Program-made: the position numbers and the translations under genes | Assembly (NCBI RefSeq): GCF_003797185.1 | Contig: NZ_RKMH01000018.1 | Coordinates: forward strand, 1 to 64,000 | Direction: 5' to 3' | Source: Gordonia oryzae | GTDB lineage: Bacteria; Actinomycetota; Actinomycetes; Mycobacteriales; Mycobacteriaceae | Length of the DNA stretch: 64,000 nucleotides | Part shown: piece by piece, positions 1 to 64,000 of the stretch | How positions within the stretch are numbered: position 1 is the first letter of the stretch | Layout: each line of letters starts with the position of its first letter | Notes under the pieces: model-generated | What the model was told of the DNA's origin: nothing | Database searches by the model: none | The model's input: only the letters and a program-made list of their open reading frames with translations

Positions 1-337
1 GGCCGAACTCACCCGCGGCGGCGCCTGCCCTGCGTTGCCCTGGCCGTAATCCACCCACAAGAACGTCAGGAGATCCGACTTTTCTTGCGAACTCCAACTG
101 CATCTGAATATGAGCGTTCTCTTTCCGCAAACGCTCCAACTCGGCGCGCTCATCGACATCCAGCGGCCGTTCCTGCTCGCCACCCTCGTCGCGTGCCTTC
201 TTCACCCATTTCCCCAATGTCGTTTCATGAACACCGAGATTCTTGGCGACCGACGCAACCGAATCGCCAGAATCCAACACCAATCGTACCGCCTCGGCTT
301 TATACTCGGCCGTGAACGACCGCCGCGTCGAACCCAT
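1..337 (-). pseudogene. IS3-family transposase OrfA, 5' part only (truncated)
   Basis: Reading leftward from an ATG at 337, the first 87 residues look like OrfA of an IS3-family insertion sequence: an MGSTRRSFTAEYK start, a helix-turn-helix around residues 26-45 (VASVAKNLGVHETTLGKW) and a leucine-zipper segment (ERLRKENAHIQMQLEFARKV). After Val87, near position 77, the usual family tail is missing and the frame runs on with unrelated sequence to the window edge. No OrfB start (integrase region) is visible in the -1 frame either. This suggests the element is broken near position 77; the sequence left of the window would decide. An IS end lies just upstream at 376-400. Confidence 0.75.
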
Positions 338-375
338 CAATCAAATCCCTTCAGTGACTACCGGAACCATCCGGC

Positions 376-400
376 TGTCCACCAAAGCGGGAACGGTTCA
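376..400 (-). repeat. Left terminal end of the IS3-type element
   Basis: On the minus strand this reads TGAACCGTTCCCGCTTTGG and continues GTGGACA. The TGAACCG..TTTGGTGGACA form is typical of IS3-family left ends and sits 39 bp upstream of the OrfA start. The right end is not in the window, so target-site duplication cannot be tested. Bases 401-613 hold no gene I can support. Confidence 0.55.
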
Positions 401-613
401 GACACCAATCAGGTCGCCCGCATGTAGACGACCGCAGCTCGACTGCCTCCAAATAGCTGTCACTGTTCCCAACTGCGCTGTCATCCGACACGGAGCGACG
501 AATTCGAGTGGCATCTGGGCCCTGTCGAGGACTCGGTGCGGGCCGCGGCCCGCTATTGGGTACAGCGTCGAGCCGCCCGACGCGCGGTCACACGCTGACC
601 GGTCGGAACCACC

Positions 614-1811
614 TCACACGGGCAGTGCACCGATGTCGGCATCGGCGGAGACGAAAAGCCGGTAGGTCGCGAGTTCACGAGCCCGGCGTCCACGCCATTC
701 GAGGTAGCGGTCGATCACCGGGGTCCGGCCGAGGACCCGATAGCCGACGGTGCTGCGCCCCACGCCGCACCGAATGCCCGCGGAAGGCGTTGCGGCAGTC
801 TGCGATCCCGCATGTCACGGGGTCCGAGGAATCCTTCGAGCATGCTCAGTAACCGTTCCCGTATATAGCGCGCAGCGAGGTGGGGTGCGTGTCGGTAGTG
901 CAGCTCGGACTGAGCGTCGACCAACGCCCTGGACAACTCACCTCCGACGTCGGTGACCCCGTTCTGGCACAACAGGATCGCATAGCTGAGTTGATGCTGC
1001 TCACGTTCGTGGTCGAACAACCAGTCCTCGTCGACGCCGTTGAGCCAACCCACGTACTTCCACAGGTGCATGATCGCGCGGGACTTTTTCGTCGTCGACG
1101 GGCACACCGAGGGTTCGCACGCCCATCATGAGTGCACCACTGAACAGGTTGAGGGTGGAGCCGAGATCGGTCTGGTTGATCAGCAGCCCCCACTGCGTGG
1201 CATCCCAGCGCCCGTTCTTCTCGAAGGCCTCGTTGACCAGCGCGTGCATCAGCAGGACGTGCATGGTGAGTTTCCACCCGCCGTCGCGGGCCATGCCGCC
1301 GGGCGCGCCCACCGCGTTCGCCCACGTCTGGGTCTCGCCGAGCCGACGCGTCGCGGTACTGCGGACAGCCCGCCGGTCTCGGCGACCAGGTCGACCGGCC
1401 CGCCGAAGCGGTAACCGCCGATCAGGGACAGGGCGAGCAGGACGTCGTTGGCGTTGCGTCCGAACCGCCGGAAGACCTGTGCGCCATAGCCGACGAGTTC
1501 CGGATCGACCCACGACGGCGTGGCCTCGACGCGGGCGAAGAACTCGCGCAACGCGGTGGGGACGCCGTCCTCCAGGGCTCGGTGGACCGGGCCATCGAGA
1601 CACGATCTGGGTGCTCCCGCGGCAGGCGCATCGCCGCGACCAGCGCTGCCGCCGGTTCGTCACGCACCATCAGCCGCCAGCCGAGCAGCGACATCTCCAC
1701 GGCCGTCAGCTCACGCAGGCGCCAATACGCGCGCAACGGCCGCCCGATCAGCCGCCCACGGTCGGGTGACGCCCGGAATCGGCGGGGCGGTCCGAGATCC
1801 TGCGGCACCAC
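614..1811 (-). pseudogene. Decayed DUF2236 / MpaB-type oxygenase
   Basis: The protein can be followed only by changing frame about four times (near 1595, 1355, 1095 and 755). Pieces in order include a segment with RELTAVEMSLLGWRLMVRDE, then REFFARVEATPSWVDPELV, then GETQTWANAVGAPGGMARDG and KLTMHVLLMHALVNEAFEKN, then MHLWKYVGWLNGVDEDWLFD, and a C-terminal STVGYRVLGRTPVIDRYLEW ending at a TGA (614-616). The HxxxxH-containing KLTMHVLLMHALVN segment and the W-rich context fit the DUF2236 family of haem-binding MpaB-like oxygenases. It lies downstream of the CYP51 operon on the same strand. The number of shifts makes a sequencing error unlikely, so I read it as a dead gene. The 5' border with the next pseudogene is approximate. 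Confidence 0.75.
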
Positions 1812-2523
1812 AACGGTAATGCGACGAAACTACGTACTCCGGTGGAGCCGGATCGAGCGCGGCATCTCGGGTGAACTCGTCGAGAATGCCCCGCTCGTGC
1901 AGGCTTTCGATGTGCCGCACGTACTCCGGTCCCGACGACAACCGCGACTTGGTTCCCGGCATCACGACGTTGACGCGCACACCGAGATCGCGCAGATCAC
2001 CGGCCGCGGCGCGCGCAAGAGCGTTCACCACTCCTTTGGCAGCGGGATGTCCACTGCCACCGAAGGTTCCGAGCGATGCGGCCGAGCCGGTCAAAACGAT
2101 CGACCCAGATGCTGCTCGGCGAACACCCGCCCGGCGATCGAGTTGAGGTGGAACGAACTCATCAGGTGGGCGTCGATCTGCTGCCGGAACTGGTCCTCAG
2201 TGATCGTCAGGACCGTCGAGACCGGCGGCTCGGCGATTCCGGCATAGTTGATGGCGATCTCAAGCGCACCGAACCCCGACAGCGCGGCGTCGGCCATCTT
2301 CTCCACGACGCCCGCCTGCCCGGCCGGCCCGCAGACCCCCACCGACTGCCCACCACCGCCGATGATCTCCTCGACGGTCGCGGCGACGGCCTCGTCGTCG
2401 CGACCGTTGATCACCAGTGAGACCCCACGCCCGGCGAGCGCGTATGCCACCGAGATTCCGATGACCCAGAGCGGCACCCGCAAGCACCGCGACCCGGCCA
2501 GCGAGATCGAGCTCGACCGTCAT
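1812..2523 (-). pseudogene. Decayed short-chain dehydrogenase/reductase
   Basis: An SDR starts with ATG at 2523, overlapping the stop of the upstream gene (ATGA), but the frame breaks near 2470 (inside the expected TGxxxGIG dinucleotide loop) and again near 2095. Remaining pieces are AYALAGRGVSLVINGRDDEA, an NYAGI where the family has NNAG, and GTFGGSGHPAAKGVVNALAR. In the last piece the YxxxK catalytic Tyr codon is CAT (His), one base from TAT. Broken frames plus loss of the catalytic Tyr show that the enzyme is not functional. Its place fits a former last-but-one gene of the CYP51 operon. Confidence 0.82.
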
Positions 2524-3833
2524 ACCCCGCTGATGATCGGAGTGATTGGCAGCGCCGTGACCGGGACCGAGCGGCCGCGGTCGGTGAAGCTGAAGTCGGC
2601 GCCCGAACTGAAACGAGTGATCGCCACCTCGCCGCTCTCGGGCTGTTCGTCGTCGCCGAGCGCGAACCGCACGCTGAGCCCGCTACCGGTAGACGTGCTG
2701 TCGGTGGACGTGCTCTCGGTGATCACCCACCTCGGGTCGACGGCCACCCCGATCGCGCGCAGCGGCTCGATATGGTCGTGGGTCAGCAAGGTGATCCATC
2801 CGCCGTCGGTCCGTGCGTCCGACTCACCGGGGATCGTCACCACGACCTCATCTCCCTCGACATCGACCTCGATCCCGCTGTAACTGCGGGGTCCGAGCAC
2901 CGGCTCCAACGCGATCACCTGTGCCAGCGCTGCAGCGTCGGTCCCCAGGCGCAGCACCCGCCGCAGCCGATCCGCCGACAACCCCGCGATGCCGGTGAAC
3001 TGTTTGCCGAAGATCTCACGCGCCTGCTCGTCGGAGTCGGCGTGGCGACGCACACTCGTCCAGAAGCCGAGCGCGAGCAATTGGTGTTGGAGGGCAACCT
3101 CTTCGGCGATTCGCGCCAACGCGGAGTGCGACCACTCCCGGAACTGCAGGTCCGCGACGAGCGGTCCACGATAGTCGACGAATCCGTCGTCGGCGTCCGG
3201 ATCGATCGCCACCAGCTCGATCTGCGCGGCACGTGTGGTGAACATCGTTTCGGCGTCGGCCGGCAACGGGAGTTCGTCACGGTCGGGTTCGATCGTCACC
3301 GTCCACGCGCAGTGCGGATGCCGGTCGGCCGGACGCCGCGGCGGCCGGTGAATCGGCCGGATACGGGCCCGCCGATTGGTGGCGATCGCGGTCGCGTCGA
3401 ATGTCGGGTCCTCGATGTCGTGGCACATCGCGGTGACGTACTCGTCGCCGAGCGGCTCGACATCCATCAGCGCGCCACAGTGATTCAGCACGAACGCGCC
3501 GTGGTGGTGGTCGGTGACCTCGTAGCGGAAGTCCATGAACTGCGGGGGCGCCCCGATGTCGAGTTGCAGGCATTTGAACATGTCCTCGACGCCGTCACCG
3601 TCGATACCCAACGCGGTCCGCATCCGGTGGGTGTAGACGGGGCTGGCGGCCATCCATTCCTCGATGGCCACCTGTGCCATCGTGTCCCGGCCGAAGGCGC
3701 TGATGAGGTGCGCCATCCCGCTGCGATCGATGAGTTGCCCCGACAACAGCAGCTCCGGGATGAGGTCGGCGAGCTGGTCGCCGGACAGATCGGAGTAGAT
3801 GCGGGCTGGAATCTCCTGGGCTGTATCGGTCAT
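2520..3833 (-). CDS. Conserved hypothetical protein of the CYP51 operon
   Basis: This 437-residue soluble protein has no motif that I can assign. Its N-terminal half contains a His-rich stretch (VTDHHHGAFVLNHCGALMDV, residues about 106-125) and CHDIEDPTFDATA; conserved His and Cys of this sort could bind a metal or cofactor, but that is a guess. There is no signal peptide or membrane segment. It ends in an ATGA overlap with the decayed SDR and follows the NTF2-like gene after a 9-base gap, so it is cotranscribed with CYP51 and its ferredoxin. I infer a role with the P450 substrate. Confidence 0.7.
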   Translation of the reverse strand: MTDTAQEIPARIYSDLSGDQLADLIPELLLSGQLIDRSGMAHLISAFGRDTMAQVAIEEWMAASPVYTHRMRTALGIDGDGVEDMFKCLQLDIGAPPQFMDFRYEVTDHHHGAFVLNHCGALMDVEPLGDEYVTAMCHDIEDPTFDATAIATNRRARIRPIHRPPRRPADRHPHCAWTVTIEPDRDELPLPADAETMFTTRAAQIELVAIDPDADDGFVDYRGPLVADLQFREWSHSALARIAEEVALQHQLLALGFWTSVRRHADSDEQAREIFGKQFTGIAGLSADRLRRVLRLGTDAAALAQVIALEPVLGPRSYSGIEVDVEGDEVVVTIPGESDARTDGGWITLLTHDHIEPLRAIGVAVDPRWVITESTSTDSTSTGSGLSVRFALGDDEQPESGEVAITRFSSGADFSFTDRGRSVPVTALPITPIISGV

Positions 3834-3842
3834 GGGCTCAGG

Positions 3843-4385
3843 TCACCAGAAGGGCACCGGCGCCTTGCCGAACGGATACCAGCCCGGCTGATCGCCGGTG
3901 GCCTTCTCGATCCGTTTGAGCATGCCGTCGCTCATCGCATTGTTCTTCAGCATTTCGATGAACAGCGCGGAAACGTTGCCGTAGTCGAAGAAGTCGCGCT
4001 GCCAGGAGAACTGGAAGTTCCCGGCATACTTGAACCAGCTCCCCTGGATGCCGTCGAGCGCATAGTGGGAACCGTCGTCGCGGGTGCCGGAATAGATCTG
4101 CTTCCACAGCCCGATCATCGAACCAGTCTGATCGTCGATCACCCATTCCTGATACGGGTAGGTCCAGCCCTCGAGGCCTTCCATCTCCTGCCCGAGCGCG
4201 ATCTCACGGATCTCCTCGCGCCCGACGGCCATGAAATCCTTGTCGGGGCCGTAGTTCCAGCCGTACGTGGCGTCCTCGGTATAGAACTCCGCCAACGGTT
4301 TCCAGTCGCCGACTTCCTCGGCGTCGATGTTGGCCTGCAGCCAACGCTGCTTCATCTCGTCCAGTTCGGCACGATCGAAGGGCAT
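3843..4385 (-). CDS. NTF2-like (SnoaL-fold) protein, Rv0762c-like
   Basis: The 180-residue protein has the layout of an NTF2/SnoaL-like cone fold: a helix at the N-terminus (RAELDEMKQRWLQANIDAEE), then WKPLAEFYTEDATYGWNYGP and VGREEIREIALGQEMEGLEG. Proteins of this fold act as isomerases, cyclases, hydrolases or binding proteins. The length and its position after the ferredoxin match the small hypothetical next to Rv0763c in M. tuberculosis. A catalytic function cannot be read from sequence alone. The C-terminus is rich in aromatic residues (YPFGKAPVPFW). Confidence 0.75.
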   Translation of the reverse strand: MPFDRAELDEMKQRWLQANIDAEEVGDWKPLAEFYTEDATYGWNYGPDKDFMAVGREEIREIALGQEMEGLEGWTYPYQEWVIDDQTGSMIGLWKQIYSGTRDDGSHYALDGIQGSWFKYAGNFQFSWQRDFFDYGNVSALFIEMLKNNAMSDGMLKRIEKATGDQPGWYPFGKAPVPFW

Positions 4386-4397
4386 ATAAGGTCCTCG

Positions 4398-5955
<1,558 letters not shown>

Positions 5956-5959
<4 letters not shown>

Positions 5960-6759
5960 TGCTCGGATCCTCTCGGGGGGAGTTTGCTCTTGGGGATGGC
6001 GCCTTCGGCCTCCACCTCGACCGCACGCATGTGCGCGCCGCGCGGCATCGCGATCATGGCCGCGACCGCCTGCGCAATGTGTTCCGGGGCAAGGAAATTG
6101 CCGTGCCGAGCCAATCCGTGCGTGATCCAGTCGTTGAGCATGTTCTCGGTGGTCTTCTGGTCGAGATTCATGCCCATGCCGGTGAGGGTCTGGCCCGGGC
6201 GCACCACCCCGGCGCGCACGCCGGTGCCCTCGAGTTCGAGTTGGATGGTCGCGACGAGACCGTCGATGCCGGATTTGGCGGCCACATACGCCGACGACCA
6301 CGGCCGGGGGTGCAGTGCCACATCGGATCCGATGAACACGACGTCCCCGCGCGTCCGCTCGATCATGCCGCCGATGACCGCGCGGTAGAGACGGTAGGCG
6401 CCGGTGAGGTGGATGTTGATCTGATCGGCGAACTCGGCGGGCGAGGTCTCGTACGACAGGCCGACGGCGAGGTCACCGGCACCGGCGACGACGATTTCGA
6501 GATCACCGATCGCGGCCTGCGACTTGGCGACACACTCGAAGACCGACGCCTCGTCGGTGACGTCGAGGGGCACCGCGACGGCGTCCCCGCCCGCGGTGAT
6601 GATCTTGTCGGCGAGCTCTTGGAGACGGTCGACACGGCGCGCGGCCAGGGCCACCGGATGCCCTTGCGCTGCCAGCCATTCGGCGGTGGCCGCGCCGATG
6701 CCGGAGGATGCGCCGGCCACCAGGACCGGGCGTCGTGCGGGATGCGGGAGGAAGGCCAT
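5956..6759 (-). CDS. Short-chain dehydrogenase, Rv0765c-like
   Basis: This 267-residue classical SDR has the cofactor loop GASSGIGAATA (residues 16-26), an Arg-rich segment after beta-2 (LAARRVDRL) suggesting NADP(H), and the catalytic YVAAKSG with a Ser in the expected place (VVFIGSD). The NAG motif is replaced by VAGAGDLA. It sits between CYP123-like and CYP51 genes with one-base (TGATG) and four-base (ATGA) overlaps, so translation is probably coupled. The likely role is oxidation or reduction of a hydroxyl/keto group made by one of the two P450s. Confidence 0.88.
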
Positions 6760-7994
6760 CAGCGCACCGTCACTCGTAGGGGAAGTTTGGCGAAGCCGCG
6801 GACATTCACCGAGTGCACACGCACCGCGTTCTCGATGTCGATGTCAACCGATCGGATCGACCGGGCCACCTCGGTCAGCCCGATATTGGCCTCCAACCTC
6901 GCCAGGTGGGCGCCGAGGCAGAAATGGGTGCCCATGCCGAAGCTCAGCAACGCCTGACCGCAGTCCCGGCCGATCCGGTAGCGGTCGGGGTCATCGAAGA
7001 CGTCCTCGTCGCGATTGGCCGAACCGACCAGCAGCAACACCCGTTGACCGGCGGCGATGGTGTGCTCACCGTAGTCGACGTCGGCGGCGACCCGGCGCAG
7101 CACCATCTGCGTGGAGTTGTCGTAGCGCAGCGTCTCCTCGGTCCAGTCGGGTACCAGGTCGGAGTCGGCGATGACACGCGCCATCTCGTCGGGATTGCGC
7201 CAGGCCCAATACAGGGCATTGGCAAGCAGCTTGGTGGTCGTCTCGTTGCCGGCCACCACCATCAGCACCATGAATCCGACGATCTCATCATCGGATAGCG
7301 CAGTCTTGTCCCCCGACTCGTCGTCGATCTCGGCGGTGAGTAGTGCGGAGACGAGGTCATCGCCGAGATTGGTGCGGCGTTCGGCGATCAACGCCGAATA
7401 GTATTTGTGCAGTTCGATATACGCGTATACCGCCGCTTCGGGGACGTCGAGCACCCCCTCCTCGCGATGCAGCAGCAGATCCGACTGCGTGCGCAGAAAC
7501 GCCCGATCACTCTCGGGCACGCCGAGCAACTCCGACACCACGTCCATCGGGAGCAGCCCGGCGAAGTCGGCGATGTAGTCGAATTCGCCTTTGTCCAGGC
7601 ACCGGCTCCAATATTCGCGGGTCAGGGCGGTGATCCGGCCGGAGAGGTCGTTGACGCGGCGCGGGGTGAAGCCCTTGCTCACCAGTTTGCGGATACGCAT
7701 GTGCTTGGGGTCGTCGAGTGCCAGAAACGACATCGACTTGTGTGCGTCGGGACCGTATGACGCCGGGTCCAGTGACACACCCCAGGCGTTGGACAGGTTC
7801 ACCGAGTCGCGAAACGCACTACGCACGTCGATGTGCCGGGCCAACGCCCAGAAATCCAACTCGGAGTTGTAATACACCGGCGCCTCGCGGCGCAGGCGAG
7901 CATAGGTGGGATAAGGATCCTCATGAAAGCCGTAGGCGTACGGATCGAACGGAATGTGCTCCTGCATCCCGGCCACGGCAACGGTGTCGGTCAT
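6759..7994 (-). CDS. Cytochrome P450, CYP123-like (Rv0766c position)
   Basis: The 411-residue soluble P450 has the I-helix VVAGNETTTKLLANALYW, the ExxR helix EETLRYDNSTQ and the haem loop FGMGTHFCLGAHLARLEA with the Cys ligand. The FDPYAYGFHEDPYPTYARLR start is typical of bacterial class I P450s fed by a ferredoxin. Its place between TetR and the SDR, upstream of CYP51, is that of CYP123 in mycobacteria; the family number is inferred from position and general similarity. It is the first gene of the leftward operon, starting 16 bp after the TetR stop. Confidence 0.87.
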   Translation of the reverse strand: MTDTVAVAGMQEHIPFDPYAYGFHEDPYPTYARLRREAPVYYNSELDFWALARHIDVRSAFRDSVNLSNAWGVSLDPASYGPDAHKSMSFLALDDPKHMRIRKLVSKGFTPRRVNDLSGRITALTREYWSRCLDKGEFDYIADFAGLLPMDVVSELLGVPESDRAFLRTQSDLLLHREEGVLDVPEAAVYAYIELHKYYSALIAERRTNLGDDLVSALLTAEIDDESGDKTALSDDEIVGFMVLMVVAGNETTTKLLANALYWAWRNPDEMARVIADSDLVPDWTEETLRYDNSTQMVLRRVAADVDYGEHTIAAGQRVLLLVGSANRDEDVFDDPDRYRIGRDCGQALLSFGMGTHFCLGAHLARLEANIGLTEVARSIRSVDIDIENAVRVHSVNVRGFAKLPLRVTVR

Positions 7995-8010
7995 CGGGTG
8001 TGCTCCATCA

Positions 8011-8598
8011 TCACGATTGCTTCTCCATCAGCAGGTGGGCGGCGGCGACCAGACGTTCGGAGGTCTGCTCGTAGCTGAGGTGGCCCATCCCGGCGTGCAC
8101 GAGCCCTCCGGCGTACAACATCTCCAGCGCGTCGACAACCGGCCCCGGGTTCTCCGGGTCCACCTCGAGCGCCCTGGCGAGACGTTGGCGGATGAATCCG
8201 CCGATGCGCAGACGCAGGTGTTCGACGTCGGGGTCGGTACCCAACAGCGCGACGGTGACAGCGCCGCCAAGTTGGCCCTCGCCGGCGACCACGAGGGAGA
8301 CATCCCGCAGCACGGCGGCCACCCGGTCGGCCGGATCGAGGGCCGGGTCGGGGTCGGGCACGCCTTCGGCAAGTCGGCGCCAGAACACCTCGGCCACAAG
8401 GTGACTCTTCGACGAGAAGTAAGTGTAGGCGGTGGCGGGCGCGACACCGGCCCGCTTGGCGACCACCCGAACCGTCAACCCGTCGAAGCCCTCGTCGTTG
8501 AGCACGTCGACCGCCGCGTCGGTCAGCCGGGCAACGGTTTCGGCCTGCTGGGCGGAGAGTCGCCGTCGGGTCGATTCCTGAGATACGGGACTGGACAT
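8011..8598 (-). CDS. TetR-family regulator, Rv0767c-like
   Basis: The 195-residue protein begins with a TetR DNA-binding domain: VARLTDAAVDVLNDEGFDGL, then the HTH VVAKRAGVAPATAYTYF (residues about 45-61). The C-terminal two thirds are helical, as for ligand binding. It is transcribed with the P450 cluster on one side and sits back to back with the aldehyde dehydrogenase gene; only 64 bp separate the two starts. That spacer carries a dyad (8632-8647), and a weaker copy overlaps this gene's own start, which suggests control of both operons including itself. Confidence 0.88.
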   Translation of the reverse strand: MSSPVSQESTRRRLSAQQAETVARLTDAAVDVLNDEGFDGLTVRVVAKRAGVAPATAYTYFSSKSHLVAEVFWRRLAEGVPDPDPALDPADRVAAVLRDVSLVVAGEGQLGGAVTVALLGTDPDVEHLRLRIGGFIRQRLARALEVDPENPGPVVDALEMLYAGGLVHAGMGHLSYEQTSERLVAAAHLLMEKQS

Positions 8599-8631
8599 GT
8601 GACCGACGCTACACTAGCTTTGAACTCGAGT

Positions 8632-8647
8632 CCAGACACCTGTCCAG
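8632..8647. promoter_or_regulatory. Operator-like dyad between TetR and aldehyde dehydrogenase
   Basis: The 16-mer CCAGACACCTGTCCAG lies in the divergent promoter. A 14/16 match (CTAGACACGTGTCCAG) occurs on the minus strand at 22802-22817, in front of the LLM oxidoreductase gene. A weaker copy (CTGGACATGTGACC) lies at 8591-8604 across the TetR start codon. An outer repeat GAACTC (8622-8627) / GAGTTC (8651-8656) brackets the site. Binding by the adjacent TetR protein is inferred. Confidence 0.5.
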
Positions 8648-8662
8648 ATGGAGTTCCAGTTC

Positions 8663-10129
8663 ATGTCACTCAGACCCGCATCCGCCTCGGACCTACTCAT
8701 CGACGGCAAGCTGATCCCCGGCGGCGGTGGCACTTTCGATGTCATCAACCCCGCCACCGAGGCCGTGATCGGCACGGCGGCCGACGCCGACGCCGCCGAC
8801 ATGGATGCCGCGATCGCCGCCGCCCGACGCGCCTTCGACGAGACATCGTGGTCGCGCGACCACGCATTCCGCGCGCGATGTCTCCGTCAGTTACGCGACG
8901 CCCTGCTCGCGCACATCGACGAACTCCGTGAGCTCACGGTCGCCGAAGTTGGTTGCCCAGTGTTCCTGACGCACGGGCCGCAGCTGGAAGGACCCATCAA
9001 CGACCTCGGCTACTTCGCAGACCTCGCCGAGAACTATTCGTGGACCACCGATCTCGGCGAGGCCAAGCCGATGGGTCTGAAGAACCATCGCGAGGTGCGC
9101 AGCGAGGCGGCCGGCGTCGTCGGCGCGATCACGCCGTGGAACTTCCCGCACCAGATCAACTTCGCCAAGATCGGGCCGGCACTTGCCGCCGGATGCACGG
9201 TCGTCCTCAAGCCCGCTCCCGACACCCCCTGGTGTGCGGCACTGGTCGGCAAGGTGATCGCCGAGGAAACCGACTTCCCGCCCGGCGTCGTCAACATCGT
9301 CACCTCCAGCGATCACGCCGCCGGCGCCCAACTCGGCAGCGACCCTCGCGTCGACGTCGTCTCCTTCACCGGGTCCACCGTCACGGGTAAGAAGGTGATG
9401 GCCGCTGCCGCGGAATCACTCACCAAGGTCTTCCTCGAACTGGGCGGGAAGTCGGCGTTCATCGTCCTCGACGACGCCGATCTCGCGGCCGCGTGCTCGA
9501 TGGCCGCGTTCGCCGTGGTCACCCACGCCGGGCAGGGATGCGCCATCACCACCCGACTGCTCGTCCCGCGCGAGCGACTCGACGAGGCGATCTCCGCCAC
9601 TCGCGACAGCCTCGCCGGGCTCGCGGCGGGCGACCCGACCGACCCCGGAACCCTCTGCGGGCCCTTGATCTCTGCTCGCCAACGTCAGCGTGTGGAGTCC
9701 TACATCGCACTCGCACGCGCGGAGGGCGGCACCATCGAGATCGGCGGCGGACGACCCACCGATAAACCCACCGGATTCTTCGTCGAACCCACGTTGATCT
9801 CCGGAGTCGACAACTCATCCCGGGTCGCCCAGGAAGAGATCTTCGGGCCGGTGTTGGTGATCCTCCCCCACGACGGCGACGACGACGCCGTCCGCATCGC
9901 CAACGATTCTCCGTACGGCCTCTCCGGAGCGGTGTGGGGTACCGACGAGGATCGGATCGACAAGGTCGTCAACGGCGTTCGCACCGGAACCATGTCCGTC
10001 AACGGCGGCATCTGGTACGCCGCCGACGTGCCCTTCGGCGGGTACAAAGCATCGGGTATCGGCCGCGAGATGGGCGTCGCCGGCTTCGAGGAATACCTGC
10101 AGACCAAGGCCGTCGCCCGACCCGCCTGA
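8663..10129 (+). CDS. NAD(P)-dependent aldehyde dehydrogenase, Rv0768 (AldA)-like
   Basis: The 488-residue enzyme has the aldehyde dehydrogenase fold with GVVGAITPWNFPHQINFAKI (cofactor entrance), FTGSTVTGKK, the general base region LELGGKSAFIVL and the catalytic Cys in HAGQGCAITTR. I chose the ATG at 8663 because GGAG lies 9 bases upstream; another ATG at 8648 lacks a ribosome binding site. It heads a four-gene rightward operon that is divergent from the P450 cluster, so it may oxidise an aldehyde released by that pathway. Confidence 0.9.
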   Translation: MSLRPASASDLLIDGKLIPGGGGTFDVINPATEAVIGTAADADAADMDAAIAAARRAFDETSWSRDHAFRARCLRQLRDALLAHIDELRELTVAEVGCPVFLTHGPQLEGPINDLGYFADLAENYSWTTDLGEAKPMGLKNHREVRSEAAGVVGAITPWNFPHQINFAKIGPALAAGCTVVLKPAPDTPWCAALVGKVIAEETDFPPGVVNIVTSSDHAAGAQLGSDPRVDVVSFTGSTVTGKKVMAAAAESLTKVFLELGGKSAFIVLDDADLAAACSMAAFAVVTHAGQGCAITTRLLVPRERLDEAISATRDSLAGLAAGDPTDPGTLCGPLISARQRQRVESYIALARAEGGTIEIGGGRPTDKPTGFFVEPTLISGVDNSSRVAQEEIFGPVLVILPHDGDDDAVRIANDSPYGLSGAVWGTDEDRIDKVVNGVRTGTMSVNGGIWYAADVPFGGYKASGIGREMGVAGFEEYLQTKAVARPA

Positions 10130-10159
10130 TCCATCACCCAACGAAAAGAGCAGCAGCAC

Positions 10160-10897
10160 ATGACGTCTTCACGATTCACCGACAAAACCGTCATCGTCAC
10201 CGGCGCCGCCGGCGGCATCGGCGAGGCCTACGCCCGAGCACTGGCCGGCGAGGGCGCCAATGTGGTCGTCGCCGATCTCAACGACGAGGCCGGCGAGAAG
10301 GTCGCCGCCGACATCGGCGGACGCTACGTCCACACCGACGTCTCCGATCCCGACTCGGCCGCGGCACTCGCGCAGGCCACCGTCGACGCGTACGGCCGGA
10401 TCGACGGTCTGGTCAACAACGCGGCGATCTACGGCGGGATGAAACTGGACTTCTTGATCACCGTCCCGTGGGACTACTACAAGAAGTTCATGAGCGTGAA
10501 CCTCGACGGCGCGCTCAACGTCACCCGTGCGGTGTACTCGCACATGACCGGCGGGGGCGCGATCGTGAATCAATCCTCCACCGCGGCATGGTTGTACAGC
10601 GGCTTCTACGGTCTAGCGAAGGTGGGCGTCAACGGGCTCACCCAACAGTTGGCCACCGAGCTCGGCGGTCAGAACATCCGGGTCAACGCGATTGCCCCCG
10701 GCCCCATCGACACCGAGGCGACGCGCAACACCACACCGAAGGAGATGGTCGATGACATCGTGAACCGCTTACCGCTCAAACGCTTCGGCACGCCCGAGGA
10801 TCTGGTGGGCATGTGCCTGTTCCTGTTGTCCGACGAGGCCGGCTGGATCACCGGCCAGATCTTCAATGTCGACGGCGGGCAGGTGATCCGGTCGTGA
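10160..10897 (+). CDS. Short-chain dehydrogenase, Rv0769-like
   Basis: This 245-residue classical SDR shows TGAAGGIGEAYA (residues 14-25), VVADLN with the acidic Asp at the end of beta-2 that favours NAD, VNNAAIYG, a catalytic Ser (NQSSTAAW) and YGLAK (YxxxK). It follows the aldehyde dehydrogenase by 30 bp and ends in a GTGA overlap with the next gene. Its order in the operon matches the aldA-SDR-dehydrogenase-CMD order of mycobacteria. A function in oxidising a sterol- or terpenoid-like alcohol is an inference from context. Confidence 0.9.
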   Translation: MTSSRFTDKTVIVTGAAGGIGEAYARALAGEGANVVVADLNDEAGEKVAADIGGRYVHTDVSDPDSAAALAQATVDAYGRIDGLVNNAAIYGGMKLDFLITVPWDYYKKFMSVNLDGALNVTRAVYSHMTGGGAIVNQSSTAAWLYSGFYGLAKVGVNGLTQQLATELGGQNIRVNAIAPGPIDTEATRNTTPKEMVDDIVNRLPLKRFGTPEDLVGMCLFLLSDEAGWITGQIFNVDGGQVIRS

Positions 10898-11781
10898 GCA
10901 GCGACCCTGCTGGCTCTCTGCGGCTCGGGTATGTCGGGCTGGGAAACATCGGTGGCCCGATGGCTGGCAGCCTCGCCACGTGGGCCGGCGGGATGACGGT
11001 GTTCGACTTGTCCGAAGACGCCGTCGCCAAGCTTGTCGACCAGGGAGCCGATCGCGCGGAATCGCTGTCGGACCTGGCCTCTCGCACCGACATCATCGGG
11101 ATCTGCGTGCTCGACGACGAGCAGGTCCGCACAGTCGTCAGCGGCGACGGCGGGTTGTTGAGCACCGCGGCTCCGGGAACGATCATCACCGTCCACTCGA
11201 CGATCGCTCCGGAGACGGCAGTCGATCTCGCTGCCGCGGCCGCCGAGCGCGGCGTGACAGTGCTCGACGCCCCGATCTCCGGTGGCGCGGCCGGCGCCGC
11301 CGAAGGCCGTTTGGCGATCATGGTCGGCGGCCCGCGCGACGCCTACGAGAAAATCACCGAACCATTCGCGCTCACCTCCGACATGGTGGTCCACGCCGGT
11401 CCGGACGTCGGTGCGGGCACGAAGATGAAACTGGCGCGAAACCTGCTTCACTTCATCTCGTTCACCGCCACCTCCGAGGCCGCCCGCCTCGCCGAGGCAG
11501 CCGGTATCGACCTGGTGAAACTCGGAAAAGTGGTCCGCCACACCGATGCCATCACCGGTGGTGCCGGCGCCATCATGCTGCGCGACACCACCGCCGAGAT
11601 CGCATCGGACGATTTCTGGTACGGCATCTTCACTTCGGTTCGAACCCTGGGCGAGAAAGATCTCACGCTGGCGTTGACCCTTGCCGATCATTTGGGCGTC
11701 GACCTTCCCCTCGGCCGGTTGGCACGCCGCGACCTTGCCGACGCGCTCGGCGTCCCCCACCACGAAGGAGAGCTCTTATGA
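10894..11781 (+). CDS. 3-hydroxyisobutyrate dehydrogenase-family oxidoreductase, Rv0770-like
   Basis: The 295-residue beta-hydroxyacid dehydrogenase starts with GTG at 10894 overlapping the SDR stop. It has the Rossmann loop GYVGLGNIGGPMAGSLA, the substrate-binding DAPISGGAAGAAEGRLAIMV and the catalytic Lys region GAGTKMKLARNLLHF. It differs from the true mmsB of this window (47109-47978), so it is probably a paralogue with another 3-hydroxyacid substrate. It is coupled by an ATGA overlap to the CMD gene. Confidence 0.87.
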   Translation: MSSDPAGSLRLGYVGLGNIGGPMAGSLATWAGGMTVFDLSEDAVAKLVDQGADRAESLSDLASRTDIIGICVLDDEQVRTVVSGDGGLLSTAAPGTIITVHSTIAPETAVDLAAAAAERGVTVLDAPISGGAAGAAEGRLAIMVGGPRDAYEKITEPFALTSDMVVHAGPDVGAGTKMKLARNLLHFISFTATSEAARLAEAAGIDLVKLGKVVRHTDAITGGAGAIMLRDTTAEIASDDFWYGIFTSVRTLGEKDLTLALTLADHLGVDLPLGRLARRDLADALGVPHHEGELL

Positions 11782-12146
11782 CGTCCGAGCAGCGCCAGAA
11801 GTCACTCGACATGATGTCGAAGGTCTACGGCTGGGAGATGTCCGACGGACCCGGCGACTACTTCGCACACACCGCCGATCAGGTGTTCGGCGAAGTCTGG
11901 TCCCGCGAAGGGCTTTCCATCCGCGACCGCCGACTTCTACTCTTCGGTGCCCTTGCGCAGTCCGGCCAGATCGATGTCGCCGAGATCCAGGCGTCCTCGG
12001 CGCTGGCCAATGGCGAATTGACGCCGGAACAGCTGGAGGAGATCTCCCTGTTCCTCTGCTACTACGTCGGCTGGCCCCTGGGCACCAAGATGCACTTCAT
12101 GTTCGGCAAGGTGATCGACAACCATCGAAAGTCCCAGAAGGAATAG
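11778..12146 (+). CDS. Carboxymuconolactone decarboxylase-family protein, Rv0771-like
   Basis: The 122-residue all-helical protein resembles gamma-carboxymuconolactone decarboxylases (REGLSIRDRRLLLFGALAQS, then LEEISLFLCYYVGWPLGTKM). It lacks the CxxC pair of AhpD-type peroxidases; only one Cys (in FLCYYVGWP) lies near the usual site, so a redox role is unlikely. It is the last gene of the aldehyde dehydrogenase operon and is followed by a hairpin. Confidence 0.87.
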   Translation: MTSEQRQKSLDMMSKVYGWEMSDGPGDYFAHTADQVFGEVWSREGLSIRDRRLLLFGALAQSGQIDVAEIQASSALANGELTPEQLEEISLFLCYYVGWPLGTKMHFMFGKVIDNHRKSQKE

Positions 12147-12157
12147 CCGACCATCGA

Positions 12158-12173
12158 AGGGCGCTGACGCCCT
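12158..12173 (+). terminator. Hairpin after the aldehyde dehydrogenase operon
   Basis: AGGGCG-CTGA-CGCCCT forms a 6-bp GC stem with a 4-base loop, 11 bp after the last stop codon. There is no T-run, which is common in high-GC actinobacteria. Confidence 0.5.
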
Positions 12174-12505
12174 CCCGCCCGACGGTGTTCCCATCCCGAT
12201 GAACGAGACCTCGAGACCCGTTGCAACGATCGGTATCCGGTCCTCTGTTATCCGATTTCAGCTGTACCGCAGGCCATCTCGAGGCTCGCCGCACGCGGCT
12301 CGCACCTCGACCATCGGGAGGGAAGGGTCTTCGATTGTCGGGGGGGTTGCGACCATCGGGGGAAGGCCCGCCGCCTGGGGCGTCGGGGGAAGGGGTCCGG
12401 CCATCGGGCAGGGAGGGTTGCTCGACCATCGAGGGGAAGGCGCCTCTAGTCGTCGCCGTCAAACTCAGGAAGGCTCGTCGAACCGTGAACAAGGGTTAAG
12501 GTCGA
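12174..12505. other. Non-coding spacer with repeated GACCATCG-purine units
   Basis: No gene is supported here. The stretch carries irregular copies of a CGACCATCG(G/A) word followed by a G/A-rich run at about 12309, 12350, 12398 and 12424 (for example CGACCATCGGGGGAAGG), and one at 12148 outside it. The copies are 26-48 bp apart and not exact, so this may be simple-sequence expansion or a cluster of binding sites. Confidence 0.4.
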
Positions 12506-13879
12506 ATGATGTCGTCACGAGTGACCTTCATCGAACTGACCGGCGGGAATGGCCACAACATCCTCAGCGCCAGCCCCGGTCCCAACCTGACAGCACACGG
12601 GTACGACGAGCGCGAATATGCCGCCGTCGGACGAGCCCGCCGATTCGAGAGCACCTCGTCCGGTGCCGTTACCGAAGCCGACGCCGCAGAATTCACCACC
12701 CGAATCCTGGTGCGGCGACCCGCGAATGGCTCCGATTTCAACGGATACCTCGTCGTCGAATGGTTCAACGTGTCCAGCGGAACCGACGCCGCACCCGAGT
12801 ACACCTACCTCGCGCCGGAGATCGTCCGATCGGGCTACGCGTGGGTGGGGGTTTCCGCGCAGTACACCGGCATCGAAGGCGGTGCCGGGTCGGTCGGAAT
12901 GGAGGACGGTGACACGCCAACGCGTCTCGCCGACAAGGACCCCGATCGATATGGGTCACTGCGCCACCCGGGTGACGGCTACAGCTACGACATCTTCGGC
13001 GCCATCGGCGGCGCACTCGCCGCGAACCATACCGAAGGCCATCCGCTGGCCGGACTCACCGTGCGCCGACTACTGGCCGCGGGCGAATCCCAATCGGCCA
13101 TGGCACTGACAACCTACGTGAATCATTTCGCCAAACAGCACAACATCTTTCATGGAGTTCTGATTCACAGCCGATCGCTCGGAGCACTACCGCTCGGCGA
13201 AGCCGGTAAGCCCGCCGACATCACCGAGGCCTATCGCGGGTTGCCCGTGCGACTATCCACCGATCTGACAGTTCCGGTCTTCGTCCTACAGACCGAAACC
13301 GACGTTCTCACCAACTTTCAGTATGTGCAAGCCCGGCAACCTGATTCGTCATTCTTACGCGTATGGGAAATGGCCGGGACATCGCATGCCGACCTCGCCC
13401 AGATCGGCGAGTACGAGTCGATGCTCGGTTGTCCGGCACCGGTGAATCGCGGCCAGCAGCGCTTTGTACTGCGTTCGGCACTGCACCATCTGCGGTCGTG
13501 GGTCGACGAGGAGTCGGAGCCACCGGTCGCCGACCCGCTCCTGGTGGTCGACGCCGGGGATGGCCACCGGTTCGAACTCGACCAGGTCGGCAACGCGCGC
13601 GACGGTGTGCGCACTCCGTGCGTGGACGTACCGACCCAGATCCTGCGCGGCGTGGTCGAGGACGACGTGCCCCGGATCTGTGTGCTGTTCGGTGTGACGA
13701 CGCCCCTACCGCCGACGGTCATCGCGGATCTCTACCCGGACCGGGACAGCTACCTCAAGCGTTACACCGAGGCGGCCGACATGGCGATCGAGGGCGGCTT
13801 TGTCCGCCCGGACGACCGCTCCGAAGTGCTCGCCGATGCCCGCACCGATCTGGTGGCCGACGCCGACGCCTTCCGCTAG
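12506..13879 (+). CDS. Alpha/beta hydrolase domain-containing protein
   Basis: The 457-residue protein belongs to a large actinobacterial hydrolase family with the nucleophile elbow AAGESQSAMAL (Ser about residue 194) and a probable catalytic His in AGTSHADL. The N-terminus has FIELTGGNGHNILSASPGPN, and no export signal is seen. Substrates of this family are mostly unknown; esters or amides are likely. It is a single gene with a start at ATG 12506 (ATG 12509 is equally possible). Confidence 0.78.
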   Translation: MMSSRVTFIELTGGNGHNILSASPGPNLTAHGYDEREYAAVGRARRFESTSSGAVTEADAAEFTTRILVRRPANGSDFNGYLVVEWFNVSSGTDAAPEYTYLAPEIVRSGYAWVGVSAQYTGIEGGAGSVGMEDGDTPTRLADKDPDRYGSLRHPGDGYSYDIFGAIGGALAANHTEGHPLAGLTVRRLLAAGESQSAMALTTYVNHFAKQHNIFHGVLIHSRSLGALPLGEAGKPADITEAYRGLPVRLSTDLTVPVFVLQTETDVLTNFQYVQARQPDSSFLRVWEMAGTSHADLAQIGEYESMLGCPAPVNRGQQRFVLRSALHHLRSWVDEESEPPVADPLLVVDAGDGHRFELDQVGNARDGVRTPCVDVPTQILRGVVEDDVPRICVLFGVTTPLPPTVIADLYPDRDSYLKRYTEAADMAIEGGFVRPDDRSEVLADARTDLVADADAFR

Positions 13880-14072
13880 GTGAGAACACATTCCAGTCTG
13901 GTTGCTGCCCGCTGTTCACCACGGGTCGCACGACCCTGGGAGTCGCCGCGCGCGTCCAAGGACCCTCAGCTCACACGCAGGACTGACATTGTGAACCGCG
14001 GTCACCGCGATGGGGAACGCACGGTGATCGGCTCTCCGTGACCCGTGGCGTCACGCGCGGTACCGTCGATGC

Positions 14073-14999
14073 ATGAACAGCGTCGTTCCCGAGCAGAATC
14101 CCTCCGCGCCGACACCGTTCAGCGAGTCTGAGGCACAACGGGTCCGCTCGATCTGGGGCACGTTGGGACTGCCGGGTCTGATCGACGTCCACACCCACTT
14201 CATGCCGCGGTCGGTGATGGACAAGGTGTGGGCGTACTTCGACTCGGCAGGCCCGCTCGTCGGACGCGAATGGCCGATCACTCACCGAGCCGACGAGGAC
14301 GTCCGGGTGGCTGCGTTGCAGGCGTTCGGCATTCGCGCGTATTCGTCACTCGTGTATCCGCACAAGCCGGACATGGCCGAGTGGCTCAACGGATGGGCCG
14401 CCGACTTCGCCACCCATCACCCCGACTGCCTGCAGACCGCAACCTTCTACCCCGAGGAGCCGGCGACCGCCTACGTTTCGAAGGCCATCGCCGCGGGCAC
14501 CCGGGTCTTCAAGTGCCACATCCAAGTCGGCGCCTTTTCACCACTGGATCCGCTGCTCGACGGGGTGTGGTCGCAGATCGCCGACGCGCAGGTCCCGGTG
14601 ATCATCCACTGCGGCTCCGGACCGGCACCGGGCACCTACACCGGGCCCGAGCCCATCGCCGGGCTCCTCAAGCGATTCCCGTCGTTGCCGCTCATCGTCG
14701 CCCACATGGGCACACCGGAATACGAGCAATTCCTCGGCCTCGCCGAACGATTCGAGAATGTGCGACTCGACACCACGATGTCGTTCACCGACTTCTCCGA
14801 AGAGGGCGCACCCTATCCGGCGGACCTGCTTGCGCGTTTACGCGACGCCGGTCCGAAGATCTTGTTCGGCAGCGACTTTCCCAACATCCCTTACACCTAC
14901 ACCCACGCCCTGGCGGCCGTCATCCGGCTCGACCTCGGCGACGACTGGGTGCGCAGAGTGCTCTACGAGAACGCTGCTGAGGTGTTCGGGATCAACTGA
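14073..14999 (+). CDS. Amidohydrolase-family metal-dependent hydrolase
   Basis: The 308-residue TIM-barrel protein has metal-ligand motifs of the amidohydrolase_2 family: DVHTHF near residue 38, PVIIHCGSG, LIVAHMGTPEYEQF and the late Asp in LFGSDFPN. Relatives decarboxylate or hydrolyse cyclic and aromatic acids, and the substrate here cannot be told. The gene stands alone, and the 190 bp before it hold no recognisable gene. Confidence 0.85.
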   Translation: MNSVVPEQNPSAPTPFSESEAQRVRSIWGTLGLPGLIDVHTHFMPRSVMDKVWAYFDSAGPLVGREWPITHRADEDVRVAALQAFGIRAYSSLVYPHKPDMAEWLNGWAADFATHHPDCLQTATFYPEEPATAYVSKAIAAGTRVFKCHIQVGAFSPLDPLLDGVWSQIADAQVPVIIHCGSGPAPGTYTGPEPIAGLLKRFPSLPLIVAHMGTPEYEQFLGLAERFENVRLDTTMSFTDFSEEGAPYPADLLARLRDAGPKILFGSDFPNIPYTYTHALAAVIRLDLGDDWVRRVLYENAAEVFGIN

Positions 15000-15080
15000 C
15001 TCCAGGACCACCGGGAGTTTCGCCTGACCCGCGCATGTCGCCATCCGACCCTCAGCGGCGGGTGTGGTTACTCTAGGGCA

Positions 15081-16007
15081 GTGACACCTTCCTCCGGCGA
15101 TGACGGTATCAACGCAGCTCTAGAAGCCTGGCAATGCTCCGCCATGGACCGGCTACGGCGACAGGTACCGAGCATGTACCGGCGGGACGCGTGGTGGGAT
15201 GAGAAGTACCCAATGCCCAGCAACCTGCCATATGACGATGTGCCGCAAGCACTTCAGACGGTCACCCGCAGCCGGGGCCGCACCGTGGAGTATCTGCGGC
15301 ACGAGGGCGAGCTGCGGCCGGGCGAGTCCGTCCCTGACCACTGGTTCGACCTCGCAAGCTCGGGACATGCCGGGGTACGACGCGCCGCGGATGCCCTCCG
15401 AGATCACTTCCCCGATACCGCGACCGCGATGACAAAGCTCGTCACGGATGTCAAGGTCGCCCGTTTTTCGCTCTCGATGAACCCACCTCGGACCGCGGTC
15501 GGACTTTTCTACTTGACGCGCGCCAAGGACGATGGACGTCCACTGGCCCTGCTGGGTTTCCCGCCGAACCCGTCCGCCGTCGGGGCTCCACCGTTCTGGC
15601 CGACCGTCGCCGCGCGGCTCCGCGGACTCGCCGCCGACGTGCACGACGGGCTCCTCGTCTATCCCCAACTGGACTGTGGGCCAGTCCCATCTGCATACCT
15701 TCAGACGCTCGACATGTACGCCCAGAACAACGCAATTCTCGACAACGCCGACTCGGTGGAGGCCTATCTGGAGGACGGGAGACCCGTCGACCTGCCGGAG
15801 GTGCCGCCGCCACCAAGGATGGTCGTGGCCGCCAACAATGGCATCAACACCGTATTCATGTTCGACACCTCCGATCCGCAGGGCAATGCCTGGTCGTTCG
15901 GGGAGACGGTGCTATTACAGTCGCCGCTACCGATCGACACACTGCTGGACGACATGATTGCCGAACGCCTGATCAGCAGTTGCCGCCCAGTCGACTCGGC
16001 TCGGTAG
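15081..16007 (+). CDS. Hypothetical protein
   Basis: This 308-residue protein starts with GTG at 15081. I recognise no domain. It has a Trp-rich N-terminus (RRDAWWDEKYPMPSNLPYDD), a central GLFYLTRAKDDGRPLALLGF and a PPPPR segment near residue 250; no signal peptide or membrane helix is present. Codon use resembles that of neighbours, which supports a real gene. The 3' end is convergent with the DUF2277 gene 34 bp away. Confidence 0.65.
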   Translation: MTPSSGDDGINAALEAWQCSAMDRLRRQVPSMYRRDAWWDEKYPMPSNLPYDDVPQALQTVTRSRGRTVEYLRHEGELRPGESVPDHWFDLASSGHAGVRRAADALRDHFPDTATAMTKLVTDVKVARFSLSMNPPRTAVGLFYLTRAKDDGRPLALLGFPPNPSAVGAPPFWPTVAARLRGLAADVHDGLLVYPQLDCGPVPSAYLQTLDMYAQNNAILDNADSVEAYLEDGRPVDLPEVPPPPRMVVAANNGINTVFMFDTSDPQGNAWSFGETVLLQSPLPIDTLLDDMIAERLISSCRPVDSAR

Positions 16008-16041
16008 TCGGCACCAGAGATCGAGATGCCCTCGATGCAGC

Positions 16042-16311
16042 CTACCCCCGCGCCGCGATCCGCACCCGAACCTCCGGACGCCGCAGCGGCGGTACGGTTT
16101 TCGGCGGCTGGCGACGCTCCGGGAGCTCACCGAGCAGGGTGCGCGTGGCGGCGGTCACCGCGATGACCGCCGCCTCGAACACCTCGGCGTTGGCTGCCGA
16201 CGGATGACGTATGCCGCTCACCTTGCGAACGTATTGGCGCGCGGCTGCCTCGATTTCTTCCTCGGTCGCCGCGGGTTCGAGTCCGCGCAGTTCGGTGATG
16301 TTGCGGCACAT
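16042..16311 (-). CDS. DUF2277 protein
   Basis: The 89-residue protein starts MCRNITELRGLEPAATEEEI and ends with an Arg-rich tail, the typical form of the DUF2277 family (MCRxI start, short helical body, VRKVSG). The ATG at 16311 is preceded by GAGAGG at 8 bases; an in-frame ATG 15 bases upstream would overlap the quinone oxidoreductase stop and is less likely. The function is unknown. Confidence 0.85.
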   Translation of the reverse strand: MCRNITELRGLEPAATEEEIEAAARQYVRKVSGIRHPSAANAEVFEAAVIAVTAATRTLLGELPERRQPPKTVPPLRRPEVRVRIAARG

Positions 16312-16313
16312 GA

Positions 16314-18836
<2,523 letters not shown>

Positions 18837-18840
<4 letters not shown>

Positions 18841-19793
18841 GCGGTCACCGCCGAGGTAGCGAGATAGCGTGTGAGAAAAAGGATCTGGTGGGACACGACC
18901 GGCTCGAACCACGAATCCGCCACCTCGGCGAAGATCCCGAAGTGATCACACGGGTAGTGCCGGACCTCGGCCCGTGCGGCGAACCCGGCCTTGGCCGCCG
19001 CGTGGGGCGGCGCTCCCCGATCGAGGTCGGCGATCTGCATGAGGACCGGCGCCGCCACATCCTGCGCGGCCTTGTCGGCGCGAAATGAGCCTAGCTCCAA
19101 GCCGATCGACGCATCGACCTCGTTGCGCCAGCTCGGGCCGGCGATCGCGAGATAACTCTCCAGGTAGCCGTCGCTGGTCAGCGCAGCCCTGTCACCGGGC
19201 TTGCCGACGACCGGCATCATCACCGGATCGCGACCCAATGCGGCACGCAGCGCACTACCGATACCTACGGCCGCGGATCGCAACATCGAGCCCGCACCCA
19301 CCTGCGGGTAATGGTGAACACCGGCCGCAAGCCCGTTGACCATCGGCACCGCCGCGATGACCGCGGCCACGTCGTCGCATCCCGTCCGCGCACGTTGCGC
19401 TGCCACGATCAACACGTGCCCGCCGGATTGCGACAGTCCCCACAGTACGATGCGGGAGGCGTCGACACCGGGTTGACGGCCGGCGGCATCGATGGCGGCG
19501 TGGTAGTCGGCGACCTGACCGGACATCGAGACGCGTTGGCGCGGTTGGCCGCCGGAGAGCCCGAAACCACGGTAGTCGAACGCGAACACCGCCAGACCTG
19601 CGTCGGCCAGGTGCCGCGCGAACGGCTCGAGTCCGGAATCCTTGGTGCCGCAGAAGCCGTGGGCCATCACCACCACCGGCACTCCCGCGTCGGTGGTGAA
19701 TGCGTTCCCGGTGGGTGCGAAGAACCACGCATCGCAGTTCGTTCCCCCAGACTCGAAACTTACTGTGCGACGGTCGGTGTCGGCGGTGGTCAT
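18837..19793 (-). CDS. Alpha/beta hydrolase
   Basis: The 318-residue hydrolase has the oxyanion motif VVMAHGFCGTKDSGLEPFA, the nucleophile elbow LWGLSQSGGHVLIVAAQ, and a C-terminal DHFGIF with the catalytic His. It resembles acetyl-xylan esterase/X-Pro peptidase-like hydrolases. It sits between a flavin monooxygenase and an SDR with four-base overlaps on both sides. A monooxygenase-esterase-dehydrogenase set is the classic ketone-to-ester-to-acid/alcohol route, but the actual substrate is not shown. Confidence 0.83.
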
Positions 19794-21163
19794 CGTGCCT
19801 CCTGCAGCGGCGTGGCGTCGACGCCCGCCCAGCGGACGGGCCCCTGCTCGGCGGCACGCGCACGCCCCGCGGGCAGTTCCTTGGTGCGGATATTGTGTTC
19901 GTAGAGATAGTGGTCGAGTTGCTGTGTGTGCCTTGCCGTGTGCAGCATGTGCCCAGTGAAGTACTGCTGGTCGGAGGCAATGGTGTCACGCATCTGCGGC
20001 ACCGACGGCGGTCGGTACTGCCCGACCGCATAGGCCCCGATGACCCGGGCCTGGCATTCCACGAACGGAAACAGCGTCGGCGTGGACTGGGCGAACCCGG
20101 CGAACACGACGTCGTCGATGCCGGGATAGAAGATGCGCTTGTACAGGTCGATGTGGTTGTCGGGGGCGCTGATCACGTCGGGGTCGAAGAACGGGAAAGT
20201 GATGTTGTATCCCGTGGCGTAGATGATCACGTCGAATTCGGCACTCGTGCCGTCGACGAAGTGCGCGGTGTGGCCGTCGAGTCGCTCGATGTTGCCCTTG
20301 GCGGTGACGTCACCGGAGCCGAGTCGCAGCGGCAGCTCGACCGACTGCGTCGGATGTGCTTCGAAGAACTTGTGATTCGGGGTCGGCAGGCCGTAATCCT
20401 CGGGGCGCCCAGCGGTCATGGGCTGCATGATCTGGGTGAACTTGCGCTGCCACGAAAACGGAATATAGGGCGAGGTGTGGTAGTACTTGTCGGCCGGTTT
20501 GCCCGCGAAGTACTTGGGGACGATCCAGGCACTTGACCGCGTCGAGATGGTGACCGTGGTGTCGAGCGCCTTGGACGACAGTTCGACGGCGATGTCGGCG
20601 GCACTGTTGCCCAAGCCCACCACCAGGATTCGTTTACCGGCGAAGTCCAGCGGGGTGCGTGGGTCGATATAGGAATGGGAGTGGATCTCGTCACCGGCGA
20701 ATTCGCCCGGGAAATCGGGCCACCGCGGATCCCAGTGGTGCCCGTTGGCCACCACCAGCAGGTCGACGCGGCGCGTCTCGCCGCGCTGCGTCGACAGCTC
20801 CCACCCACCGCCGTCGAGCCGGCGGGCGCGGGTGACGCCATTGCCGAACTCGATGTTCTCGCGCAGCCCGAAGGCGTCGGTATAGTCGTCGAGGTATTGC
20901 TTGATCTGGGTGTGGTGCGGGAAATCCGGGTAGTCCGACGGCATCGGGAAATCCCGGAACGAGAGTTGATGTTTGGACGTGTCGATGTGCAGCGACCGAT
21001 AGGCGCTCGAGTGCCCGTTGGGATTGCCGAACGCCCAGTTGCCGCCGACCCGATCGGAACTCTCGAAACAGGTGTACGGGACGCCGTAGTCGGTGAGCAT
21101 CTTTCCCGATGTCAGACCGCTGATTCCGGCGCCGATGATGGCGGTACGCGGGAGATCGCGCAT
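19790..21163 (-). CDS. Flavin-containing monooxygenase
   Basis: The 457-residue protein has an FAD loop AIIGAGISGLTSGKML at the N-terminus, a second Rossmann loop ILVVGLGNSAADIAVELSS for NADPH, and an FMO-type linker around FAGDEIHSHSYIDPRTP. Typical activities are N- or S-oxygenation or Baeyer-Villiger oxidation. It is the first gene of a leftward three-gene operon and is divergent from the TetR gene at 21274. The 110-bp spacer contains TTGACA at 21181 and two CACGAAAC words. Confidence 0.87.
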   Translation of the reverse strand: MRDLPRTAIIGAGISGLTSGKMLTDYGVPYTCFESSDRVGGNWAFGNPNGHSSAYRSLHIDTSKHQLSFRDFPMPSDYPDFPHHTQIKQYLDDYTDAFGLRENIEFGNGVTRARRLDGGGWELSTQRGETRRVDLLVVANGHHWDPRWPDFPGEFAGDEIHSHSYIDPRTPLDFAGKRILVVGLGNSAADIAVELSSKALDTTVTISTRSSAWIVPKYFAGKPADKYYHTSPYIPFSWQRKFTQIMQPMTAGRPEDYGLPTPNHKFFEAHPTQSVELPLRLGSGDVTAKGNIERLDGHTAHFVDGTSAEFDVIIYATGYNITFPFFDPDVISAPDNHIDLYKRIFYPGIDDVVFAGFAQSTPTLFPFVECQARVIGAYAVGQYRPPSVPQMRDTIASDQQYFTGHMLHTARHTQQLDHYLYEHNIRTKELPAGRARAAEQGPVRWAGVDATPLQEAR

Positions 21164-21273
21164 GGGAGCCCCTGTGGATAGTTGACAAATCTCTGAATCT
21201 GTCTACCGCACGAAACGGCGTGGAGTAAACACTTTCACGAAACTGTCCAGCCCGGTTGTTAGAGTTGGTGTCC

Positions 21274-21870
21274 ATGACAACGGCCCCGGCCACGAGCGTC
21301 GCCGACCGCCTGCTCGATGCGGCCGAGAAGTTGCTCGCCGACAAGGGCATTCGGGCCACGACGATGCAGCAGGTCGCCGATGTCGCCGGGGTGTCGCGCG
21401 GGTGGCTCTACCGACACTTCCCCGACAAGCAGTCGATGGTCGGGGCGACGATCGTGCGCCTCACCGATTCGTTCTGGAGCGACGCGCGCGTCGAACTCGA
21501 AACCCTTGGGGACTTCACCGAGCAACTCGTGGCAGGCGTGCGGATCGGCCGCGGCGCCTACGACGACCCCGGGACGTTACTACTGCGGCTGCGCACGGAA
21601 GAGCCGGAGGAATTCGCCGCGTGCGCGGGCGTCGGCGTCAGCGCCCTCGTCCCCGACCTGGCACTGCTCTGGAAACCATTCGTCGACACCGCGATCGAGA
21701 ACGGAGAAGTGCACCCCGACCACGACGCCGGCGAGGTATCGGAGTGGGTGGCCCGGATTCTCATCAGCCTCGGCACCGTTTCCGGCACCACCGTCGACGC
21801 CGACGACCCGGCATCGGTGCGACGACAGGTGGAGCGCTTCGTCATTCCGGGGCTCGCGGCCGCGCCGTAG
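21274..21870 (+). CDS. TetR-family regulator
   Basis: The 198-residue protein has an N-terminal TetR domain (RLLDAAEKLLADKGIRATTM, then QQVADVAGVSRGWLYRHFPD as HTH) and a C-terminal ligand-binding region. The ATG at 21274 gives the usual short leader; an in-frame TTG at 21256 is less likely. It is divergent from the flavin monooxygenase operon, which it probably represses. A hairpin follows the stop codon. Confidence 0.87.
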   Translation: MTTAPATSVADRLLDAAEKLLADKGIRATTMQQVADVAGVSRGWLYRHFPDKQSMVGATIVRLTDSFWSDARVELETLGDFTEQLVAGVRIGRGAYDDPGTLLLRLRTEEPEEFAACAGVGVSALVPDLALLWKPFVDTAIENGEVHPDHDAGEVSEWVARILISLGTVSGTTVDADDPASVRRQVERFVIPGLAAAP

Positions 21871-21874
21871 CCGG

Positions 21875-21890
21875 AGCGCTCGAAAGCGCT
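21875..21890 (+). terminator. Hairpin between convergent TetR and LLM genes
   Basis: AGCGCT-CGAA-AGCGCT gives a 6-bp stem and a tetraloop, 5 bp past the TetR stop. It can serve both convergent genes. A nearby GCGCTGTCGGCGA word occurs twice (21886 and 21907). Confidence 0.5.
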
Positions 21891-21925
21891 GTCGGCGATG
21901 GGGAGGGCGCTGTCGGCGAAGGGGG

Positions 21926-22780
21926 TTACACCACCGCAGGGGCGAGACCGAGCTTGCCGGCGAGTGTGGCGAGGTAGCCGCGGGCACGCTCCACCGAGTC
22001 GTCGGGGAGGCCGTACAGGACCTGCGTGACCCCGATCTCGCGCCACTTCTCCAGCTTCTCGGCAACCGGCTTGACGTCGAGGACGACGACCTGCGGTGCG
22101 CCGTCACGGCCGGCGTCGGACCAGATCCGGTGCAGCAGACCCACCGAGCCCTCGATGTTTTCTTCGCCCGGCGTGGTGATCCAGCCGTCGGCGCTGCGCG
22201 CGATCCATCGGAAGTTCTTCTCGTTGCCGGCGGCGCCGACGAGCGTGGGGATGTGCGCCTGCGGCTTGGGCCATGCCCAGCTGGGCCCGAAATCGACGAA
22301 GTCACCGTGGTATTCGGCCTCCTCGTCGGTCCAGAGCGCGCGCATGGCCTCGAGGTATTCGCGCAACATCGTCCGCCGCAGTTTCGGCGGCACGTTATGA
22401 TCGGCCAATTCGTCGAGGTTCCAACCGAATCCGACTCCGAGCGTCAGCCGACCGCCGGACAGGTGGTCGAGAGTGGCCAGGGTCTTGGCGAGGGTGATCG
22501 GATCGGACTGCACCGGTAGCGCGACCGCCGTGGCGAGCCGAATCCGCTCGGTGACCGCCGCGGCCGCGGCAAGTGTGGTCCAGGGGTCGAGGGTGCGCAT
22601 GTAGCGATCGTCGGGCAGCGAGGAATCGCCGGTCCGCGGATGGGCCGCATCGCGGCGGGTCGGGATGTGGCCGTGCTCGGGAACGAAATACGACGCGAAC
22701 CCGGCCTCTTCGATGAGCGGGGCCAGGACCTGCGGCGTCAGGCCGCGGTCGCTGGTGAACTGCACGATCCCGAAATCCAT
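21926..22780 (-). CDS. LLM-class F420-dependent oxidoreductase
   Basis: The 284-residue TIM-barrel enzyme has family landmarks EEAGFASYFVPEHGHIPT, TERIRLATAVALPVQSDPIT, LDHLSGGRLTLGVGFGWN and PTLVGAAGNEKNFRWIARSA, as in bacterial luciferase-like F420 enzymes. The gene stands alone. Its promoter carries a near copy of the operator dyad found in front of the aldehyde dehydrogenase operon at 8.6 kb, so the two may share a regulator. The substrate is unknown. Confidence 0.88.
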   Translation of the reverse strand: MDFGIVQFTSDRGLTPQVLAPLIEEAGFASYFVPEHGHIPTRRDAAHPRTGDSSLPDDRYMRTLDPWTTLAAAAAVTERIRLATAVALPVQSDPITLAKTLATLDHLSGGRLTLGVGFGWNLDELADHNVPPKLRRTMLREYLEAMRALWTDEEAEYHGDFVDFGPSWAWPKPQAHIPTLVGAAGNEKNFRWIARSADGWITTPGEENIEGSVGLLHRIWSDAGRDGAPQVVVLDVKPVAEKLEKWREIGVTQVLYGLPDDSVERARGYLATLAGKLGLAPAVV

Positions 22781-22801
22781 ACCCTCACCTTAGACACAGG
22801 C

Positions 22802-22828
22802 CTGGACACGTGTCTAGAACAAGTTATC
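22802..22828. promoter_or_regulatory. Composite operator in front of the LLM oxidoreductase
   Basis: The minus strand at 22817-22802 reads CTAGACACGTGTCCAG, a 14/16 match to the dyad at 8632, with a perfect GACACGTGTC core. Overlapping it, the plus strand at 22815-22828 reads TAGAACAAGTTATC, which fits the KstR consensus TnnAACnnGTTnnA at all but the last base. The sites lie 22-48 bp upstream of the start codon. Confidence 0.5.
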
Positions 22829-22853
22829 GTCGTGTTCGAGTACTCGTCATGCC

Positions 22854-25800
22854 TTAGCCGGGGCAGATGTCGGGATACTGGACCCCCTCGGCGAATTCGT
22901 CCCACGTGCCACGATCGATGTGATTGTCGGCCGCGCAGACGCGGCTCGCCACGGCTCCGGCGTCGATCGTCCACCACTGCAGATCGGATCGGCCGCCCGC
23001 ATAGATGACGTCGTTGGGCGCGATCATCGGCTCGCGGACGTACGCCGATTCGGCGGTGATCGACTCGTCGCGCGCAATCGGCTTCGGCGCATCGGGCGTC
23101 GAGATGTCCCACAGCTGCACGCTCAGGTCGGCGCCCACCACCAGGGTCGCGCCGTCGGCCGAAACCGACAGCGACGTCACCCGAACTCCGGTCGGAACAC
23201 GCACGCGCGCAGACGATTCCGAACCTACCGCAGTCACCGAGATGGTCTGGTCGTCGGCGCCGCCGTAGATAAACCGCCCGTCGTGGCTGAATACCGCCGC
23301 ATTGACCGCGCTCGTGTGCGAGGTCATCTGTTGCGCCAGGTGAGGATTGCGCGGGTCGTCGATGTCCCACCGGGTAATGCGATGTGCGGCATCGGCGACG
23401 ACGAGATCACCACCGTCCGGACCGAATTGGACGTCCTCGATGAAGCCGTCCGTCGTAGCGAACGGCTGTCCGAGCATCCGTGGCGCATGCGGATCGGCGA
23501 TGTCCCACAGCTGGATCGAGTTGTCGCTGCTGCCGGTGACCAGCAGGTCCCTCGTCGGGTCGAAGGCCAGCGGGAAGGTGTGCCGGGTCTGCACCGGCAG
23601 CGTCACCAGACGACGCGGCGCCCGACGATCGGCGATGTCGTAGAGATCCACCTCACCACCTCCGGTGAACGCGCTGGCGAGAATGGTTCCCGTCCGGTTG
23701 AACGCGGTCACATAGCCGCCACTGGGTCGCGGTTGCTCGGAGATGCGGGACAATTCGGTCGGCGCCCGCCCGCGCGGCAGGTTCCACAGGGCGATCGTCT
23801 GGTCGGCGGCACTGGTGGCCAAGGTCGTTCCGTCAGGGCTGACCGAGGTCTGGGTGATGGGCAGCGAATGCGCGGGCTGTGGTGCGGCCGGGATGTCCCA
23901 GGCCTGGATCGTCCCGGCGCCACCGGCGGTGAGAACGACCTGGGGCGCGATCTCGCGGGCGGTGAAGAACGCGCCACCGGAGGTCCGCATCGGCACACCG
24001 AGTTCGGTGAGCAGGTCGGCCGACGCCGATGTCCCGTCGCTGCCGACGTCCCAACGGCGCGCGAACCCGTCGAGACCGGCCGAGATCAGCGACCGCCCAT
24101 CCGCGGAGAATCCGACCGACCAGATCGCCGCGCCGTGCGCCCGAACGCGGCCCAACGCGATGGGCGAGCGTGGATCGGCGATGTTCCACACCGCGACCGT
24201 CCCGTCGTCCCGGCCGGCCGCCAGTAGCGTGCCGTCGGGTGAGATCGCCACCGAATGCCAACCGCTGTCGATACCGTCCCGCAGTTCCGAGAGATGCACC
24301 GGCGCAGCCGGATCGGCGATGTCGGAGAGGCTGATGGTGCCGTCGTCGGAACCGGCGACGAGCACCGGCCGGGTCGGCGACAGCGCAACCGTGCGGACCG
24401 GACCGGTGTGCTCACCGATCTCCGATACCGCGCGATATCCGCCGGGCGCGGTGGTGTCCCACAAGGTGACGACCCCGTTGTCATGGGTGGTCGCCAGCAC
24501 CCGGCCGGTGCGGTCGTAGCGCAGGATGTACGACGTCCCGGTGCCGTACGGCGACTGTAACGTCTGGGTCCGCACGGGGTGGGCGAGGTCGGCGATGTCC
24601 CACACCGCGATCTTGCCCTCGCCGTCGGCCGAGGCCAGGGTCGGCGAGCCGGGCCGGAAGTCCACCGAGGTGACAAAGGAGCCGTATCCGCGCAGCGCCG
24701 GACCCGCCGCCACGATGTCGCGCGGGTTGTCGGCCCGCCACAGGCGTACCGAGCGGTCGTAGCTGGCCGTCGCCAGCAACCTGCCCCCCGAACCCGTGCC
24801 ATCGGCGCCGCCGGAGGTCAGGCCGAGGTCGTACACCGCCCCCTGGTGGCCCGCTCGCGCCGAGATCGGCAGCGGCAACTGCTGGGTCTGCAGCACCCGC
24901 ATCCGCGCCAGCGGGTTGTCGGGGTGGATGCGCCACGCGCCCACCGCAAGTTGGGCGGCGAGGCCCGGATCGGTCTGGGCCAACCGACCCGCCGACGACA
25001 GCAGCGCCGAGAACCGCGCATTGTTGCTCTCGCGTGCCAGCGCGACGTTGGAGAAGATGGCCACCCCTGCGGCGACCACCGAGATCACCGCGAGCAGCGA
25101 GACCGCAGCGATCGCCCATCGCCGGCGGCGGCGTTGGATGTCGATGTGGTGGCGGCCGGTGGCGAGGAAGTCACGAGCCACCGAGCCGAGCACCGGGTTT
25201 TCGGCTACCTGCGCAGCCCACTCGTAGCGCGTCGGGTTGTAGAGCAAGGACGTGTCGCGGCCTTGTCGGTCCCATTCGGCGGCATCGGTGGTGACGCGCT
25301 CGAGGACCGGAGCGCTGTCGCGGGTGCGTTCGATGAGTTCGCTCAGCCGCGGCCAGGCACTGAGCACGACATCGTGGATGATCTGAACCTGCTGGTCGGA
25401 GACGGTGACCAGGCGTGACTCCGACAGCGCCTCGATCACCGCGACCGTCCCCGCGCGATCGTCCCCGAGGGCGACGAGATCGGCGAACCGACGCGGACGG
25501 CGCGCGGTCACCCCGTCGGAGATGTGGATCAACGACAGCAGAAGCCGCTGCGCGGTGACGCGGTGGACCGGTGTCAGGGCCTGCCACATGGCCTCAGCGG
25601 ATTCGGCAATGGCCGAGGAGACCCCACCCGCCTCGTGATAGCCGCTGACCGTGAGCGTGGCCCCCGCACGGGTAGCCCACATCACCGACAGCACATGGGC
25701 CACCAGCGGGAGCTGCCCGGCGCGGTCCTCGATCGGACCGCGCCGACCGGTCAGCCCGCGCAGATCGGACAGAATGGTCGGGGCGAGGCCCTTGTCGACG

Positions 25801-26870
25801 CGGATTCCCGACACCCGTGCGGGCGCGGCGATGACCTCTTCGAGTTCGGTGTCGGTCATGGGCGGCACCACGATCGATCGGTGTTGCCACGCCGAGGCAA
25901 CCGGCTCGAGCGTGGACGCCATCTCGTACATGTCTGCGCGGGCCCCGACCACGACCACGGTTCCCGGCCGCGACGCGAGCCCGCCCAAGGACTCCATCAG
26001 CTGCTGCACGCGCGGGGCGCGGCGCGACTGCCCGACGAGCACCTGCTCGAGCTGGTCGACCACCTGCACGGTCAGCGTCGGCGCGGCGGCGTGATCATCG
26101 AGCCCGGTGCCGCGCTGATCGGATTCCTCGACGCTGCTTTGTTCGACTCTGTGTTGGTCGGGGTCGGGTTGGTCGGGGTCGGGTTGGTCGGGATACTCGT
26201 CTCCGCCCGTGCCCTCGGCACCCTGCCCATCGGCGTTGTCGAGCAGCGCGACGGCCGGTCGCGCATGTACTTTCCAGCGATTCTCCGGACGTTCGGCGAG
26301 CCGGGCGAGGCCCGCGCGTAGCAACGACGACTTGCCCGCCCCCGAGACCCCGGTGACGAGCACCACCGCCGGTGAGAGCTCACGGTCACGGTCGGCGGCA
26401 CCGATGACTGCCGCGAGTTCGTCGAGGACGCGGTCACGGCCGAAGAAGACCTCGCGGTCCTCCGCGGTCATCACCCCGAGTCCGGGATACGGGCAGGCGA
26501 GCGTCGGGATCGGCTCGGCGGTGCGCCGCTTCGACGGACCTGGGTCACGGGTGCGGGTGCCATTGGCCGCTGACCACCAGCGTCGCCAGTCTCTCAGCGA
26601 CGATGTGTCGGCACCCCGCGACTGTGCTTGCAGGATGAGCCACACGAGGACGGGTTCGAGAGTCTCGAACCGGGCCGGGAGGTGACGTCCGCGACGCCAG
26701 TCCGACAGGCGCTGCACCGACACCTCACCACGCCCGGGGGCAAGGCGGGCGGCGCCGGCGATGGTCGCGGCAAGCGTCGGCGATCCAGCCGCGGTGAACA
26801 ACGCGTGCAGTTGGGAACCGAAGCGTCCGGGGCCGTCGACCACGGATGCATCCGACAGACGCGTCGTCAT
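22854..26870 (-). CDS. nSTAND1 NTPase with WD40 propellers, membrane anchored
   Basis: This 1338-residue protein has, in order: a helical XRE-like N-terminal region (residues 15-80, SVQRLSDWRRGRHLP); the nSTAND1 entry motif CPYPGLGVMTAEDREVFFGR; Walker A GVSGAGKSSLLRAG (about 174-187); an acidic insert made of DQPDP repeats (about 220-240); an Arg-rich stop and one membrane helix (WAIAAVSLLAVISVVAAGVA, near residue 610); and then about 14 WD40-like blades (repeated AVWDIADP, SLSDIADP and similar). STAND proteins are NTP-driven switches that assemble on a signal. The ATG at 26870 is preceded by a GGAG-type site. No effector domain is evident. Confidence 0.85.
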   Translation of the reverse strand: MTTRLSDASVVDGPGRFGSQLHALFTAAGSPTLAATIAGAARLAPGRGEVSVQRLSDWRRGRHLPARFETLEPVLVWLILQAQSRGADTSSLRDWRRWWSAANGTRTRDPGPSKRRTAEPIPTLACPYPGLGVMTAEDREVFFGRDRVLDELAAVIGAADRDRELSPAVVLVTGVSGAGKSSLLRAGLARLAERPENRWKVHARPAVALLDNADGQGAEGTGGDEYPDQPDPDQPDPDQHRVEQSSVEESDQRGTGLDDHAAAPTLTVQVVDQLEQVLVGQSRRAPRVQQLMESLGGLASRPGTVVVVGARADMYEMASTLEPVASAWQHRSIVVPPMTDTELEEVIAAPARVSGIRVDKGLAPTILSDLRGLTGRRGPIEDRAGQLPLVAHVLSVMWATRAGATLTVSGYHEAGGVSSAIAESAEAMWQALTPVHRVTAQRLLLSLIHISDGVTARRPRRFADLVALGDDRAGTVAVIEALSESRLVTVSDQQVQIIHDVVLSAWPRLSELIERTRDSAPVLERVTTDAAEWDRQGRDTSLLYNPTRYEWAAQVAENPVLGSVARDFLATGRHHIDIQRRRRRWAIAAVSLLAVISVVAAGVAIFSNVALARESNNARFSALLSSAGRLAQTDPGLAAQLAVGAWRIHPDNPLARMRVLQTQQLPLPISARAGHQGAVYDLGLTSGGADGTGSGGRLLATASYDRSVRLWRADNPRDIVAAGPALRGYGSFVTSVDFRPGSPTLASADGEGKIAVWDIADLAHPVRTQTLQSPYGTGTSYILRYDRTGRVLATTHDNGVVTLWDTTAPGGYRAVSEIGEHTGPVRTVALSPTRPVLVAGSDDGTISLSDIADPAAPVHLSELRDGIDSGWHSVAISPDGTLLAAGRDDGTVAVWNIADPRSPIALGRVRAHGAAIWSVGFSADGRSLISAGLDGFARRWDVGSDGTSASADLLTELGVPMRTSGGAFFTAREIAPQVVLTAGGAGTIQAWDIPAAPQPAHSLPITQTSVSPDGTTLATSAADQTIALWNLPRGRAPTELSRISEQPRPSGGYVTAFNRTGTILASAFTGGGEVDLYDIADRRAPRRLVTLPVQTRHTFPLAFDPTRDLLVTGSSDNSIQLWDIADPHAPRMLGQPFATTDGFIEDVQFGPDGGDLVVADAAHRITRWDIDDPRNPHLAQQMTSHTSAVNAAVFSHDGRFIYGGADDQTISVTAVGSESSARVRVPTGVRVTSLSVSADGATLVVGADLSVQLWDISTPDAPKPIARDESITAESAYVREPMIAPNDVIYAGGRSDLQWWTIDAGAVASRVCAADNHIDRGTWDEFAEGVQYPDICPG
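26154..26192. repeat. 15-bp tandem repeat inside the STAND gene
   Basis: The unit TTGGTCGGGGTCGGG is repeated 2.6 times and encodes the acidic DQPDP array on the minus strand. The length is a multiple of three, so copy-number change would keep the frame. Confidence 0.85.
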
Positions 26871-27119
26871 TGGCGCTTTCCCCTCCCCCGGTCTCGGGTT
26901 CCCTGCGAATCTACGAACCAGGTACGCGCAGGCCACATCATAGAGTGGTCATACCCCCGATCCGGTGCACGGTTTTCCGGTCCGGAATATTTGTGCACTC
27001 ACTCTACCAGCGGTTTTCCGGCAACATCCGGTTCCGCGGGTGGCATGGACCCAGCACAGTCCAATTGACTGAAGGCACTCCCCGGTCGGGGTCACGACCA
27101 CCGGGTCGAGTGTCGGGGG

Positions 27120-27159
27120 TGCGCTCTCGTCGCCGACGTGGGGCGGCGACGAGAGCGCA
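27120..27159. terminator. Long perfect hairpin
   Basis: TGCGCTCTCGTCGCC (27120-27134) pairs without mismatch with GGCGACGAGAGCGCA (27145-27159) across a 10-base loop. It lies 80 bp beyond the stop of the prenyltransferase-like gene on the minus strand, so it is likely its terminator. No T-run follows. Confidence 0.65.
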
Positions 27160-27190
27160 TTCGAGAGAACGCGGGGGTCCGCCCAGGTCG

Positions 27191-27243
27191 ACGCCACTGG
27201 GTCGACGTCTCAGGCTAAGAACGCCACCGGGTCGACGACTCAG
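27191..27243. repeat. 23-bp direct repeat pair at the 3' end of the toroid gene
   Basis: ACGCCACTGGGTCGACGTCT(CAG) at 27191-27213 and ACGCCACCGGGTCGACGACT(CAG) at 27221-27243 differ at two positions. The second copy includes the stop codon of the gene at 27240, so the first may be a duplicated gene end. The rest of 26871-27239 has no gene I can support. Confidence 0.6.
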
Positions 27244-28280
27244 CGTCGTGCGGCCATCCAGCTGCCTACGTCGCGGAAGATCCCGTTGGCCGCCGACGCC
27301 CGGCTGACCGCGTCGGCGGCGAGGACCACCGCCGCCGAGGTCCAGCAGCTCTTCTCGACCGGCCAGCGTTTTCCGTCGGCGAAGACCAGACCGGTCCAGT
27401 ACGAGCCGTCGGGATCGCGCAAGTGCTGGATCGAGGCGATCAGTTCGACGGCGTCGGAGGTATCGCCGAGCGCGTCGAGGGCCAGGGCCAGCTCCGAGGT
27501 CTCGGCCCCGGTCACCCACGGCCGGTGGTCGACGCAGCGCACACCCTTGCCGGGCACCACGAACTCGTCCCACCGACGCGCGATGAGTTCCTGGCCCGCT
27601 CGTCCGCGCAGCGCACCACCGAGCACCGGGTAATACCAGTCCATCGAATGCTCCGACGGGTCCTCGAAGACCTCGATCCGCTCGCGAAATGCCTCCCCGA
27701 GCGCCGCGAACGCACGTACCCAGTCGTCGTCGGGCTGATCGATCTCGGCGGCGATCCGGATCGCGCAGTCGAGGGCGTGGTGGATGCTCGCGTTGCCGGT
27801 GATGAGGGCTTCGTCGAACATCGCGTGCGTGCGGTGGTCACCGCCCCAGCGAAAGGCGCCGTCGGGACGCTGGAAGCGACGGACGAGCTCGATCGCCGAC
27901 CACACCGTCGGCCACATCCGATCGAGGAACGCGGTGTCGCCGGTGATCAAGTAGTGATGCCAGACGCCGACCGCAATGTAGGCGCAGAAGTTGGAATCGA
28001 TGCCGTGGTCGGTCACCGTCCCACGCACCGTCTTGATCGGCCACGACCCGTCGGGACGCTGGTGTCGCCGCGACCAGTCGTAAGCCGCCTCGGCCTCGGC
28101 ACGGAAGCCGGTGACACTCAACGCCATCGCCGACTCGATGTGATCCCAGGGATCGGTCTGTCCGCCGGGGAACCACGGCAGTGCTCCGGAGTCCTCCTGC
28201 ATGCCGACGATGGCCGCCCCGGTCGCGGTGACCTGCTCGGCCGTCAGCACACCGGCGATCGCCGGTGTGGCCCGACTCAT
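27240..28280 (-). CDS. Prenyltransferase/squalene-cyclase-like alpha-toroid protein
   Basis: This 346-residue protein has repeats of QxxxG(S/A)xxW type (QEDSGALPWFPG, HQRPDGSWPIKT, FQRPDGAFRWGG, LRDPDGSYWTG) that mark the alpha-alpha toroid shared by terpene cyclases, prenyltransferases and some glycosidases. It lacks a DDxD cyclase motif in the right place, so catalysis is uncertain. The ATG overlaps the methyltransferase stop. A three-gene set of glycosyltransferase, methyltransferase and this protein is conserved in actinobacteria, and a glycolipid or wall polysaccharide role is plausible. Confidence 0.7.
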   Translation of the reverse strand: MSRATPAIAGVLTAEQVTATGAAIVGMQEDSGALPWFPGGQTDPWDHIESAMALSVTGFRAEAEAAYDWSRRHQRPDGSWPIKTVRGTVTDHGIDSNFCAYIAVGVWHHYLITGDTAFLDRMWPTVWSAIELVRRFQRPDGAFRWGGDHRTHAMFDEALITGNASIHHALDCAIRIAAEIDQPDDDWVRAFAALGEAFRERIEVFEDPSEHSMDWYYPVLGGALRGRAGQELIARRWDEFVVPGKGVRCVDHRPWVTGAETSELALALDALGDTSDAVELIASIQHLRDPDGSYWTGLVFADGKRWPVEKSCWTSAAVVLAADAVSRASAANGIFRDVGSWMAARR

Positions 28281-28990
28281 TCCGGCTTGCGTAGATACAG
28301 GGCGACCGACTTGCCGATGACCGGGTTCAACACCTGCTCGCCGACCCGCGTCAGCCACGGCTTGCTCATCATGTCCCACACCAACAGTTGGTGGTAACCC
28401 TTGACCAGCAGGTTGTCGTTGTTCTCGACGCCGACCGCACACTTGAGCCACCAGTAGGGCGCGTGCAGGGCGTGGGCGTGGTCGGTGCCGGTGACCTCGA
28501 GGCCGGCGGCCTCGAGCTTGCCGGCCAGTTCGGAGGCCCGGTAGATACGAACGTGCCCGCCCTCGACCTCGTGGTACGCGTCCGACAGCGCCCAGCACAC
28601 CCTTTCCGGCCAGTACCGCGGCACGGTCACCGCGGCGACCCCACCGGGTCGCAGCACCCGCGCCATCTCGGCGATGGCGCCGTCGTCTGTCGGGATGTGC
28701 TCGAGGATCTCCGACATCAGCACGACGTCGAAGCTGTTGTCGGCGTAGGGGAGTCGGAGAGCGTCACCAACCTCGGCGCGGGCTTTGGCCTCGGCGGGTA
28801 CGTGCCCCTCGGCCATCATCGCGTCAAACATCTCGGCCACATCGGCCATGTCGGACTCGGACTGATCGAAGGCGATCACGTCGGCGCCGCGTCGGAACAT
28901 CTCGAACGAATGCCTGCCCTGCCCGGCCCCAATATCGATCGCCTTGGTCTGCGGACCCACACCCAACCGGTCGAAATCAACTGTCAGCAC
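28277..28990 (-). CDS. Class I SAM-dependent methyltransferase
   Basis: The 237-residue enzyme has KAIDIGAGQGRHSFEMFRRG (SAM motif I), VGDALRLPYADNSFDVVLMS (motif II-III) and EMARVLRPGGVAAVTVPRYW, the Methyltransferase_11 pattern. GTG at 28990 is the start because AAGGAG lies 8 bases upstream. It overlaps the end of the glycosyltransferase gene by 7 bases, so translation is coupled. It probably methylates the glycosyltransferase product or its carrier. Confidence 0.87.
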   Translation of the reverse strand: MLTVDFDRLGVGPQTKAIDIGAGQGRHSFEMFRRGADVIAFDQSESDMADVAEMFDAMMAEGHVPAEAKARAEVGDALRLPYADNSFDVVLMSEILEHIPTDDGAIAEMARVLRPGGVAAVTVPRYWPERVCWALSDAYHEVEGGHVRIYRASELAGKLEAAGLEVTGTDHAHALHAPYWWLKCAVGVENNDNLLVKGYHQLLVWDMMSKPWLTRVGEQVLNPVIGKSVALYLRKPE

Positions 28991-30276
28991 GCACTCGTCT
29001 CCTTTGTGTTCACCCGGTCGAGCCCAGTTCTGTCTCGCGCTGTTCTGTCGAGCACCGTCTGATAGTGCTCTGCGGTCTTCGCGGCCACGGCCGCCCAGCT
29101 GTAGCGCTCCTCGATGCGGGCGCGCCCCGCGGCGCCCATCCGGGCGCGGAGGTCGGCATCGTCGAGTAGCCGCCCGATCTCCTGGGCCAGCTTGCCCGAA
29201 TCCCGGGGCGGCACCAGGCGGGCGGCGCTGCCGTCGGTGCCGACGACCTCCGGGATGGCGCCGGCACGGGTGGCCACCAGCGGGGTGCCGCAGCTCATGG
29301 CCTCGACTGCGGGCAGCGAGAAGCCCTCGTAGAGCGAGGGCACACAAGCGACTTCGGCAGACGCGAGCAACTGCGCCATCTCTTCGTCGGTCAGTCCGGA
29401 GACGACCTGGACCCGATCGCCGATCGCGAGGTCCTCAATGAGCTTCGCCGAGGGCCCCTCGGGGTCAAGTTTTGACACCAGGGTCAGCGTCACGTCCCGT
29501 TCGGCGGCGAGTTTGGCGATGGCCTCGAGCAGATACGACACTCCTTTGAGCGGGGCGTCGGCGCTCGCAATGGACACCACGCGGCCCGGAATTCGCTGTC
29601 CGGCCGGTTGGAAGACATCGGTGTCGACGCCGAGCGGGATGGTGGTGATGCGACCCGACGGGATGTCGAAGGCCTTGCGGATGTCGACCTCGCTGCTGCG
29701 CGAGACGGTCAACAGCTCGGGGATGCGTCGCGACACCCGGCCCTGCATGCGCAGGAAAGAGTGCCAGCGCCACGCGGTGATCTTGCGCCACCCCGTTGCG
29801 GCCTTGACCGCGAGCGTGCGGTCACGGGTGATGGGGTGATGGATCGTGGCGATCAGCGGGAAACCGGCCTTCTGGATCTGCAGCAGTCCGTAGCCGAGGC
29901 ACTGGTTGTCGTGCACGATGTCGAAGTCATTGCGCCGGTCGGCGAGCAGCCGTGCCACCCGCAGGCTGAAGGTCAGTGGCTCACCGAAACTGGCCGTCCA
30001 CATCGACCCCACCTCGAGCGCGTCGATCCAGTCCCGGTATTCACCGAGCCGCGGCGTGCGGAACGGGTCGGGTTCGTCGTACAGGCCGAGGCTGGGCACC
30101 TTGGTCAGACGAACACCGGCGTCGAGTGCGACCTGGTCGAGATCGGGATACGGCTGGCCGGAGAAGATCTCGACCTCATGTCCGAGTAAGGCAAGTTCGC
30201 GGCTCAAATGCCGGACGTAAACCCCTTGTCCCCCGCAATGCGGTTTGCTCCGGTAGGAGAGCAGTGCGACGCGCAC
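28984..30276 (-). CDS. Glycosyltransferase family 4
   Basis: The 430-residue GT-B enzyme starts at GTG 30276 (GGGG 8 bases upstream; ATG 30327 is a longer alternative) with VRVALLSYRSKPHCGGQGVY. The donor-binding half has SADAPLKGVSYLLEAI and the family motif EGFSLPAVEAMSCGTPLVAT with the catalytic Glu. Residues GGQGVYVRHLSRELALLGHE form the acceptor loop of GT4 retaining enzymes. It is the first gene of the operon with the methyltransferase and toroid protein. The sugar and acceptor are not known. Confidence 0.88.
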   Translation of the reverse strand: MRVALLSYRSKPHCGGQGVYVRHLSRELALLGHEVEIFSGQPYPDLDQVALDAGVRLTKVPSLGLYDEPDPFRTPRLGEYRDWIDALEVGSMWTASFGEPLTFSLRVARLLADRRNDFDIVHDNQCLGYGLLQIQKAGFPLIATIHHPITRDRTLAVKAATGWRKITAWRWHSFLRMQGRVSRRIPELLTVSRSSEVDIRKAFDIPSGRITTIPLGVDTDVFQPAGQRIPGRVVSIASADAPLKGVSYLLEAIAKLAAERDVTLTLVSKLDPEGPSAKLIEDLAIGDRVQVVSGLTDEEMAQLLASAEVACVPSLYEGFSLPAVEAMSCGTPLVATRAGAIPEVVGTDGSAARLVPPRDSGKLAQEIGRLLDDADLRARMGAAGRARIEERYSWAAVAAKTAEHYQTVLDRTARDRTGLDRVNTKETSAC

Positions 30277-30348
30277 GTCGTGTACCCCGTTCTTCTCGTG
30301 TGACCCGATCGCCGCTGAGACGCCCACCGGTCGGCGGGCACCAGGACC

Positions 30349-32043
30349 TCAGGCCGGTTCGGCCTCGGCGGCCTTTTCCAAGGCCCGGATATCGACAAGC
30401 TTCACACGTCGGCGGCCTGCGGTCTTGCCGGCATCGCGTTCGGCCAGGTCGATGCGTTTCCACCCGGCCAGATCGATGCGATGCGCTCCGCGGTCGGTGA
30501 CGAGGGCGGCGACGTCGTCCCGCGACGCCGTCGGCTCGGGCAGGGTACCGGCCACGAAGTCGCCGATGACCGACTCGGCCGTCTCCTGACCGCACAGGCG
30601 GTTGCGGCCGATCCCTCCGGTCGCCCCGCGCTTGATCCACCCGGCGACGTAGACGCCCGGAATCACCTCACCGTCGACGCCCGCGGTCACCCGGCCCTCG
30701 GTGTTGGGGACCACGCCGTGGCCCTCATCGAAGGGCAGGTCGGTGATCGGTACGCCGCGGTATCCGATCGCCCGCAGCACCAGTCCGGCGTCGATATCGT
30801 CATGATCCTCGGTGGGGGTGATGGCCACGTTGGCACCGGTGGCGTCGGCGTACACGTTGCGGGCACACGTCACCGACTGCACGCCGCCGGTTGCCTCGTC
30901 ACCGGAACCGTTGATCGAGCGCGGTGACGCCATGAACCGGAAGACGATGCGACGGTTGCCCGGGGTTGTCGGACGCCCGGAGAACTCGCGGGCCAGCCGG
31001 ATCTTGGTGGCAATCGTCGAGTCAAGCGTCCCGTCGTCGAGCGCTTCCTGCGTGGCCGCGTCGAGGACCAGCTCCTGGGGATCGACGATGACGTCGACCC
31101 CGTCGACGTCGCCGAGCGCGAGGAATTCGCTGTTGGTGTACGCCGCCTGGGCGACGCCGCGCCGTCCGAGCAGCACCACCTCGGTGATCTGCGAGTCCCG
31201 TAGGGCGGCGAGTGCGTGGTCGGCGATGTCGGTGCGGGCCAGGTCGTCGGGGTCGGTGACGAGGATGCGCGCGACGTCGAGCGCGACGTTGCCGTTGCCG
31301 ACGACCACCGCGCGCTGCGCCGACAGGTCCACGGCAAGATCCGCGTAGTCAGGGTGTCCGTTGTACCAGGCGACGAATTCGGTGGCGGGCAGGGAGTTCG
31401 GCAGGTCCTCGCCGTCGATGCCCAGGCGCCGATCGGTCGGTGCGCCCACGGCATAAATGACCGCGTGGTAGCGCTGGGCGAGTTCGTCGTGGCTGATGTG
31501 TTTGCCCACCTCGACGTCGAGGTGATAGGTGAAGTTCTTCTTGGCCGCGGTCGAGGCGAAGCCAGATTCGACGCCCTTGGTGGCGGCGTGGTCGGGGGCC
31601 ACCCCCGCGCGCACCAGGCCGTAGGGCGTGGGCAGCCGGTCGAACATGTCGACCGAGATCTGAGGTCGACGGACAAGGTCCTCGGCGGCATAGAACGCGG
31701 CCGGCCCGGCACCGACGATCGCGACGTGCAGAGGTCCGTCCGGGAGTTGCGGCGCCTTCTTCGGCGGCACAAGACCACCCTCGACGTCGTGGTCGTTGTA
31801 GTAGTCGGCGTTGATCTGCAGGTAGGGTTCGTCCTTCTCCTCGAGCTGATCGTCGGGAATGATGGCCTCGACGGGGCACTCGTCGATGCAGGCGCCGCAG
31901 TCGATGCAGGTCTCCGGATCGATGAACAACATCTCGGCGGTGAAGAACTCGGGCTCGTCGGGCGTGGGGTGGATGCAGTTCACCGGACACACGGACACGC
32001 ACGAAGCGTCGTTGCAACACGGTCGAGTGATCACATGCGCCAT
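30349..32043 (-). CDS. fprB: Ferredoxin-fused ferredoxin-NADP reductase, FprB type
   Basis: The 564-residue protein joins an N-terminal 7Fe ferredoxin (CCNDASCVSVCPVNCIHPTP and DPETCIDCGACIDECPVEAI, residues 1-105) to an adrenodoxin-reductase-like flavoprotein: FAD loop VAIVGAGPAAFYAAEDLVRR, NADP loop AVVVGNGNVALDVARILVTD, and a C-terminal GRNRLCGQETAESVIGDFVA. It passes electrons from NADPH to ferredoxins and P450s, so it may supply the CYP51 and CYP123-like enzymes here. A KstR-type dyad sits 26 bp before the start, suggesting induction by sterol metabolites. Confidence 0.93.
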   Translation of the reverse strand: MAHVITRPCCNDASCVSVCPVNCIHPTPDEPEFFTAEMLFIDPETCIDCGACIDECPVEAIIPDDQLEEKDEPYLQINADYYNDHDVEGGLVPPKKAPQLPDGPLHVAIVGAGPAAFYAAEDLVRRPQISVDMFDRLPTPYGLVRAGVAPDHAATKGVESGFASTAAKKNFTYHLDVEVGKHISHDELAQRYHAVIYAVGAPTDRRLGIDGEDLPNSLPATEFVAWYNGHPDYADLAVDLSAQRAVVVGNGNVALDVARILVTDPDDLARTDIADHALAALRDSQITEVVLLGRRGVAQAAYTNSEFLALGDVDGVDVIVDPQELVLDAATQEALDDGTLDSTIATKIRLAREFSGRPTTPGNRRIVFRFMASPRSINGSGDEATGGVQSVTCARNVYADATGANVAITPTEDHDDIDAGLVLRAIGYRGVPITDLPFDEGHGVVPNTEGRVTAGVDGEVIPGVYVAGWIKRGATGGIGRNRLCGQETAESVIGDFVAGTLPEPTASRDDVAALVTDRGAHRIDLAGWKRIDLAERDAGKTAGRRRVKLVDIRALEKAAEAEPA

Positions 32044-32068
32044 CTGGGGTTTCCCTGCTTCTCTCCAT

Positions 32069-32084
32069 CTAGAACGTGTTCTAG
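32069..32084. promoter_or_regulatory. KstR-type operator between fprB and thioesterase
   Basis: CTAGAAC-GT-GTTCTAG is a perfect 7-bp inverted repeat with a 2-base spacer and satisfies TnnAACnnGTTnnA, the consensus of the TetR-family cholesterol regulator KstR. It lies in the 98-bp divergent promoter between fprB and the acyl-ACP thioesterase, so it can act on both. Confidence 0.75.
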
Positions 32085-32141
32085 TTTAGCGGTTCACTGT
32101 ATCTTAACTCTGACACAGTGGACGAGACACGAGGACTTCGA

Positions 32142-33023
32142 GTGAACACAGCCGCCCGGCCCGATGCATCCACACAGGTCCCCCGCGATCCCGCCACGAT
32201 GGCCCCACTCCCCGATCGTAAGACCGGAGCGCGGCACTTCGAGGCCGAGTATCGGGTCCGTACCGGCGACGTGGACCAACAGATGCGAGTACGGCTCGAT
32301 TCAGTCGCGCGGTACCTGCAGGACGTCGCCAACGACAACATCGAGGCCACCGACTTCGGCGACACCGATCCGTTCTGGATCGTGCGTCGCACCATCATCG
32401 ATGTCATCGTCCCGTTCTCCTGGCCCGCGTCGATCACCGCGCAGCGCTGGTGCGGCGCCCTGTCCACCCGCTGGACCAACATGCGGGTGCGCCTGACCGC
32501 CGACCACGAGACAAATCGCTTCAATCCTGATCCCCGCCCGGCCGGGCTCATCGAGACCGAGGCGTTCTGGATCAACGTCAACGATCTCGGGATGCCGTCA
32601 CGACTGTCCGACGATGCCTTCGAGATGCTCTCGTCGATGACCGACGAACACCGCCTGCGGTGGAAGTCGATGAATCCCCAGACCGCGCCCGCCGCGGAGA
32701 TTCTCGATGTGGAGGACCGTCCACATGTGTTGCGCAGCACCGATTTCGATCCGTTCAAGCACCTCAACAACGCCGCCTACCTCGAGGCTATCGAGGACGA
32801 GCTCGTCGAGCACCCCGATCTCATCGACGGTCCGCACCGGGTGGTCATCGAGTATCTGCGCCCGATCGTGCCGGGCACACCGATCACGCTGCGCCGCGTG
32901 CGCGAACCCAACCAGCTATTGGTGTGGATGATGGTGCCCGCAGACGACGACAGCCCGGACGAATTGCGGGTCGCAGCAACGGTGTCGGTGACGCGCGCAG
33001 CGTTCACTGACGACGCAGTGTGA
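32142..33023 (+). CDS. Acyl-ACP thioesterase (FatA-like double hot-dog)
   Basis: The 293-residue protein has two hot-dog halves: the first with FEAEYRVRTGDVDQQMRVRL and ARYLQDVANDNIEATDFGDT, the second with STDFDPFKHLNNAAYLEAIE, where FKHLNN is the conserved acyl-ACP thioesterase signature. It hydrolyses acyl thioesters; ACP as the carrier is inferred from the family. GTG at 32142 has GAGG 7 bases upstream; the GTG at 32118 has none. The 3' end overlaps the opposing secreted protein gene by 20 bases. Confidence 0.87.
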   Translation: MNTAARPDASTQVPRDPATMAPLPDRKTGARHFEAEYRVRTGDVDQQMRVRLDSVARYLQDVANDNIEATDFGDTDPFWIVRRTIIDVIVPFSWPASITAQRWCGALSTRWTNMRVRLTADHETNRFNPDPRPAGLIETEAFWINVNDLGMPSRLSDDAFEMLSSMTDEHRLRWKSMNPQTAPAAEILDVEDRPHVLRSTDFDPFKHLNNAAYLEAIEDELVEHPDLIDGPHRVVIEYLRPIVPGTPITLRRVREPNQLLVWMMVPADDDSPDELRVAATVSVTRAAFTDDAV

Positions 33024-33933
33024 TGACCTGACCGGTCTCCGAGGTTGCCAGCAGCTCCCCCGGCCGGCCGCGCACGACAGCGAGCGCGGTCAGAGGGTGG
33101 CCGACGCTCGAGGAACAGACACGATGGCCACGAAGGTCGACGAGGTGCACCTGGCCGGCGGCGGACGCGACTGCCAGCGTGGTCGAGTCGACGACAGCGA
33201 GGTCGTCAAGAATCGCGGGCACAGGAGCCGTCAGATCGGCGGCCGACGACGTATCCGCCGGATTGTCGATCGGCACCCGTAACACCCGGCCGGTGCTGCT
33301 CGTCGTCATCGTCAGGAACAGGTCATCACCGACGGCGATGAGCCCGTTCATCCCGGTACCGTTGATCACCGGTGTCGGTGCGAGATTGTGAGGGGCGCGC
33401 GCGGACCATTGTGTGTCGATCGAACCGTCCGCGCGCAACCGAAGCAGACCGAGTGCACCGTCGGCGACGAACACTGTCCCGTCGGACTCGACGACAAGTC
33501 CGTTGGGCATGCCGAGCCCCGTCGCGAACACTCGCGCGATCGGCTGTGCCGCACGCGGATCGAGGCGCACCACAGCTCCGGTGCGTGGCGCACCGGGGAT
33601 CATGTTGACCGTGGAATCGCCGGACGCGACGTACACCATCCCGTCGGGTCCCTGCCGGATCGAACCGGGCGCGGTTACCGCGATCGAGGCACGCAGCCGC
33701 CCTGAGTCGTCGTATCGCTCGACGACGTTGCGCAGCGTCCGGGATACCCACACCGATCCGTCGGCGACAAGCAGGTTTTCCGCCCATCCGTCGAGCCCGG
33801 GACTTGGCAGCCACGTCCGTGCCGAGTAGACCGGACAGGACGCGGCGTCGGCACCCGCGGGCGCCGCCCATCCCGCGGTCACCGCGACCAGCGCGGCTCC
33901 GAGAGCGATCATCGCCCGACTCATCACACGCAC
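33004..33933 (-). CDS. Secreted beta-propeller (SMP-30/gluconolactonase-like) protein
   Basis: The 309-residue protein has an export signal (RAMIALGAALVAVTAGWAAP, cleaved after AGADA) and propeller blades of the NHL/SMP-30 type: LVADGSVWVSRTLRNVVERY, IRQGPDGMVYVASGDSTVNM, GMPNGLVVESDGTVFVADGA. The NGLV and DG motifs fit metal-binding lactonase-like folds, but no catalytic residue can be assigned. GTG at 33933 has AAGGAG 6 bases upstream. It is convergent with the thioesterase gene. Confidence 0.75.
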   Translation of the reverse strand: MRVMSRAMIALGAALVAVTAGWAAPAGADAASCPVYSARTWLPSPGLDGWAENLLVADGSVWVSRTLRNVVERYDDSGRLRASIAVTAPGSIRQGPDGMVYVASGDSTVNMIPGAPRTGAVVRLDPRAAQPIARVFATGLGMPNGLVVESDGTVFVADGALGLLRLRADGSIDTQWSARAPHNLAPTPVINGTGMNGLIAVGDDLFLTMTTSSTGRVLRVPIDNPADTSSAADLTAPVPAILDDLAVVDSTTLAVASAAGQVHLVDLRGHRVCSSSVGHPLTALAVVRGRPGELLATSETGQVITLRRQ

Positions 33934-33953
33934 GTACTGCTCCTTCAGTCGCC

Positions 33954-34529
33954 CTACGAATACCCGCCGCTCAGTACCCAGTCCATCAGAGTCGTCGGCG
34001 CGGCGCACGGGTCAGCGGCAGCCGCGCCGCCCACCGGCTCGACCCAGAACGAGTAGATGCCGCGACTCGGTGCACGGGCGGTGACCCCACACGCCGTTGG
34101 GCGGCGCGGGTAGGTCGAGGTGAAGGCGGCCTGGCCGGCGATCTCCACGTTGGTGGTGGTATAGCCGAGCTTCTTCGCGGTGTCCTTCTCGACGGTGACG
34201 GTGCCCCACTCGAACCAGTTGAAGGTCACATACGCCGCCACCGGGCCGTCGACGTACCACCGGCAGTTCGCCCCGAAGAAGATGGCATCGGCGCCCGTAC
34301 CGCCGACCGCCTTGGCGATCTGGTCGGTGCGCAGGATCTGGCATTCCAGGGTGAGCTGATCGTACTGGTCGGTGTCGACGTTGCCGGACTGGTCTCCGCC
34401 CTGGGAGTTGGCCTGTGGCACCGACAACGGCGTTCCGTCCACCGATCGGGAGCATCCGGAGGCGACGACGGCCACCACCGCCACGATCAGCAGGACCAGG
34501 ACGGCGCGAAGCCGGTGGCGGCGCCTCAT
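33954..34529 (-). CDS. DUF3558 lipoprotein
   Basis: The 191-residue protein has a lipoprotein signal: RRRHRLRAVLVLLIVAVVAV followed by VASGC (lipid-attached Cys near residue 26). The mature part has the DUF3558 pattern: C (LECQILRTDQIAKAVGG), C (FGANCRWYVDG), C (TACGVTA) and C (ADPCAAPTTLMDWVLSG), probably two disulfides. DUF3558 is a mycolata family of unknown role. Its ATG overlaps the stop of the upstream S4-DUF3558 gene (ATGA), so both are translated together. Confidence 0.85.
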   Translation of the reverse strand: MRRRHRLRAVLVLLIVAVVAVVASGCSRSVDGTPLSVPQANSQGGDQSGNVDTDQYDQLTLECQILRTDQIAKAVGGTGADAIFFGANCRWYVDGPVAAYVTFNWFEWGTVTVEKDTAKKLGYTTTNVEIAGQAAFTSTYPRRPTACGVTARAPSRGIYSFWVEPVGGAAAADPCAAPTTLMDWVLSGGYS

Positions 34530-35431
34530 TTCGCACGCTCGATCGACATCGTCGACAGTTGATGTGCGGCGGTGCAGATCGCATCGGGGTCGGTCGGTGT
34601 GGTACCGGCGACGCCGGTCCCGGAACTGACCGACCATTCGAAGAAGTCCGCGCCGAACTGGATACCGATCTCGCAGATGCCCGGGTCGGAGGCGATGAAA
34701 CCCTTGTGCCCGTTGATGTCGATGTCCTTGATCGATTCCCGGGAGAGTTGCTCGGTGGCCCGCTCACGGCCGATGGGCGAGCCCCGGTACCAGTTGAACG
34801 AGGCCACCGCGCCGGTGCGACCGGGGCCCGAACTCCATTCGCACACAGACGGATTGTCGACGACGAGGGATAGGCCGCCGAAGTTGGTGATCTTGCCGAC
34901 CTCGTCGGTGGTGACGCCCCCACACTCCCCGAAGTACGGTCCACCGCCGGCCGGCCCCGGGGCCTGCGGTGTGTTGCGGGTCGGCGCAGAGGAGTCGTCG
35001 GAGTCCGACGAACACGCACCCAGGAGGACCAGGAGCACCGCGAGTACCGCGGTCAGTCCGAGAAAGCCTGCACCACCGCGGAATTTGTCGAGTTCGCGTC
35101 GTTCTCGCTTGGTGGGACGACCCGCCCCGCGATCCCGTCGCGGTTGGCTGGCCAGGATCTCGCGCGGTGGCGGTGGCGGGCTGTGGTCGATATAGCACTC
35201 GGCTGCTGCCGGCGCCGACACCCGCTTGCTGATCAGCTTGGTGACCTCGACGATGCGTTCCCGCCCGGCCAGGCGCACCTGCACGCGGTCGCCGACGGTG
35301 ACCTGCTGGGCGGGTTTGGCCGGGACGTCGTTGACGCGCACATGACCTCCGCGGCAGGCGGCACCGGCCGCCGATCGCGTCTTGGTGAGACGCACTGCCC
35401 AGATCCAGCTGTCGACGCGGGTGGACGCCAC
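34526..35431 (-). CDS. S4 RNA-binding domain fused to a DUF3558 lipoprotein
   Basis: The 301-residue frame starts at GTG 35431 (GGAGGG 6 bases upstream). Residues 1-70 are an S4 domain of the Hsp15 type (VASTRVDSWIWAVRLTKTRS, RGGHVRVNDVPAKPAQQVTV) and residues 71-118 are the usual basic tail (RGAGRPTKRERRELDKFRGG). The frame then continues into a hydrophobic helix and lipobox, GLTAVLAVLLVLLGAC (Cys140), and a DUF3558 domain with its Cys pattern (YFGECGG, SVCEWSSG, GICEIGI, DAICTAA). No ATG, GTG or TTG start for a separate lipoprotein is visible between the S4 tail and the helix. This is a true fusion or the loss of a stop between two genes. Confidence 0.75.
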   Translation of the reverse strand: MASTRVDSWIWAVRLTKTRSAAGAACRGGHVRVNDVPAKPAQQVTVGDRVQVRLAGRERIVEVTKLISKRVSAPAAAECYIDHSPPPPPREILASQPRRDRGAGRPTKRERRELDKFRGGAGFLGLTAVLAVLLVLLGACSSDSDDSSAPTRNTPQAPGPAGGGPYFGECGGVTTDEVGKITNFGGLSLVVDNPSVCEWSSGPGRTGAVASFNWYRGSPIGRERATEQLSRESIKDIDINGHKGFIASDPGICEIGIQFGADFFEWSVSSGTGVAGTTPTDPDAICTAAHQLSTMSIERAK

Positions 35432-35487
35432 GGTCAGCCCTCCCGTCGCGGACGGCGCACGGTCTCCCCCGGTGACATCGACCTGGC

Positions 35488-35682
35488 CTACTTCTGCCGG
35501 GTCAGCAGGTAGTAGCCACCGCCGATCGCCGCGAGCGCGAAGACGATGGCCAGCCATTCGATGCCACACACCCAGAGCAGCACGAAGATCGCGACGGCCG
35601 GGGACACGGCGACCAGACTCATCACCGGATGCTGCCGCACCACCTGACCGACGGCTTTGCTCTTGTTCGCATCGATGGCCAT
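35488..35682 (-). CDS. Small membrane protein
   Basis: This 64-residue protein has a polar start (MAIDANKSKAVGQVVRQHPV) and two membrane helices (MSLVAVSPAVAIFVLLWVCG and WLAIVFALAAIGGGYYLL). The ATG at 35682 follows AAGGAG by 11 bases; a GTG one codon earlier is an equal candidate. The next gene downstream, the S4 fusion, starts 57 bp later. The function is unknown. Confidence 0.7.
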   Translation of the reverse strand: MAIDANKSKAVGQVVRQHPVMSLVAVSPAVAIFVLLWVCGIEWLAIVFALAAIGGGYYLLTRQK

Positions 35683-35783
35683 CACGTCGGAGTCTCCTTG
35701 TCGGCGAGAGTTGCCGCATCCACTGTATCGAGCGGGAGGCACCGGCGGACGCGCCGTGCTGCTCCCACCGACGAGGAGAACCC

Positions 35784-37361
35784 TCAGTTGGCCGGGCTGA
35801 CCGTCGGGACGCCGCCGGAACTCTGCGTGACGCCGGAGTCGGCGCCGGTGTCCGTGCCCGCCGACGAGGTCGGCGCTGCCGACGGTGCGCTGGTTCGCGT
35901 CCCCGACGAACTGCTCGACTGCGACGACCGGCCGGTGCTCGACGTGATTGTGGTGCTCGACGTCGTCGTGCTCGGTGTGGTGCTCGACGAGGTGGTGTTC
36001 GAGCTCGACGAGGTGGTGCCGGTCTCATCATCGGCGACAGCGCTCCGCACGGCCCGTGCCGTGGTGGTCGTCGTCGCGGCCAACACCCGGGCCGACGACG
36101 TCGTCAGCGCAGGTGCGCTGCTCACATACGGCCCGAGCGGCGCCAGGCCGAACGGGAAGGTGATCCGCGGGACGGTGATGACCGGGATGACCTGGGAGGT
36201 GTCGAGACCACCGGTCACGATCTGCGGCGGCGCAGCCATGTTGGGGCGGGTCTCGCCGTTGATCGTCGCGGTGGGGTAGATCGTGATCGTCGACCCGAGC
36301 CAGTTCACGGTGATCGGCGCCGACAGTCCGTACTCACTCGTCAGCGCCAGCAGCGAGTCGCCGCCGAGGGACAGGCGGGCGATGTCCTTGCTCAGGGTTG
36401 GTGTCTTGCCGGCGAAGATGTCGGTGATCACCTTGCTGAAGACACCAGAGGGGTCGGTCAACACCGCCGACGGATCGGTCAACGCGAACTGCACCTGCGG
36501 GATCGACAGCGACTTGCCGGCTGCATCCAACTGTGTGAACCGGAAGTCAAAGGTACCCAGCACATTCGCGCATGCACCGACACCCTCGGCATAGGCAGCG
36601 GTGAGTCCGCCGTAGCAGCCGACGGTCTTGATGCCGGGAATCGCCAACCCGGTCGGCTTGGAGAGAATCACGATCGGGATGTCGTCGGTGGTCCACGCAT
36701 TGGCGATACCGACGAGCGCGAACGCGTATGCGGTTCGCCCGCCACTGGCGCCGGCTGTGGCAAGACTCACCGGTAGATAGGAGATCGCTGTCGCCTTACC
36801 GCCGGTGGAAGCCATCGCGAACTGGAAACCGTCGCCGATCACTGTGGCATGTCCGAGGGGGGTGGCGGCGTTGGGAAGGGAGCTGTCGATACCGAACAAG
36901 CCAAGGATCGTCTTGACGGCCTGGTTGTCGGCGATCGATTGAGCACCCTTATAGATGGCATCCGGCGTGAGCTCGAACTGACCCGGCATCACGATGGCGA
37001 TGCCCGTACCCGTGGATCCCGAACAATCGGCGCCGCCACTCGAGGCACCGGACCCGCAGGCCTGAATGCGCCACTGCTCGAGCGCCGCCTGCGATCCCTT
37101 GTTGTTGATCAGCACTGCGACAACATTGCCGATACCCGCCGCCGGATTGAGGGAGGTCATCGCATTCAATCCGCTGATGATGTCCTGAGTGCTGGCTGCC
37201 CGCGCCTGTCCCTCGCCCATACTCACACCGAGTCCGATGGCCAGCACAGACAACAGCGTGACCACCGCAACCCCAAAGCGCCGGCGGCGTGGTGGCCGCG
37301 AGCTCGGCGGGGAAATACGTTCTGGGCGCGCGGTTTCGCGGCGGGTCAGCACATCGGCCAT
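35784..37361 (-). CDS. Secreted hypothetical protein with Ser/Thr-rich tail
   Basis: The 525-residue protein has an Arg-rich start and signal peptide (VAVVTLLSVLAIGLGVSMGE ending GQARA), a body of about 370 residues with several Cys (RIQACGSGASSGGADCSGST, TVGCYGGLTAAYAEGVGACA), and a low-complexity S/T-rich tail (about 420-525) that resembles wall-spanning or O-mannosylated regions. I recognise no catalytic domain. ATG 37361 has AGGAG 9 bases upstream. The gene belongs to a mycolata-type family of exported proteins. Confidence 0.7.
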   Translation of the reverse strand: MADVLTRRETARPERISPPSSRPPRRRRFGVAVVTLLSVLAIGLGVSMGEGQARAASTQDIISGLNAMTSLNPAAGIGNVVAVLINNKGSQAALEQWRIQACGSGASSGGADCSGSTGTGIAIVMPGQFELTPDAIYKGAQSIADNQAVKTILGLFGIDSSLPNAATPLGHATVIGDGFQFAMASTGGKATAISYLPVSLATAGASGGRTAYAFALVGIANAWTTDDIPIVILSKPTGLAIPGIKTVGCYGGLTAAYAEGVGACANVLGTFDFRFTQLDAAGKSLSIPQVQFALTDPSAVLTDPSGVFSKVITDIFAGKTPTLSKDIARLSLGGDSLLALTSEYGLSAPITVNWLGSTITIYPTATINGETRPNMAAPPQIVTGGLDTSQVIPVITVPRITFPFGLAPLGPYVSSAPALTTSSARVLAATTTTTARAVRSAVADDETGTTSSSSNTTSSSTTPSTTTSSTTITSSTGRSSQSSSSSGTRTSAPSAAPTSSAGTDTGADSGVTQSSGGVPTVSPAN

Positions 37362-37516
37362 GGTGTCCAACTCCTGGTTCCTGAAGAGAAGCTGAGACAG
37401 TAAACCACGGCTAACCCGAACTGCGCACCCAATTCATCATCAGGCGAAAGCGTCCGCACGCGGCGGTCGCCTCGTGCGCGTTCCGGCCGGCCCCTCCGAC
37501 AACGGTTACCGCGTCG

Positions 37517-37554
37517 TTGTATGCGTAGGTACACCTTGTATGCGCAGATACACC
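37517..37554. repeat. Tandem 19-bp dyad repeat upstream of the secreted protein gene
   Basis: TTGTATGCGTAGGTACACC (37517-37535) and TTGTATGCGCAGATACACC (37536-37554) abut and differ at two positions. Each has arms TGTAT and (A/G)TACA around a 6-base centre. They lie 156 bp before the start of the gene at 37361 on the minus strand and may bind a dimeric regulator. The rest of 37362-37730 has no gene I can support. Confidence 0.65.
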
Positions 37555-37730
37555 GCACGTCCGCACTTCTCCTCGCCGGTGTGTGTCCCGACGGAGCCGA
37601 CCCCGCCCTCGCCATCTCTGCCACCGCCGACGGATGGAGAGTGGGCCGAATCGGGTGCCGATTGATGGGCGTGGGCACCGGATGCCGATCGGCGCAGGGA
37701 GCATCGAGGTCTGGACCACCGTGGGGAACG

Positions 37731-39392
37731 TCACCACCGATCCCGGTCGAGCCTCTCCCCCTCGGCTCCCGCGTCAGCGGCACAACCGAAACCGACGACC
37801 CATCGACCGTCGGACAACTCGACCCGACCCAGCATCATCGGCTCGGGCAGGGCGGCGAGGAACTCGCCCAGTGCTGAGGGGGAGAGTACCCACCGCTCTC
37901 CGTGAATCGACTTGCCGCACTCCGGGTCTCGGATGAGACCCGGCTTTGGGGGAACGGTGTCGAGCTTCACCAGCCGATAGTTCGATGCGGTGCGCACCTC
38001 CCCCGCCCACCGGGCACCGCGCCCGGACAGCTCGTGGGTGAGCGGGCCGCCCCGCATATGCGCACCGAAGACCGCCACTTCCACACCGCCGGCGTGCGAT
38101 TCCGGCCACGCTGCGCGCGGCACGCAATCACCCCCGAACCGGCGGGCGAGATCCATGATCGCCGCATCGCGATGCGCCTTGGCCAACAGCGTGATCCCGA
38201 ATTGCGCTGTACTGCCGTCCGGCTCGGCGATCGTACCGGCGGGCACGGCGACCGCACAAAGGTCGAGGAGGTTGCAGAAATTGGTGTAGGTTCCCATCCG
38301 CGAGTTGACGCCGACCGGATCGGCGGACACCTCGTCGATCCGGGGGTGGAGCGGCGCCGTCGGCACCATCAACGCATCGGCGTCAGCCCACTCGCGCATT
38401 GCCCGCTCCTGCAGTTCGGCCAGTCGACGGCGCGCCCGCAGCAGGTCGACGGCGCTGAACCGATCGGCGGCGGCGATGATCGCCGCAACCGTCGGATCGA
38501 CGCCCGCGGCCACCGGATCGGCGAGCCCGAAGAGGAATTCCCCCACCGCGTCGTATCGCTGGGCAACGAGTGCGTCATCGTAGAGCAGTGTGGCGGCGGC
38601 GAGGAAGGCCGAGAGATCGATGGTCTTCACTCGGAAACCGGCGTCCTCGGCGCGTGCGACCGCCTCGGCGAAGGCGCTCCGCCACGCCGAGTCGAGCTCG
38701 GGAAGTTGTTCCGGGACGGCGAGTACCGGCGTCTCGGGTGCCGCGAAGTCAATGTGCCCACCGAACGGCCGGGGGCCGCGCGCGTCGGCCATGGCAGCCA
38801 TCGCCCGATCGGCGGTATCGAGGTCGGCGGCAAAGATCGTCACGACGTCGTACTCGGCGCAGGCCGGCACCACACCGGCAGTGGAGACCACGCCCACCGT
38901 CGGCTTGACCCCGACGATGCCCTGAAGCGCCGCGGGCACCCGGCCCGACCCGGCGGTGTCGGTGCCGATCGCGATGTCGGCGAACCCCAACGCCACGGCG
39001 ACCGCAGAGCCGGAGCTCGATCCACCGGAGATCCGTTCGGGCCGCCGCGAATCCCGCACCACTGCATAGGGACTACGCGTTCCGACCAGTCCGGTCGCGA
39101 ACTGGTCGAGGTTGGTCTTGCCGATCACCACCGCACCCGCCGCGCGCAACGCGGCGACCGCCGGGCTATCGGTGTCGGGGGTGTAGGCGTAGCCGGGACA
39201 CGCTGCGGTCGTGGGCACACCGGCGACGTCGACGTTGTCCTTGACCGCCAGCACCATTCCGGCCAGCGGCCCGCCCGCGGCGAGCGACTCCGCGTACTCG
39301 GCGGCGACGTTCGATTGCGGGCGCAGCGTGATGAAGACCTCCGGGCGGTCGGCCTCGGCGATATGTGCGTAGAGATCGTCGATGCGTGTCAT
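37731..39392 (-). CDS. atzF: Allophanate hydrolase
   Basis: The 553-residue protein has an amidase-signature domain (residues 1-430) with the Ser-cisSer-Lys triad: Lys in MVLAVKDNVDVAGVPTTAAC, Ser in RISGGSSSGSAVAVALGFAD and IGTDTAGSGRVPAAL. The C-terminal domain (VEVAVFGAHMRGGPLTHELS to the end) is the one found in AtzF-type enzymes. It turns allophanate into ammonia and carbon dioxide. Its ATG overlaps the stop of the carboxyltransferase gene, placing it last in the nitrogen operon. Confidence 0.92.
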   Translation of the reverse strand: MTRIDDLYAHIAEADRPEVFITLRPQSNVAAEYAESLAAGGPLAGMVLAVKDNVDVAGVPTTAACPGYAYTPDTDSPAVAALRAAGAVVIGKTNLDQFATGLVGTRSPYAVVRDSRRPERISGGSSSGSAVAVALGFADIAIGTDTAGSGRVPAALQGIVGVKPTVGVVSTAGVVPACAEYDVVTIFAADLDTADRAMAAMADARGPRPFGGHIDFAAPETPVLAVPEQLPELDSAWRSAFAEAVARAEDAGFRVKTIDLSAFLAAATLLYDDALVAQRYDAVGEFLFGLADPVAAGVDPTVAAIIAAADRFSAVDLLRARRRLAELQERAMREWADADALMVPTAPLHPRIDEVSADPVGVNSRMGTYTNFCNLLDLCAVAVPAGTIAEPDGSTAQFGITLLAKAHRDAAIMDLARRFGGDCVPRAAWPESHAGGVEVAVFGAHMRGGPLTHELSGRGARWAGEVRTASNYRLVKLDTVPPKPGLIRDPECGKSIHGERWVLSPSALGEFLAALPEPMMLGRVELSDGRWVVGFGCAADAGAEGERLDRDRW

Positions 39393-41374
39393 GCGGCGAA
39401 CTCTCCTCCCTGCGACCAGCGTTCACGTTCCGCGGCGCGCGCACTCTCCATTGCTCCGCGGGTGGCGTCAATCTCGTCGGCGTGCGCGTCGAGGAATTGT
39501 TGGTGTGCCGATAGGGAGAACATACCGTCGGTGATGCGGACGGAGTCGCCGCGGCCCGCGGCGACGTCGGCGCGCATGTCGAGAAGTTCCTCGGCGCTCA
39601 CCGGATACCAGCGAATACGGTCGAAGAAGCGCAGCAACCACGGGTGCTCGGGATCGAACCCGGGTGTGGTCTGCGGGTGGCGGTGATTCCACACCTGGGT
39701 GGTGCGGCCGACGAACTGGTAGCCGCCGGGGCCCTCCATCCCATAGATGCAGAGGTAGGCACCACCGATGCCGACGGCATTCTCCGGGGTCCAGGTACGC
39801 GCCGGATTGTATTTGGTGGTCACCAGCCGATGACGCGGGTCCAGCGGAACCGCCACGGGTGCACCGAGATACACGTCGCCCAGACCGAGCACCAGGTACT
39901 CGGCATCGAAGACGATGCGGTGGACGTCGTCGACGGAGTCGAGCCCGTTCATCCGTCGGATGAACTCGATGTTCCACGGGCACCACGGCGCATCCGACCG
40001 TACGCCGAGCATGTACCGCTCGATGGCCTCGCGGGTCGCCGGATCGTCCCACGACAAAGGCAGATCCACCACACGACTCGGCACCACGAGGTCGTCGGCG
40101 GGCGGGAGTTGCGCCTCGCATTCGCTCAGCCACTGCAACATCGAGGTCTGAGACCAGACATCTGGGTCGGCCTTGACCTGCAACGAACGAATGCCCGGGG
40201 TGAGGTCGATGAGCCCACGCGGCTGCTCGTCGGCGATGCGTTCGCTCAGCGCGTGCACGCGGGCCCGCAGCTCCAGATCCAGTCGCATGTCGCCATATTC
40301 GACCAAGATGTTGTCATCACCGCTGCGCCGGTAGGTCACCTCGGTGGTGCCGTCGGCGGTGGTCGTACGACCGAGAATGCCGTGATCGGCGTCCCCGCCG
40401 GTGGACAGCACGTGCGGGAAACTCGCGCGGCGGTCGCGACCCAGCGACGACGGCGACGCCGCCGCCTCCGAGCGCACCGCCACGAAGCGGACCGTGTCGC
40501 CGGGCTTGAGCTGCCCGAGCTTCCATCGTTCGGCGCCGACCACGGTGACCGGGCAGACGAACCCGCCCAACGATGGGCCGTCGGGCCCGAGCAGGATCGG
40601 GGTGTCCCCGGTGAAGTCCAGTGCGCCCACCGAATACGCGTTGTCGTGGATATTGGACGGGTGCAGGCCGGCTTCGCCGCCGTCGCTGCGCGCCCACCGT
40701 GGTTGGGGACCGATCAGACGGATGCCGGTGCGATCGGAATTGAAATGCACCTCGTAGGCGGTCGACATCAGGTCGTCGATGTCGGCGGTGGTGAAGAACT
40801 CCGGCGCGGAGTGCGGACCGACGGTCACCGCGAGTTCCCACGAATTGGTCAGCGCGGGGATCTCATCGGTGAGGATACGGGTGATCACTCCCGATCCGGC
40901 GGACCCGATCGTCAGTGAGTCGCCGTCGGCGAGGGTCCGTCCGTCCTTGCCTCCGAATCGTCCCATGGTGAAGGTGGATCGACTGCCGAGGTACTCCTCG
41001 ACGTCGATGCCGCCGGCAATTGCGACATACACTCGCATGCCCACCGCCCCGACGACCCCGATGTCGAGGACCTGTCCGGCCTCCAGATGCAGCGGAACCC
41101 ATTGCGCAGCAGGTGTTCCGTCGATGGAGATACTCGCCGGCGCACCGGTCACGGCGACAACGGCGGGTTCGTCGACGCGCAGTCGGGGGCCGGCCATCGT
41201 GGCTTCGAGACCGGCAGCCGAGTCGGGGTTGCCGACCGCTTGATTGGCCAGCCGGAACGACAGATCGTCCATCGGCCCCGACGGCGGCACCCCGACCTTC
41301 CAGTAGCCGGTGCGACCGGGCCAGTCCTGCACGGTGGTGAATGGTCCAGCCCGCAGGATCTCGCACGCGGTCAT
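39389..41374 (-). CDS. Carboxyltransferase subunit of urea/guanidine carboxylase (no BC or BCCP domain)
   Basis: The 661-residue protein has the KipA-like half (RAGPFTTVQDWPGRTGYWKV, RLANQAVGNPDSAAGLEATM, GPDGPSLGGFVCPVTVVGAE) and then the KipI-like half (YGDMRLDLELRARVHALSER, PWCPWNIEFIRRMNGL, PGGYQFVGRTTQVWNHRH). In urea carboxylase these follow a biotin carboxylase and precede a biotin carrier. Both are missing: the chain starts directly with the carboxyltransferase and ends at ERERWSQGGEFAA, where the carrier normally follows. Carboxylase and carrier must come from elsewhere if the enzyme works. It is coupled on both sides by ATGA overlaps. Confidence 0.88.
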   Translation of the reverse strand: MTACEILRAGPFTTVQDWPGRTGYWKVGVPPSGPMDDLSFRLANQAVGNPDSAAGLEATMAGPRLRVDEPAVVAVTGAPASISIDGTPAAQWVPLHLEAGQVLDIGVVGAVGMRVYVAIAGGIDVEEYLGSRSTFTMGRFGGKDGRTLADGDSLTIGSAGSGVITRILTDEIPALTNSWELAVTVGPHSAPEFFTTADIDDLMSTAYEVHFNSDRTGIRLIGPQPRWARSDGGEAGLHPSNIHDNAYSVGALDFTGDTPILLGPDGPSLGGFVCPVTVVGAERWKLGQLKPGDTVRFVAVRSEAAASPSSLGRDRRASFPHVLSTGGDADHGILGRTTTADGTTEVTYRRSGDDNILVEYGDMRLDLELRARVHALSERIADEQPRGLIDLTPGIRSLQVKADPDVWSQTSMLQWLSECEAQLPPADDLVVPSRVVDLPLSWDDPATREAIERYMLGVRSDAPWCPWNIEFIRRMNGLDSVDDVHRIVFDAEYLVLGLGDVYLGAPVAVPLDPRHRLVTTKYNPARTWTPENAVGIGGAYLCIYGMEGPGGYQFVGRTTQVWNHRHPQTTPGFDPEHPWLLRFFDRIRWYPVSAEELLDMRADVAAGRGDSVRITDGMFSLSAHQQFLDAHADEIDATRGAMESARAAERERWSQGGEFAA

Positions 41375-42042
41375 CGGGTCACCACTACGCGCACCGCAGT
41401 CGGGTCGAAACCGTTGCACGGGTTGTTGACCTGCGGGCAGTTGCTGATCAGCACGAGGGTGTCGACCTCTGCGCGCAACGCCAGGCGACGGCCCGGTGCC
41501 GAGAGGCCGTCAACGATGCCGAGCGATCCATCGGGATCGACGGGCACATTCATGAAGAAATTGACGTTGCCGACGAGGTCGCGTTTACCCAGACCGTGCC
41601 GTGCACCGCCGATCAGGAAGTTCTCCACGCACGCATGCTGATGTTTGGTGTGGTGCCCGTAGCGCAGGGTGTTGGATTCCTGCGAGCAGGCACCGCCGAG
41701 GGTGTCGTGATTGCCGACCTCATCGGCGACGATGGTCATCATCGGTGCCGATTCCTGGTCCCGGATCACCGTTCCGGTGGTCAGAAAGATGTTGCCCTGC
41801 GCGGCGATCGTCGCCTGTGCGCTGTAGCGGATCGTATGATCGTGGGCGCCGTAGAAGAGAGTGTCGACCGCCTGGTTGCCGTGCAGGTCGACGATGGTGA
41901 GAACGTCACCCGCGGTGACGATTCCCGACCAGGGGCCGCGTTCGCCGACGATCTCGTCGAGGGTCACCTCGCCGGGAACGAGTGCGATCTCGGCGGCCGG
42001 TGCCGACGTCGGGTCGAGGGTCGGATCGAGTGTGGTGGTCAT
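41371..42042 (-). CDS. DUF1989 protein, UAAP2/CgdB-like
   Basis: The 223-residue protein has the family pattern TIVDLHGNQAVDTLFYGAHD, IRDQESAPMMTIVADEVGNH, TLGGACSQESNTLRYGHHTK and FMNVPVDPDGSLGIVDGLSA, with His and Cys for a metal site. DUF1989 pairs next to carboxylase operons were shown to be carboxyguanidine deiminase subunits, so the operon may use guanidine rather than urea. It starts at ATG 42042 and ends overlapping the carboxyltransferase start. Confidence 0.85.
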   Translation of the reverse strand: MTTTLDPTLDPTSAPAAEIALVPGEVTLDEIVGERGPWSGIVTAGDVLTIVDLHGNQAVDTLFYGAHDHTIRYSAQATIAAQGNIFLTTGTVIRDQESAPMMTIVADEVGNHDTLGGACSQESNTLRYGHHTKHQHACVENFLIGGARHGLGKRDLVGNVNFFMNVPVDPDGSLGIVDGLSAPGRRLALRAEVDTLVLISNCPQVNNPCNGFDPTAVRVVVTR

Positions 42043-42094
42043 GGTTGTCCCTGTGGGTGTGATCGGGGGGGTGTGATCGGGGTGGGTGTCGACG

Positions 42095-42937
42095 TCAGAA
42101 ATGGGCTGCGCGGTGGGCGTCTTCGCTGTTGGCGACGGCCCGTTGATATTCGGGGTCGCGGCGCCCGGCGTCGGCGACGAGTGCGTCGAGGTCGGCCGTC
42201 GCGCGCCAGGCGAGCACCTCGAGCGGTCCGACCTCGAAATCAGTTGCGGGGTCGAGAGGGTGGTTGGTGTTGGCAATGGCGACGATGCACGGGAGATGGA
42301 AGATCAGCTCCACCTGCGTGTCGGCACCCGCCGACCCGGTGGAACGCAACGAGCCGTCGGCGTCGACGGTGACGCCGTGGAAGAACGACAACGACGGTGC
42401 CACGTCGACGGGCGTCAACCCATTCTTCGCGGCCGCCAACACGAGCATCTCCCGTCCCGCCGGACTACCCGAATGCGGGCTCCCGGCACCATATTTTGCG
42501 ATGTTTCCGGCGAGCGTCGAGGTCCCGCAGAGCGCGTCGTGATGACGGCTGTCGTCGGCGACGATGGTCGCCAGCACCCGCCCCTGGTCACTGAGCAGCG
42601 GGTGCCCTGTGGTGAGGTAGGCCTGCCACGGCACCTTGACGGTGTCGGCGACGTTGAGACGTTCATGGGGTGCGTCGGAACGCCATACCAACAGGTGCGA
42701 GCAGGCATTCCCGGTGATGTCGCGCAAGCGAAGTCGGGTTCCACGCGCGAGCACTTTGGTGGTGTAACGACCACCCGGGACGGTCTCGGCCCAGATGAGG
42801 TCGGTGGCGTCGACACCGGCGGGCGGGTGCGGCCATCCGGTGGCGGGCACCACCGGCATCGAGTCGGTCAGGGTTGTGGCCTGAGCCCGGGCGTGCGCGC
42901 GAGCGCCGGCGGTGGTGGCGGTGGCGGTGGCATTCAT
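42095..42937 (-). CDS. DUF1989 protein, UAAP1/CgdA-like
   Basis: The 280-residue protein is the partner of UAAP2: RGTRLRLRDITGNACSHLLV, LLSDQGRVLATIVADDSRHH, DALCGTSTLAGNIAKYGAGS and SFFHGVTVDADGSLRS. Ten tandem Ala/Thr-rich codons at the N-terminus are an unusual leader. ATG 42937 has AAGGA 8 bases upstream; ATG 42955 is a weaker start. It lies between the permease and UAAP2, as in other guanidine/urea carboxylase operons. Confidence 0.85.
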   Translation of the reverse strand: MNATATATTAGARAHARAQATTLTDSMPVVPATGWPHPPAGVDATDLIWAETVPGGRYTTKVLARGTRLRLRDITGNACSHLLVWRSDAPHERLNVADTVKVPWQAYLTTGHPLLSDQGRVLATIVADDSRHHDALCGTSTLAGNIAKYGAGSPHSGSPAGREMLVLAAAKNGLTPVDVAPSLSFFHGVTVDADGSLRSTGSAGADTQVELIFHLPCIVAIANTNHPLDPATDFEVGPLEVLAWRATADLDALVADAGRRDPEYQRAVANSEDAHRAAHF

Positions 42938-42993
42938 GGTGAGAGTCCTTGGCATCGAACAGGTGTGGTGGTTCCCGGGGACCGACGCGGGAG

Positions 42994-44595
42994 TCAGTCG
43001 ACGGTGGCGATGTCGCTGGTCTGGCGGCTGGTTGCAGCCCGGCCAATGGTCGTGACCGGCTTGGGATGCTCTTTTCCCCTGGGGTAGCAGGCGATTCCGA
43101 CGAGCACCGTAATCGCGATCGAGATCGGTCCGGCCCAACGCAGTATCGGCATGTCGCCCGCGGGGTCGAAGATCTCGGTGCGCGGCCAGGCGAGGTTCAC
43201 GACCATCAGCGCCCCATAGATCACCGCTCCCAAATTCACGACGATGCCGAATCGCCCGAGTCCGAACAGCTTCTTGCCCTCCGCGTCGACCTCGACGGTC
43301 CCCTTCGGCCAGCCCTGCAGCCGTCGATACAACATTGGTCCGGTGACCGCGAGGTAGGCGAGGTAGATCAGGATGATGCAGACACTCGCGAGGGTCGCGA
43401 AGATCGCCGGGTTACCAACGTTGACCAGCAGGGTCGCGACGCACAGTAGCCCGATCAGGATGGACGGCGCGATGGGGGTTCCGGTGCGGGCGTTGACACG
43501 TGCCAGTCGCGCGGAGAAGGGCAGCCGGCCGTCGCGGGCCATCGAGAACATCAACCGCGAACATGCGGTCTGGATGGCCAGTGTGCAGATGAAGATCGCA
43601 ACCGCGACGTCGCACAGCAGGACCTTGCCCCAGAAACCACCGAGCACCGAATCCAGCACGTACGGAAGGCCTCCGGTAGCGAGTTCGTCACCGAGTGTCG
43701 GCGCGGCCATCAACGCGCCGAGCAGCATCAAGCCACCACCGATCGCCGAGACGGTCAACGCCATCCGGATGGTGCGCGGGGCGACCCGTCGAGGGTTGCG
43801 GGTCTCCTCGGCGAGCTCACCGGCCGACCCGAAGCCGACCATCACGTACGCGGCCATCAGACCCGAGACGATGAACGCCCAGATGTAGCCGGGTTGCGCT
43901 CCGGGTAGTCCGGTGTCGAAGACGACGTCCGGGCCGCGCTTGGCGTGAGTGAACAGTGCCAGCACCACGGCGGTGACGCCGACGAGCTCACAGGTCACGC
44001 CGATGTTGTTGACACGGCTCATCCACCGCACCCCGACGCAATTGATCGCGGTGACGGCCACAAGCAGCACCGAACCGAGCAGGACCGCATTGGCCGCACC
44101 TGATGTACTGGTGAGCGTCGAGTCGTCCCCGATGATCTGGAAACCGGTCCACACTGTTGGCAGGACGACCTGCAGGGCGATCGCCGCCGCGGCCGCGGTG
44201 ACGATCTGCGCGATCATCATGAACCACCCGCCGAACCAGCCGACGACTTCTCCGCCCATTCGGCGCGACCACTGATAGATCGCACCCGAGATCGGGTAGC
44301 GCGCGGCGATCTCGGCGAAGCACAACGCCACCAGGAACTGGCCGCCGTAGACGATGGGCCAGGTCCAGAAAAAGGCCGGCCCACCGAATCCGAAACCGAG
44401 ACCGAACAATTGGAAGATGGTCGTGAGGATCGAGACGAACGAGAAGCCGGCTGCGAACGAGGCGAACTTACCCAGCGAGCGGTGTAGTTGCTGGTCGTAG
44501 CCGAGGTCGCGGAGGTCGTCGGAGTCACCCCCGCCCGACGACGACGATGCGGGAGTCGGGGTGGGCTCCGGGGATGAGTGAGCAGTCATGGTCAT
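42994..44595 (-). CDS. APC-family amino acid/guanidine-type permease
   Basis: The 533-residue protein has about 12 membrane helices and the APC core: SLGKFASFAAGFSFVSILTT (helix 1), GGPAFFWTWPIVYGGQFLVA, AEIAARYPISGAIYQWSRRM and TRNPRRVAPRTIRMALTVSA. It is first in the operon, with AAGGA 7 bases before ATG 44595, which fits import of the nitrogen substrate. The substrate (guanidine, urea or an amino acid) is inferred from neighbours. Confidence 0.88.
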   Translation of the reverse strand: MTMTAHSSPEPTPTPASSSSGGGDSDDLRDLGYDQQLHRSLGKFASFAAGFSFVSILTTIFQLFGLGFGFGGPAFFWTWPIVYGGQFLVALCFAEIAARYPISGAIYQWSRRMGGEVVGWFGGWFMMIAQIVTAAAAAIALQVVLPTVWTGFQIIGDDSTLTSTSGAANAVLLGSVLLVAVTAINCVGVRWMSRVNNIGVTCELVGVTAVVLALFTHAKRGPDVVFDTGLPGAQPGYIWAFIVSGLMAAYVMVGFGSAGELAEETRNPRRVAPRTIRMALTVSAIGGGLMLLGALMAAPTLGDELATGGLPYVLDSVLGGFWGKVLLCDVAVAIFICTLAIQTACSRLMFSMARDGRLPFSARLARVNARTGTPIAPSILIGLLCVATLLVNVGNPAIFATLASVCIILIYLAYLAVTGPMLYRRLQGWPKGTVEVDAEGKKLFGLGRFGIVVNLGAVIYGALMVVNLAWPRTEIFDPAGDMPILRWAGPISIAITVLVGIACYPRGKEHPKPVTTIGRAATSRQTSDIATVD

Positions 44596-44644
44596 GGCGA
44601 TGTCCTTCGGTAGGGCTCCCCGTTGAGCACTGTATCTGTCACTT

Positions 44645-44684
44645 GATAGATAACCGTCGATCTATTTCTGTCGGATGATAGATA
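44645..44684. promoter_or_regulatory. Operator-like repeats in the permease/TetR spacer
   Basis: ATAGAT (44646-44651) and ATCTAT (44660-44665) form an inverted repeat with an 8-base spacer, and GATAGATA occurs twice as a direct repeat (44645-44652 and 44677-44684). They sit 51-90 bp before the permease start, facing the TetR gene. No guanidine riboswitch fold was recognised in this leader. Confidence 0.5.
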
Positions 44685-44807
44685 TGTTGCGGGACGGGAA
44701 ACCCCCGTGACAGCCGTGTTACGCACCGTTGCGTTAGGCTGATTCTGTCGCGAAGCCGACCAGCATGCTCCTCTTCCCCAGGAGCCGAGCGCGAGGAGCC
44801 AGCCGCC

Positions 44808-45437
44808 ATGTCCCGTACCGCGCCTCACCGCGGCACCGGCCCCGGGCGGCCTCGCCTGACCGAGCCCAAGCGGCTCGGAGCCACCGCACGCGAGGAGATC
44901 CTCGACGCCGCAGGCGAGTTGTTCGTTCGACACGGGTACAGCGGCACCTCGACGCGCATGATCGCCGATGCCGTCGGCATGCGGCAGGCCTCGCTCTACC
45001 ACTACTTCAAGAACAAGGACGACATCCTCGCCGCGCTGCTGGACACGACTGTCGTCGGTGCGCTCGAAACCGCGCGACAACTGCTTGACTCCGATGCCCC
45101 CGCCCTCGACCGGCTCCTTGAACTCGCGCGCATCGACGCCCACCAATTGGTCGACGCACGCTGGAATCTCGGCTCGCTCTACCTACTCCCCGAGGTCGCC
45201 GACGAGCGATACGCCCATTTCCGCTCCGCACGACAAGAATTGGCCGCAGCGTACGAGGCTCTGGCCGCCGCTGCCCTCGACGATCCCACCGACATGCGCA
45301 GACTGCTACCCTTCCGCCTCGTCGAATCGGTGATCATGCTGCGCTCTGACGAACAGCGCGGCGAACTCGGCGATCACACCGTCGCCACTATGGTTGACAC
45401 CATCGTCGGCGCGATCCGCATGCTCGTCACACCCTGA
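44808..45437 (+). CDS. TetR-family regulator of the nitrogen operon
   Basis: The 209-residue protein has a TetR domain: ATAREEILDAAGELFVRHGY, then the HTH MIADAVGMRQASLYHYFKNK. The C-terminal part (LARIDAHQLVDARWNLGSLY and on) is helical and may bind the inducer. It is divergent from the permease gene, 212 bp apart, so it is the probable repressor of the guanidine/urea operon. Confidence 0.86.
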   Translation: MSRTAPHRGTGPGRPRLTEPKRLGATAREEILDAAGELFVRHGYSGTSTRMIADAVGMRQASLYHYFKNKDDILAALLDTTVVGALETARQLLDSDAPALDRLLELARIDAHQLVDARWNLGSLYLLPEVADERYAHFRSARQELAAAYEALAAAALDDPTDMRRLLPFRLVESVIMLRSDEQRGELGDHTVATMVDTIVGAIRMLVTP

Positions 45438-45556
45438 CCTCGAGCACCGGACTGCGTGGACCACACCCACGACGACCTATCTCGGGCACTCCCGCGCCCG
45501 GCGACCGGGTCGTTCGGTCGCCACGGCCCACCGGGCGGCGGGATAGGGTAGGACGC

Positions 45557-46060
45557 ATGGCAGGGCGGAGCATGCGTTTCGATCCCATCGCCGAGGCGAA
45601 GGACAACTGGGCCGAGGCCGGATGGGGTGACGTCGCCGATGGAATGGTCGCCGTCACCTCGGTGATGCGCGCCCATCAGATTCTGTTGGGACGCGTCGAA
45701 ACTGCCTTGCGCCCTTACGATTTGACGTTCTCTCGCTTCGAGTTGCTCCGTCTGCTCGCATTCTCGCGGCACGGCGCCCTGCCGATCACGAAGGCCAGCG
45801 ACCGACTCCAGGTCCACGTCACCAGCGTCACCCACGCGATCCGTCGACTCGAGGAGGCGACGCTTGTCCGGCGGCTGCCCCACCCCACCGACGGCCGGAC
45901 CACGTTGGTGGAGATCACCGACCTGGGGCGTTCCACCGTCGAGGACGCCACGACAACACTCAACCGCGAGGTGTTCGCCGACGTCGGCATGGACGGCGAC
46001 GAGATCCGGGGTTTGGTCGGCGCCATCCATTCGCTGCGTCATCACGCGGGGGATTTCTGA
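45557..46060 (+). CDS. MarR-family regulator
   Basis: The 167-residue winged-helix protein has LRPYDLTFSRFELLRLLAFS, the recognition region ITKASDRLQVHVTSVTHAIR and the wing VRRLPHPTDGRTTLVEITDL, as in MarR/SlyA proteins. It is a single gene; its 3' end faces the DUF559 gene across a 49-bp palindrome. The target genes cannot be told. Confidence 0.86.
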   Translation: MAGRSMRFDPIAEAKDNWAEAGWGDVADGMVAVTSVMRAHQILLGRVETALRPYDLTFSRFELLRLLAFSRHGALPITKASDRLQVHVTSVTHAIRRLEEATLVRRLPHPTDGRTTLVEITDLGRSTVEDATTTLNREVFADVGMDGDEIRGLVGAIHSLRHHAGDF

Positions 46061-46079
46061 GGGTGGTCGTCGTCCGACC

Positions 46080-46128
46080 GATCAGTATGACAATTCCGCC
46101 GGATTCCGGACGAAACGTCATACTGATC
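46080..46128. repeat. 49-bp palindromic repeat, copy 1
   Basis: Arms GATCAGTATGACAATTC (46080-46096) and GAAACGTCATACTGATC (46112-46128) pair at 15 of 17 positions around a 15-base centre (CGCCGGATTCCGGAC). It lies between the convergent MarR and DUF559 genes and reaches into the DUF559 stop codon. A near-identical copy lies at 47048. Confidence 0.85.
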
Positions 46129-46996
46129 ACGCCGCCGACGAGCGCAGGGCAGCCGCGACCTCCGCGGCAACCTGGTCGGGGCGATCGATGAGGTCGGCCC
46201 ACGTGTAGTTGAGTACCTGCCAGCCGGACCGAATCAGGGCATTGCGTTTGGTGCGATCACGCTGAAAGGCGACCGCGTCACGGTGGTAGGCGAAACCATC
46301 GATCTCCACCGCGACCTTCTGGTCGGGAAACGCGAAGTCGATCACGTACCCGCACGTCGGCAGGTTCGCCACCCAGCCGGAAACACCGGCCGCACGAAAG
46401 ATCTTCACGGTGAGCCGCTCGGCTTGCGACCGCGCGCCGTCGCCGATGAGCCTCAAGTAGGCCGACGTCTTGGCCGCGCCATGCCGCTTCGGGTAACGGG
46501 CATGAACGTCGGCGAGGGACTGAGGGGTCACTCGCCCGGACAACAATGCCGAGTCCATGAACGACAGTCCCAGGGCAACTGACGCTTCGAGCACCGTGAG
46601 ATCGGCCGCCGTCGTCCGAAGGCCGTCGTGCACGACGATGTCGTCGTCATGGAGTTCGCGATAACGGGTCACCGCCGTCGCCGATGATCGGCGAGCGCGG
46701 CCTCGGGTCTGAGTGAAGACCAGGTGTTTTCGCGGTTCCTCGGAGCACAAGCCGAGCCACCACGCTGCCGCCGCGCCACCCAGAACGGCATTCCTGTGCA
46801 CCGAGAGCACCGCGATCCGCGCTTGCGCCCGAGGACCCCGGGCGTGTCCGGCGACGAGGTGAACGCCGTGCGCCACTTCTTTCCACGCGCCGGACGCCAC
46901 GCGTCGCGCGATGGCCGACTCGCTCACACCGCAGTCCAGCGCTTCTCTTGTGGTGAACACGCCGTCGCGACGGACCGACAACTCGTGAATGTCCAT
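46127..46996 (-). CDS. AbiEi-antitoxin-like N-terminus with DUF559 (Vsr-like) domain
   Basis: The 289-residue protein starts with a winged-helix domain of the AbiEi antitoxin type (RRDGVFTTREALDCGVSESA, RRVASGAWKEVAHGVHLVAG). Its C-terminal domain has CGYVIDFAFPDQKVAVEIDG followed by RDRTKRNALIRSGWQVLNYT, the DxxxxxxxxxxEID core and basic helix of the DUF559/very-short-patch-repair endonuclease fold. ATG 46996 is chosen; ATG 47032 is a longer option. No AbiEii toxin partner is adjacent. The gene is enclosed by two copies of a 49-bp palindrome. Confidence 0.8.
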   Translation of the reverse strand: MDIHELSVRRDGVFTTREALDCGVSESAIARRVASGAWKEVAHGVHLVAGHARGPRAQARIAVLSVHRNAVLGGAAAAWWLGLCSEEPRKHLVFTQTRGRARRSSATAVTRYRELHDDDIVVHDGLRTTAADLTVLEASVALGLSFMDSALLSGRVTPQSLADVHARYPKRHGAAKTSAYLRLIGDGARSQAERLTVKIFRAAGVSGWVANLPTCGYVIDFAFPDQKVAVEIDGFAYHRDAVAFQRDRTKRNALIRSGWQVLNYTWADLIDRPDQVAAEVAAALRSSAA

Positions 46997-47047
46997 GGGG
47001 ATTGGACGCGAGCAGACCGCATCCGGTTCCATCGGCGACGTCGTCGT

Positions 47048-47096
47048 TGATCAGTATGACGTTTCGCCCGGATTCCGGAGGAAACGTCATACTGAT
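47048..47096. repeat. 49-bp palindromic repeat, copy 2
   Basis: Arms GATCAGTATGACGTTTC (47048-47064) and GAAACGTCATACTGATC (47080-47096) pair perfectly over 17 bp around GCCCGGATTCCGGAG. It lies 52 bp upstream of the DUF559 start and 12 bp past the mmsB stop. The right arm is identical to that of copy 1. Confidence 0.88.
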
Positions 47097-47108
47097 CAAC
47101 GGCTGACC

Positions 47109-47978
47109 TCAACGCAAGGTCGTGATGATCGCCGAAAAATCCAGTCCCGCGTTCTGCTCGGCAAAGGCCCGATACAGTTGCGCCGCATGGGTTCCCAGTG
47201 GGGCACGGGAACCGGTGTCGGCGACGGCGTCCATGGCCAGGCCGAGGTCCTTGTTCATCAGCGCGGTGGCGAAGCCGGGCGTGAACTCGTTGTTGGCCGG
47301 CGACGCCGGCTGCGGGCCGGGCACCGGACAGTTGGTCTCGATGGCCCAACAGTTTCCGGTCGCTCCGGTGACGACGTCGTAGAGCGCCTGGTCGGAGAGG
47401 CCGAGTTTCTCGGCGAGGACGAAGGCCTCGCCGACGGCGATCTGCTGCACGGCCAACAGCATGTTGTTGCAGACCTTCGCGGCCTGTCCGGCACCGGTGT
47501 CACCGCAGTGGATGATCTTGCCCGCCATGGGATCCAGGGTGGTGCGCGCCGCGGCGAAGGCCTCCTCGCTGCCGCCGACCATGAACGCCAGGGTGCCCGC
47601 GGCCGCGCCCTTGACACCTCCCGACACCGGGGCGTCGACCTGCGCGAAGCCGAGATCACCAGCGCGCGAATTGATCTCACGGGCATCGGCGACCGAGATC
47701 GTCGAACTGTCGATGAACAGCGTTCCGGTGGCACTCGCCGGGAGGATCTCGTCGTAGAGTTGCTTGACGATTGCGCCGCTGGGCAGCATCGTGATCACGA
47801 CCTGCGCGACCGCAACGGCTTCCACCGCGGTCGGGAAGGTCTCGACGCCGGTCTCCTGCGCCGCTTTCACCGCCTCGGGCACCGGATCGAAGCCGTGCAC
47901 CGTGTGCCCGGCCTTGACCAGGTTCGCCGCCATCGGCCCACCCATGTTACCCAGCCCCAGAAAGGCGATCGTCGTCAT
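47109..47978 (-). CDS. mmsB: 3-hydroxyisobutyrate dehydrogenase
   Basis: The 289-residue enzyme has the Rossmann loop IAFLGLGNMGGPMAANLVKA, the substrate-binding VDAPVSGGVKGAAAGTLAFM and the catalytic GAGQAAKVCNNMLLAVQQIA with the active-site Lys. It oxidises 3-hydroxyisobutyrate to methylmalonate semialdehyde in valine breakdown. It is the last gene of the mmsA-acyl-CoA dehydrogenase-mmsB operon, the order known from mycobacteria (Rv0753c-Rv0751c). Confidence 0.93.
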   Translation of the reverse strand: MTTIAFLGLGNMGGPMAANLVKAGHTVHGFDPVPEAVKAAQETGVETFPTAVEAVAVAQVVITMLPSGAIVKQLYDEILPASATGTLFIDSSTISVADAREINSRAGDLGFAQVDAPVSGGVKGAAAGTLAFMVGGSEEAFAAARTTLDPMAGKIIHCGDTGAGQAAKVCNNMLLAVQQIAVGEAFVLAEKLGLSDQALYDVVTGATGNCWAIETNCPVPGPQPASPANNEFTPGFATALMNKDLGLAMDAVADTGSRAPLGTHAAQLYRAFAEQNAGLDFSAIITTLR

Positions 47979-48011
47979 TGTCGAATCTCCATATCGAATC
48001 TCTCGGTGATG

Positions 48012-49175
48012 TCAGTTCGAGAAGCGTGTTGCGATGGACCGGCCCACCACGACTCGCATGATCTCGTTGGTCCCCTCCAGGATGCGGTGCACGCGCAGAT
48101 CCCGGACGATCTTCTCGACTCCGTACTCGGCCAGGTAGCCGTAGCCGCCGTGCAACTGCAGCGCCTGGTCGGCGACGGTGTAGCACGAATCGGTGACGTA
48201 GCGCTTGGCCATCGCACACTGTTCGACCTTGTCCGGGGCGCCGGCGTCGAGTGCACTCGCCGCGTGCCACAGCATCAGGCGCGCGGTCTGCAGCGAGGTC
48301 GCCATGTCGGCCAGCGTGAAGCGGATGGTCGACTCGTCGATCAGCGCCGCCCCGAAGGCTTTTCGGGAGGCGACGTAGGCGGCCGCCTTGTCGAAGGCCG
48401 CCTGCGCACCACCCAACGACGACGCCGCGATGTTGAGCCGGCCGCCGTTGAGGCCGTTCATCGCGATACCGAATCCGATGCCCTCGGTGTTACCGAGGAG
48501 ACTGGTCGCCGGAACCCGCACCTCGTCGAGGATCACTTGCGCGGTGGGTTGGGCGTGCCACCCCATCTTGTGTTCCTGGGCACCGAAACTCAGCCCCGGC
48601 GAGTCCTTCTCGATGAGAAAGGTGGAGATGCCCTTGGGCCCGGCATCCCCGGTCCGCGCCATCACGACGTAGAGATCCGACGAACCCGCACCGGAGATGA
48701 ACTGTTTGACGCCGGTGAGCACGTACTCGTCCCCGACCCGCTCGGCACGGGTCGACAACGCTGCCGCGTCCGAACCGGCACCCGGCTCGGTGAGGCAGTA
48801 GCTGGCAACGGTGTCCATGTTCGCCAGCCTCGGAACCCACTGTGCGCGTTGTTCATCGGTGCCGTACTCGTCGACCATCCACGTACACATGTTGTGGATC
48901 GACAGGAAGGCGGCGACCGCCGGATCGGCGTAGGCGAGTTGTTCGAAGATCCGGACGCCGTCCAGTCGGCGGAGCCCACTACCACCGGCATCCTCGGCAC
49001 AGTAGATCGCACCCATGCCGAGCTGCGCGGCCTCGCGCAGCTCGGCGACCGGGAAGTGGTTGTCGGCATCCCACCTCAGGGCATGGGGGGCAATGCGTTT
49101 CGCGGCGAAGTCGGCCGCGGTCTCGACGATGACACGCTCGTCGGCGTCGAGACCGGTGTCAACGAAAGTCGTCAT
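48012..49175 (-). CDS. Acyl-CoA dehydrogenase, isobutyryl-CoA type (FadE9-like)
   Basis: The 387-residue flavoenzyme has family motifs YCLTEPGAGSDAAALSTRAE, DVQ-type FAD contacts (ISGAGSSDLYVVMARTGD), MNGLNGGRLNIAASSLGGAQ and the catalytic Glu region LEGTNEIMRVVVGRSIATRF, together with LQLHGGYGYLAEYGVEKIVR. Its place between mmsA and mmsB points to isobutyryl-CoA oxidation in the valine pathway, as for FadE9. It starts 6 bp after the mmsA stop. Confidence 0.9.
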   Translation of the reverse strand: MTTFVDTGLDADERVIVETAADFAAKRIAPHALRWDADNHFPVAELREAAQLGMGAIYCAEDAGGSGLRRLDGVRIFEQLAYADPAVAAFLSIHNMCTWMVDEYGTDEQRAQWVPRLANMDTVASYCLTEPGAGSDAAALSTRAERVGDEYVLTGVKQFISGAGSSDLYVVMARTGDAGPKGISTFLIEKDSPGLSFGAQEHKMGWHAQPTAQVILDEVRVPATSLLGNTEGIGFGIAMNGLNGGRLNIAASSLGGAQAAFDKAAAYVASRKAFGAALIDESTIRFTLADMATSLQTARLMLWHAASALDAGAPDKVEQCAMAKRYVTDSCYTVADQALQLHGGYGYLAEYGVEKIVRDLRVHRILEGTNEIMRVVVGRSIATRFSN

Positions 49176-49181
49176 CGCCGA

Positions 49182-50711
49182 TCAGTCCATCGTCGGGATG
49201 ACGAACTCCGCGCCGTCCTTGATACCCGACGGCCAGCGTGAGGTGACGGTCTTGGTCTTGGTGTAGAACTGGATCGACGCCGGACCGTGCTGGTTGAGGT
49301 CGCCGAAGCCTGACCGCTTCCAGCCGCCGAAGGTGTAGTAGGCCACCGGAACCGGGATGGGAACGTTCACCCCGACCATGCCCACCTCGACGCGGGCGGT
49401 GAAGTCGCGGGCGGCGTCGCCGTCCTGGGTGAAGATCGCAACACCGTTGCCGTACTGGTGATCCGAGGCGAGCGCGAGCGCCTCCTCGTAATCGGCGGCG
49501 CGCACGATGGCCAGCACCGGTCCGAAGATCTCGTCGGTGTAGATCGACATGTCCTTGGTGACGTGGTCGAACAGCGTCGGGCCGATGAAGAAGCCGTTGG
49601 ACAGGTCCTCGTCACCGAAGGTCTGCTCGTTGCTGCCCCGCTCCCGACCGTCGATCACCAGGTCGGCACCCTCCTCGACACCCTTGCCGATGTAGGTGCG
49701 CACCCGCTCGAGTGCGGCTGCGGTCACCAGCGGCCCGTAGTCTGCCTTCGGGTCAAGGGAGTGCCCGACACGCAATGCGTTGACCTTGTCGACAAGCTTG
49801 GCGCGCAATCGTTCTGCGGTCTGTTCCCCAACCGGCACGGCCACGCTGATCGCCATGCACCGTTCTCCGGCGCTGCCGTAGCCGGCTCCGATCAACGCAT
49901 CGACAACCTGATCGAGATTGGCGTCGGGCATGATGATCATGTGGTTCTTGGCACCACCGAAGCACTGCGAACGCTTGCCCTTCGCCGCGGCGGTGGAGTA
50001 GATGTACTGCGCGATGTCGGAGCTGCCAACGAAGCCGAGTGCCTTGACCTCGGGGTGATCGAGCAGCGCGTCGACGGCCTCCTTGTCGCCATGGACGACC
50101 TGGAACACACCATCGGGAAGGCCGGCCTCGGTGAAGAGTTCGGCGAGGCGGACCGGAACCGACGGGTCCCGCTCACTGGGCTTGAGAATGAAGGCGTTAC
50201 CGCAGGCGAGCGCCGGGCCGGCCTTCCACAGCGGGATCATCGCCGGGAAGTTGAACGGGGTGATACCCGCTACCACACCGAGTGGCTGACGAATCGAGTG
50301 CACGTCGATGCCGGACCCGGCGCCCTCGGTGAACTCGCCTTTGATCAGATGCGGGATGCCGATCGCGAATTCGATGACCTCGATGCCGCGCTGGATGTCG
50401 CCGAGAGCGTCGGCGTGGGTCTTGCCGTGCTCAAGCGAGAGGGTGGTGGCGATCTCATCGGCGTTCTTGTTCACGAGATCGACGAAACGCATCAGCACCC
50501 GGGCGCGCCGTTGCGGGTTCCACGCGGCCCACTCCTGCTGGGCCTTCGTGGCGATCTCGACCGCCTTGCCGACCTCGTCGGCACTGGCAAGCGGAACCCG
50601 CGCGGCGACGGCGCCGGTACTCGGATTGAAGACGTCAGCGAAGCGACCGCCGTCGACGGTCACCTGAGTGCCGTTGAGGTAGTGCGGGATGGAGGTGGTG
50701 GTTGTGCTCAC
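49182..50711 (-). CDS. mmsA: Methylmalonate-semialdehyde dehydrogenase (CoA-acylating)
   Basis: The 509-residue aldehyde dehydrogenase has AGITPFNFPAMIPLWKAGPA, FVGSSDIAQYIYSTAAAKGK, GGAKNHMIIMPDANLDQVVD (in place of the LELGG general base, as in MmsA) and the catalytic Cys in GSAGERCMAISVAV. It makes propionyl-CoA from methylmalonate semialdehyde. It is first in the operon. The 322 bp before it contain no clear regulator gene. Confidence 0.94.
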   Translation of the reverse strand: MSTTTTSIPHYLNGTQVTVDGGRFADVFNPSTGAVAARVPLASADEVGKAVEIATKAQQEWAAWNPQRRARVLMRFVDLVNKNADEIATTLSLEHGKTHADALGDIQRGIEVIEFAIGIPHLIKGEFTEGAGSGIDVHSIRQPLGVVAGITPFNFPAMIPLWKAGPALACGNAFILKPSERDPSVPVRLAELFTEAGLPDGVFQVVHGDKEAVDALLDHPEVKALGFVGSSDIAQYIYSTAAAKGKRSQCFGGAKNHMIIMPDANLDQVVDALIGAGYGSAGERCMAISVAVPVGEQTAERLRAKLVDKVNALRVGHSLDPKADYGPLVTAAALERVRTYIGKGVEEGADLVIDGRERGSNEQTFGDEDLSNGFFIGPTLFDHVTKDMSIYTDEIFGPVLAIVRAADYEEALALASDHQYGNGVAIFTQDGDAARDFTARVEVGMVGVNVPIPVPVAYYTFGGWKRSGFGDLNQHGPASIQFYTKTKTVTSRWPSGIKDGAEFVIPTMD

Positions 50712-51033
50712 CGCGAGATCACCTGGACTTCTGCTCGGGATTCTGTGGACACCCCAATACTAGGAGATCCAAGTAATTGCGCAAGGGTCGGCCGCCACGA
50801 ACCGGAGGCGACGGCGGCGAGCAGCACGGACCGGATGGTGGCGCGCGGGAGAATCAGGGTGGCCTCGCCACATTTCTGTAAGGAGTTCGGGTCCGCCGCC
50901 ATTCTCTACGTCACCGCAACCGGCGACCGCCAGCGAGACCCTCAACCCCGGCGGTCAACTGAGGACCAAGAGGCTCACAGCCCGGGCGCCACGCAGCTCG
51001 GCGAGCACGCCCGCCGCGACAACTCCTCGGTGG
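50712..51033. other. Spacer upstream of mmsA with no clear gene
   Basis: No complete gene is seen. A 40-codon minus-strand stretch near 51095-50975 (AVTGSITGIGLCAHVAAITL, then GLTTEELSRRACSPSCVAP) reads like the end of a protein but is cut by a stop and overlaps the transporter tail in another frame. It may be a relic. The mmsA promoter should lie at 50712-50800. Confidence 0.35.
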
Positions 51034-52101
51034 TCAAGCCGAGCGTGATGGCCGCGACGTGGGCGCAGAGTCCGATCCCGGTGATCGATCCGGTAACCGC
51101 CTGATCTGATCACTGCCAGCCAACGCTCCGTGCTCGGGCCGGGACTGGGGTGCCGGCGCATCCCCGACCGGTTCGACCCGCGCGTCCTCGGCGCCAGCGT
51201 CCTCGGTGACAGCGTCCTCGGTGACAGGGTCCTCGGAGATAGGGTCCCCAGGGGCGGTGGGCGCCGGCTGGCCGGGCAAGGTGCCGCACCGCACCGCCGA
51301 TTCCTTGGCCAGCTCGATGACCGACCGAATCATCACCGCCAGCACCACCCCGAGGAACAGGGCCGTCGTCGTCGACACCTTGAGGTTCTCGCCGAGAAGC
51401 ACGACGCCGAGAGCCATCGCCACCGCGGGTTCCATCACATTCATCGCCGGGAACGACGTCTGCAGGTCACCGGCGCCGAAACCCTTCTGCTGGGCGAGAA
51501 TCGCGCCGGTAGCGACCACCACGAACAGATACAGCTCGGGGTGGACGAACATGTGCATCGGATGGTGCAGTAGTTGGTAGACGATGGTCTTGATCAGCAG
51601 CGCCGACACCCCGAACAGGGTGCCCGCGGCCAAACCGTAGAACAGCGCCCGATAGTGCGGGGTCGAACGCTCGGCACAGACCACACACGCCACGATCACC
51701 GCGGCGACGGCGGCGACCGTCGCCCACACGACGAGGTCGTGCGGGCGGCGCATCGACGGCTCGGGGCGAGAGATGAGCAGGAACGTCGCCACGCAGACAA
51801 CCAGCACCGCACCCCACGCCCACTCTGGCTTGGCGGGATGACGCCGATCGGCCCATGCCTCCAGAGGAAGGGCAAACAGCACCGCGAGCACGACGAGTGG
51901 CTGCACCAGCAAGATCGATCCGAGACCGAGCGCGACCGCCTGGAGCGTGAACCCGACGATCGCGATGAACGCCCCCGCCCACCAGCCACGGGTGATCGCA
52001 CCCGACGCCCGGGACGCGCGCTGACGCAGCACCGTTCCGGCGGCGATCAACAGTGCCGCGAGAACCGCGAGTATCGCCGGAACCCATGAATGCACGTCCA
52101 C
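51034..52101 (-). CDS. DMT-family (EamA-like) membrane protein with acidic tail
   Basis: The 355-residue protein has about nine membrane helices (WVPAILAVLAALLIAAGTVL, GWWAGAFIAIVGFTLQAVAL, LVQPLVVLAVLFALPLEAWA, VVWATVAAVAAVIVACVVCA and on), like the DMT transporters of mycolata. The last 75 residues are soluble and of low complexity, with SEDPVTEDAVTEDAGAEDAR encoded by 15-bp DNA repeats at about 51185-51243, and an S/R-rich end that may be a read-through tail. The GTG at 52101 has no strong ribosome binding site. Confidence 0.72.
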   Translation of the reverse strand: MDVHSWVPAILAVLAALLIAAGTVLRQRASRASGAITRGWWAGAFIAIVGFTLQAVALGLGSILLVQPLVVLAVLFALPLEAWADRRHPAKPEWAWGAVLVVCVATFLLISRPEPSMRRPHDLVVWATVAAVAAVIVACVVCAERSTPHYRALFYGLAAGTLFGVSALLIKTIVYQLLHHPMHMFVHPELYLFVVVATGAILAQQKGFGAGDLQTSFPAMNVMEPAVAMALGVVLLGENLKVSTTTALFLGVVLAVMIRSVIELAKESAVRCGTLPGQPAPTAPGDPISEDPVTEDAVTEDAGAEDARVEPVGDAPAPQSRPEHGALAGSDQIRRLPDRSPGSDSAPTSRPSRSA

Positions 52102-52157
52102 AAGGCTAACGGTGCGCCTACCCGCGAGGCGAGGTTTGCCCGCCGTAAGTTGGATGC

Positions 52158-52508
52158 ATGCGGTTGCGATCAGAACTGGAGTTACTCGGGACCCTCGATA
52201 CCACCACGATCGAGGCCGTCTGCACCGACCCATCGCTGGCCGAGCACCTGGTCGTCGCATGCCTGGACGAGGCCGCCGACGCCGACACCGCCGCCGAACT
52301 GGCCGAGACTCGCGCCGAGGCGGATGCCGATGATACCGGTCGGGATGAAGGCGAGAGGGACCACGCCGCCGAGCCGGCCTGCTTCCACCGCCAGGAGGCC
52401 GCGGCGTGGCGGGCCACCGCGCGGGTGTTGGCCGGATCACAGCGCTCTCGCGACACCCCGCCGTCGCGCCCGGCGATAACGACCCGCAACGTCCGAGGAG
52501 TGGCGTGA
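52158..52508 (+). CDS. Small hypothetical protein
   Basis: The 116-residue protein is acidic in its first half (TEAVCTDPSLAEHLV-like segment, then DEAADADTAAELAETRAEAD) and basic at the end. No domain is recognised. It is judged real because its stop overlaps the start of the SixA-like gene (GTGA) and its codon positions have the normal GC pattern. Confidence 0.55.
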   Translation: MRLRSELELLGTLDTTTIEAVCTDPSLAEHLVVACLDEAADADTAAELAETRAEADADDTGRDEGERDHAAEPACFHRQEAAAWRATARVLAGSQRSRDTPPSRPAITTRNVRGVA

Positions 52509-53014
52509 GCCACGCCGAGACCGCCGGACCAAGACGGACGTTGGTCCTCATGCGACACGGCAAGTCCGGTTACCCGCCGGGCGTCGGCGATCATGGGCGC
52601 CCACTGGCCGACCGCGGTCGGCGCGAGGCAGCCCTGGCCGGTCGATGGATGACCGAGGAGGGACTGTCGGTGGACGCCGTGCTGTGCTCGACGGCCACCC
52701 GTACCCGGCAGACCCTCGACCGGACCGGGATCAGCGCCCCGACCGTCTACCTCGACGACCTCTACGGCGGCAGCCCGTTCGACGTGCTCGAGGCGTTGCG
52801 CATCCACGCGCCCGCGGACGCCACCACCGTGCTCGTCGTCGGCCACGACCCGGGTATGCCGACCACCGCGCTCACCCTCGACCCCGAGGGCAGCATCGAT
52901 CGATTCCCCACCTCCGCCTATGCGGTCGTGCACATCGGCGTGCCCTGGGAGACGATCGGCGTCGACCACGATCCTGATGCCCGCCTTCTCGGCGTGCGCG
53001 TTCCGCGCGACTGA
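52505..53014 (+). CDS. SixA-like histidine phosphatase
   Basis: The 169-residue protein has the phosphohistidine motif TLVLMRHGKSGYPPG (RHG at residues 17-19), the second His in VLVVGHDPGMPT, and STATRTRQTLDRTGI. This is the short SixA-type branch of the histidine phosphatase superfamily. GTG at 52505 overlaps the upstream stop. The substrate, protein phosphohistidine or small molecule, is unknown. Confidence 0.85.
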   Translation: MSHAETAGPRRTLVLMRHGKSGYPPGVGDHGRPLADRGRREAALAGRWMTEEGLSVDAVLCSTATRTRQTLDRTGISAPTVYLDDLYGGSPFDVLEALRIHAPADATTVLVVGHDPGMPTTALTLDPEGSIDRFPTSAYAVVHIGVPWETIGVDHDPDARLLGVRVPRD

Positions 53015-53094
53015 CCTCGCATCGGCGCCACCGTCAACGCCTTGCGCGGTCTGCGATCTCGGATTTGTCCGGCGGGATTCCGCGCCATACTATC

Positions 53095-53114
53095 GATTAC
53101 GCAATCACGTAATC
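53095..53114. promoter_or_regulatory. Operator-like dyad before the ArsR gene
   Basis: GATTACG-CAATCA-CGTAATC is a perfect 7-bp inverted repeat with a 6-base spacer, 47 bp before the ArsR start. Dyads of this size are usual for ArsR-family autoregulation. Confidence 0.6.
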
Positions 53115-53161
53115 CGCCAATTCATCGTTGAAACCAAGCGATGAATGACTGAGGAGCCCCC

Positions 53162-53536
53162 GTGTCGACCAACGCATTCTCCGGCACCGACCAGCCGCTG
53201 TATGAGATCAAGTCCAACCTGTTCAAGGCCCTCGCCCACCCGGCGCGTATCCGGGTCCTCGAGGTCCTCTCGGCCAACGACTCGCCGACCCCGGTGAGCG
53301 AACTCCTCACCATCATCAACATCGGCCCGACCACCATGTCGCAACATCTCGCAGTGCTCAAACGACACCACGTCGTCCGTTCGACGCGCACCGGCAACGC
53401 CGTGTTCTACACGCTCGCCCACCCGAAGGTGTCGGAGTTGCTGCTCATCGCCCGAACCTTCCTGGCCGACACACTCGACGAGCAGCGCGAGCAGTACGAC
53501 GCGATCGCTGCGTTACCGCCAGTCGTCCGGGCCTGA
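53162..53536 (+). CDS. ArsR-family regulator
   Basis: The 124-residue winged-helix protein has NLFKALAHPARIRVLEVLSA, the recognition helix IGPTTMSQHLAVLKRHHVVR and the wing STRTGNAVFYTLAHPKVSEL. It has no Cys, so the classic ELCVC metal site is absent, and it probably responds to something other than a thiophilic metal. The start is GTG 53162. No obvious target gene lies downstream. Confidence 0.87.
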   Translation: MSTNAFSGTDQPLYEIKSNLFKALAHPARIRVLEVLSANDSPTPVSELLTIINIGPTTMSQHLAVLKRHHVVRSTRTGNAVFYTLAHPKVSELLLIARTFLADTLDEQREQYDAIAALPPVVRA

Positions 53537-54119
53537 CGGCACGCGGCGCACGTCCATCACCGTCCCCCGACATTCCCAGGGACGGTGTGAACTCGCCCGG
53601 CCGGGCCTGGCCGTCGCCGAGCAGGCCATTGCGGCCGAGGAGATTTGGGAACCACGGCGCATACGCCGCCACTCCGTGGAGGACGGGGCGCAGCAGGTCA
53701 CGGACGGCGGCGCGATGTGAGTACAGTCCGTAATGGTCCCTGTTCGTCCACCGAACATTGTCCACCGAGATATGTCCACCGAGATATGTCTGTCGAGTTG
53801 TGTTCACCAACTCACTTCCACAGCATAATCCCTGCCTCAGCCGACGTGGGTCGTCGACCGGACCGCGCAGTGGAGAACCCGATGCGGTTGCGCGTCACCG
53901 AGCGACGCCAACTCGCCCTCGAGTGCCACCGTGCGGGTGAACGCGACCGAAAGCACCGAGCGCACCGCCACACGACTGGATCGCCCTGGAGGCAGACGTT
54001 GCGCCGTTGAGGCGCTTCTACGCCTTCCGATAGTCGCGACGAGTTACTCGCGGCGATGGCCGAGCATGCATGCCACCACTATCGTCGTCCGGATGCTCGG
54101 CACGTACGTCACCGCCTGA
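53537..54119. other. 583-bp spacer with a short tandem repeat and possible relics
   Basis: No intact gene is seen. TGTCCACCGAGATA is repeated twice in tandem at 53759-53786. Near 54010-54115 a plus-strand stretch reads DSRDELLAAMAEHACHHYRR but is closed by a frame change on the left, so it may be a decayed gene. The left part follows the ArsR gene and shows no hairpin that I trust. Confidence 0.4.
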
Positions 54120-55157
54120 TCATCCGCCGGTCACCGGCGACACCGGTACGCACGGCACCGGGCGCAGATGAGTCGGGTCGAGGGCGTTGAGCACCAGCGC
54201 GGCAGATCGGCGGTTCGCCACGATAGACAGATGATCGGCGTGATCGATCGGACAGCCATCCTGCACAACGATAGTGGTGACATCGGTGCCGGGCGGTCCG
54301 GGAAGGATACCCGACGAGTACGGGGTGACGATCTCGTCGTCGCGCGTCACGATGTTGGTGTACCGCACCCCCGGCAGGTAGGGCGTGGGTAGGCGGACCG
54401 CCTGGTTGAAGTTGAGATCCGCCGGCGCGGGTGTGCATTCGGGACACGCCGGATGAGCGGGCGCCGCGATCCCTAGTCGCGCGCGGAATGCGGCGATCGT
54501 CTCGCCGCGGACGTCGTCGTCGTCGGGGCCCTGACGCCAGTACGGGGCGAGCGACACGTAATGTGCCACATGGCCCCGCCCACCAAGATATTTCAGCCAG
54601 TAGGTGGGGATCTCGGTGCCCAACGAATGTCCGACGATGTCGACCTGGTCACTGCCGGTCACGGCGCGCACGTGGTCGATGAATTCCTTGATCTGCCAAG
54701 CACTGTCGGGTTTGGGACCGAGTCCGCCGAGCGCCGAGACCGGCCACAGCGTACTGAGGGCACCGTAGGTGGGTGCGAACACGCAGTAGCCGGCGTTGAC
54801 CAACACCGGCGCAAGCGTGGCCCAATTCGTCTGCTGCCCACCGCCGCTGCCGTGAACCAGGATCACCGGCCGCGGGTGGGCGGCCGACGGGCGGCACGAG
54901 TAGTCGTTGGTGCCGGGCAGCGACCCGCCGGGATGGGCGAGTTCGGCGGAGATACCGGCCAGGAAGTCGTAGGTCACCGGTAACGGGGTGTGCAGCCGAG
55001 CCTGAGCCGTCCCGATCCCGGGAGCCCCGATCCCGAGCACGCAGGCCACGACCATCGCCGCAACGGCGACGAACGTGACGCGACGTAGTCTGCCCCGTCT
55101 CCCTGGCGGACGGCAAGGCCCGGAGCGGTGCATGCGGTGATCGGGAACAAGCGACAC
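54120..55157 (-). CDS. Secreted lipase/esterase (class 2 lipase-like)
   Basis: The 345-residue protein has a signal peptide (VTFVAVAAMVVACVLGIGAP, ending AQA), the oxyanion region PVILVHGSGGGQQTNWATLA and the nucleophile elbow DIVGHSLGTEIPTYWLK. A late DHADHLSIVANRR probably holds the catalytic His. Conserved Cys pairs (PACPECTP, DGCPID, PVPCVP) suggest disulfides, as expected outside the cell. GTG 55157 is the start. It likely hydrolyses lipid esters. Confidence 0.85.
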   Translation of the reverse strand: MSLVPDHRMHRSGPCRPPGRRGRLRRVTFVAVAAMVVACVLGIGAPGIGTAQARLHTPLPVTYDFLAGISAELAHPGGSLPGTNDYSCRPSAAHPRPVILVHGSGGGQQTNWATLAPVLVNAGYCVFAPTYGALSTLWPVSALGGLGPKPDSAWQIKEFIDHVRAVTGSDQVDIVGHSLGTEIPTYWLKYLGGRGHVAHYVSLAPYWRQGPDDDDVRGETIAAFRARLGIAAPAHPACPECTPAPADLNFNQAVRLPTPYLPGVRYTNIVTRDDEIVTPYSSGILPGPPGTDVTTIVVQDGCPIDHADHLSIVANRRSAALVLNALDPTHLRPVPCVPVSPVTGG

Positions 55158-55230
55158 GCCTTACGGTAACCCCGGGCGGCGAAGGTCGAAAAGACCTTGC
55201 TCCCCCGCAGATGAGCCGCAGTTGATGCCG

Positions 55231-56001
55231 TCAGCCATAACGGCGGCGGGCCACCACGTCTCGGGCCTCGGGCTCGCCGTATACGGCGAGCCAGTCGAGC
55301 AGATCCGGATACGTCGCCGGATTGGCGGCGAGATGGATGTGCAGGCCGCTCGCCGTTGCGGCGATCTGCGCGAGAACGGCCGGGTCGGTGGCGGGATCGG
55401 CGGCCTGCGCGGCCGTGAACCCGTGGCCAGGTGCTCCCGGCCTCGCCACGAGTTCGGTCGGCGAATCGACCGGCGGCTGAGCGCCCAACCCTCTTGGCCC
55501 CGTCGGCGGGCTCGGGAACCGCTGCCCCGGAGGCGGATTCGGGAACCGCTGCCCCGGAGGCGGGCTCGGGAACCGCTGCCCCGGAGGCGGGCTCGGGAAC
55601 CGCTGCCCCGTAGACGGATTCGGGAACCGCTGCCCCGGAGGCGGGCTCGGGAACCGCTGCCCCGTAGACGGTGCACCGGAAGTCGCGATGCGGGTGCGCC
55701 AGAGGTACGCGATGTGGGCGATCGTCGTCGACGTCCCGGCGAACGGATCCATCCCGGTTCCGAGGAGCACTGTGTACAGGGTGGCGACGGCGAAGAGGAG
55801 GATCGCGACCGGCCAGAACAGGAAGACGAAGACCAGCGCGAGGAGGACGATCACGCCACCACCGATCAGTGCGCGCAGTCCCGCGCCCTGCGGATTGGGT
55901 CCGGTAGGCGCGGCCGGGCGCGTAGATGGACCCGACGGCCAACCACCGAAACCGGGGTTCGGGGCGCCAGGGTTGTCGCCGGGACCGGGAGGGATCGTCA
56001 T
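55231..56001 (-). CDS. Membrane protein with Pro-rich repeats and LRV domain
   Basis: The 256-residue protein has a Pro/Gly-rich start, two close membrane helices (LIGGGVIVLLALVFVFLFWP, AILLFAVATLYTVLL), six 9-residue repeats of the form GQRFPSPPP (about 118-172), and a C-terminal leucine-rich-variant (LRV) region (ADPATDPAVLAQIAATASGL, LAANPATYPDLLDWLAVYGE). The DNA repeats have a 27-bp period. LRV regions bind proteins; a cytoplasmic scaffold role is possible. ATG 56001 has GTGAGG just upstream. Confidence 0.75.
   Translation of the reverse strand: MTIPPGPGDNPGAPNPGFGGWPSGPSTRPAAPTGPNPQGAGLRALIGGGVIVLLALVFVFLFWPVAILLFAVATLYTVLLGTGMDPFAGTSTTIAHIAYLWRTRIATSGAPSTGQRFPSPPPGQRFPNPSTGQRFPSPPPGQRFPSPPPGQRFPNPPPGQRFPSPPTGPRGLGAQPPVDSPTELVARPGAPGHGFTAAQAADPATDPAVLAQIAATASGLHIHLAANPATYPDLLDWLAVYGEPEARDVVARRRYG
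55506..55668. repeat. 27-bp tandem repeat, about six copies
   Basis: The plus strand repeats a unit like GGGAACCGCTGCCCCGGAGG plus CGGGCTC with few changes (a TAGACGGATTC variant in some copies). It encodes the GQRFP array of the gene on the minus strand. It is not a CRISPR: there are no unique spacers and the reading frame stays open. Confidence 0.88.
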
Positions 56002-56005
56002 GTCC

Positions 56006-56398
56006 TCACCCACATTCCGCCGCGATGTTGCGGGTGTCGCTCCGGAAGCCCGACTCGCTGATGAGCCCCGACGAGGAGTCGACGTCCTCCCCGTCGGAGC
56101 GGACGCCAGAGTCATCGTAGTCCTTAGCCGCATCGGCGAGTGCGGTGAGCTCATCGGTCACGTCGATTTCGGAATCGTCGTCGAAGGCGTTGAGCGCGGT
56201 CCGATACGCCGAGCAGAGTTCCGAGCGGCTCGTCGAGTACCCGCCAACCGCCGATGATCCACCGCCGCAGCCGCTGGCGAACACTCCGATCAGGCCGACA
56301 AACACCAGTGCTCCCACGATCGCCGGCAGCAGTGGGATGCGGCCGGCCACCTCGGCTGCCGGTGTGGGCCGGCGCGGCGGTGTCGGGGGTGCGGTCAT
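56006..56398 (-). CDS. Small membrane-anchored hypothetical protein
   Basis: The 130-residue protein has a Pro-rich start, one membrane helix with a Cys at its end (LPAIVGALVFVGLIGVFASG then CGGGSS), and an acidic external domain (SELCSAYRTALNAFDDDSEI to AAECG). FASGC fits a lipobox, though the helix starts at residue 24. The two remaining Cys may pair. ATG 56398 has AGGAG 8 bases upstream. It probably forms a two-gene unit with the LRV protein, whose start follows its stop by 5 bases. Confidence 0.68.
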   Translation of the reverse strand: MTAPPTPPRRPTPAAEVAGRIPLLPAIVGALVFVGLIGVFASGCGGGSSAVGGYSTSRSELCSAYRTALNAFDDDSEIDVTDELTALADAAKDYDDSGVRSDGEDVDSSSGLISESGFRSDTRNIAAECG

Positions 56399-56520
56399 CG
56401 GGAAAGCTCCTGCGAGGACAAGGATGTGACGAGCGCTCAACGGTATCAACGACGACCCGTTCGTCGGTGTCGTCCGTTTGGACGTAATCACCTGGACGCG
56501 CCGGCCCCATAGCCGTCCGC

Positions 56521-57648
56521 TCAGTCCGGCTCGTCCCCGTCTCCCGCAGCGCCGTCCGAGTCCTCGACGAGATCGAGGCGAACCCCCAACATGCGGATCG
56601 GCCGCCCCTGTTCGAACTTGCCCAGCAATTCGACGACGACCGGGATGATCACGGCCGAGTCCGTGCTGGGAGCGGGCAATTTTTGCAACTTGGTCCGCGT
56701 GTAGAAGGTGGAGGTCCGCACGGTGACGGCCGCCCGAAAGGCCACTCGCCCCTCCGCGACGATCTGGGCTCGTAGTTCCTCGGTGAGTTCGGTAGCTGCC
56801 GTGGCGATCTCGTCCGGATCGGTGAGATCGGTGGCGAAGGTGCGGGACTTGGAGTGGGATTTCGCGACGAACGGTTCGCCGGTGATTGTCGAGTCGCCAC
56901 CGCCACGGCAGAGCACATAGAGCCAGTTGCCCTGGTGCGGGCCGAATCTCGCGATGAGGTCCTCGCGAGCGGTGGCGATCAGCTCGTCGACCGTACTCAC
57001 CCCCATCTCGGTCAGTTTTTCCGCGGTGCGCGGGCCGACACTCCACAGGTCGCGTGTGGGGGCAGAACCCATGAGCGGCAGCCAGTTCCGACTGTCGAGC
57101 AGGAACACGCCGCCGGCCGGGTCGCGTTTGGCGAAGCCGGTGGCCATCTTGGCACGTTGTTTGTTGTCGCTGATACCGATACGACACGTCAACCCGCTAC
57201 GGTGCGCGACCTGTTCGCGCAGTCCGGCCGCGAGGGTGCGGATCTCGGCGTCGGTCCCCTCGTCGACCCCGGCGTAGGCCTCGTCCCAACCCCAGACCTC
57301 GATGGGGTGCCCCGACTCCCGCAGGATATTCATGACCTGGGCCGACGCCGCGTCGTAGGCCGCCATGTCGAGCGGCAGATACACCGCATCGGGCAGCTTG
57401 CGGTAGGCGGCCCGCAGCGGCATCCCCGCGCGTACACCGACCGCACGCGCCTCGTAGGACGCACAGGTCACGACCTTGCGCGCCTCGGTCGGATCCCCAT
57501 TACCACCGACGATCACCGCCACACCGACCAATTCGGGGCTGCGCAACCGCTCCACCGCGACCTGGAACTGGTCGAGGTCGATATGCAGGAGCCACCGATA
57601 ACGCACGGGAGTCGGCGATCGGCGGCTCGACTCACTCACCTTCGCCAC
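56521..57648 (-). CDS. dinB: DNA polymerase IV, DinB2-like Y-family polymerase
   Basis: The 375-residue protein has Y-family motifs LLHIDLDQFQVAVERLRSPE (catalytic Asp24), VVTCASYEARAVGVRAGMPL, EVWGWDEAYAGV (catalytic Asp-Glu), SCRIG-like CRIGISDNKQRAKMATGFAK and the helix-hairpin-helix LWSVGPRTAEKLTEMGVST. The C-terminal little-finger domain is present, but there is no clear beta-clamp pentapeptide at the end. It resembles the mycobacterial DinB2/Rv3056 branch. Where E. coli DinB has the steric-gate Phe13 this protein has Gln29. It is a translesion polymerase. Confidence 0.92.
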   Translation of the reverse strand: MAKVSESSRRSPTPVRYRWLLHIDLDQFQVAVERLRSPELVGVAVIVGGNGDPTEARKVVTCASYEARAVGVRAGMPLRAAYRKLPDAVYLPLDMAAYDAASAQVMNILRESGHPIEVWGWDEAYAGVDEGTDAEIRTLAAGLREQVAHRSGLTCRIGISDNKQRAKMATGFAKRDPAGGVFLLDSRNWLPLMGSAPTRDLWSVGPRTAEKLTEMGVSTVDELIATAREDLIARFGPHQGNWLYVLCRGGGDSTITGEPFVAKSHSKSRTFATDLTDPDEIATAATELTEELRAQIVAEGRVAFRAAVTVRTSTFYTRTKLQKLPAPSTDSAVIIPVVVELLGKFEQGRPIRMLGVRLDLVEDSDGAAGDGDEPD

Positions 57649-58065
57649 GATACCGCCGACGCCGTGGTTCCCCGAGCGTGATCGGGTGTGGGCGACAATA
57701 GCGTGAGCCGAGCAACCTGAGCCCGACCTGTTCGCATGCCGGCGCCGACGAGTGCCGGCGGTAACGCACCAACGTCAGATCCGAGGTGCCTGGGGCCAAC
57801 CGGTCGCCGACGGCCAACAACAGGTTCTCGTCGGGCACCGAGAAGAACGACGACGCCGTGCTGACGGTGATCTCGAACCACGCCCGGCGTATGCTCGTCA
57901 GCCGACACCACCTGCGCGAGAATCATATTCATCATCATGCGATCGCGATGCAACGGCACCCAGCAGAAAGAACCGCAGCACCAGATCCGATCGGGCGGCC
58001 TGGTCTCCCTTGGCAGCAGCGGACACCACGAATCCCTGGACACGCACCGGCGACCCCTCGAGGTG
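57649..58065. other. Spacer with probable relics of a decayed gene
   Basis: Minus-strand pieces in three frames look coding in turn: RVQGFVVSAAAKGDQAARSD (about 58050-57990), then LHRDRMMMNMILAQVVSADE (about 57955-57895), then FFSVPDENLLLAVGDRLAPG (about 57850-57790). Together they suggest one gene broken by frameshifts. I cannot name the family. A weak terminator may be present after the davA stop. Confidence 0.4.
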
Positions 58066-58971
58066 TCAATACAACTCCGGGCGTCGATCGGCGAGATACC
58101 GCCAGGTCTCGCGTGACCGTCGAAGAGTGTCGTGGTCGGCGGTGGCGATGGCGACCCGCTCGTCGCGGCCCGCAGAGACATCGATGATCCCGCCGGGACC
58201 GACCATCTCGCTGAGACCGCCGAACGACAGATCTCGTTCGCTGCCAACATAATTTGCGTAGGCCAGGTACACCTGGTTCTCCAACGCCCGCGCCGGCAGG
58301 AGGATCTGCTGCACCTTGTCGTAGTCAGGCATGTTCGCCGTCGGCACACACACCACGTCAGCTCCGCGGATCGCCAAGTCGCGCACCATCTCCGGAAACT
58401 CGACCTCGTAACAGATGAGCATACCCAACCGCCAAGAACCGAAGTCGACCACCGGCGCGCGCGTCGTTCCGGCGGTGACCATCGCGATGTCGAGATCGCC
58501 GAACAGGTGCGTCTTGTGATGGGTCGCGATCGTCACGCCGTCGGAGTCGATCAGCCGAATGGCATTGTATACAACCTCTTTCGCACCGGCGCTCGTCTGA
58601 TGAGCGTCGGTCACACGCTCGGCGCACCCGTAGAGCACCGCGAGACCATATCGCGAACTCAGTTGCGCCACCGAGGCGGCGATCGGGCCGTCGGCCTCGT
58701 CGGATCGTGCGCGCGCGGCCGCGGCGCCGATGTTGTAGCCGCACATGAACATCTCGGGGGTGATCAGCAGGTCGGCCCGCCCGGCCACATCGGCCATAAT
58801 GGCCTCAAGCCGCTGAAGGTTCTCGGTGATGACACCAGCGTGATCATCACGGTCGGAATCGGGAAGCGGTGAACACTGCCAGAGGGCCAGGCGCAGCGTG
58901 TTGGGCCATCCGGCGTTGGGCGACTCGGCGTGCGGCGATGCGGAATCCAGCGACTTGTCGGTCATGGTCAT
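58066..58971 (-). CDS. davA: 5-aminopentanamidase-like carbon-nitrogen hydrolase
   Basis: The 301-residue nitrilase-superfamily enzyme has the Glu-Lys-Cys triad: ADLLITPEMFMCGYNIGAAA (Glu), ATHHKTHLFGDLDIA (Lys) and GMLICYEVEFPEMVRDLAIR (Cys). VCVPTANMPDYDKVQQILLP and the end ETWRYLADRRPELY are close to Pseudomonas DavA as I recall it. It converts 5-aminovaleramide to 5-aminovalerate. ATG 58971 overlaps the stop of the lysine monooxygenase gene, as expected for a two-step pathway. Confidence 0.88.
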   Translation of the reverse strand: MTMTDKSLDSASPHAESPNAGWPNTLRLALWQCSPLPDSDRDDHAGVITENLQRLEAIMADVAGRADLLITPEMFMCGYNIGAAAARARSDEADGPIAASVAQLSSRYGLAVLYGCAERVTDAHQTSAGAKEVVYNAIRLIDSDGVTIATHHKTHLFGDLDIAMVTAGTTRAPVVDFGSWRLGMLICYEVEFPEMVRDLAIRGADVVCVPTANMPDYDKVQQILLPARALENQVYLAYANYVGSERDLSFGGLSEMVGPGGIIDVSAGRDERVAIATADHDTLRRSRETWRYLADRRPELY

Positions 58972-60695
58972 TCCCCGATGTCGATCGGTCCGAGTTCGGC
59001 GTAGCGGTCCCCCGGCCCCGGATTGTCCGGAAGGCACCGTCCGCCGAAGTGCGTCATCACGCCCCAGACCGCGTTGAGTCCGGTCTGCACCGCCCCCTCC
59101 ACCCACGCCGGGGTGAAGGAGACGTCGTCGCCGGCGATGAAGATCCCGCGCTCGGATTCGGGAAGAAGGTGTTGATCGTGGAAGTGGCCGTACATGCGCG
59201 TGTTGTATCGGTAGTGCCCGGGCAACGCACCCTTGAATGCGCCGAGGAAGTTCGGGTCGTCCTCCCACGAGACGGTGATCGGACGGCCGACGATGTGTTC
59301 GGCGATGTCGAGATCCGGATAGATCTTGCGCAACGCCGACAGTGCCAGCGACACACGACGTTCCACGGGGTGTGGCAGCATTTTCAGCGCGTCACTCATC
59401 CACGAGTAGGACAGGCAGATCACCCCGGGACGGTCGGGGCCGTTGTCGAACAGATAGGTACCACGGGTCAACCGATCGGTCAGCGTCATGCTGAGCACGT
59501 CGCGTCCCGTACGCGGATCCCGGTCGGTCCAGAACGGCCGGTCGACCATCACGAACGTTTTCGACGATTGCATGTACCGGGTGCGGTCGAGGGCCATCCA
59601 CAGGTCTTGACTGAACAGTGCTTCGTCGCATTCGATCTCGGTGGAGAGCAACCACGCCTGGCAGGTCGCGATCACCGCACCGAACACCCGCGAGTCACCC
59701 CACCGGTCGGTGACCTCGATGCGATGTGGTCCGAGCCGACGCAAGGATCGCACCCCGGCCCGTGGCGCACCCTGATGCAGCGACGACAGGCTCGTCCCCA
59801 CCGGCCAGTGCGTGATCCGCTGCGGCGCATCGGCCCACAATGCCCGCGGCACCTGCTCGGCGCCGCCGACGATCAAGTGCTGATCGGAGTCACAGTTGGT
59901 CAGCACCACCCGCAGGATCTCCAGCATCGAGTTGGCGAAGTCAGAATCCCAACCGCCGGTACCGAATCCGACCTGACCGAACAACTCCCGGTGACGGAAC
60001 GACAACGAACCGAACTCGGTGGAGGTCGCCAGGAAGTCGTAGAAGCTGCGGTCGTCCCAGTCGGCGACGAGCGCATTCCATCGGCGCTTGAGCTCGACGG
60101 TGTCGCGCTCACGAATGGCCTGCTGCAGACCGGCGTAGCCGGCGATACGTTCGAGCGCCGCGTCCCATGCGTCGGATATCTCGCGGTAGACCGGCGGCAG
60201 GTCGTCGAGGGCACGGGCATAGAACGTCTCGCCGCCGATGTCGATCACCGTGCTCCCGGCGGCCTTGGTGAGCGGGTTCGGGAACGGCGCCGTCCGCAGG
60301 CCGAATCGGTTCACATACCCGAAGAAGGCGCTTGAGGAGATCGGAAAGCGCATGCCGCCGAGCTCGGCGACCTCCGGCTCACCGGGCACGAACGGCTCCG
60401 ACCGCAACCGCCCGCCGATGCGATCGGGCTCGTAGACCACCGGCCGCAGCCCCATCCGCATCAGCTCGTAGGCCGCGACCATCCCTGCCATACCGGCACC
60501 GATGACGGCGACCTCAGCACCATGTGCATCGGGCGGCACCTCGCCCAGTCCGGCGGGATGGGCGATCCAGTCGTCGTAGGCGAAGGGGAAGTCGGGGCCG
60601 AATATGGTGATCGGGGCAGCGGACGGATCGCCGTGTACCGACGTCGGGTCATCTGGATTTCCCACGCCTGTAGAGGTTAGGCGGTGCGCGACCAT
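58968..60695 (-). CDS. davB: L-lysine 2-monooxygenase
   Basis: The 575-residue FAD protein has ITIFGPDFPFAYDDWIAHPA, the FAD loop VAVIGAGMAGMVAAYELMRM, GGRLRSEPF, GQVGFGTGGWDSDFANSMLE, RTRYMQSSKTFVMVDRPFWT and SMTLTDRLTRGTYLFDNGPD. These match the Pseudomonas lysine 2-monooxygenase (DavB) over long stretches from memory and more closely than tryptophan 2-monooxygenase. It oxidatively decarboxylates lysine to 5-aminovaleramide. The start is ATG 60695; GTG 60692 is possible. Confidence 0.88.
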   Translation of the reverse strand: MVAHRLTSTGVGNPDDPTSVHGDPSAAPITIFGPDFPFAYDDWIAHPAGLGEVPPDAHGAEVAVIGAGMAGMVAAYELMRMGLRPVVYEPDRIGGRLRSEPFVPGEPEVAELGGMRFPISSSAFFGYVNRFGLRTAPFPNPLTKAAGSTVIDIGGETFYARALDDLPPVYREISDAWDAALERIAGYAGLQQAIRERDTVELKRRWNALVADWDDRSFYDFLATSTEFGSLSFRHRELFGQVGFGTGGWDSDFANSMLEILRVVLTNCDSDQHLIVGGAEQVPRALWADAPQRITHWPVGTSLSSLHQGAPRAGVRSLRRLGPHRIEVTDRWGDSRVFGAVIATCQAWLLSTEIECDEALFSQDLWMALDRTRYMQSSKTFVMVDRPFWTDRDPRTGRDVLSMTLTDRLTRGTYLFDNGPDRPGVICLSYSWMSDALKMLPHPVERRVSLALSALRKIYPDLDIAEHIVGRPITVSWEDDPNFLGAFKGALPGHYRYNTRMYGHFHDQHLLPESERGIFIAGDDVSFTPAWVEGAVQTGLNAVWGVMTHFGGRCLPDNPGPGDRYAELGPIDIGE

Positions 60696-60833
60696 CGGTA
60701 TTCAGGTGACGCAGGACACACCGAGCCTCGGGAACCATCGGCGGGGACGCGCCGACCTCTCCTGCAATGACCTGGGGAGTACTCCGACCCCGAACTCCAG
60801 TCCACCAGCCCAGCACGAAAGCAGGACGAACAC

Positions 60834-62336
60834 GTGGTGACGACCGAGCCCAACGATGTCTCCGATCCCCTCGAACCCCGGACCCCTGGTACCTCGGACC
60901 GGCTCGACACACGTGGTGCCACAGGCCGTTCCGCAGCCGACCGGTGGCGCCCCCTGCTACTGCGCTGGCACTTCTACGCCGGCATCCTGATCGGTCCGTT
61001 CCTGCTCGTCGCGGCTGTCACCGGCACCCTGTATGCGCTGATCCCCCAAATCGATCGCGCCGTCTACGCACACGAACTGACCGTCGACCGCGTCGGCGAC
61101 ACCATGCTCCCGCTGTCGGCACAGGTGGATGCCGCACGGCGTGCGCATCCCGAGGGCACCATCGTCTCGGTGACACCGGCCCCGCGCGCCGGGGAGACCA
61201 CCCGGGTGGTGCTCGCCGCCGACAACCTGCCCGCCGACCGCACCCGCACCGTGTTCGTCGACCCGTACACCGGGGAGGTCCGCGGGGCGCTGCCGACCTT
61301 CGGCGAGTGGCTGCCGGTCCGGGCATGGTTCGACGATCTGCACCGCAATCTGCATCTCGGCGATCTCGGTCGCAACTACAGCGAGATCGGCGCGAGCTGG
61401 TTGTGGGTGGTGGCCCTCGGCGGGCTGATCCTGTGGATCGGCCATCGGCGTCGCACCCACAAACTCGCCCGGCTGGCCGTCCCGGACCGCGCCGCACCCC
61501 GGCGCGCCCGCACCCTGAGTTGGCATGGTGCGGTAGGGGTGTGGATCATCATCGGTCTGATCGGATTGTCGGCGTCTGGACTGAGCTGGTCGCGCTTTGC
61601 CGGGGAGAACATCGGTGACCTGCGCAGCGAATTGTCGTGGACGACGCCTGCGGTGTCGACGACAATCCCCGGCGCCGCCGGCTCTGCAGACGCGGCCGCA
61701 CACCACGATTCCGGTGCCGCCCAGACCGGTCTGGCACCGCTCGGCGCCGACGACTTCAGCAAGGTCTACGACACCGCCCGCGCCGCCGGGTTGGTTGGCC
61801 CCATGAACATTTCGGTGCCCGCCGAGCCGGGAGCGGCCTGGTCGGTCAAGGAGAACGCCCGCGGCTTCCCGAGCCACTACGACGCGATCGCCGTTGACCC
61901 GCATACCTTCGCCGTCACCGATCGTGTCGACTTCGCCAGGTGGCCGTTCATGGCGAAGATGACCACCTGGGCGATCAGTGCGCACATGGGCCTGTTCGGC
62001 ATCGTCAACCAGATCGCGTTGGTGGCGTTGGGGATCGGACTCATCAGCGTCATCGCCCGCGGCTACCTCATGTGGTGGCGACGTCGACCCACCACGCAAC
62101 GAACCTCCACGAGCAATCGACATCTCCCCCAGGCACCGCGCCGTGGTGCGCTGAACGGTCTATACCCGGCGGAGGCACTCGCCGTCGTCGCCATTGCGGC
62201 GGGACTCGGCTGGTTCATGCCGTGGTTCGGAATCCCGTTGGCGCTGTTCGTGATCGTCGACACCGCGCGCGGGGTGTTCACCACACGCCGAGGCGCCCGC
62301 GCCGAGGCCGACACCGCGGTCGGGGCAGCCCGATGA
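60834..62336 (+). CDS. PepSY-associated transmembrane protein
   Basis: The 500-residue protein has four to five membrane helices (RWHFYAGILIGPFLLVAAVT, IGASWLWVVALGGLILWIGH, AVGVWIIIGLIGLSASGLSW, NQIALVALGIGLISVIARGY, AEALAVVAIAAGLGWFMPWF) and an extracytoplasmic PepSY domain (VSVTPAPRAGETTRVVLAAD, TVFVDPYTGEVRGALPTFGE). HFYAG and HRNLHLGD carry His residues typical of the family, often linked to iron/copper reductases or uptake. The start is GTG 60834. The stop overlaps DUF5134. Confidence 0.85.
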   Translation: MVTTEPNDVSDPLEPRTPGTSDRLDTRGATGRSAADRWRPLLLRWHFYAGILIGPFLLVAAVTGTLYALIPQIDRAVYAHELTVDRVGDTMLPLSAQVDAARRAHPEGTIVSVTPAPRAGETTRVVLAADNLPADRTRTVFVDPYTGEVRGALPTFGEWLPVRAWFDDLHRNLHLGDLGRNYSEIGASWLWVVALGGLILWIGHRRRTHKLARLAVPDRAAPRRARTLSWHGAVGVWIIIGLIGLSASGLSWSRFAGENIGDLRSELSWTTPAVSTTIPGAAGSADAAAHHDSGAAQTGLAPLGADDFSKVYDTARAAGLVGPMNISVPAEPGAAWSVKENARGFPSHYDAIAVDPHTFAVTDRVDFARWPFMAKMTTWAISAHMGLFGIVNQIALVALGIGLISVIARGYLMWWRRRPTTQRTSTSNRHLPQAPRRGALNGLYPAEALAVVAIAAGLGWFMPWFGIPLALFVIVDTARGVFTTRRGARAEADTAVGAAR

Positions 62337-63049
62337 TCGACGACATCGTGCTGCGGTGGGCGGTCTCCCTACTGTTCGCGCTGGCCGCGGCGCAGTGCGC
62401 CTACCTGATACTCACCCGTCGGATGCCGTGGCAGGCCTACGTCGGGCACGTGCTGCACCTTGTCATGTCGGTGGCCATGCTGGCGATGGCGTGGCCGTTC
62501 TCGGCGGACTGGCCGACCACGGGACCCATGTGGTTCTTCGTCGTGGCGGCAGCGTGGTTCCTGGTGAGCCTGGCGCTGCAACCGAGCCTGCGGCCCACCG
62601 ACGACTGTGGTTGTGTGCCACCGACAAACACACCATTGGGGCGACTCACCGCGGTGTATCACGCCACGATGATGGGTGCGATGGCCTGGATGTACGCGGT
62701 GATGAACGGCGCCGTTCTGCACGACGGACAGACGACGCACGCGATGGCCTTGGGGACGGGTTCATCGGCGTCGGTGACCGTTCTCGCGCACAATCACGAC
62801 GAGATGCCCGGGATGAACATGCCCGGCATGGACATGGGCCATCACGCCGCGCAACCCGGCTACGTGACACCCGTCAACTGGATCCTCAGCATCGGTTTCG
62901 CCCTCGCCGCGGCGGTCTGGTTGTACCTGTACTTCGCTCGTCGTCGGGCGGCGGTTGCCTCGAAAGATCTGATGACCTTCGCCGGGGACCTCTGTCAGGT
63001 GTTCATGGCGCTCGGCATGGCACTCATGTTCGGGGTCATGGCCACGTAG
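62333..63049 (+). CDS. DUF5134 membrane protein with Met/His-rich loop
   Basis: The 238-residue protein has about seven membrane helices (RWAVSLLFALAAAQCAYLIL, VGHVLHLVMSVAMLAMAWPF, MWFFVVAAAWFLVSLALQPS and others). Between helices lies HNHDEMPGMNMPGMDMGHHA (about residues 151-170), a Met/His-rich segment like those that bind Cu(I). ATG 62333 overlaps the PepSY stop, so the pair probably acts together in copper handling. The function of DUF5134 is unproven. Confidence 0.83.
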   Translation: MIDDIVLRWAVSLLFALAAAQCAYLILTRRMPWQAYVGHVLHLVMSVAMLAMAWPFSADWPTTGPMWFFVVAAAWFLVSLALQPSLRPTDDCGCVPPTNTPLGRLTAVYHATMMGAMAWMYAVMNGAVLHDGQTTHAMALGTGSSASVTVLAHNHDEMPGMNMPGMDMGHHAAQPGYVTPVNWILSIGFALAAAVWLYLYFARRRAAVASKDLMTFAGDLCQVFMALGMALMFGVMAT

Positions 63050-63103
63050 ATGGTCGCAGGACTGGTTGAGGCCGCACCACGTCGATCTCATCATCCCAGT
63101 TGA

Positions 63104-63133
63104 TTGACACAAGTGTGTCGATCGTTCTACCTT
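63104..63133 (+). promoter_or_regulatory. Promoter and overlapping dyad
   Basis: TTGACA (63104-63109) is 18 bases from TACCTT (63128-63133), a plausible -35/-10 pair. GACACA-AG-TGTGTC (63106-63119) is a perfect 6-bp inverted repeat overlapping the -35 box, so a repressor bound there would block transcription of the next gene. Confidence 0.5.
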
Positions 63134-63164
63134 TGTGTCAGCACACTGGCACAAGGAGTTGTAC

Positions 63165-64000
63165 ATGTTCCTCGCCCCGTTCATCCTCATCGCGGCGATC
63201 ATCTACACCGTGGCACGCACCCTGACCACGAATGACTCGGCCCCGCAGTCGACCAGCTACCTCAGATATCGCGCCACGATGCGCAAGCGCCTCAAAGCCG
63301 CGATCATCCCGCCGATCGCGGCTGCCGTCATCCTGACCACATACGGGATCGTTGCCCAGGCACTCGACCCGACGAACCCGAACGTGGTCCCCGAGCCCCT
63401 ACGAATCACCCTCGGCCTCCTCTGGTGGCCCGGTATCTGCCTGTTCCCGCTGCTGGCCATGCTGCTCACAGAAAAGACCACCCGCCCATCCGGACCTCCG
63501 GTGGCAACCCTGGCACCTCGAGGCACACGGGAGCTGATCCCGCGGTGGCTCCTGCGCTTCGTCTCGTCCATCTGTCTGATCGCCGCGCTCACACCGCTGA
63601 TCCTGGTCTCGCCGCTCGGTGCCACCCGCATCATGCGGAGCGCGAACAACCCGCCTACCGTCAACTACTCAGTCGACGGAACGGACATCTGGATGGCATA
63701 CGTCGTCTTCCTGGTCGCCGCCATACTGACCGTGTCGGTGATCCGCGTCACCATACGACGACGCGACATCGATCCCATCACCGGCAGCGATGGGTGGAGC
63801 CGCAGCGGCACCGCCGTCCGTGCGCTGTGCGTGCTCTACATCCCAGCGGCGTTGGTCATTGTCAATGGACTCACCGTTCCACGGAACGCAGCACTGGCAT
63901 ACCTCGATCACATCCGCGCGGGCGGCGAGTCGATCGATGGATGGCCGAGGTGGTTGGCATCAACTGCTCCCGCCTACATCGCCGACGGCACGAGTGCCAT
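63165..64000 (+). CDS. Integral membrane protein, 3' end outside the window
   Basis: The frame is open from ATG 63165 (AAGGAG 8 bases upstream) to the window end, about 278 residues. It has at least five membrane helices (FLAPFILIAAIIYTVARTLT, AAIIPPIAAAVILTTYGIVA, LGLLWWPGICLFPLLAMLLT, FVSSICLIAALTPLILVSPL, WMAYVVFLVAAILTVSVIRV). The pattern resembles the large membrane partners of YtrA/GntR-type regulators, but no family can be fixed. A dyad overlaps its promoter. Confidence 0.75.
   Translation, partial: MFLAPFILIAAIIYTVARTLTTNDSAPQSTSYLRYRATMRKRLKAAIIPPIAAAVILTTYGIVAQALDPTNPNVVPEPLRITLGLLWWPGICLFPLLAMLLTEKTTRPSGPPVATLAPRGTRELIPRWLLRFVSSICLIAALTPLILVSPLGATRIMRSANNPPTVNYSVDGTDIWMAYVVFLVAAILTVSVIRVTIRRRDIDPITGSDGWSRSGTAVRALCVLYIPAALVIVNGLTVPRNAALAYLDHIRAGGESIDGWPRWLASTAPAYIADGTSA

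Follow-up and report, generated by a model that had tools for sequence, protein, structure and literature searches.

A nuclease gene between matching palindromes in Gordonia as a probable selfish, homing-endonuclease-like cassette

A locus of Gordonia oryzae raises the question of why a single nuclease gene lies between two near-identical palindromes, and whether gene and palindromes move together. The locus is part of the window, which is the whole stretch of 64,000 nucleotides that was analysed. Its left neighbour is a MarR-family regulator gene (45557..46060, plus strand) and its right neighbour is mmsB, which codes for a 3-hydroxyisobutyrate dehydrogenase (47109..47978, minus strand). These two host genes, convergent with each other, border the insertion site and are separated by the nuclease gene (46127..47032, minus strand), as had been stated in an earlier reading made from the sequence alone (the sequence-only reading). 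The downstream palindrome (46080..46128), which is of the GTATGAC type, is located between the convergent MarR and nuclease genes and covers 2 nt of the stop codon at 46127-46129, into which that reading had it reach. The upstream palindrome (47045..47101), near-perfect and 57 bp long, is found in the gap that separates the nuclease start from the 3' end of mmsB. The longest open reading frame of the nuclease gene starts at 47032, and a conserved methionine at about 46996 is probably its conserved start; the earlier placement of a palindrome 52 bp upstream of the start holds for this methionine but not for the start of the reading frame, which is about 15 bp away.

The claim that near-identical palindromes enclose an AbiEi/DUF559 gene is confirmed by 50-bp copies with 90% identity as direct repeats (46080-46129 against 47049-47098). 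The copies are also 90% complementary (46080-46129 against 47048-47097), because each of them is itself palindromic. The 47045-47101 copy has arms of 28 nt that agree at 93%, and the 46080-46128 copy is a less perfect palindrome, with a left arm that reads ...TATGACAATTC; the right arm is common to both copies, as previously noticed, with GAAACGTCATACTGATC exact in both. When folded as RNA, the downstream and upstream copies have energies of -31.5 and -42.8 kcal/mol (z of -6.5 and -11.1), and a strong hairpin is present in each of five palindrome copies folded. In the genome of the window, the arm is found 8 times with at most 2 mismatches, which corresponds to both palindromes of the cassette plus two lone palindromes; a reversed control pattern of the arm is found 0 times. 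These counts, together with the fact that hairpins on both sides are common at DUF559 genes and rare elsewhere, argue that the window palindromes are not due to chance. A terminator scan that requires a T-run detects nothing at them, and Rfam yields no family at its gathering score.

Matching flanks recur throughout the gene family to which the nuclease belongs. DUF559/AbiEi-type genes are matched in 215 of 298 genomes of the order and in 51 of 59 Gordonia genomes, where a protein search gives 149 matches. Of the latter, 110 were read as loci, those omitted being mostly fragments, stop-bearing and lowest-scoring copies, and the flank and hairpin statistics cover 104 of the 110, with genes shorter than 260 aa or with stops left out. 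When the two flanks are compared with each other, with no palindrome assumed, 83 of the 104 Gordonia genes score at least 22 and 21 are below this threshold, against 35 of 586 random intervals and 5 of 116 ordinary genes that reach it; at a score of at least 28, the counts are 72/104 and 0/116. Hairpins with a score of at least 9 are present on both sides of 47/104 DUF559 genes, 1/586 random window intervals and 1/116 other genes, and on at least one side of 82/104 DUF559 genes against 48/586 random intervals, which leaves 22/104 genes with no such hairpin on either side. The long hairpins of the Gordonia loci are often located near the stop codon on one side and, on the other, some 50-170 bp ahead of the start, and their sequences vary among lineages yet agree across the two sides of a gene. 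Beyond the genus, a score of at least 22 is reached by 36 of 39 loci from Mycobacterium, Mycolicibacterium, Rhodococcus, Rhodococcoides, Williamsia and their kin, and by 19 of 26 loci at the order level, including five from two other families, with slightly wider flanks in both tests than in that of Gordonia.

The palindrome type goes with the gene, and the palindromes change with it. The two palindromes of one locus have a median identity of 90% (n = 47), against 44% between loci; the minimum of 0 within a locus is probably a hairpin shorter than the required 30-bp overlap. In same-site pairs, palindromes agree better within a locus than between loci in 66 of 80 cases. The other 14, in which agreement between loci is equal or better, are mostly close relatives with orthologous cassettes, and thus offer no indication that the two copies are homogenised rapidly.

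Two observations concern relatives outside Gordonia. A DUF559 gene of family f14 (L349), which belongs to the same order but is far from Gordonia, is flanked by a nearly identical pair of 67-bp palindromes. In Mycobacterium and Mycolicibacterium (L279 and L307), an AT-rich palindrome, TAGTAATCAATCAAACGATTGATTACTA, lies about 37 bp 3' of the cassette gene; it is distinct from the flanking pair and has a relative in L284.

Comparison of related genomes reveals that the gene and both its palindromes vary together as a single block, which is present, absent, inverted or replaced. Between the window (G000) and Gordonia polyisoprenivorans (G034), identity is 95.9% up to 46073 and 95.5% from 47057 on, whereas the cassette in between has 73.9% identity and is aligned in reverse, with breaks at the palindromes. 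Flanks of 95.7% against a gene of 73.9% indicate a recent replacement that was independent of the flanks. The other near relative, G028, carries the cassette version of the window, with a gene identity of 98.8%. The alignment with G. polyisoprenivorans, along with empty and occupied sites, delimits the cassette, composed of palindrome, nuclease gene and palindrome, to 46080..47101.

The same pattern is seen at other sites. Out of 347 same-site pairs compared, which are not independent of one another, 35 have flanks of at least 91%, and in 25 of these 35 the gene is at least ten points lower or unalignable. Examples are the pairs G036/G031 (flanks 96.9%, gene 75.8% over 256 bp) and G075/G078 (95.5% and 73.1%) at site s2, and the flipped pair G013/G017 (93.6% and 67.7%) at site s3. 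The gene keeps pace with its flanks in G008/G079 at s5 (95.1% against 93.1%) and in G027/G080 at s13 (92.1% against 97.4%). In 11 flipped same-site pairs (both edges readable in 10, a single edge in one), the high-identity flanks stop -23 to +30 bp from the outer palindrome edges. The break of the same-orientation pair G036/G031 is 11 bp before the left palindrome; most of 14 same-orientation pairs have no usable breakpoint, because one long alignment runs through. Ordinary homing often leaves a co-conversion tract; no clear one is seen in the same-site comparisons.

These breakpoints bear on the idea of a host-useful defence gene that resides in hot spots and is swapped by ordinary homologous recombination via the flanking genes, with the hairpins as insulating terminators. 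It is in keeping with this idea that different occupants are found at shared gaps between genes and that PADLOC AbiEi models match the N-terminal part of the protein. We nevertheless regard it as decidedly improbable, since the breakpoints of flipped pairs are at the palindromes and not in the flanking genes, orientation is free, the palindromes change along with the gene, an AbiEii partner is absent beside it, and several cassette gene copies contain stops or are reduced to remnants.

The 110 Gordonia loci form 36 flank clusters, of which 18 have two or more loci; a few clusters could be joined by related neighbour genes, because loci are linked by the similarity of either flank. Both orientations occur at 8 of the 18 shared sites, with no inconsistent edge among 348. 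At the mmsB site, 17 cassette loci are known, in which the gene is tandem to mmsB 8 times and convergent with it 9 times. Among 30 mmsB loci read, 13 have the gene (one with a stop), 2 have remnants (G008 and G022) and 15 are without it, with a gap to MarR of down to 22 bp, and both empty and occupied alleles of this one site are present. The comparison of mmsB-MarR synteny that the sequence-only reading had suggested thus reveals gene-free sites, and a gene that is always present between unchanged flanks, which that reading had set against its own proposal, is contradicted by gene-free and inverted sites alike. Its proposal of a small mobile cassette is borne out by the fact that one site is seen empty and occupied, and with the cassette inverted or replaced, and mobility of the cassette is well supported.

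A gene tree of 103 of the 110 loci, evaluated by a quick method, follows the sites for the most part: it needs at least 20 site changes for the 18 sites, where 17 would suffice if each site were one clade, and 9 orientation changes were counted over six sites. Exchange at fixed sites therefore fits better than free transposition. An exact empty-to-full junction was not found, the occupied and empty gaps being too diverged for exact alignment. No target-site duplication is callable at RecQ (G000 and G034 occupied, G028 empty), at recX or at two G027/G080 sites, where gaps are too diverged or contain unrelated inserts; in G080, the G027 site 3113316 is taken up by about 1.3 kb of other DNA.

Some intergenic gaps contain further repeats. 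On the MarR side of the mmsB cassette of L161 (G016), two tandem palindromes, in place of a single one, are visible by eye at the distal end and are perhaps the trace of a second insertion. In two related species, short CGCTGGTCGAGC / GCGCTCGAGACTGCCGACTGG-like repeat arrays fill the mmsB-MarR gap (L156 and L157, from G079 and G008) and the gap 3' of RecQ (L187 and L190); these repeats are another dispersed intergenic family.

Palindromes that flank the gene also occur alone in the same genome. Five types, every one of which is carried by cassettes, were searched in the 59 Gordonia genomes with up to 3 mismatches; each occupies at most 11 places per genome, and genomes with any lone copies have 1-9 of them. 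The GTATGAC type is present in 15/59 genomes, 10 of which have an intact GTATGAC cassette at mmsB, 2 a decayed one (G011 and G022) and 3 a cassette of another type at mmsB (G017, G018 and G034). Its lone copy at recX is common to G028 and G034 and decayed in G000, which suggests that it is probably an older type displaced in G034. The GTAGTACGAACCG type is confined to G027 and G080, with 11 places each, 2 of them at the cassette, and none in the other 57 genomes, and the GGTTGCCC type to 4/59 genomes, all of which have the cassette of that site, one with a stop. The GGTGATG type occupies 4 places in G034, 2 of them at the cassette, and one each in G028 and G000, which are without that cassette. 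Lastly, the GTTGCG type is found in 8/59 genomes, among whose loci read such a cassette is present in G017, G018, G030 and G067 and absent from G001, G021, G065 and G073. Lone palindromes in genomes without a matching cassette imply that lone copies outlive or precede cassettes.

At site 9, a GTTGCG lone palindrome is found in G001 and G021, and a CAGAGTG-type cassette in G013, G017, G067 and G011. A degraded CAGAGTG copy can be recognised by eye upstream of the GTTGCG palindrome in G001 and G021, and also in G013, which looks like one cassette displaced by another that later lost its gene. Similarly, the lone palindrome of G027 at 299287 is located where G032 carries a cassette. A test of 68 places, duplicates among them, gives 3 lone palindromes, from 2 distinct sites, whose flanks both match those of a cassette site; matches of one flank only (29-54% identity) are excluded from this count.

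Two general claims about lone palindromes were rejected. That they are deletion scars in general is unsupported, as none of 60 loci has a DUF559 gene at the recX or RecQ lone-palindrome sites. Compensatory change is not a general feature either: in 13 orthologous pairs of lone palindromes, with 8 bp beyond the core included, 283 base pairs were counted, of which 2 have compensatory change and 39 are paired in one copy only; one compensated change is seen by eye in the pair L385/L021. As a separate observation, a long composite palindrome (GCAAACCCACCCCTTTTCGGC...), unlike the cassette types, lies just 3' of a RecQ-like gene at the same place in three species (L200, L201 and L205, from G065, G030 and G073), with a less perfect relative in G022.

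The notion that the palindromes are REP-like and kept with this gene family, which the sequence-only reading had also offered, is supported by the recurrent matching flanks and the lone copies of cassette-borne types. A palindrome at many unrelated sites had there been named as a counterargument, and this applies only in part: lone copies do exist, and every type searched is cassette-borne. The dispersed copies lead to a related explanation, REP/MITE-like transposition, in which the palindromes would be mobile ends that form single-stranded DNA hairpins, and the nuclease would be a RAYT-like transposase spreading both the cassette and empty palindromes. The resident type at 11 places in each of G027 and G080, the strong hairpins of all five folded copies and the two orientations at one site would suit such an element. 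We consider it unlikely, given an EDxHD-related DUF559/MTES_1575 domain in place of a tyrosine HUH domain, the low copy number and the largely site-specific gene tree.

The placement of the palindromes is biased. Among 34 lone copies (orthologous duplicates included), 22 lie in convergent gaps, 10 in tandem gaps, 1 in a divergent gap and 1 inside a called open reading frame. With duplicates removed by hand, 15/26 unique lone sites are convergent, against a baseline of 26/121 gene pairs, and 19/30 classified cassette sites are between convergent genes. This enrichment, and the many palindromes that abut stop codons, would be expected of twin bidirectional terminators of a fast-evolving resident gene, with nothing mobile. 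Such an explanation is very improbable, as none of the 116 ordinary genes has matching flanks at a score of 28, the T-run scan is empty at the palindromes, and gene-free sites and inverted cassettes exist. The strength of the hairpins and their placement at convergent stops are consistent with a side role as bidirectional terminators.

The encoded protein of 301 aa consists of an AbiEi_4 winged-helix part, a middle region and a DUF559/MTES_1575 (Vsr/EDxHD-like) domain, and AbiEi_4, DUF559 and MTES_1575 are its only Pfam matches above the cut-off, in line with the antitoxin-like helix-turn-helix and Vsr-like endonuclease fold described beforehand. The helix-turn-helix region (residues 17-60; 46853..46984, minus strand) is assigned by Pfam and by weak PDB matches of the N-terminal part to AbiEi- and AbiGI-type N-terminal parts (E 0.008). 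The endonuclease domain (residues about 196-298; 46139..46447, minus strand) is assigned by Pfam and by the residues E205, D232, E243, H250 and D259, which are invariant in 28/28 and 42/42 aligned homologues, with rows chosen to be free of stops; L289, L318, L319 and L320 are absent from alignment A2, the omission of L318 and L320 being needless. The family profile matches PDB 3hrl (E 5.8e-11) and 3r3p, a 'Mobile intron protein' (E 1.9e-4), which we take to be the catalytic domain of I-Bth0305I. An antitoxin role, at which the first reading hinted, is unsupported: no AbiEii-type partner gene adjoins the nuclease gene, whose neighbours are MarR and mmsB, and no AbiEii model is among the PADLOC hits of 4 proteins. 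As regards carriage, there is no phage match; 4 plasmid matches were obtained, one of which covers 80% of the query with 36.6% identity, 13 loci match viral contigs in the C-terminal part only, and two weak PHROGs matches are to the nuclease part.

The AbiEi_4 domain and the long dyads, which would suit a dimeric binder, could also mean that an antitoxin-like protein regulates its own gene, with the palindromes as operators for its winged-helix domain. We give this hardly any credence, as one copy follows the gene and others are found by themselves at the 3' ends of unrelated genes. The rank correlation of palindrome type with protein identity is 0.17 for the helix-turn-helix part, 0.28 for the middle region and 0.29 for the nuclease part (78/104 genes), and it reaches 0.54 for the helix-turn-helix part only among 90 non-independent pairs at 65-85% identity.

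In our judgement, 46080-47101 is probably a selfish, homing-endonuclease-like one-gene cassette with its own palindromic ends and REP-like footprints, and this suggests a selfish mobile element of a hitherto undescribed kind. A homing-like nuclease that acts at long palindromes is the best reading that we infer from the invariant residues, the profile matches to 3hrl and 3r3p, and the long target of I-Bth0305I. The latter is an EDxHD enzyme that is reported to dimerise on a target of nearly 60 bp (PMC3943268); the cassette palindromes are about 35-57 bp. The protein would bind its own palindrome via the winged helix, probably as a dimer, and the EDxHD/Vsr-like domain would cut palindromes or target sites, either within them or next to them. 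When the cut is repaired with cassette-bearing DNA, an empty site or a resident cassette would be replaced in a homing-like exchange, and recombination between the two copies would flip the cassette or delete the gene, leaving a lone palindrome. The hairpins may double as bidirectional terminators, which would make insertion between convergent genes nearly harmless.

It is conceivable, at somewhat short of an even chance, that these cassettes constitute a separate class of bacterial selfish element, in which a fusion of an EDxHD nuclease with a winged helix recognises the end palindromes as a dimer and drives cassette exchange in either orientation at fixed convergent gaps. Palindrome types would displace each other in succession, and the lone palindromes specific to each type would be the fossil record of this in Mycobacteriales and related families. 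Genes of the DUF559/AbiEi kind are frequent in the genomes surveyed and are labelled as antitoxins or proteins of unknown function, so that a large gene family would gain a role if they are palindrome-ended selfish nucleases. One source of dispersed intergenic hairpins would also be explained, and natural long-target nucleases with known partner palindromes would become testable.

No description of a palindrome-bounded DUF559/AbiEi cassette was found in the portion of the open PMC literature covered, and the main text of a REP survey (PMC12306157), by a search for terms, names neither Gordonia, Mycobacterium and actinobacteria nor RAYT and endonuclease. With the type IV toxin-antitoxin system AbiE, the cassette protein shares the N-terminal AbiEi_4 domain of the AbiEi antitoxin, but it has a C-terminal nuclease domain and no AbiEii partner gene beside it. 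Insertion sequences and MITEs are short units with repeated ends, of which ends-only copies exist. The cassette resembles them in all three respects; unlike them, it has a complete palindrome at each end, fixed orthologous sites and no known transposase domain. No target-site duplication is seen in the gaps compared, which are too diverged for exact alignment.

REPIN/RAYT systems, as presented in PMC3116915, have a gene beside palindromic repeats that are also found elsewhere in extragenic space, and to that extent the cassette gene is alike. However, its enzyme is not a tyrosine (HUH) transposase, the Pfam matches being those to AbiEi_4, DUF559 and MTES_1575 only, and the cassette gene is itself subject to exchange between strains. 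According to PMC2817692, a genome usually has more than 100 REP copies, whereas the cassette palindromes of the types searched occupy at most 11 places. Free-standing EDxHD homing genes, such as that of I-Bth0305I, are similar in that nuclease-coding DNA is found at fixed sites with patchy presence, decay and replacement, and the nuclease domain of the cassette matches 3r3p by profile. In contrast to these genes, the cassette is located between bacterial chromosomal genes, is fused to an AbiEi-type winged helix, has its own palindromic ends and occurs in both orientations and with lone palindromes, and its cleavage activity is a putative one. If this reading is true, the cassette brings homing endonucleases and REP elements, both of them known ideas, together in a single compact unit.
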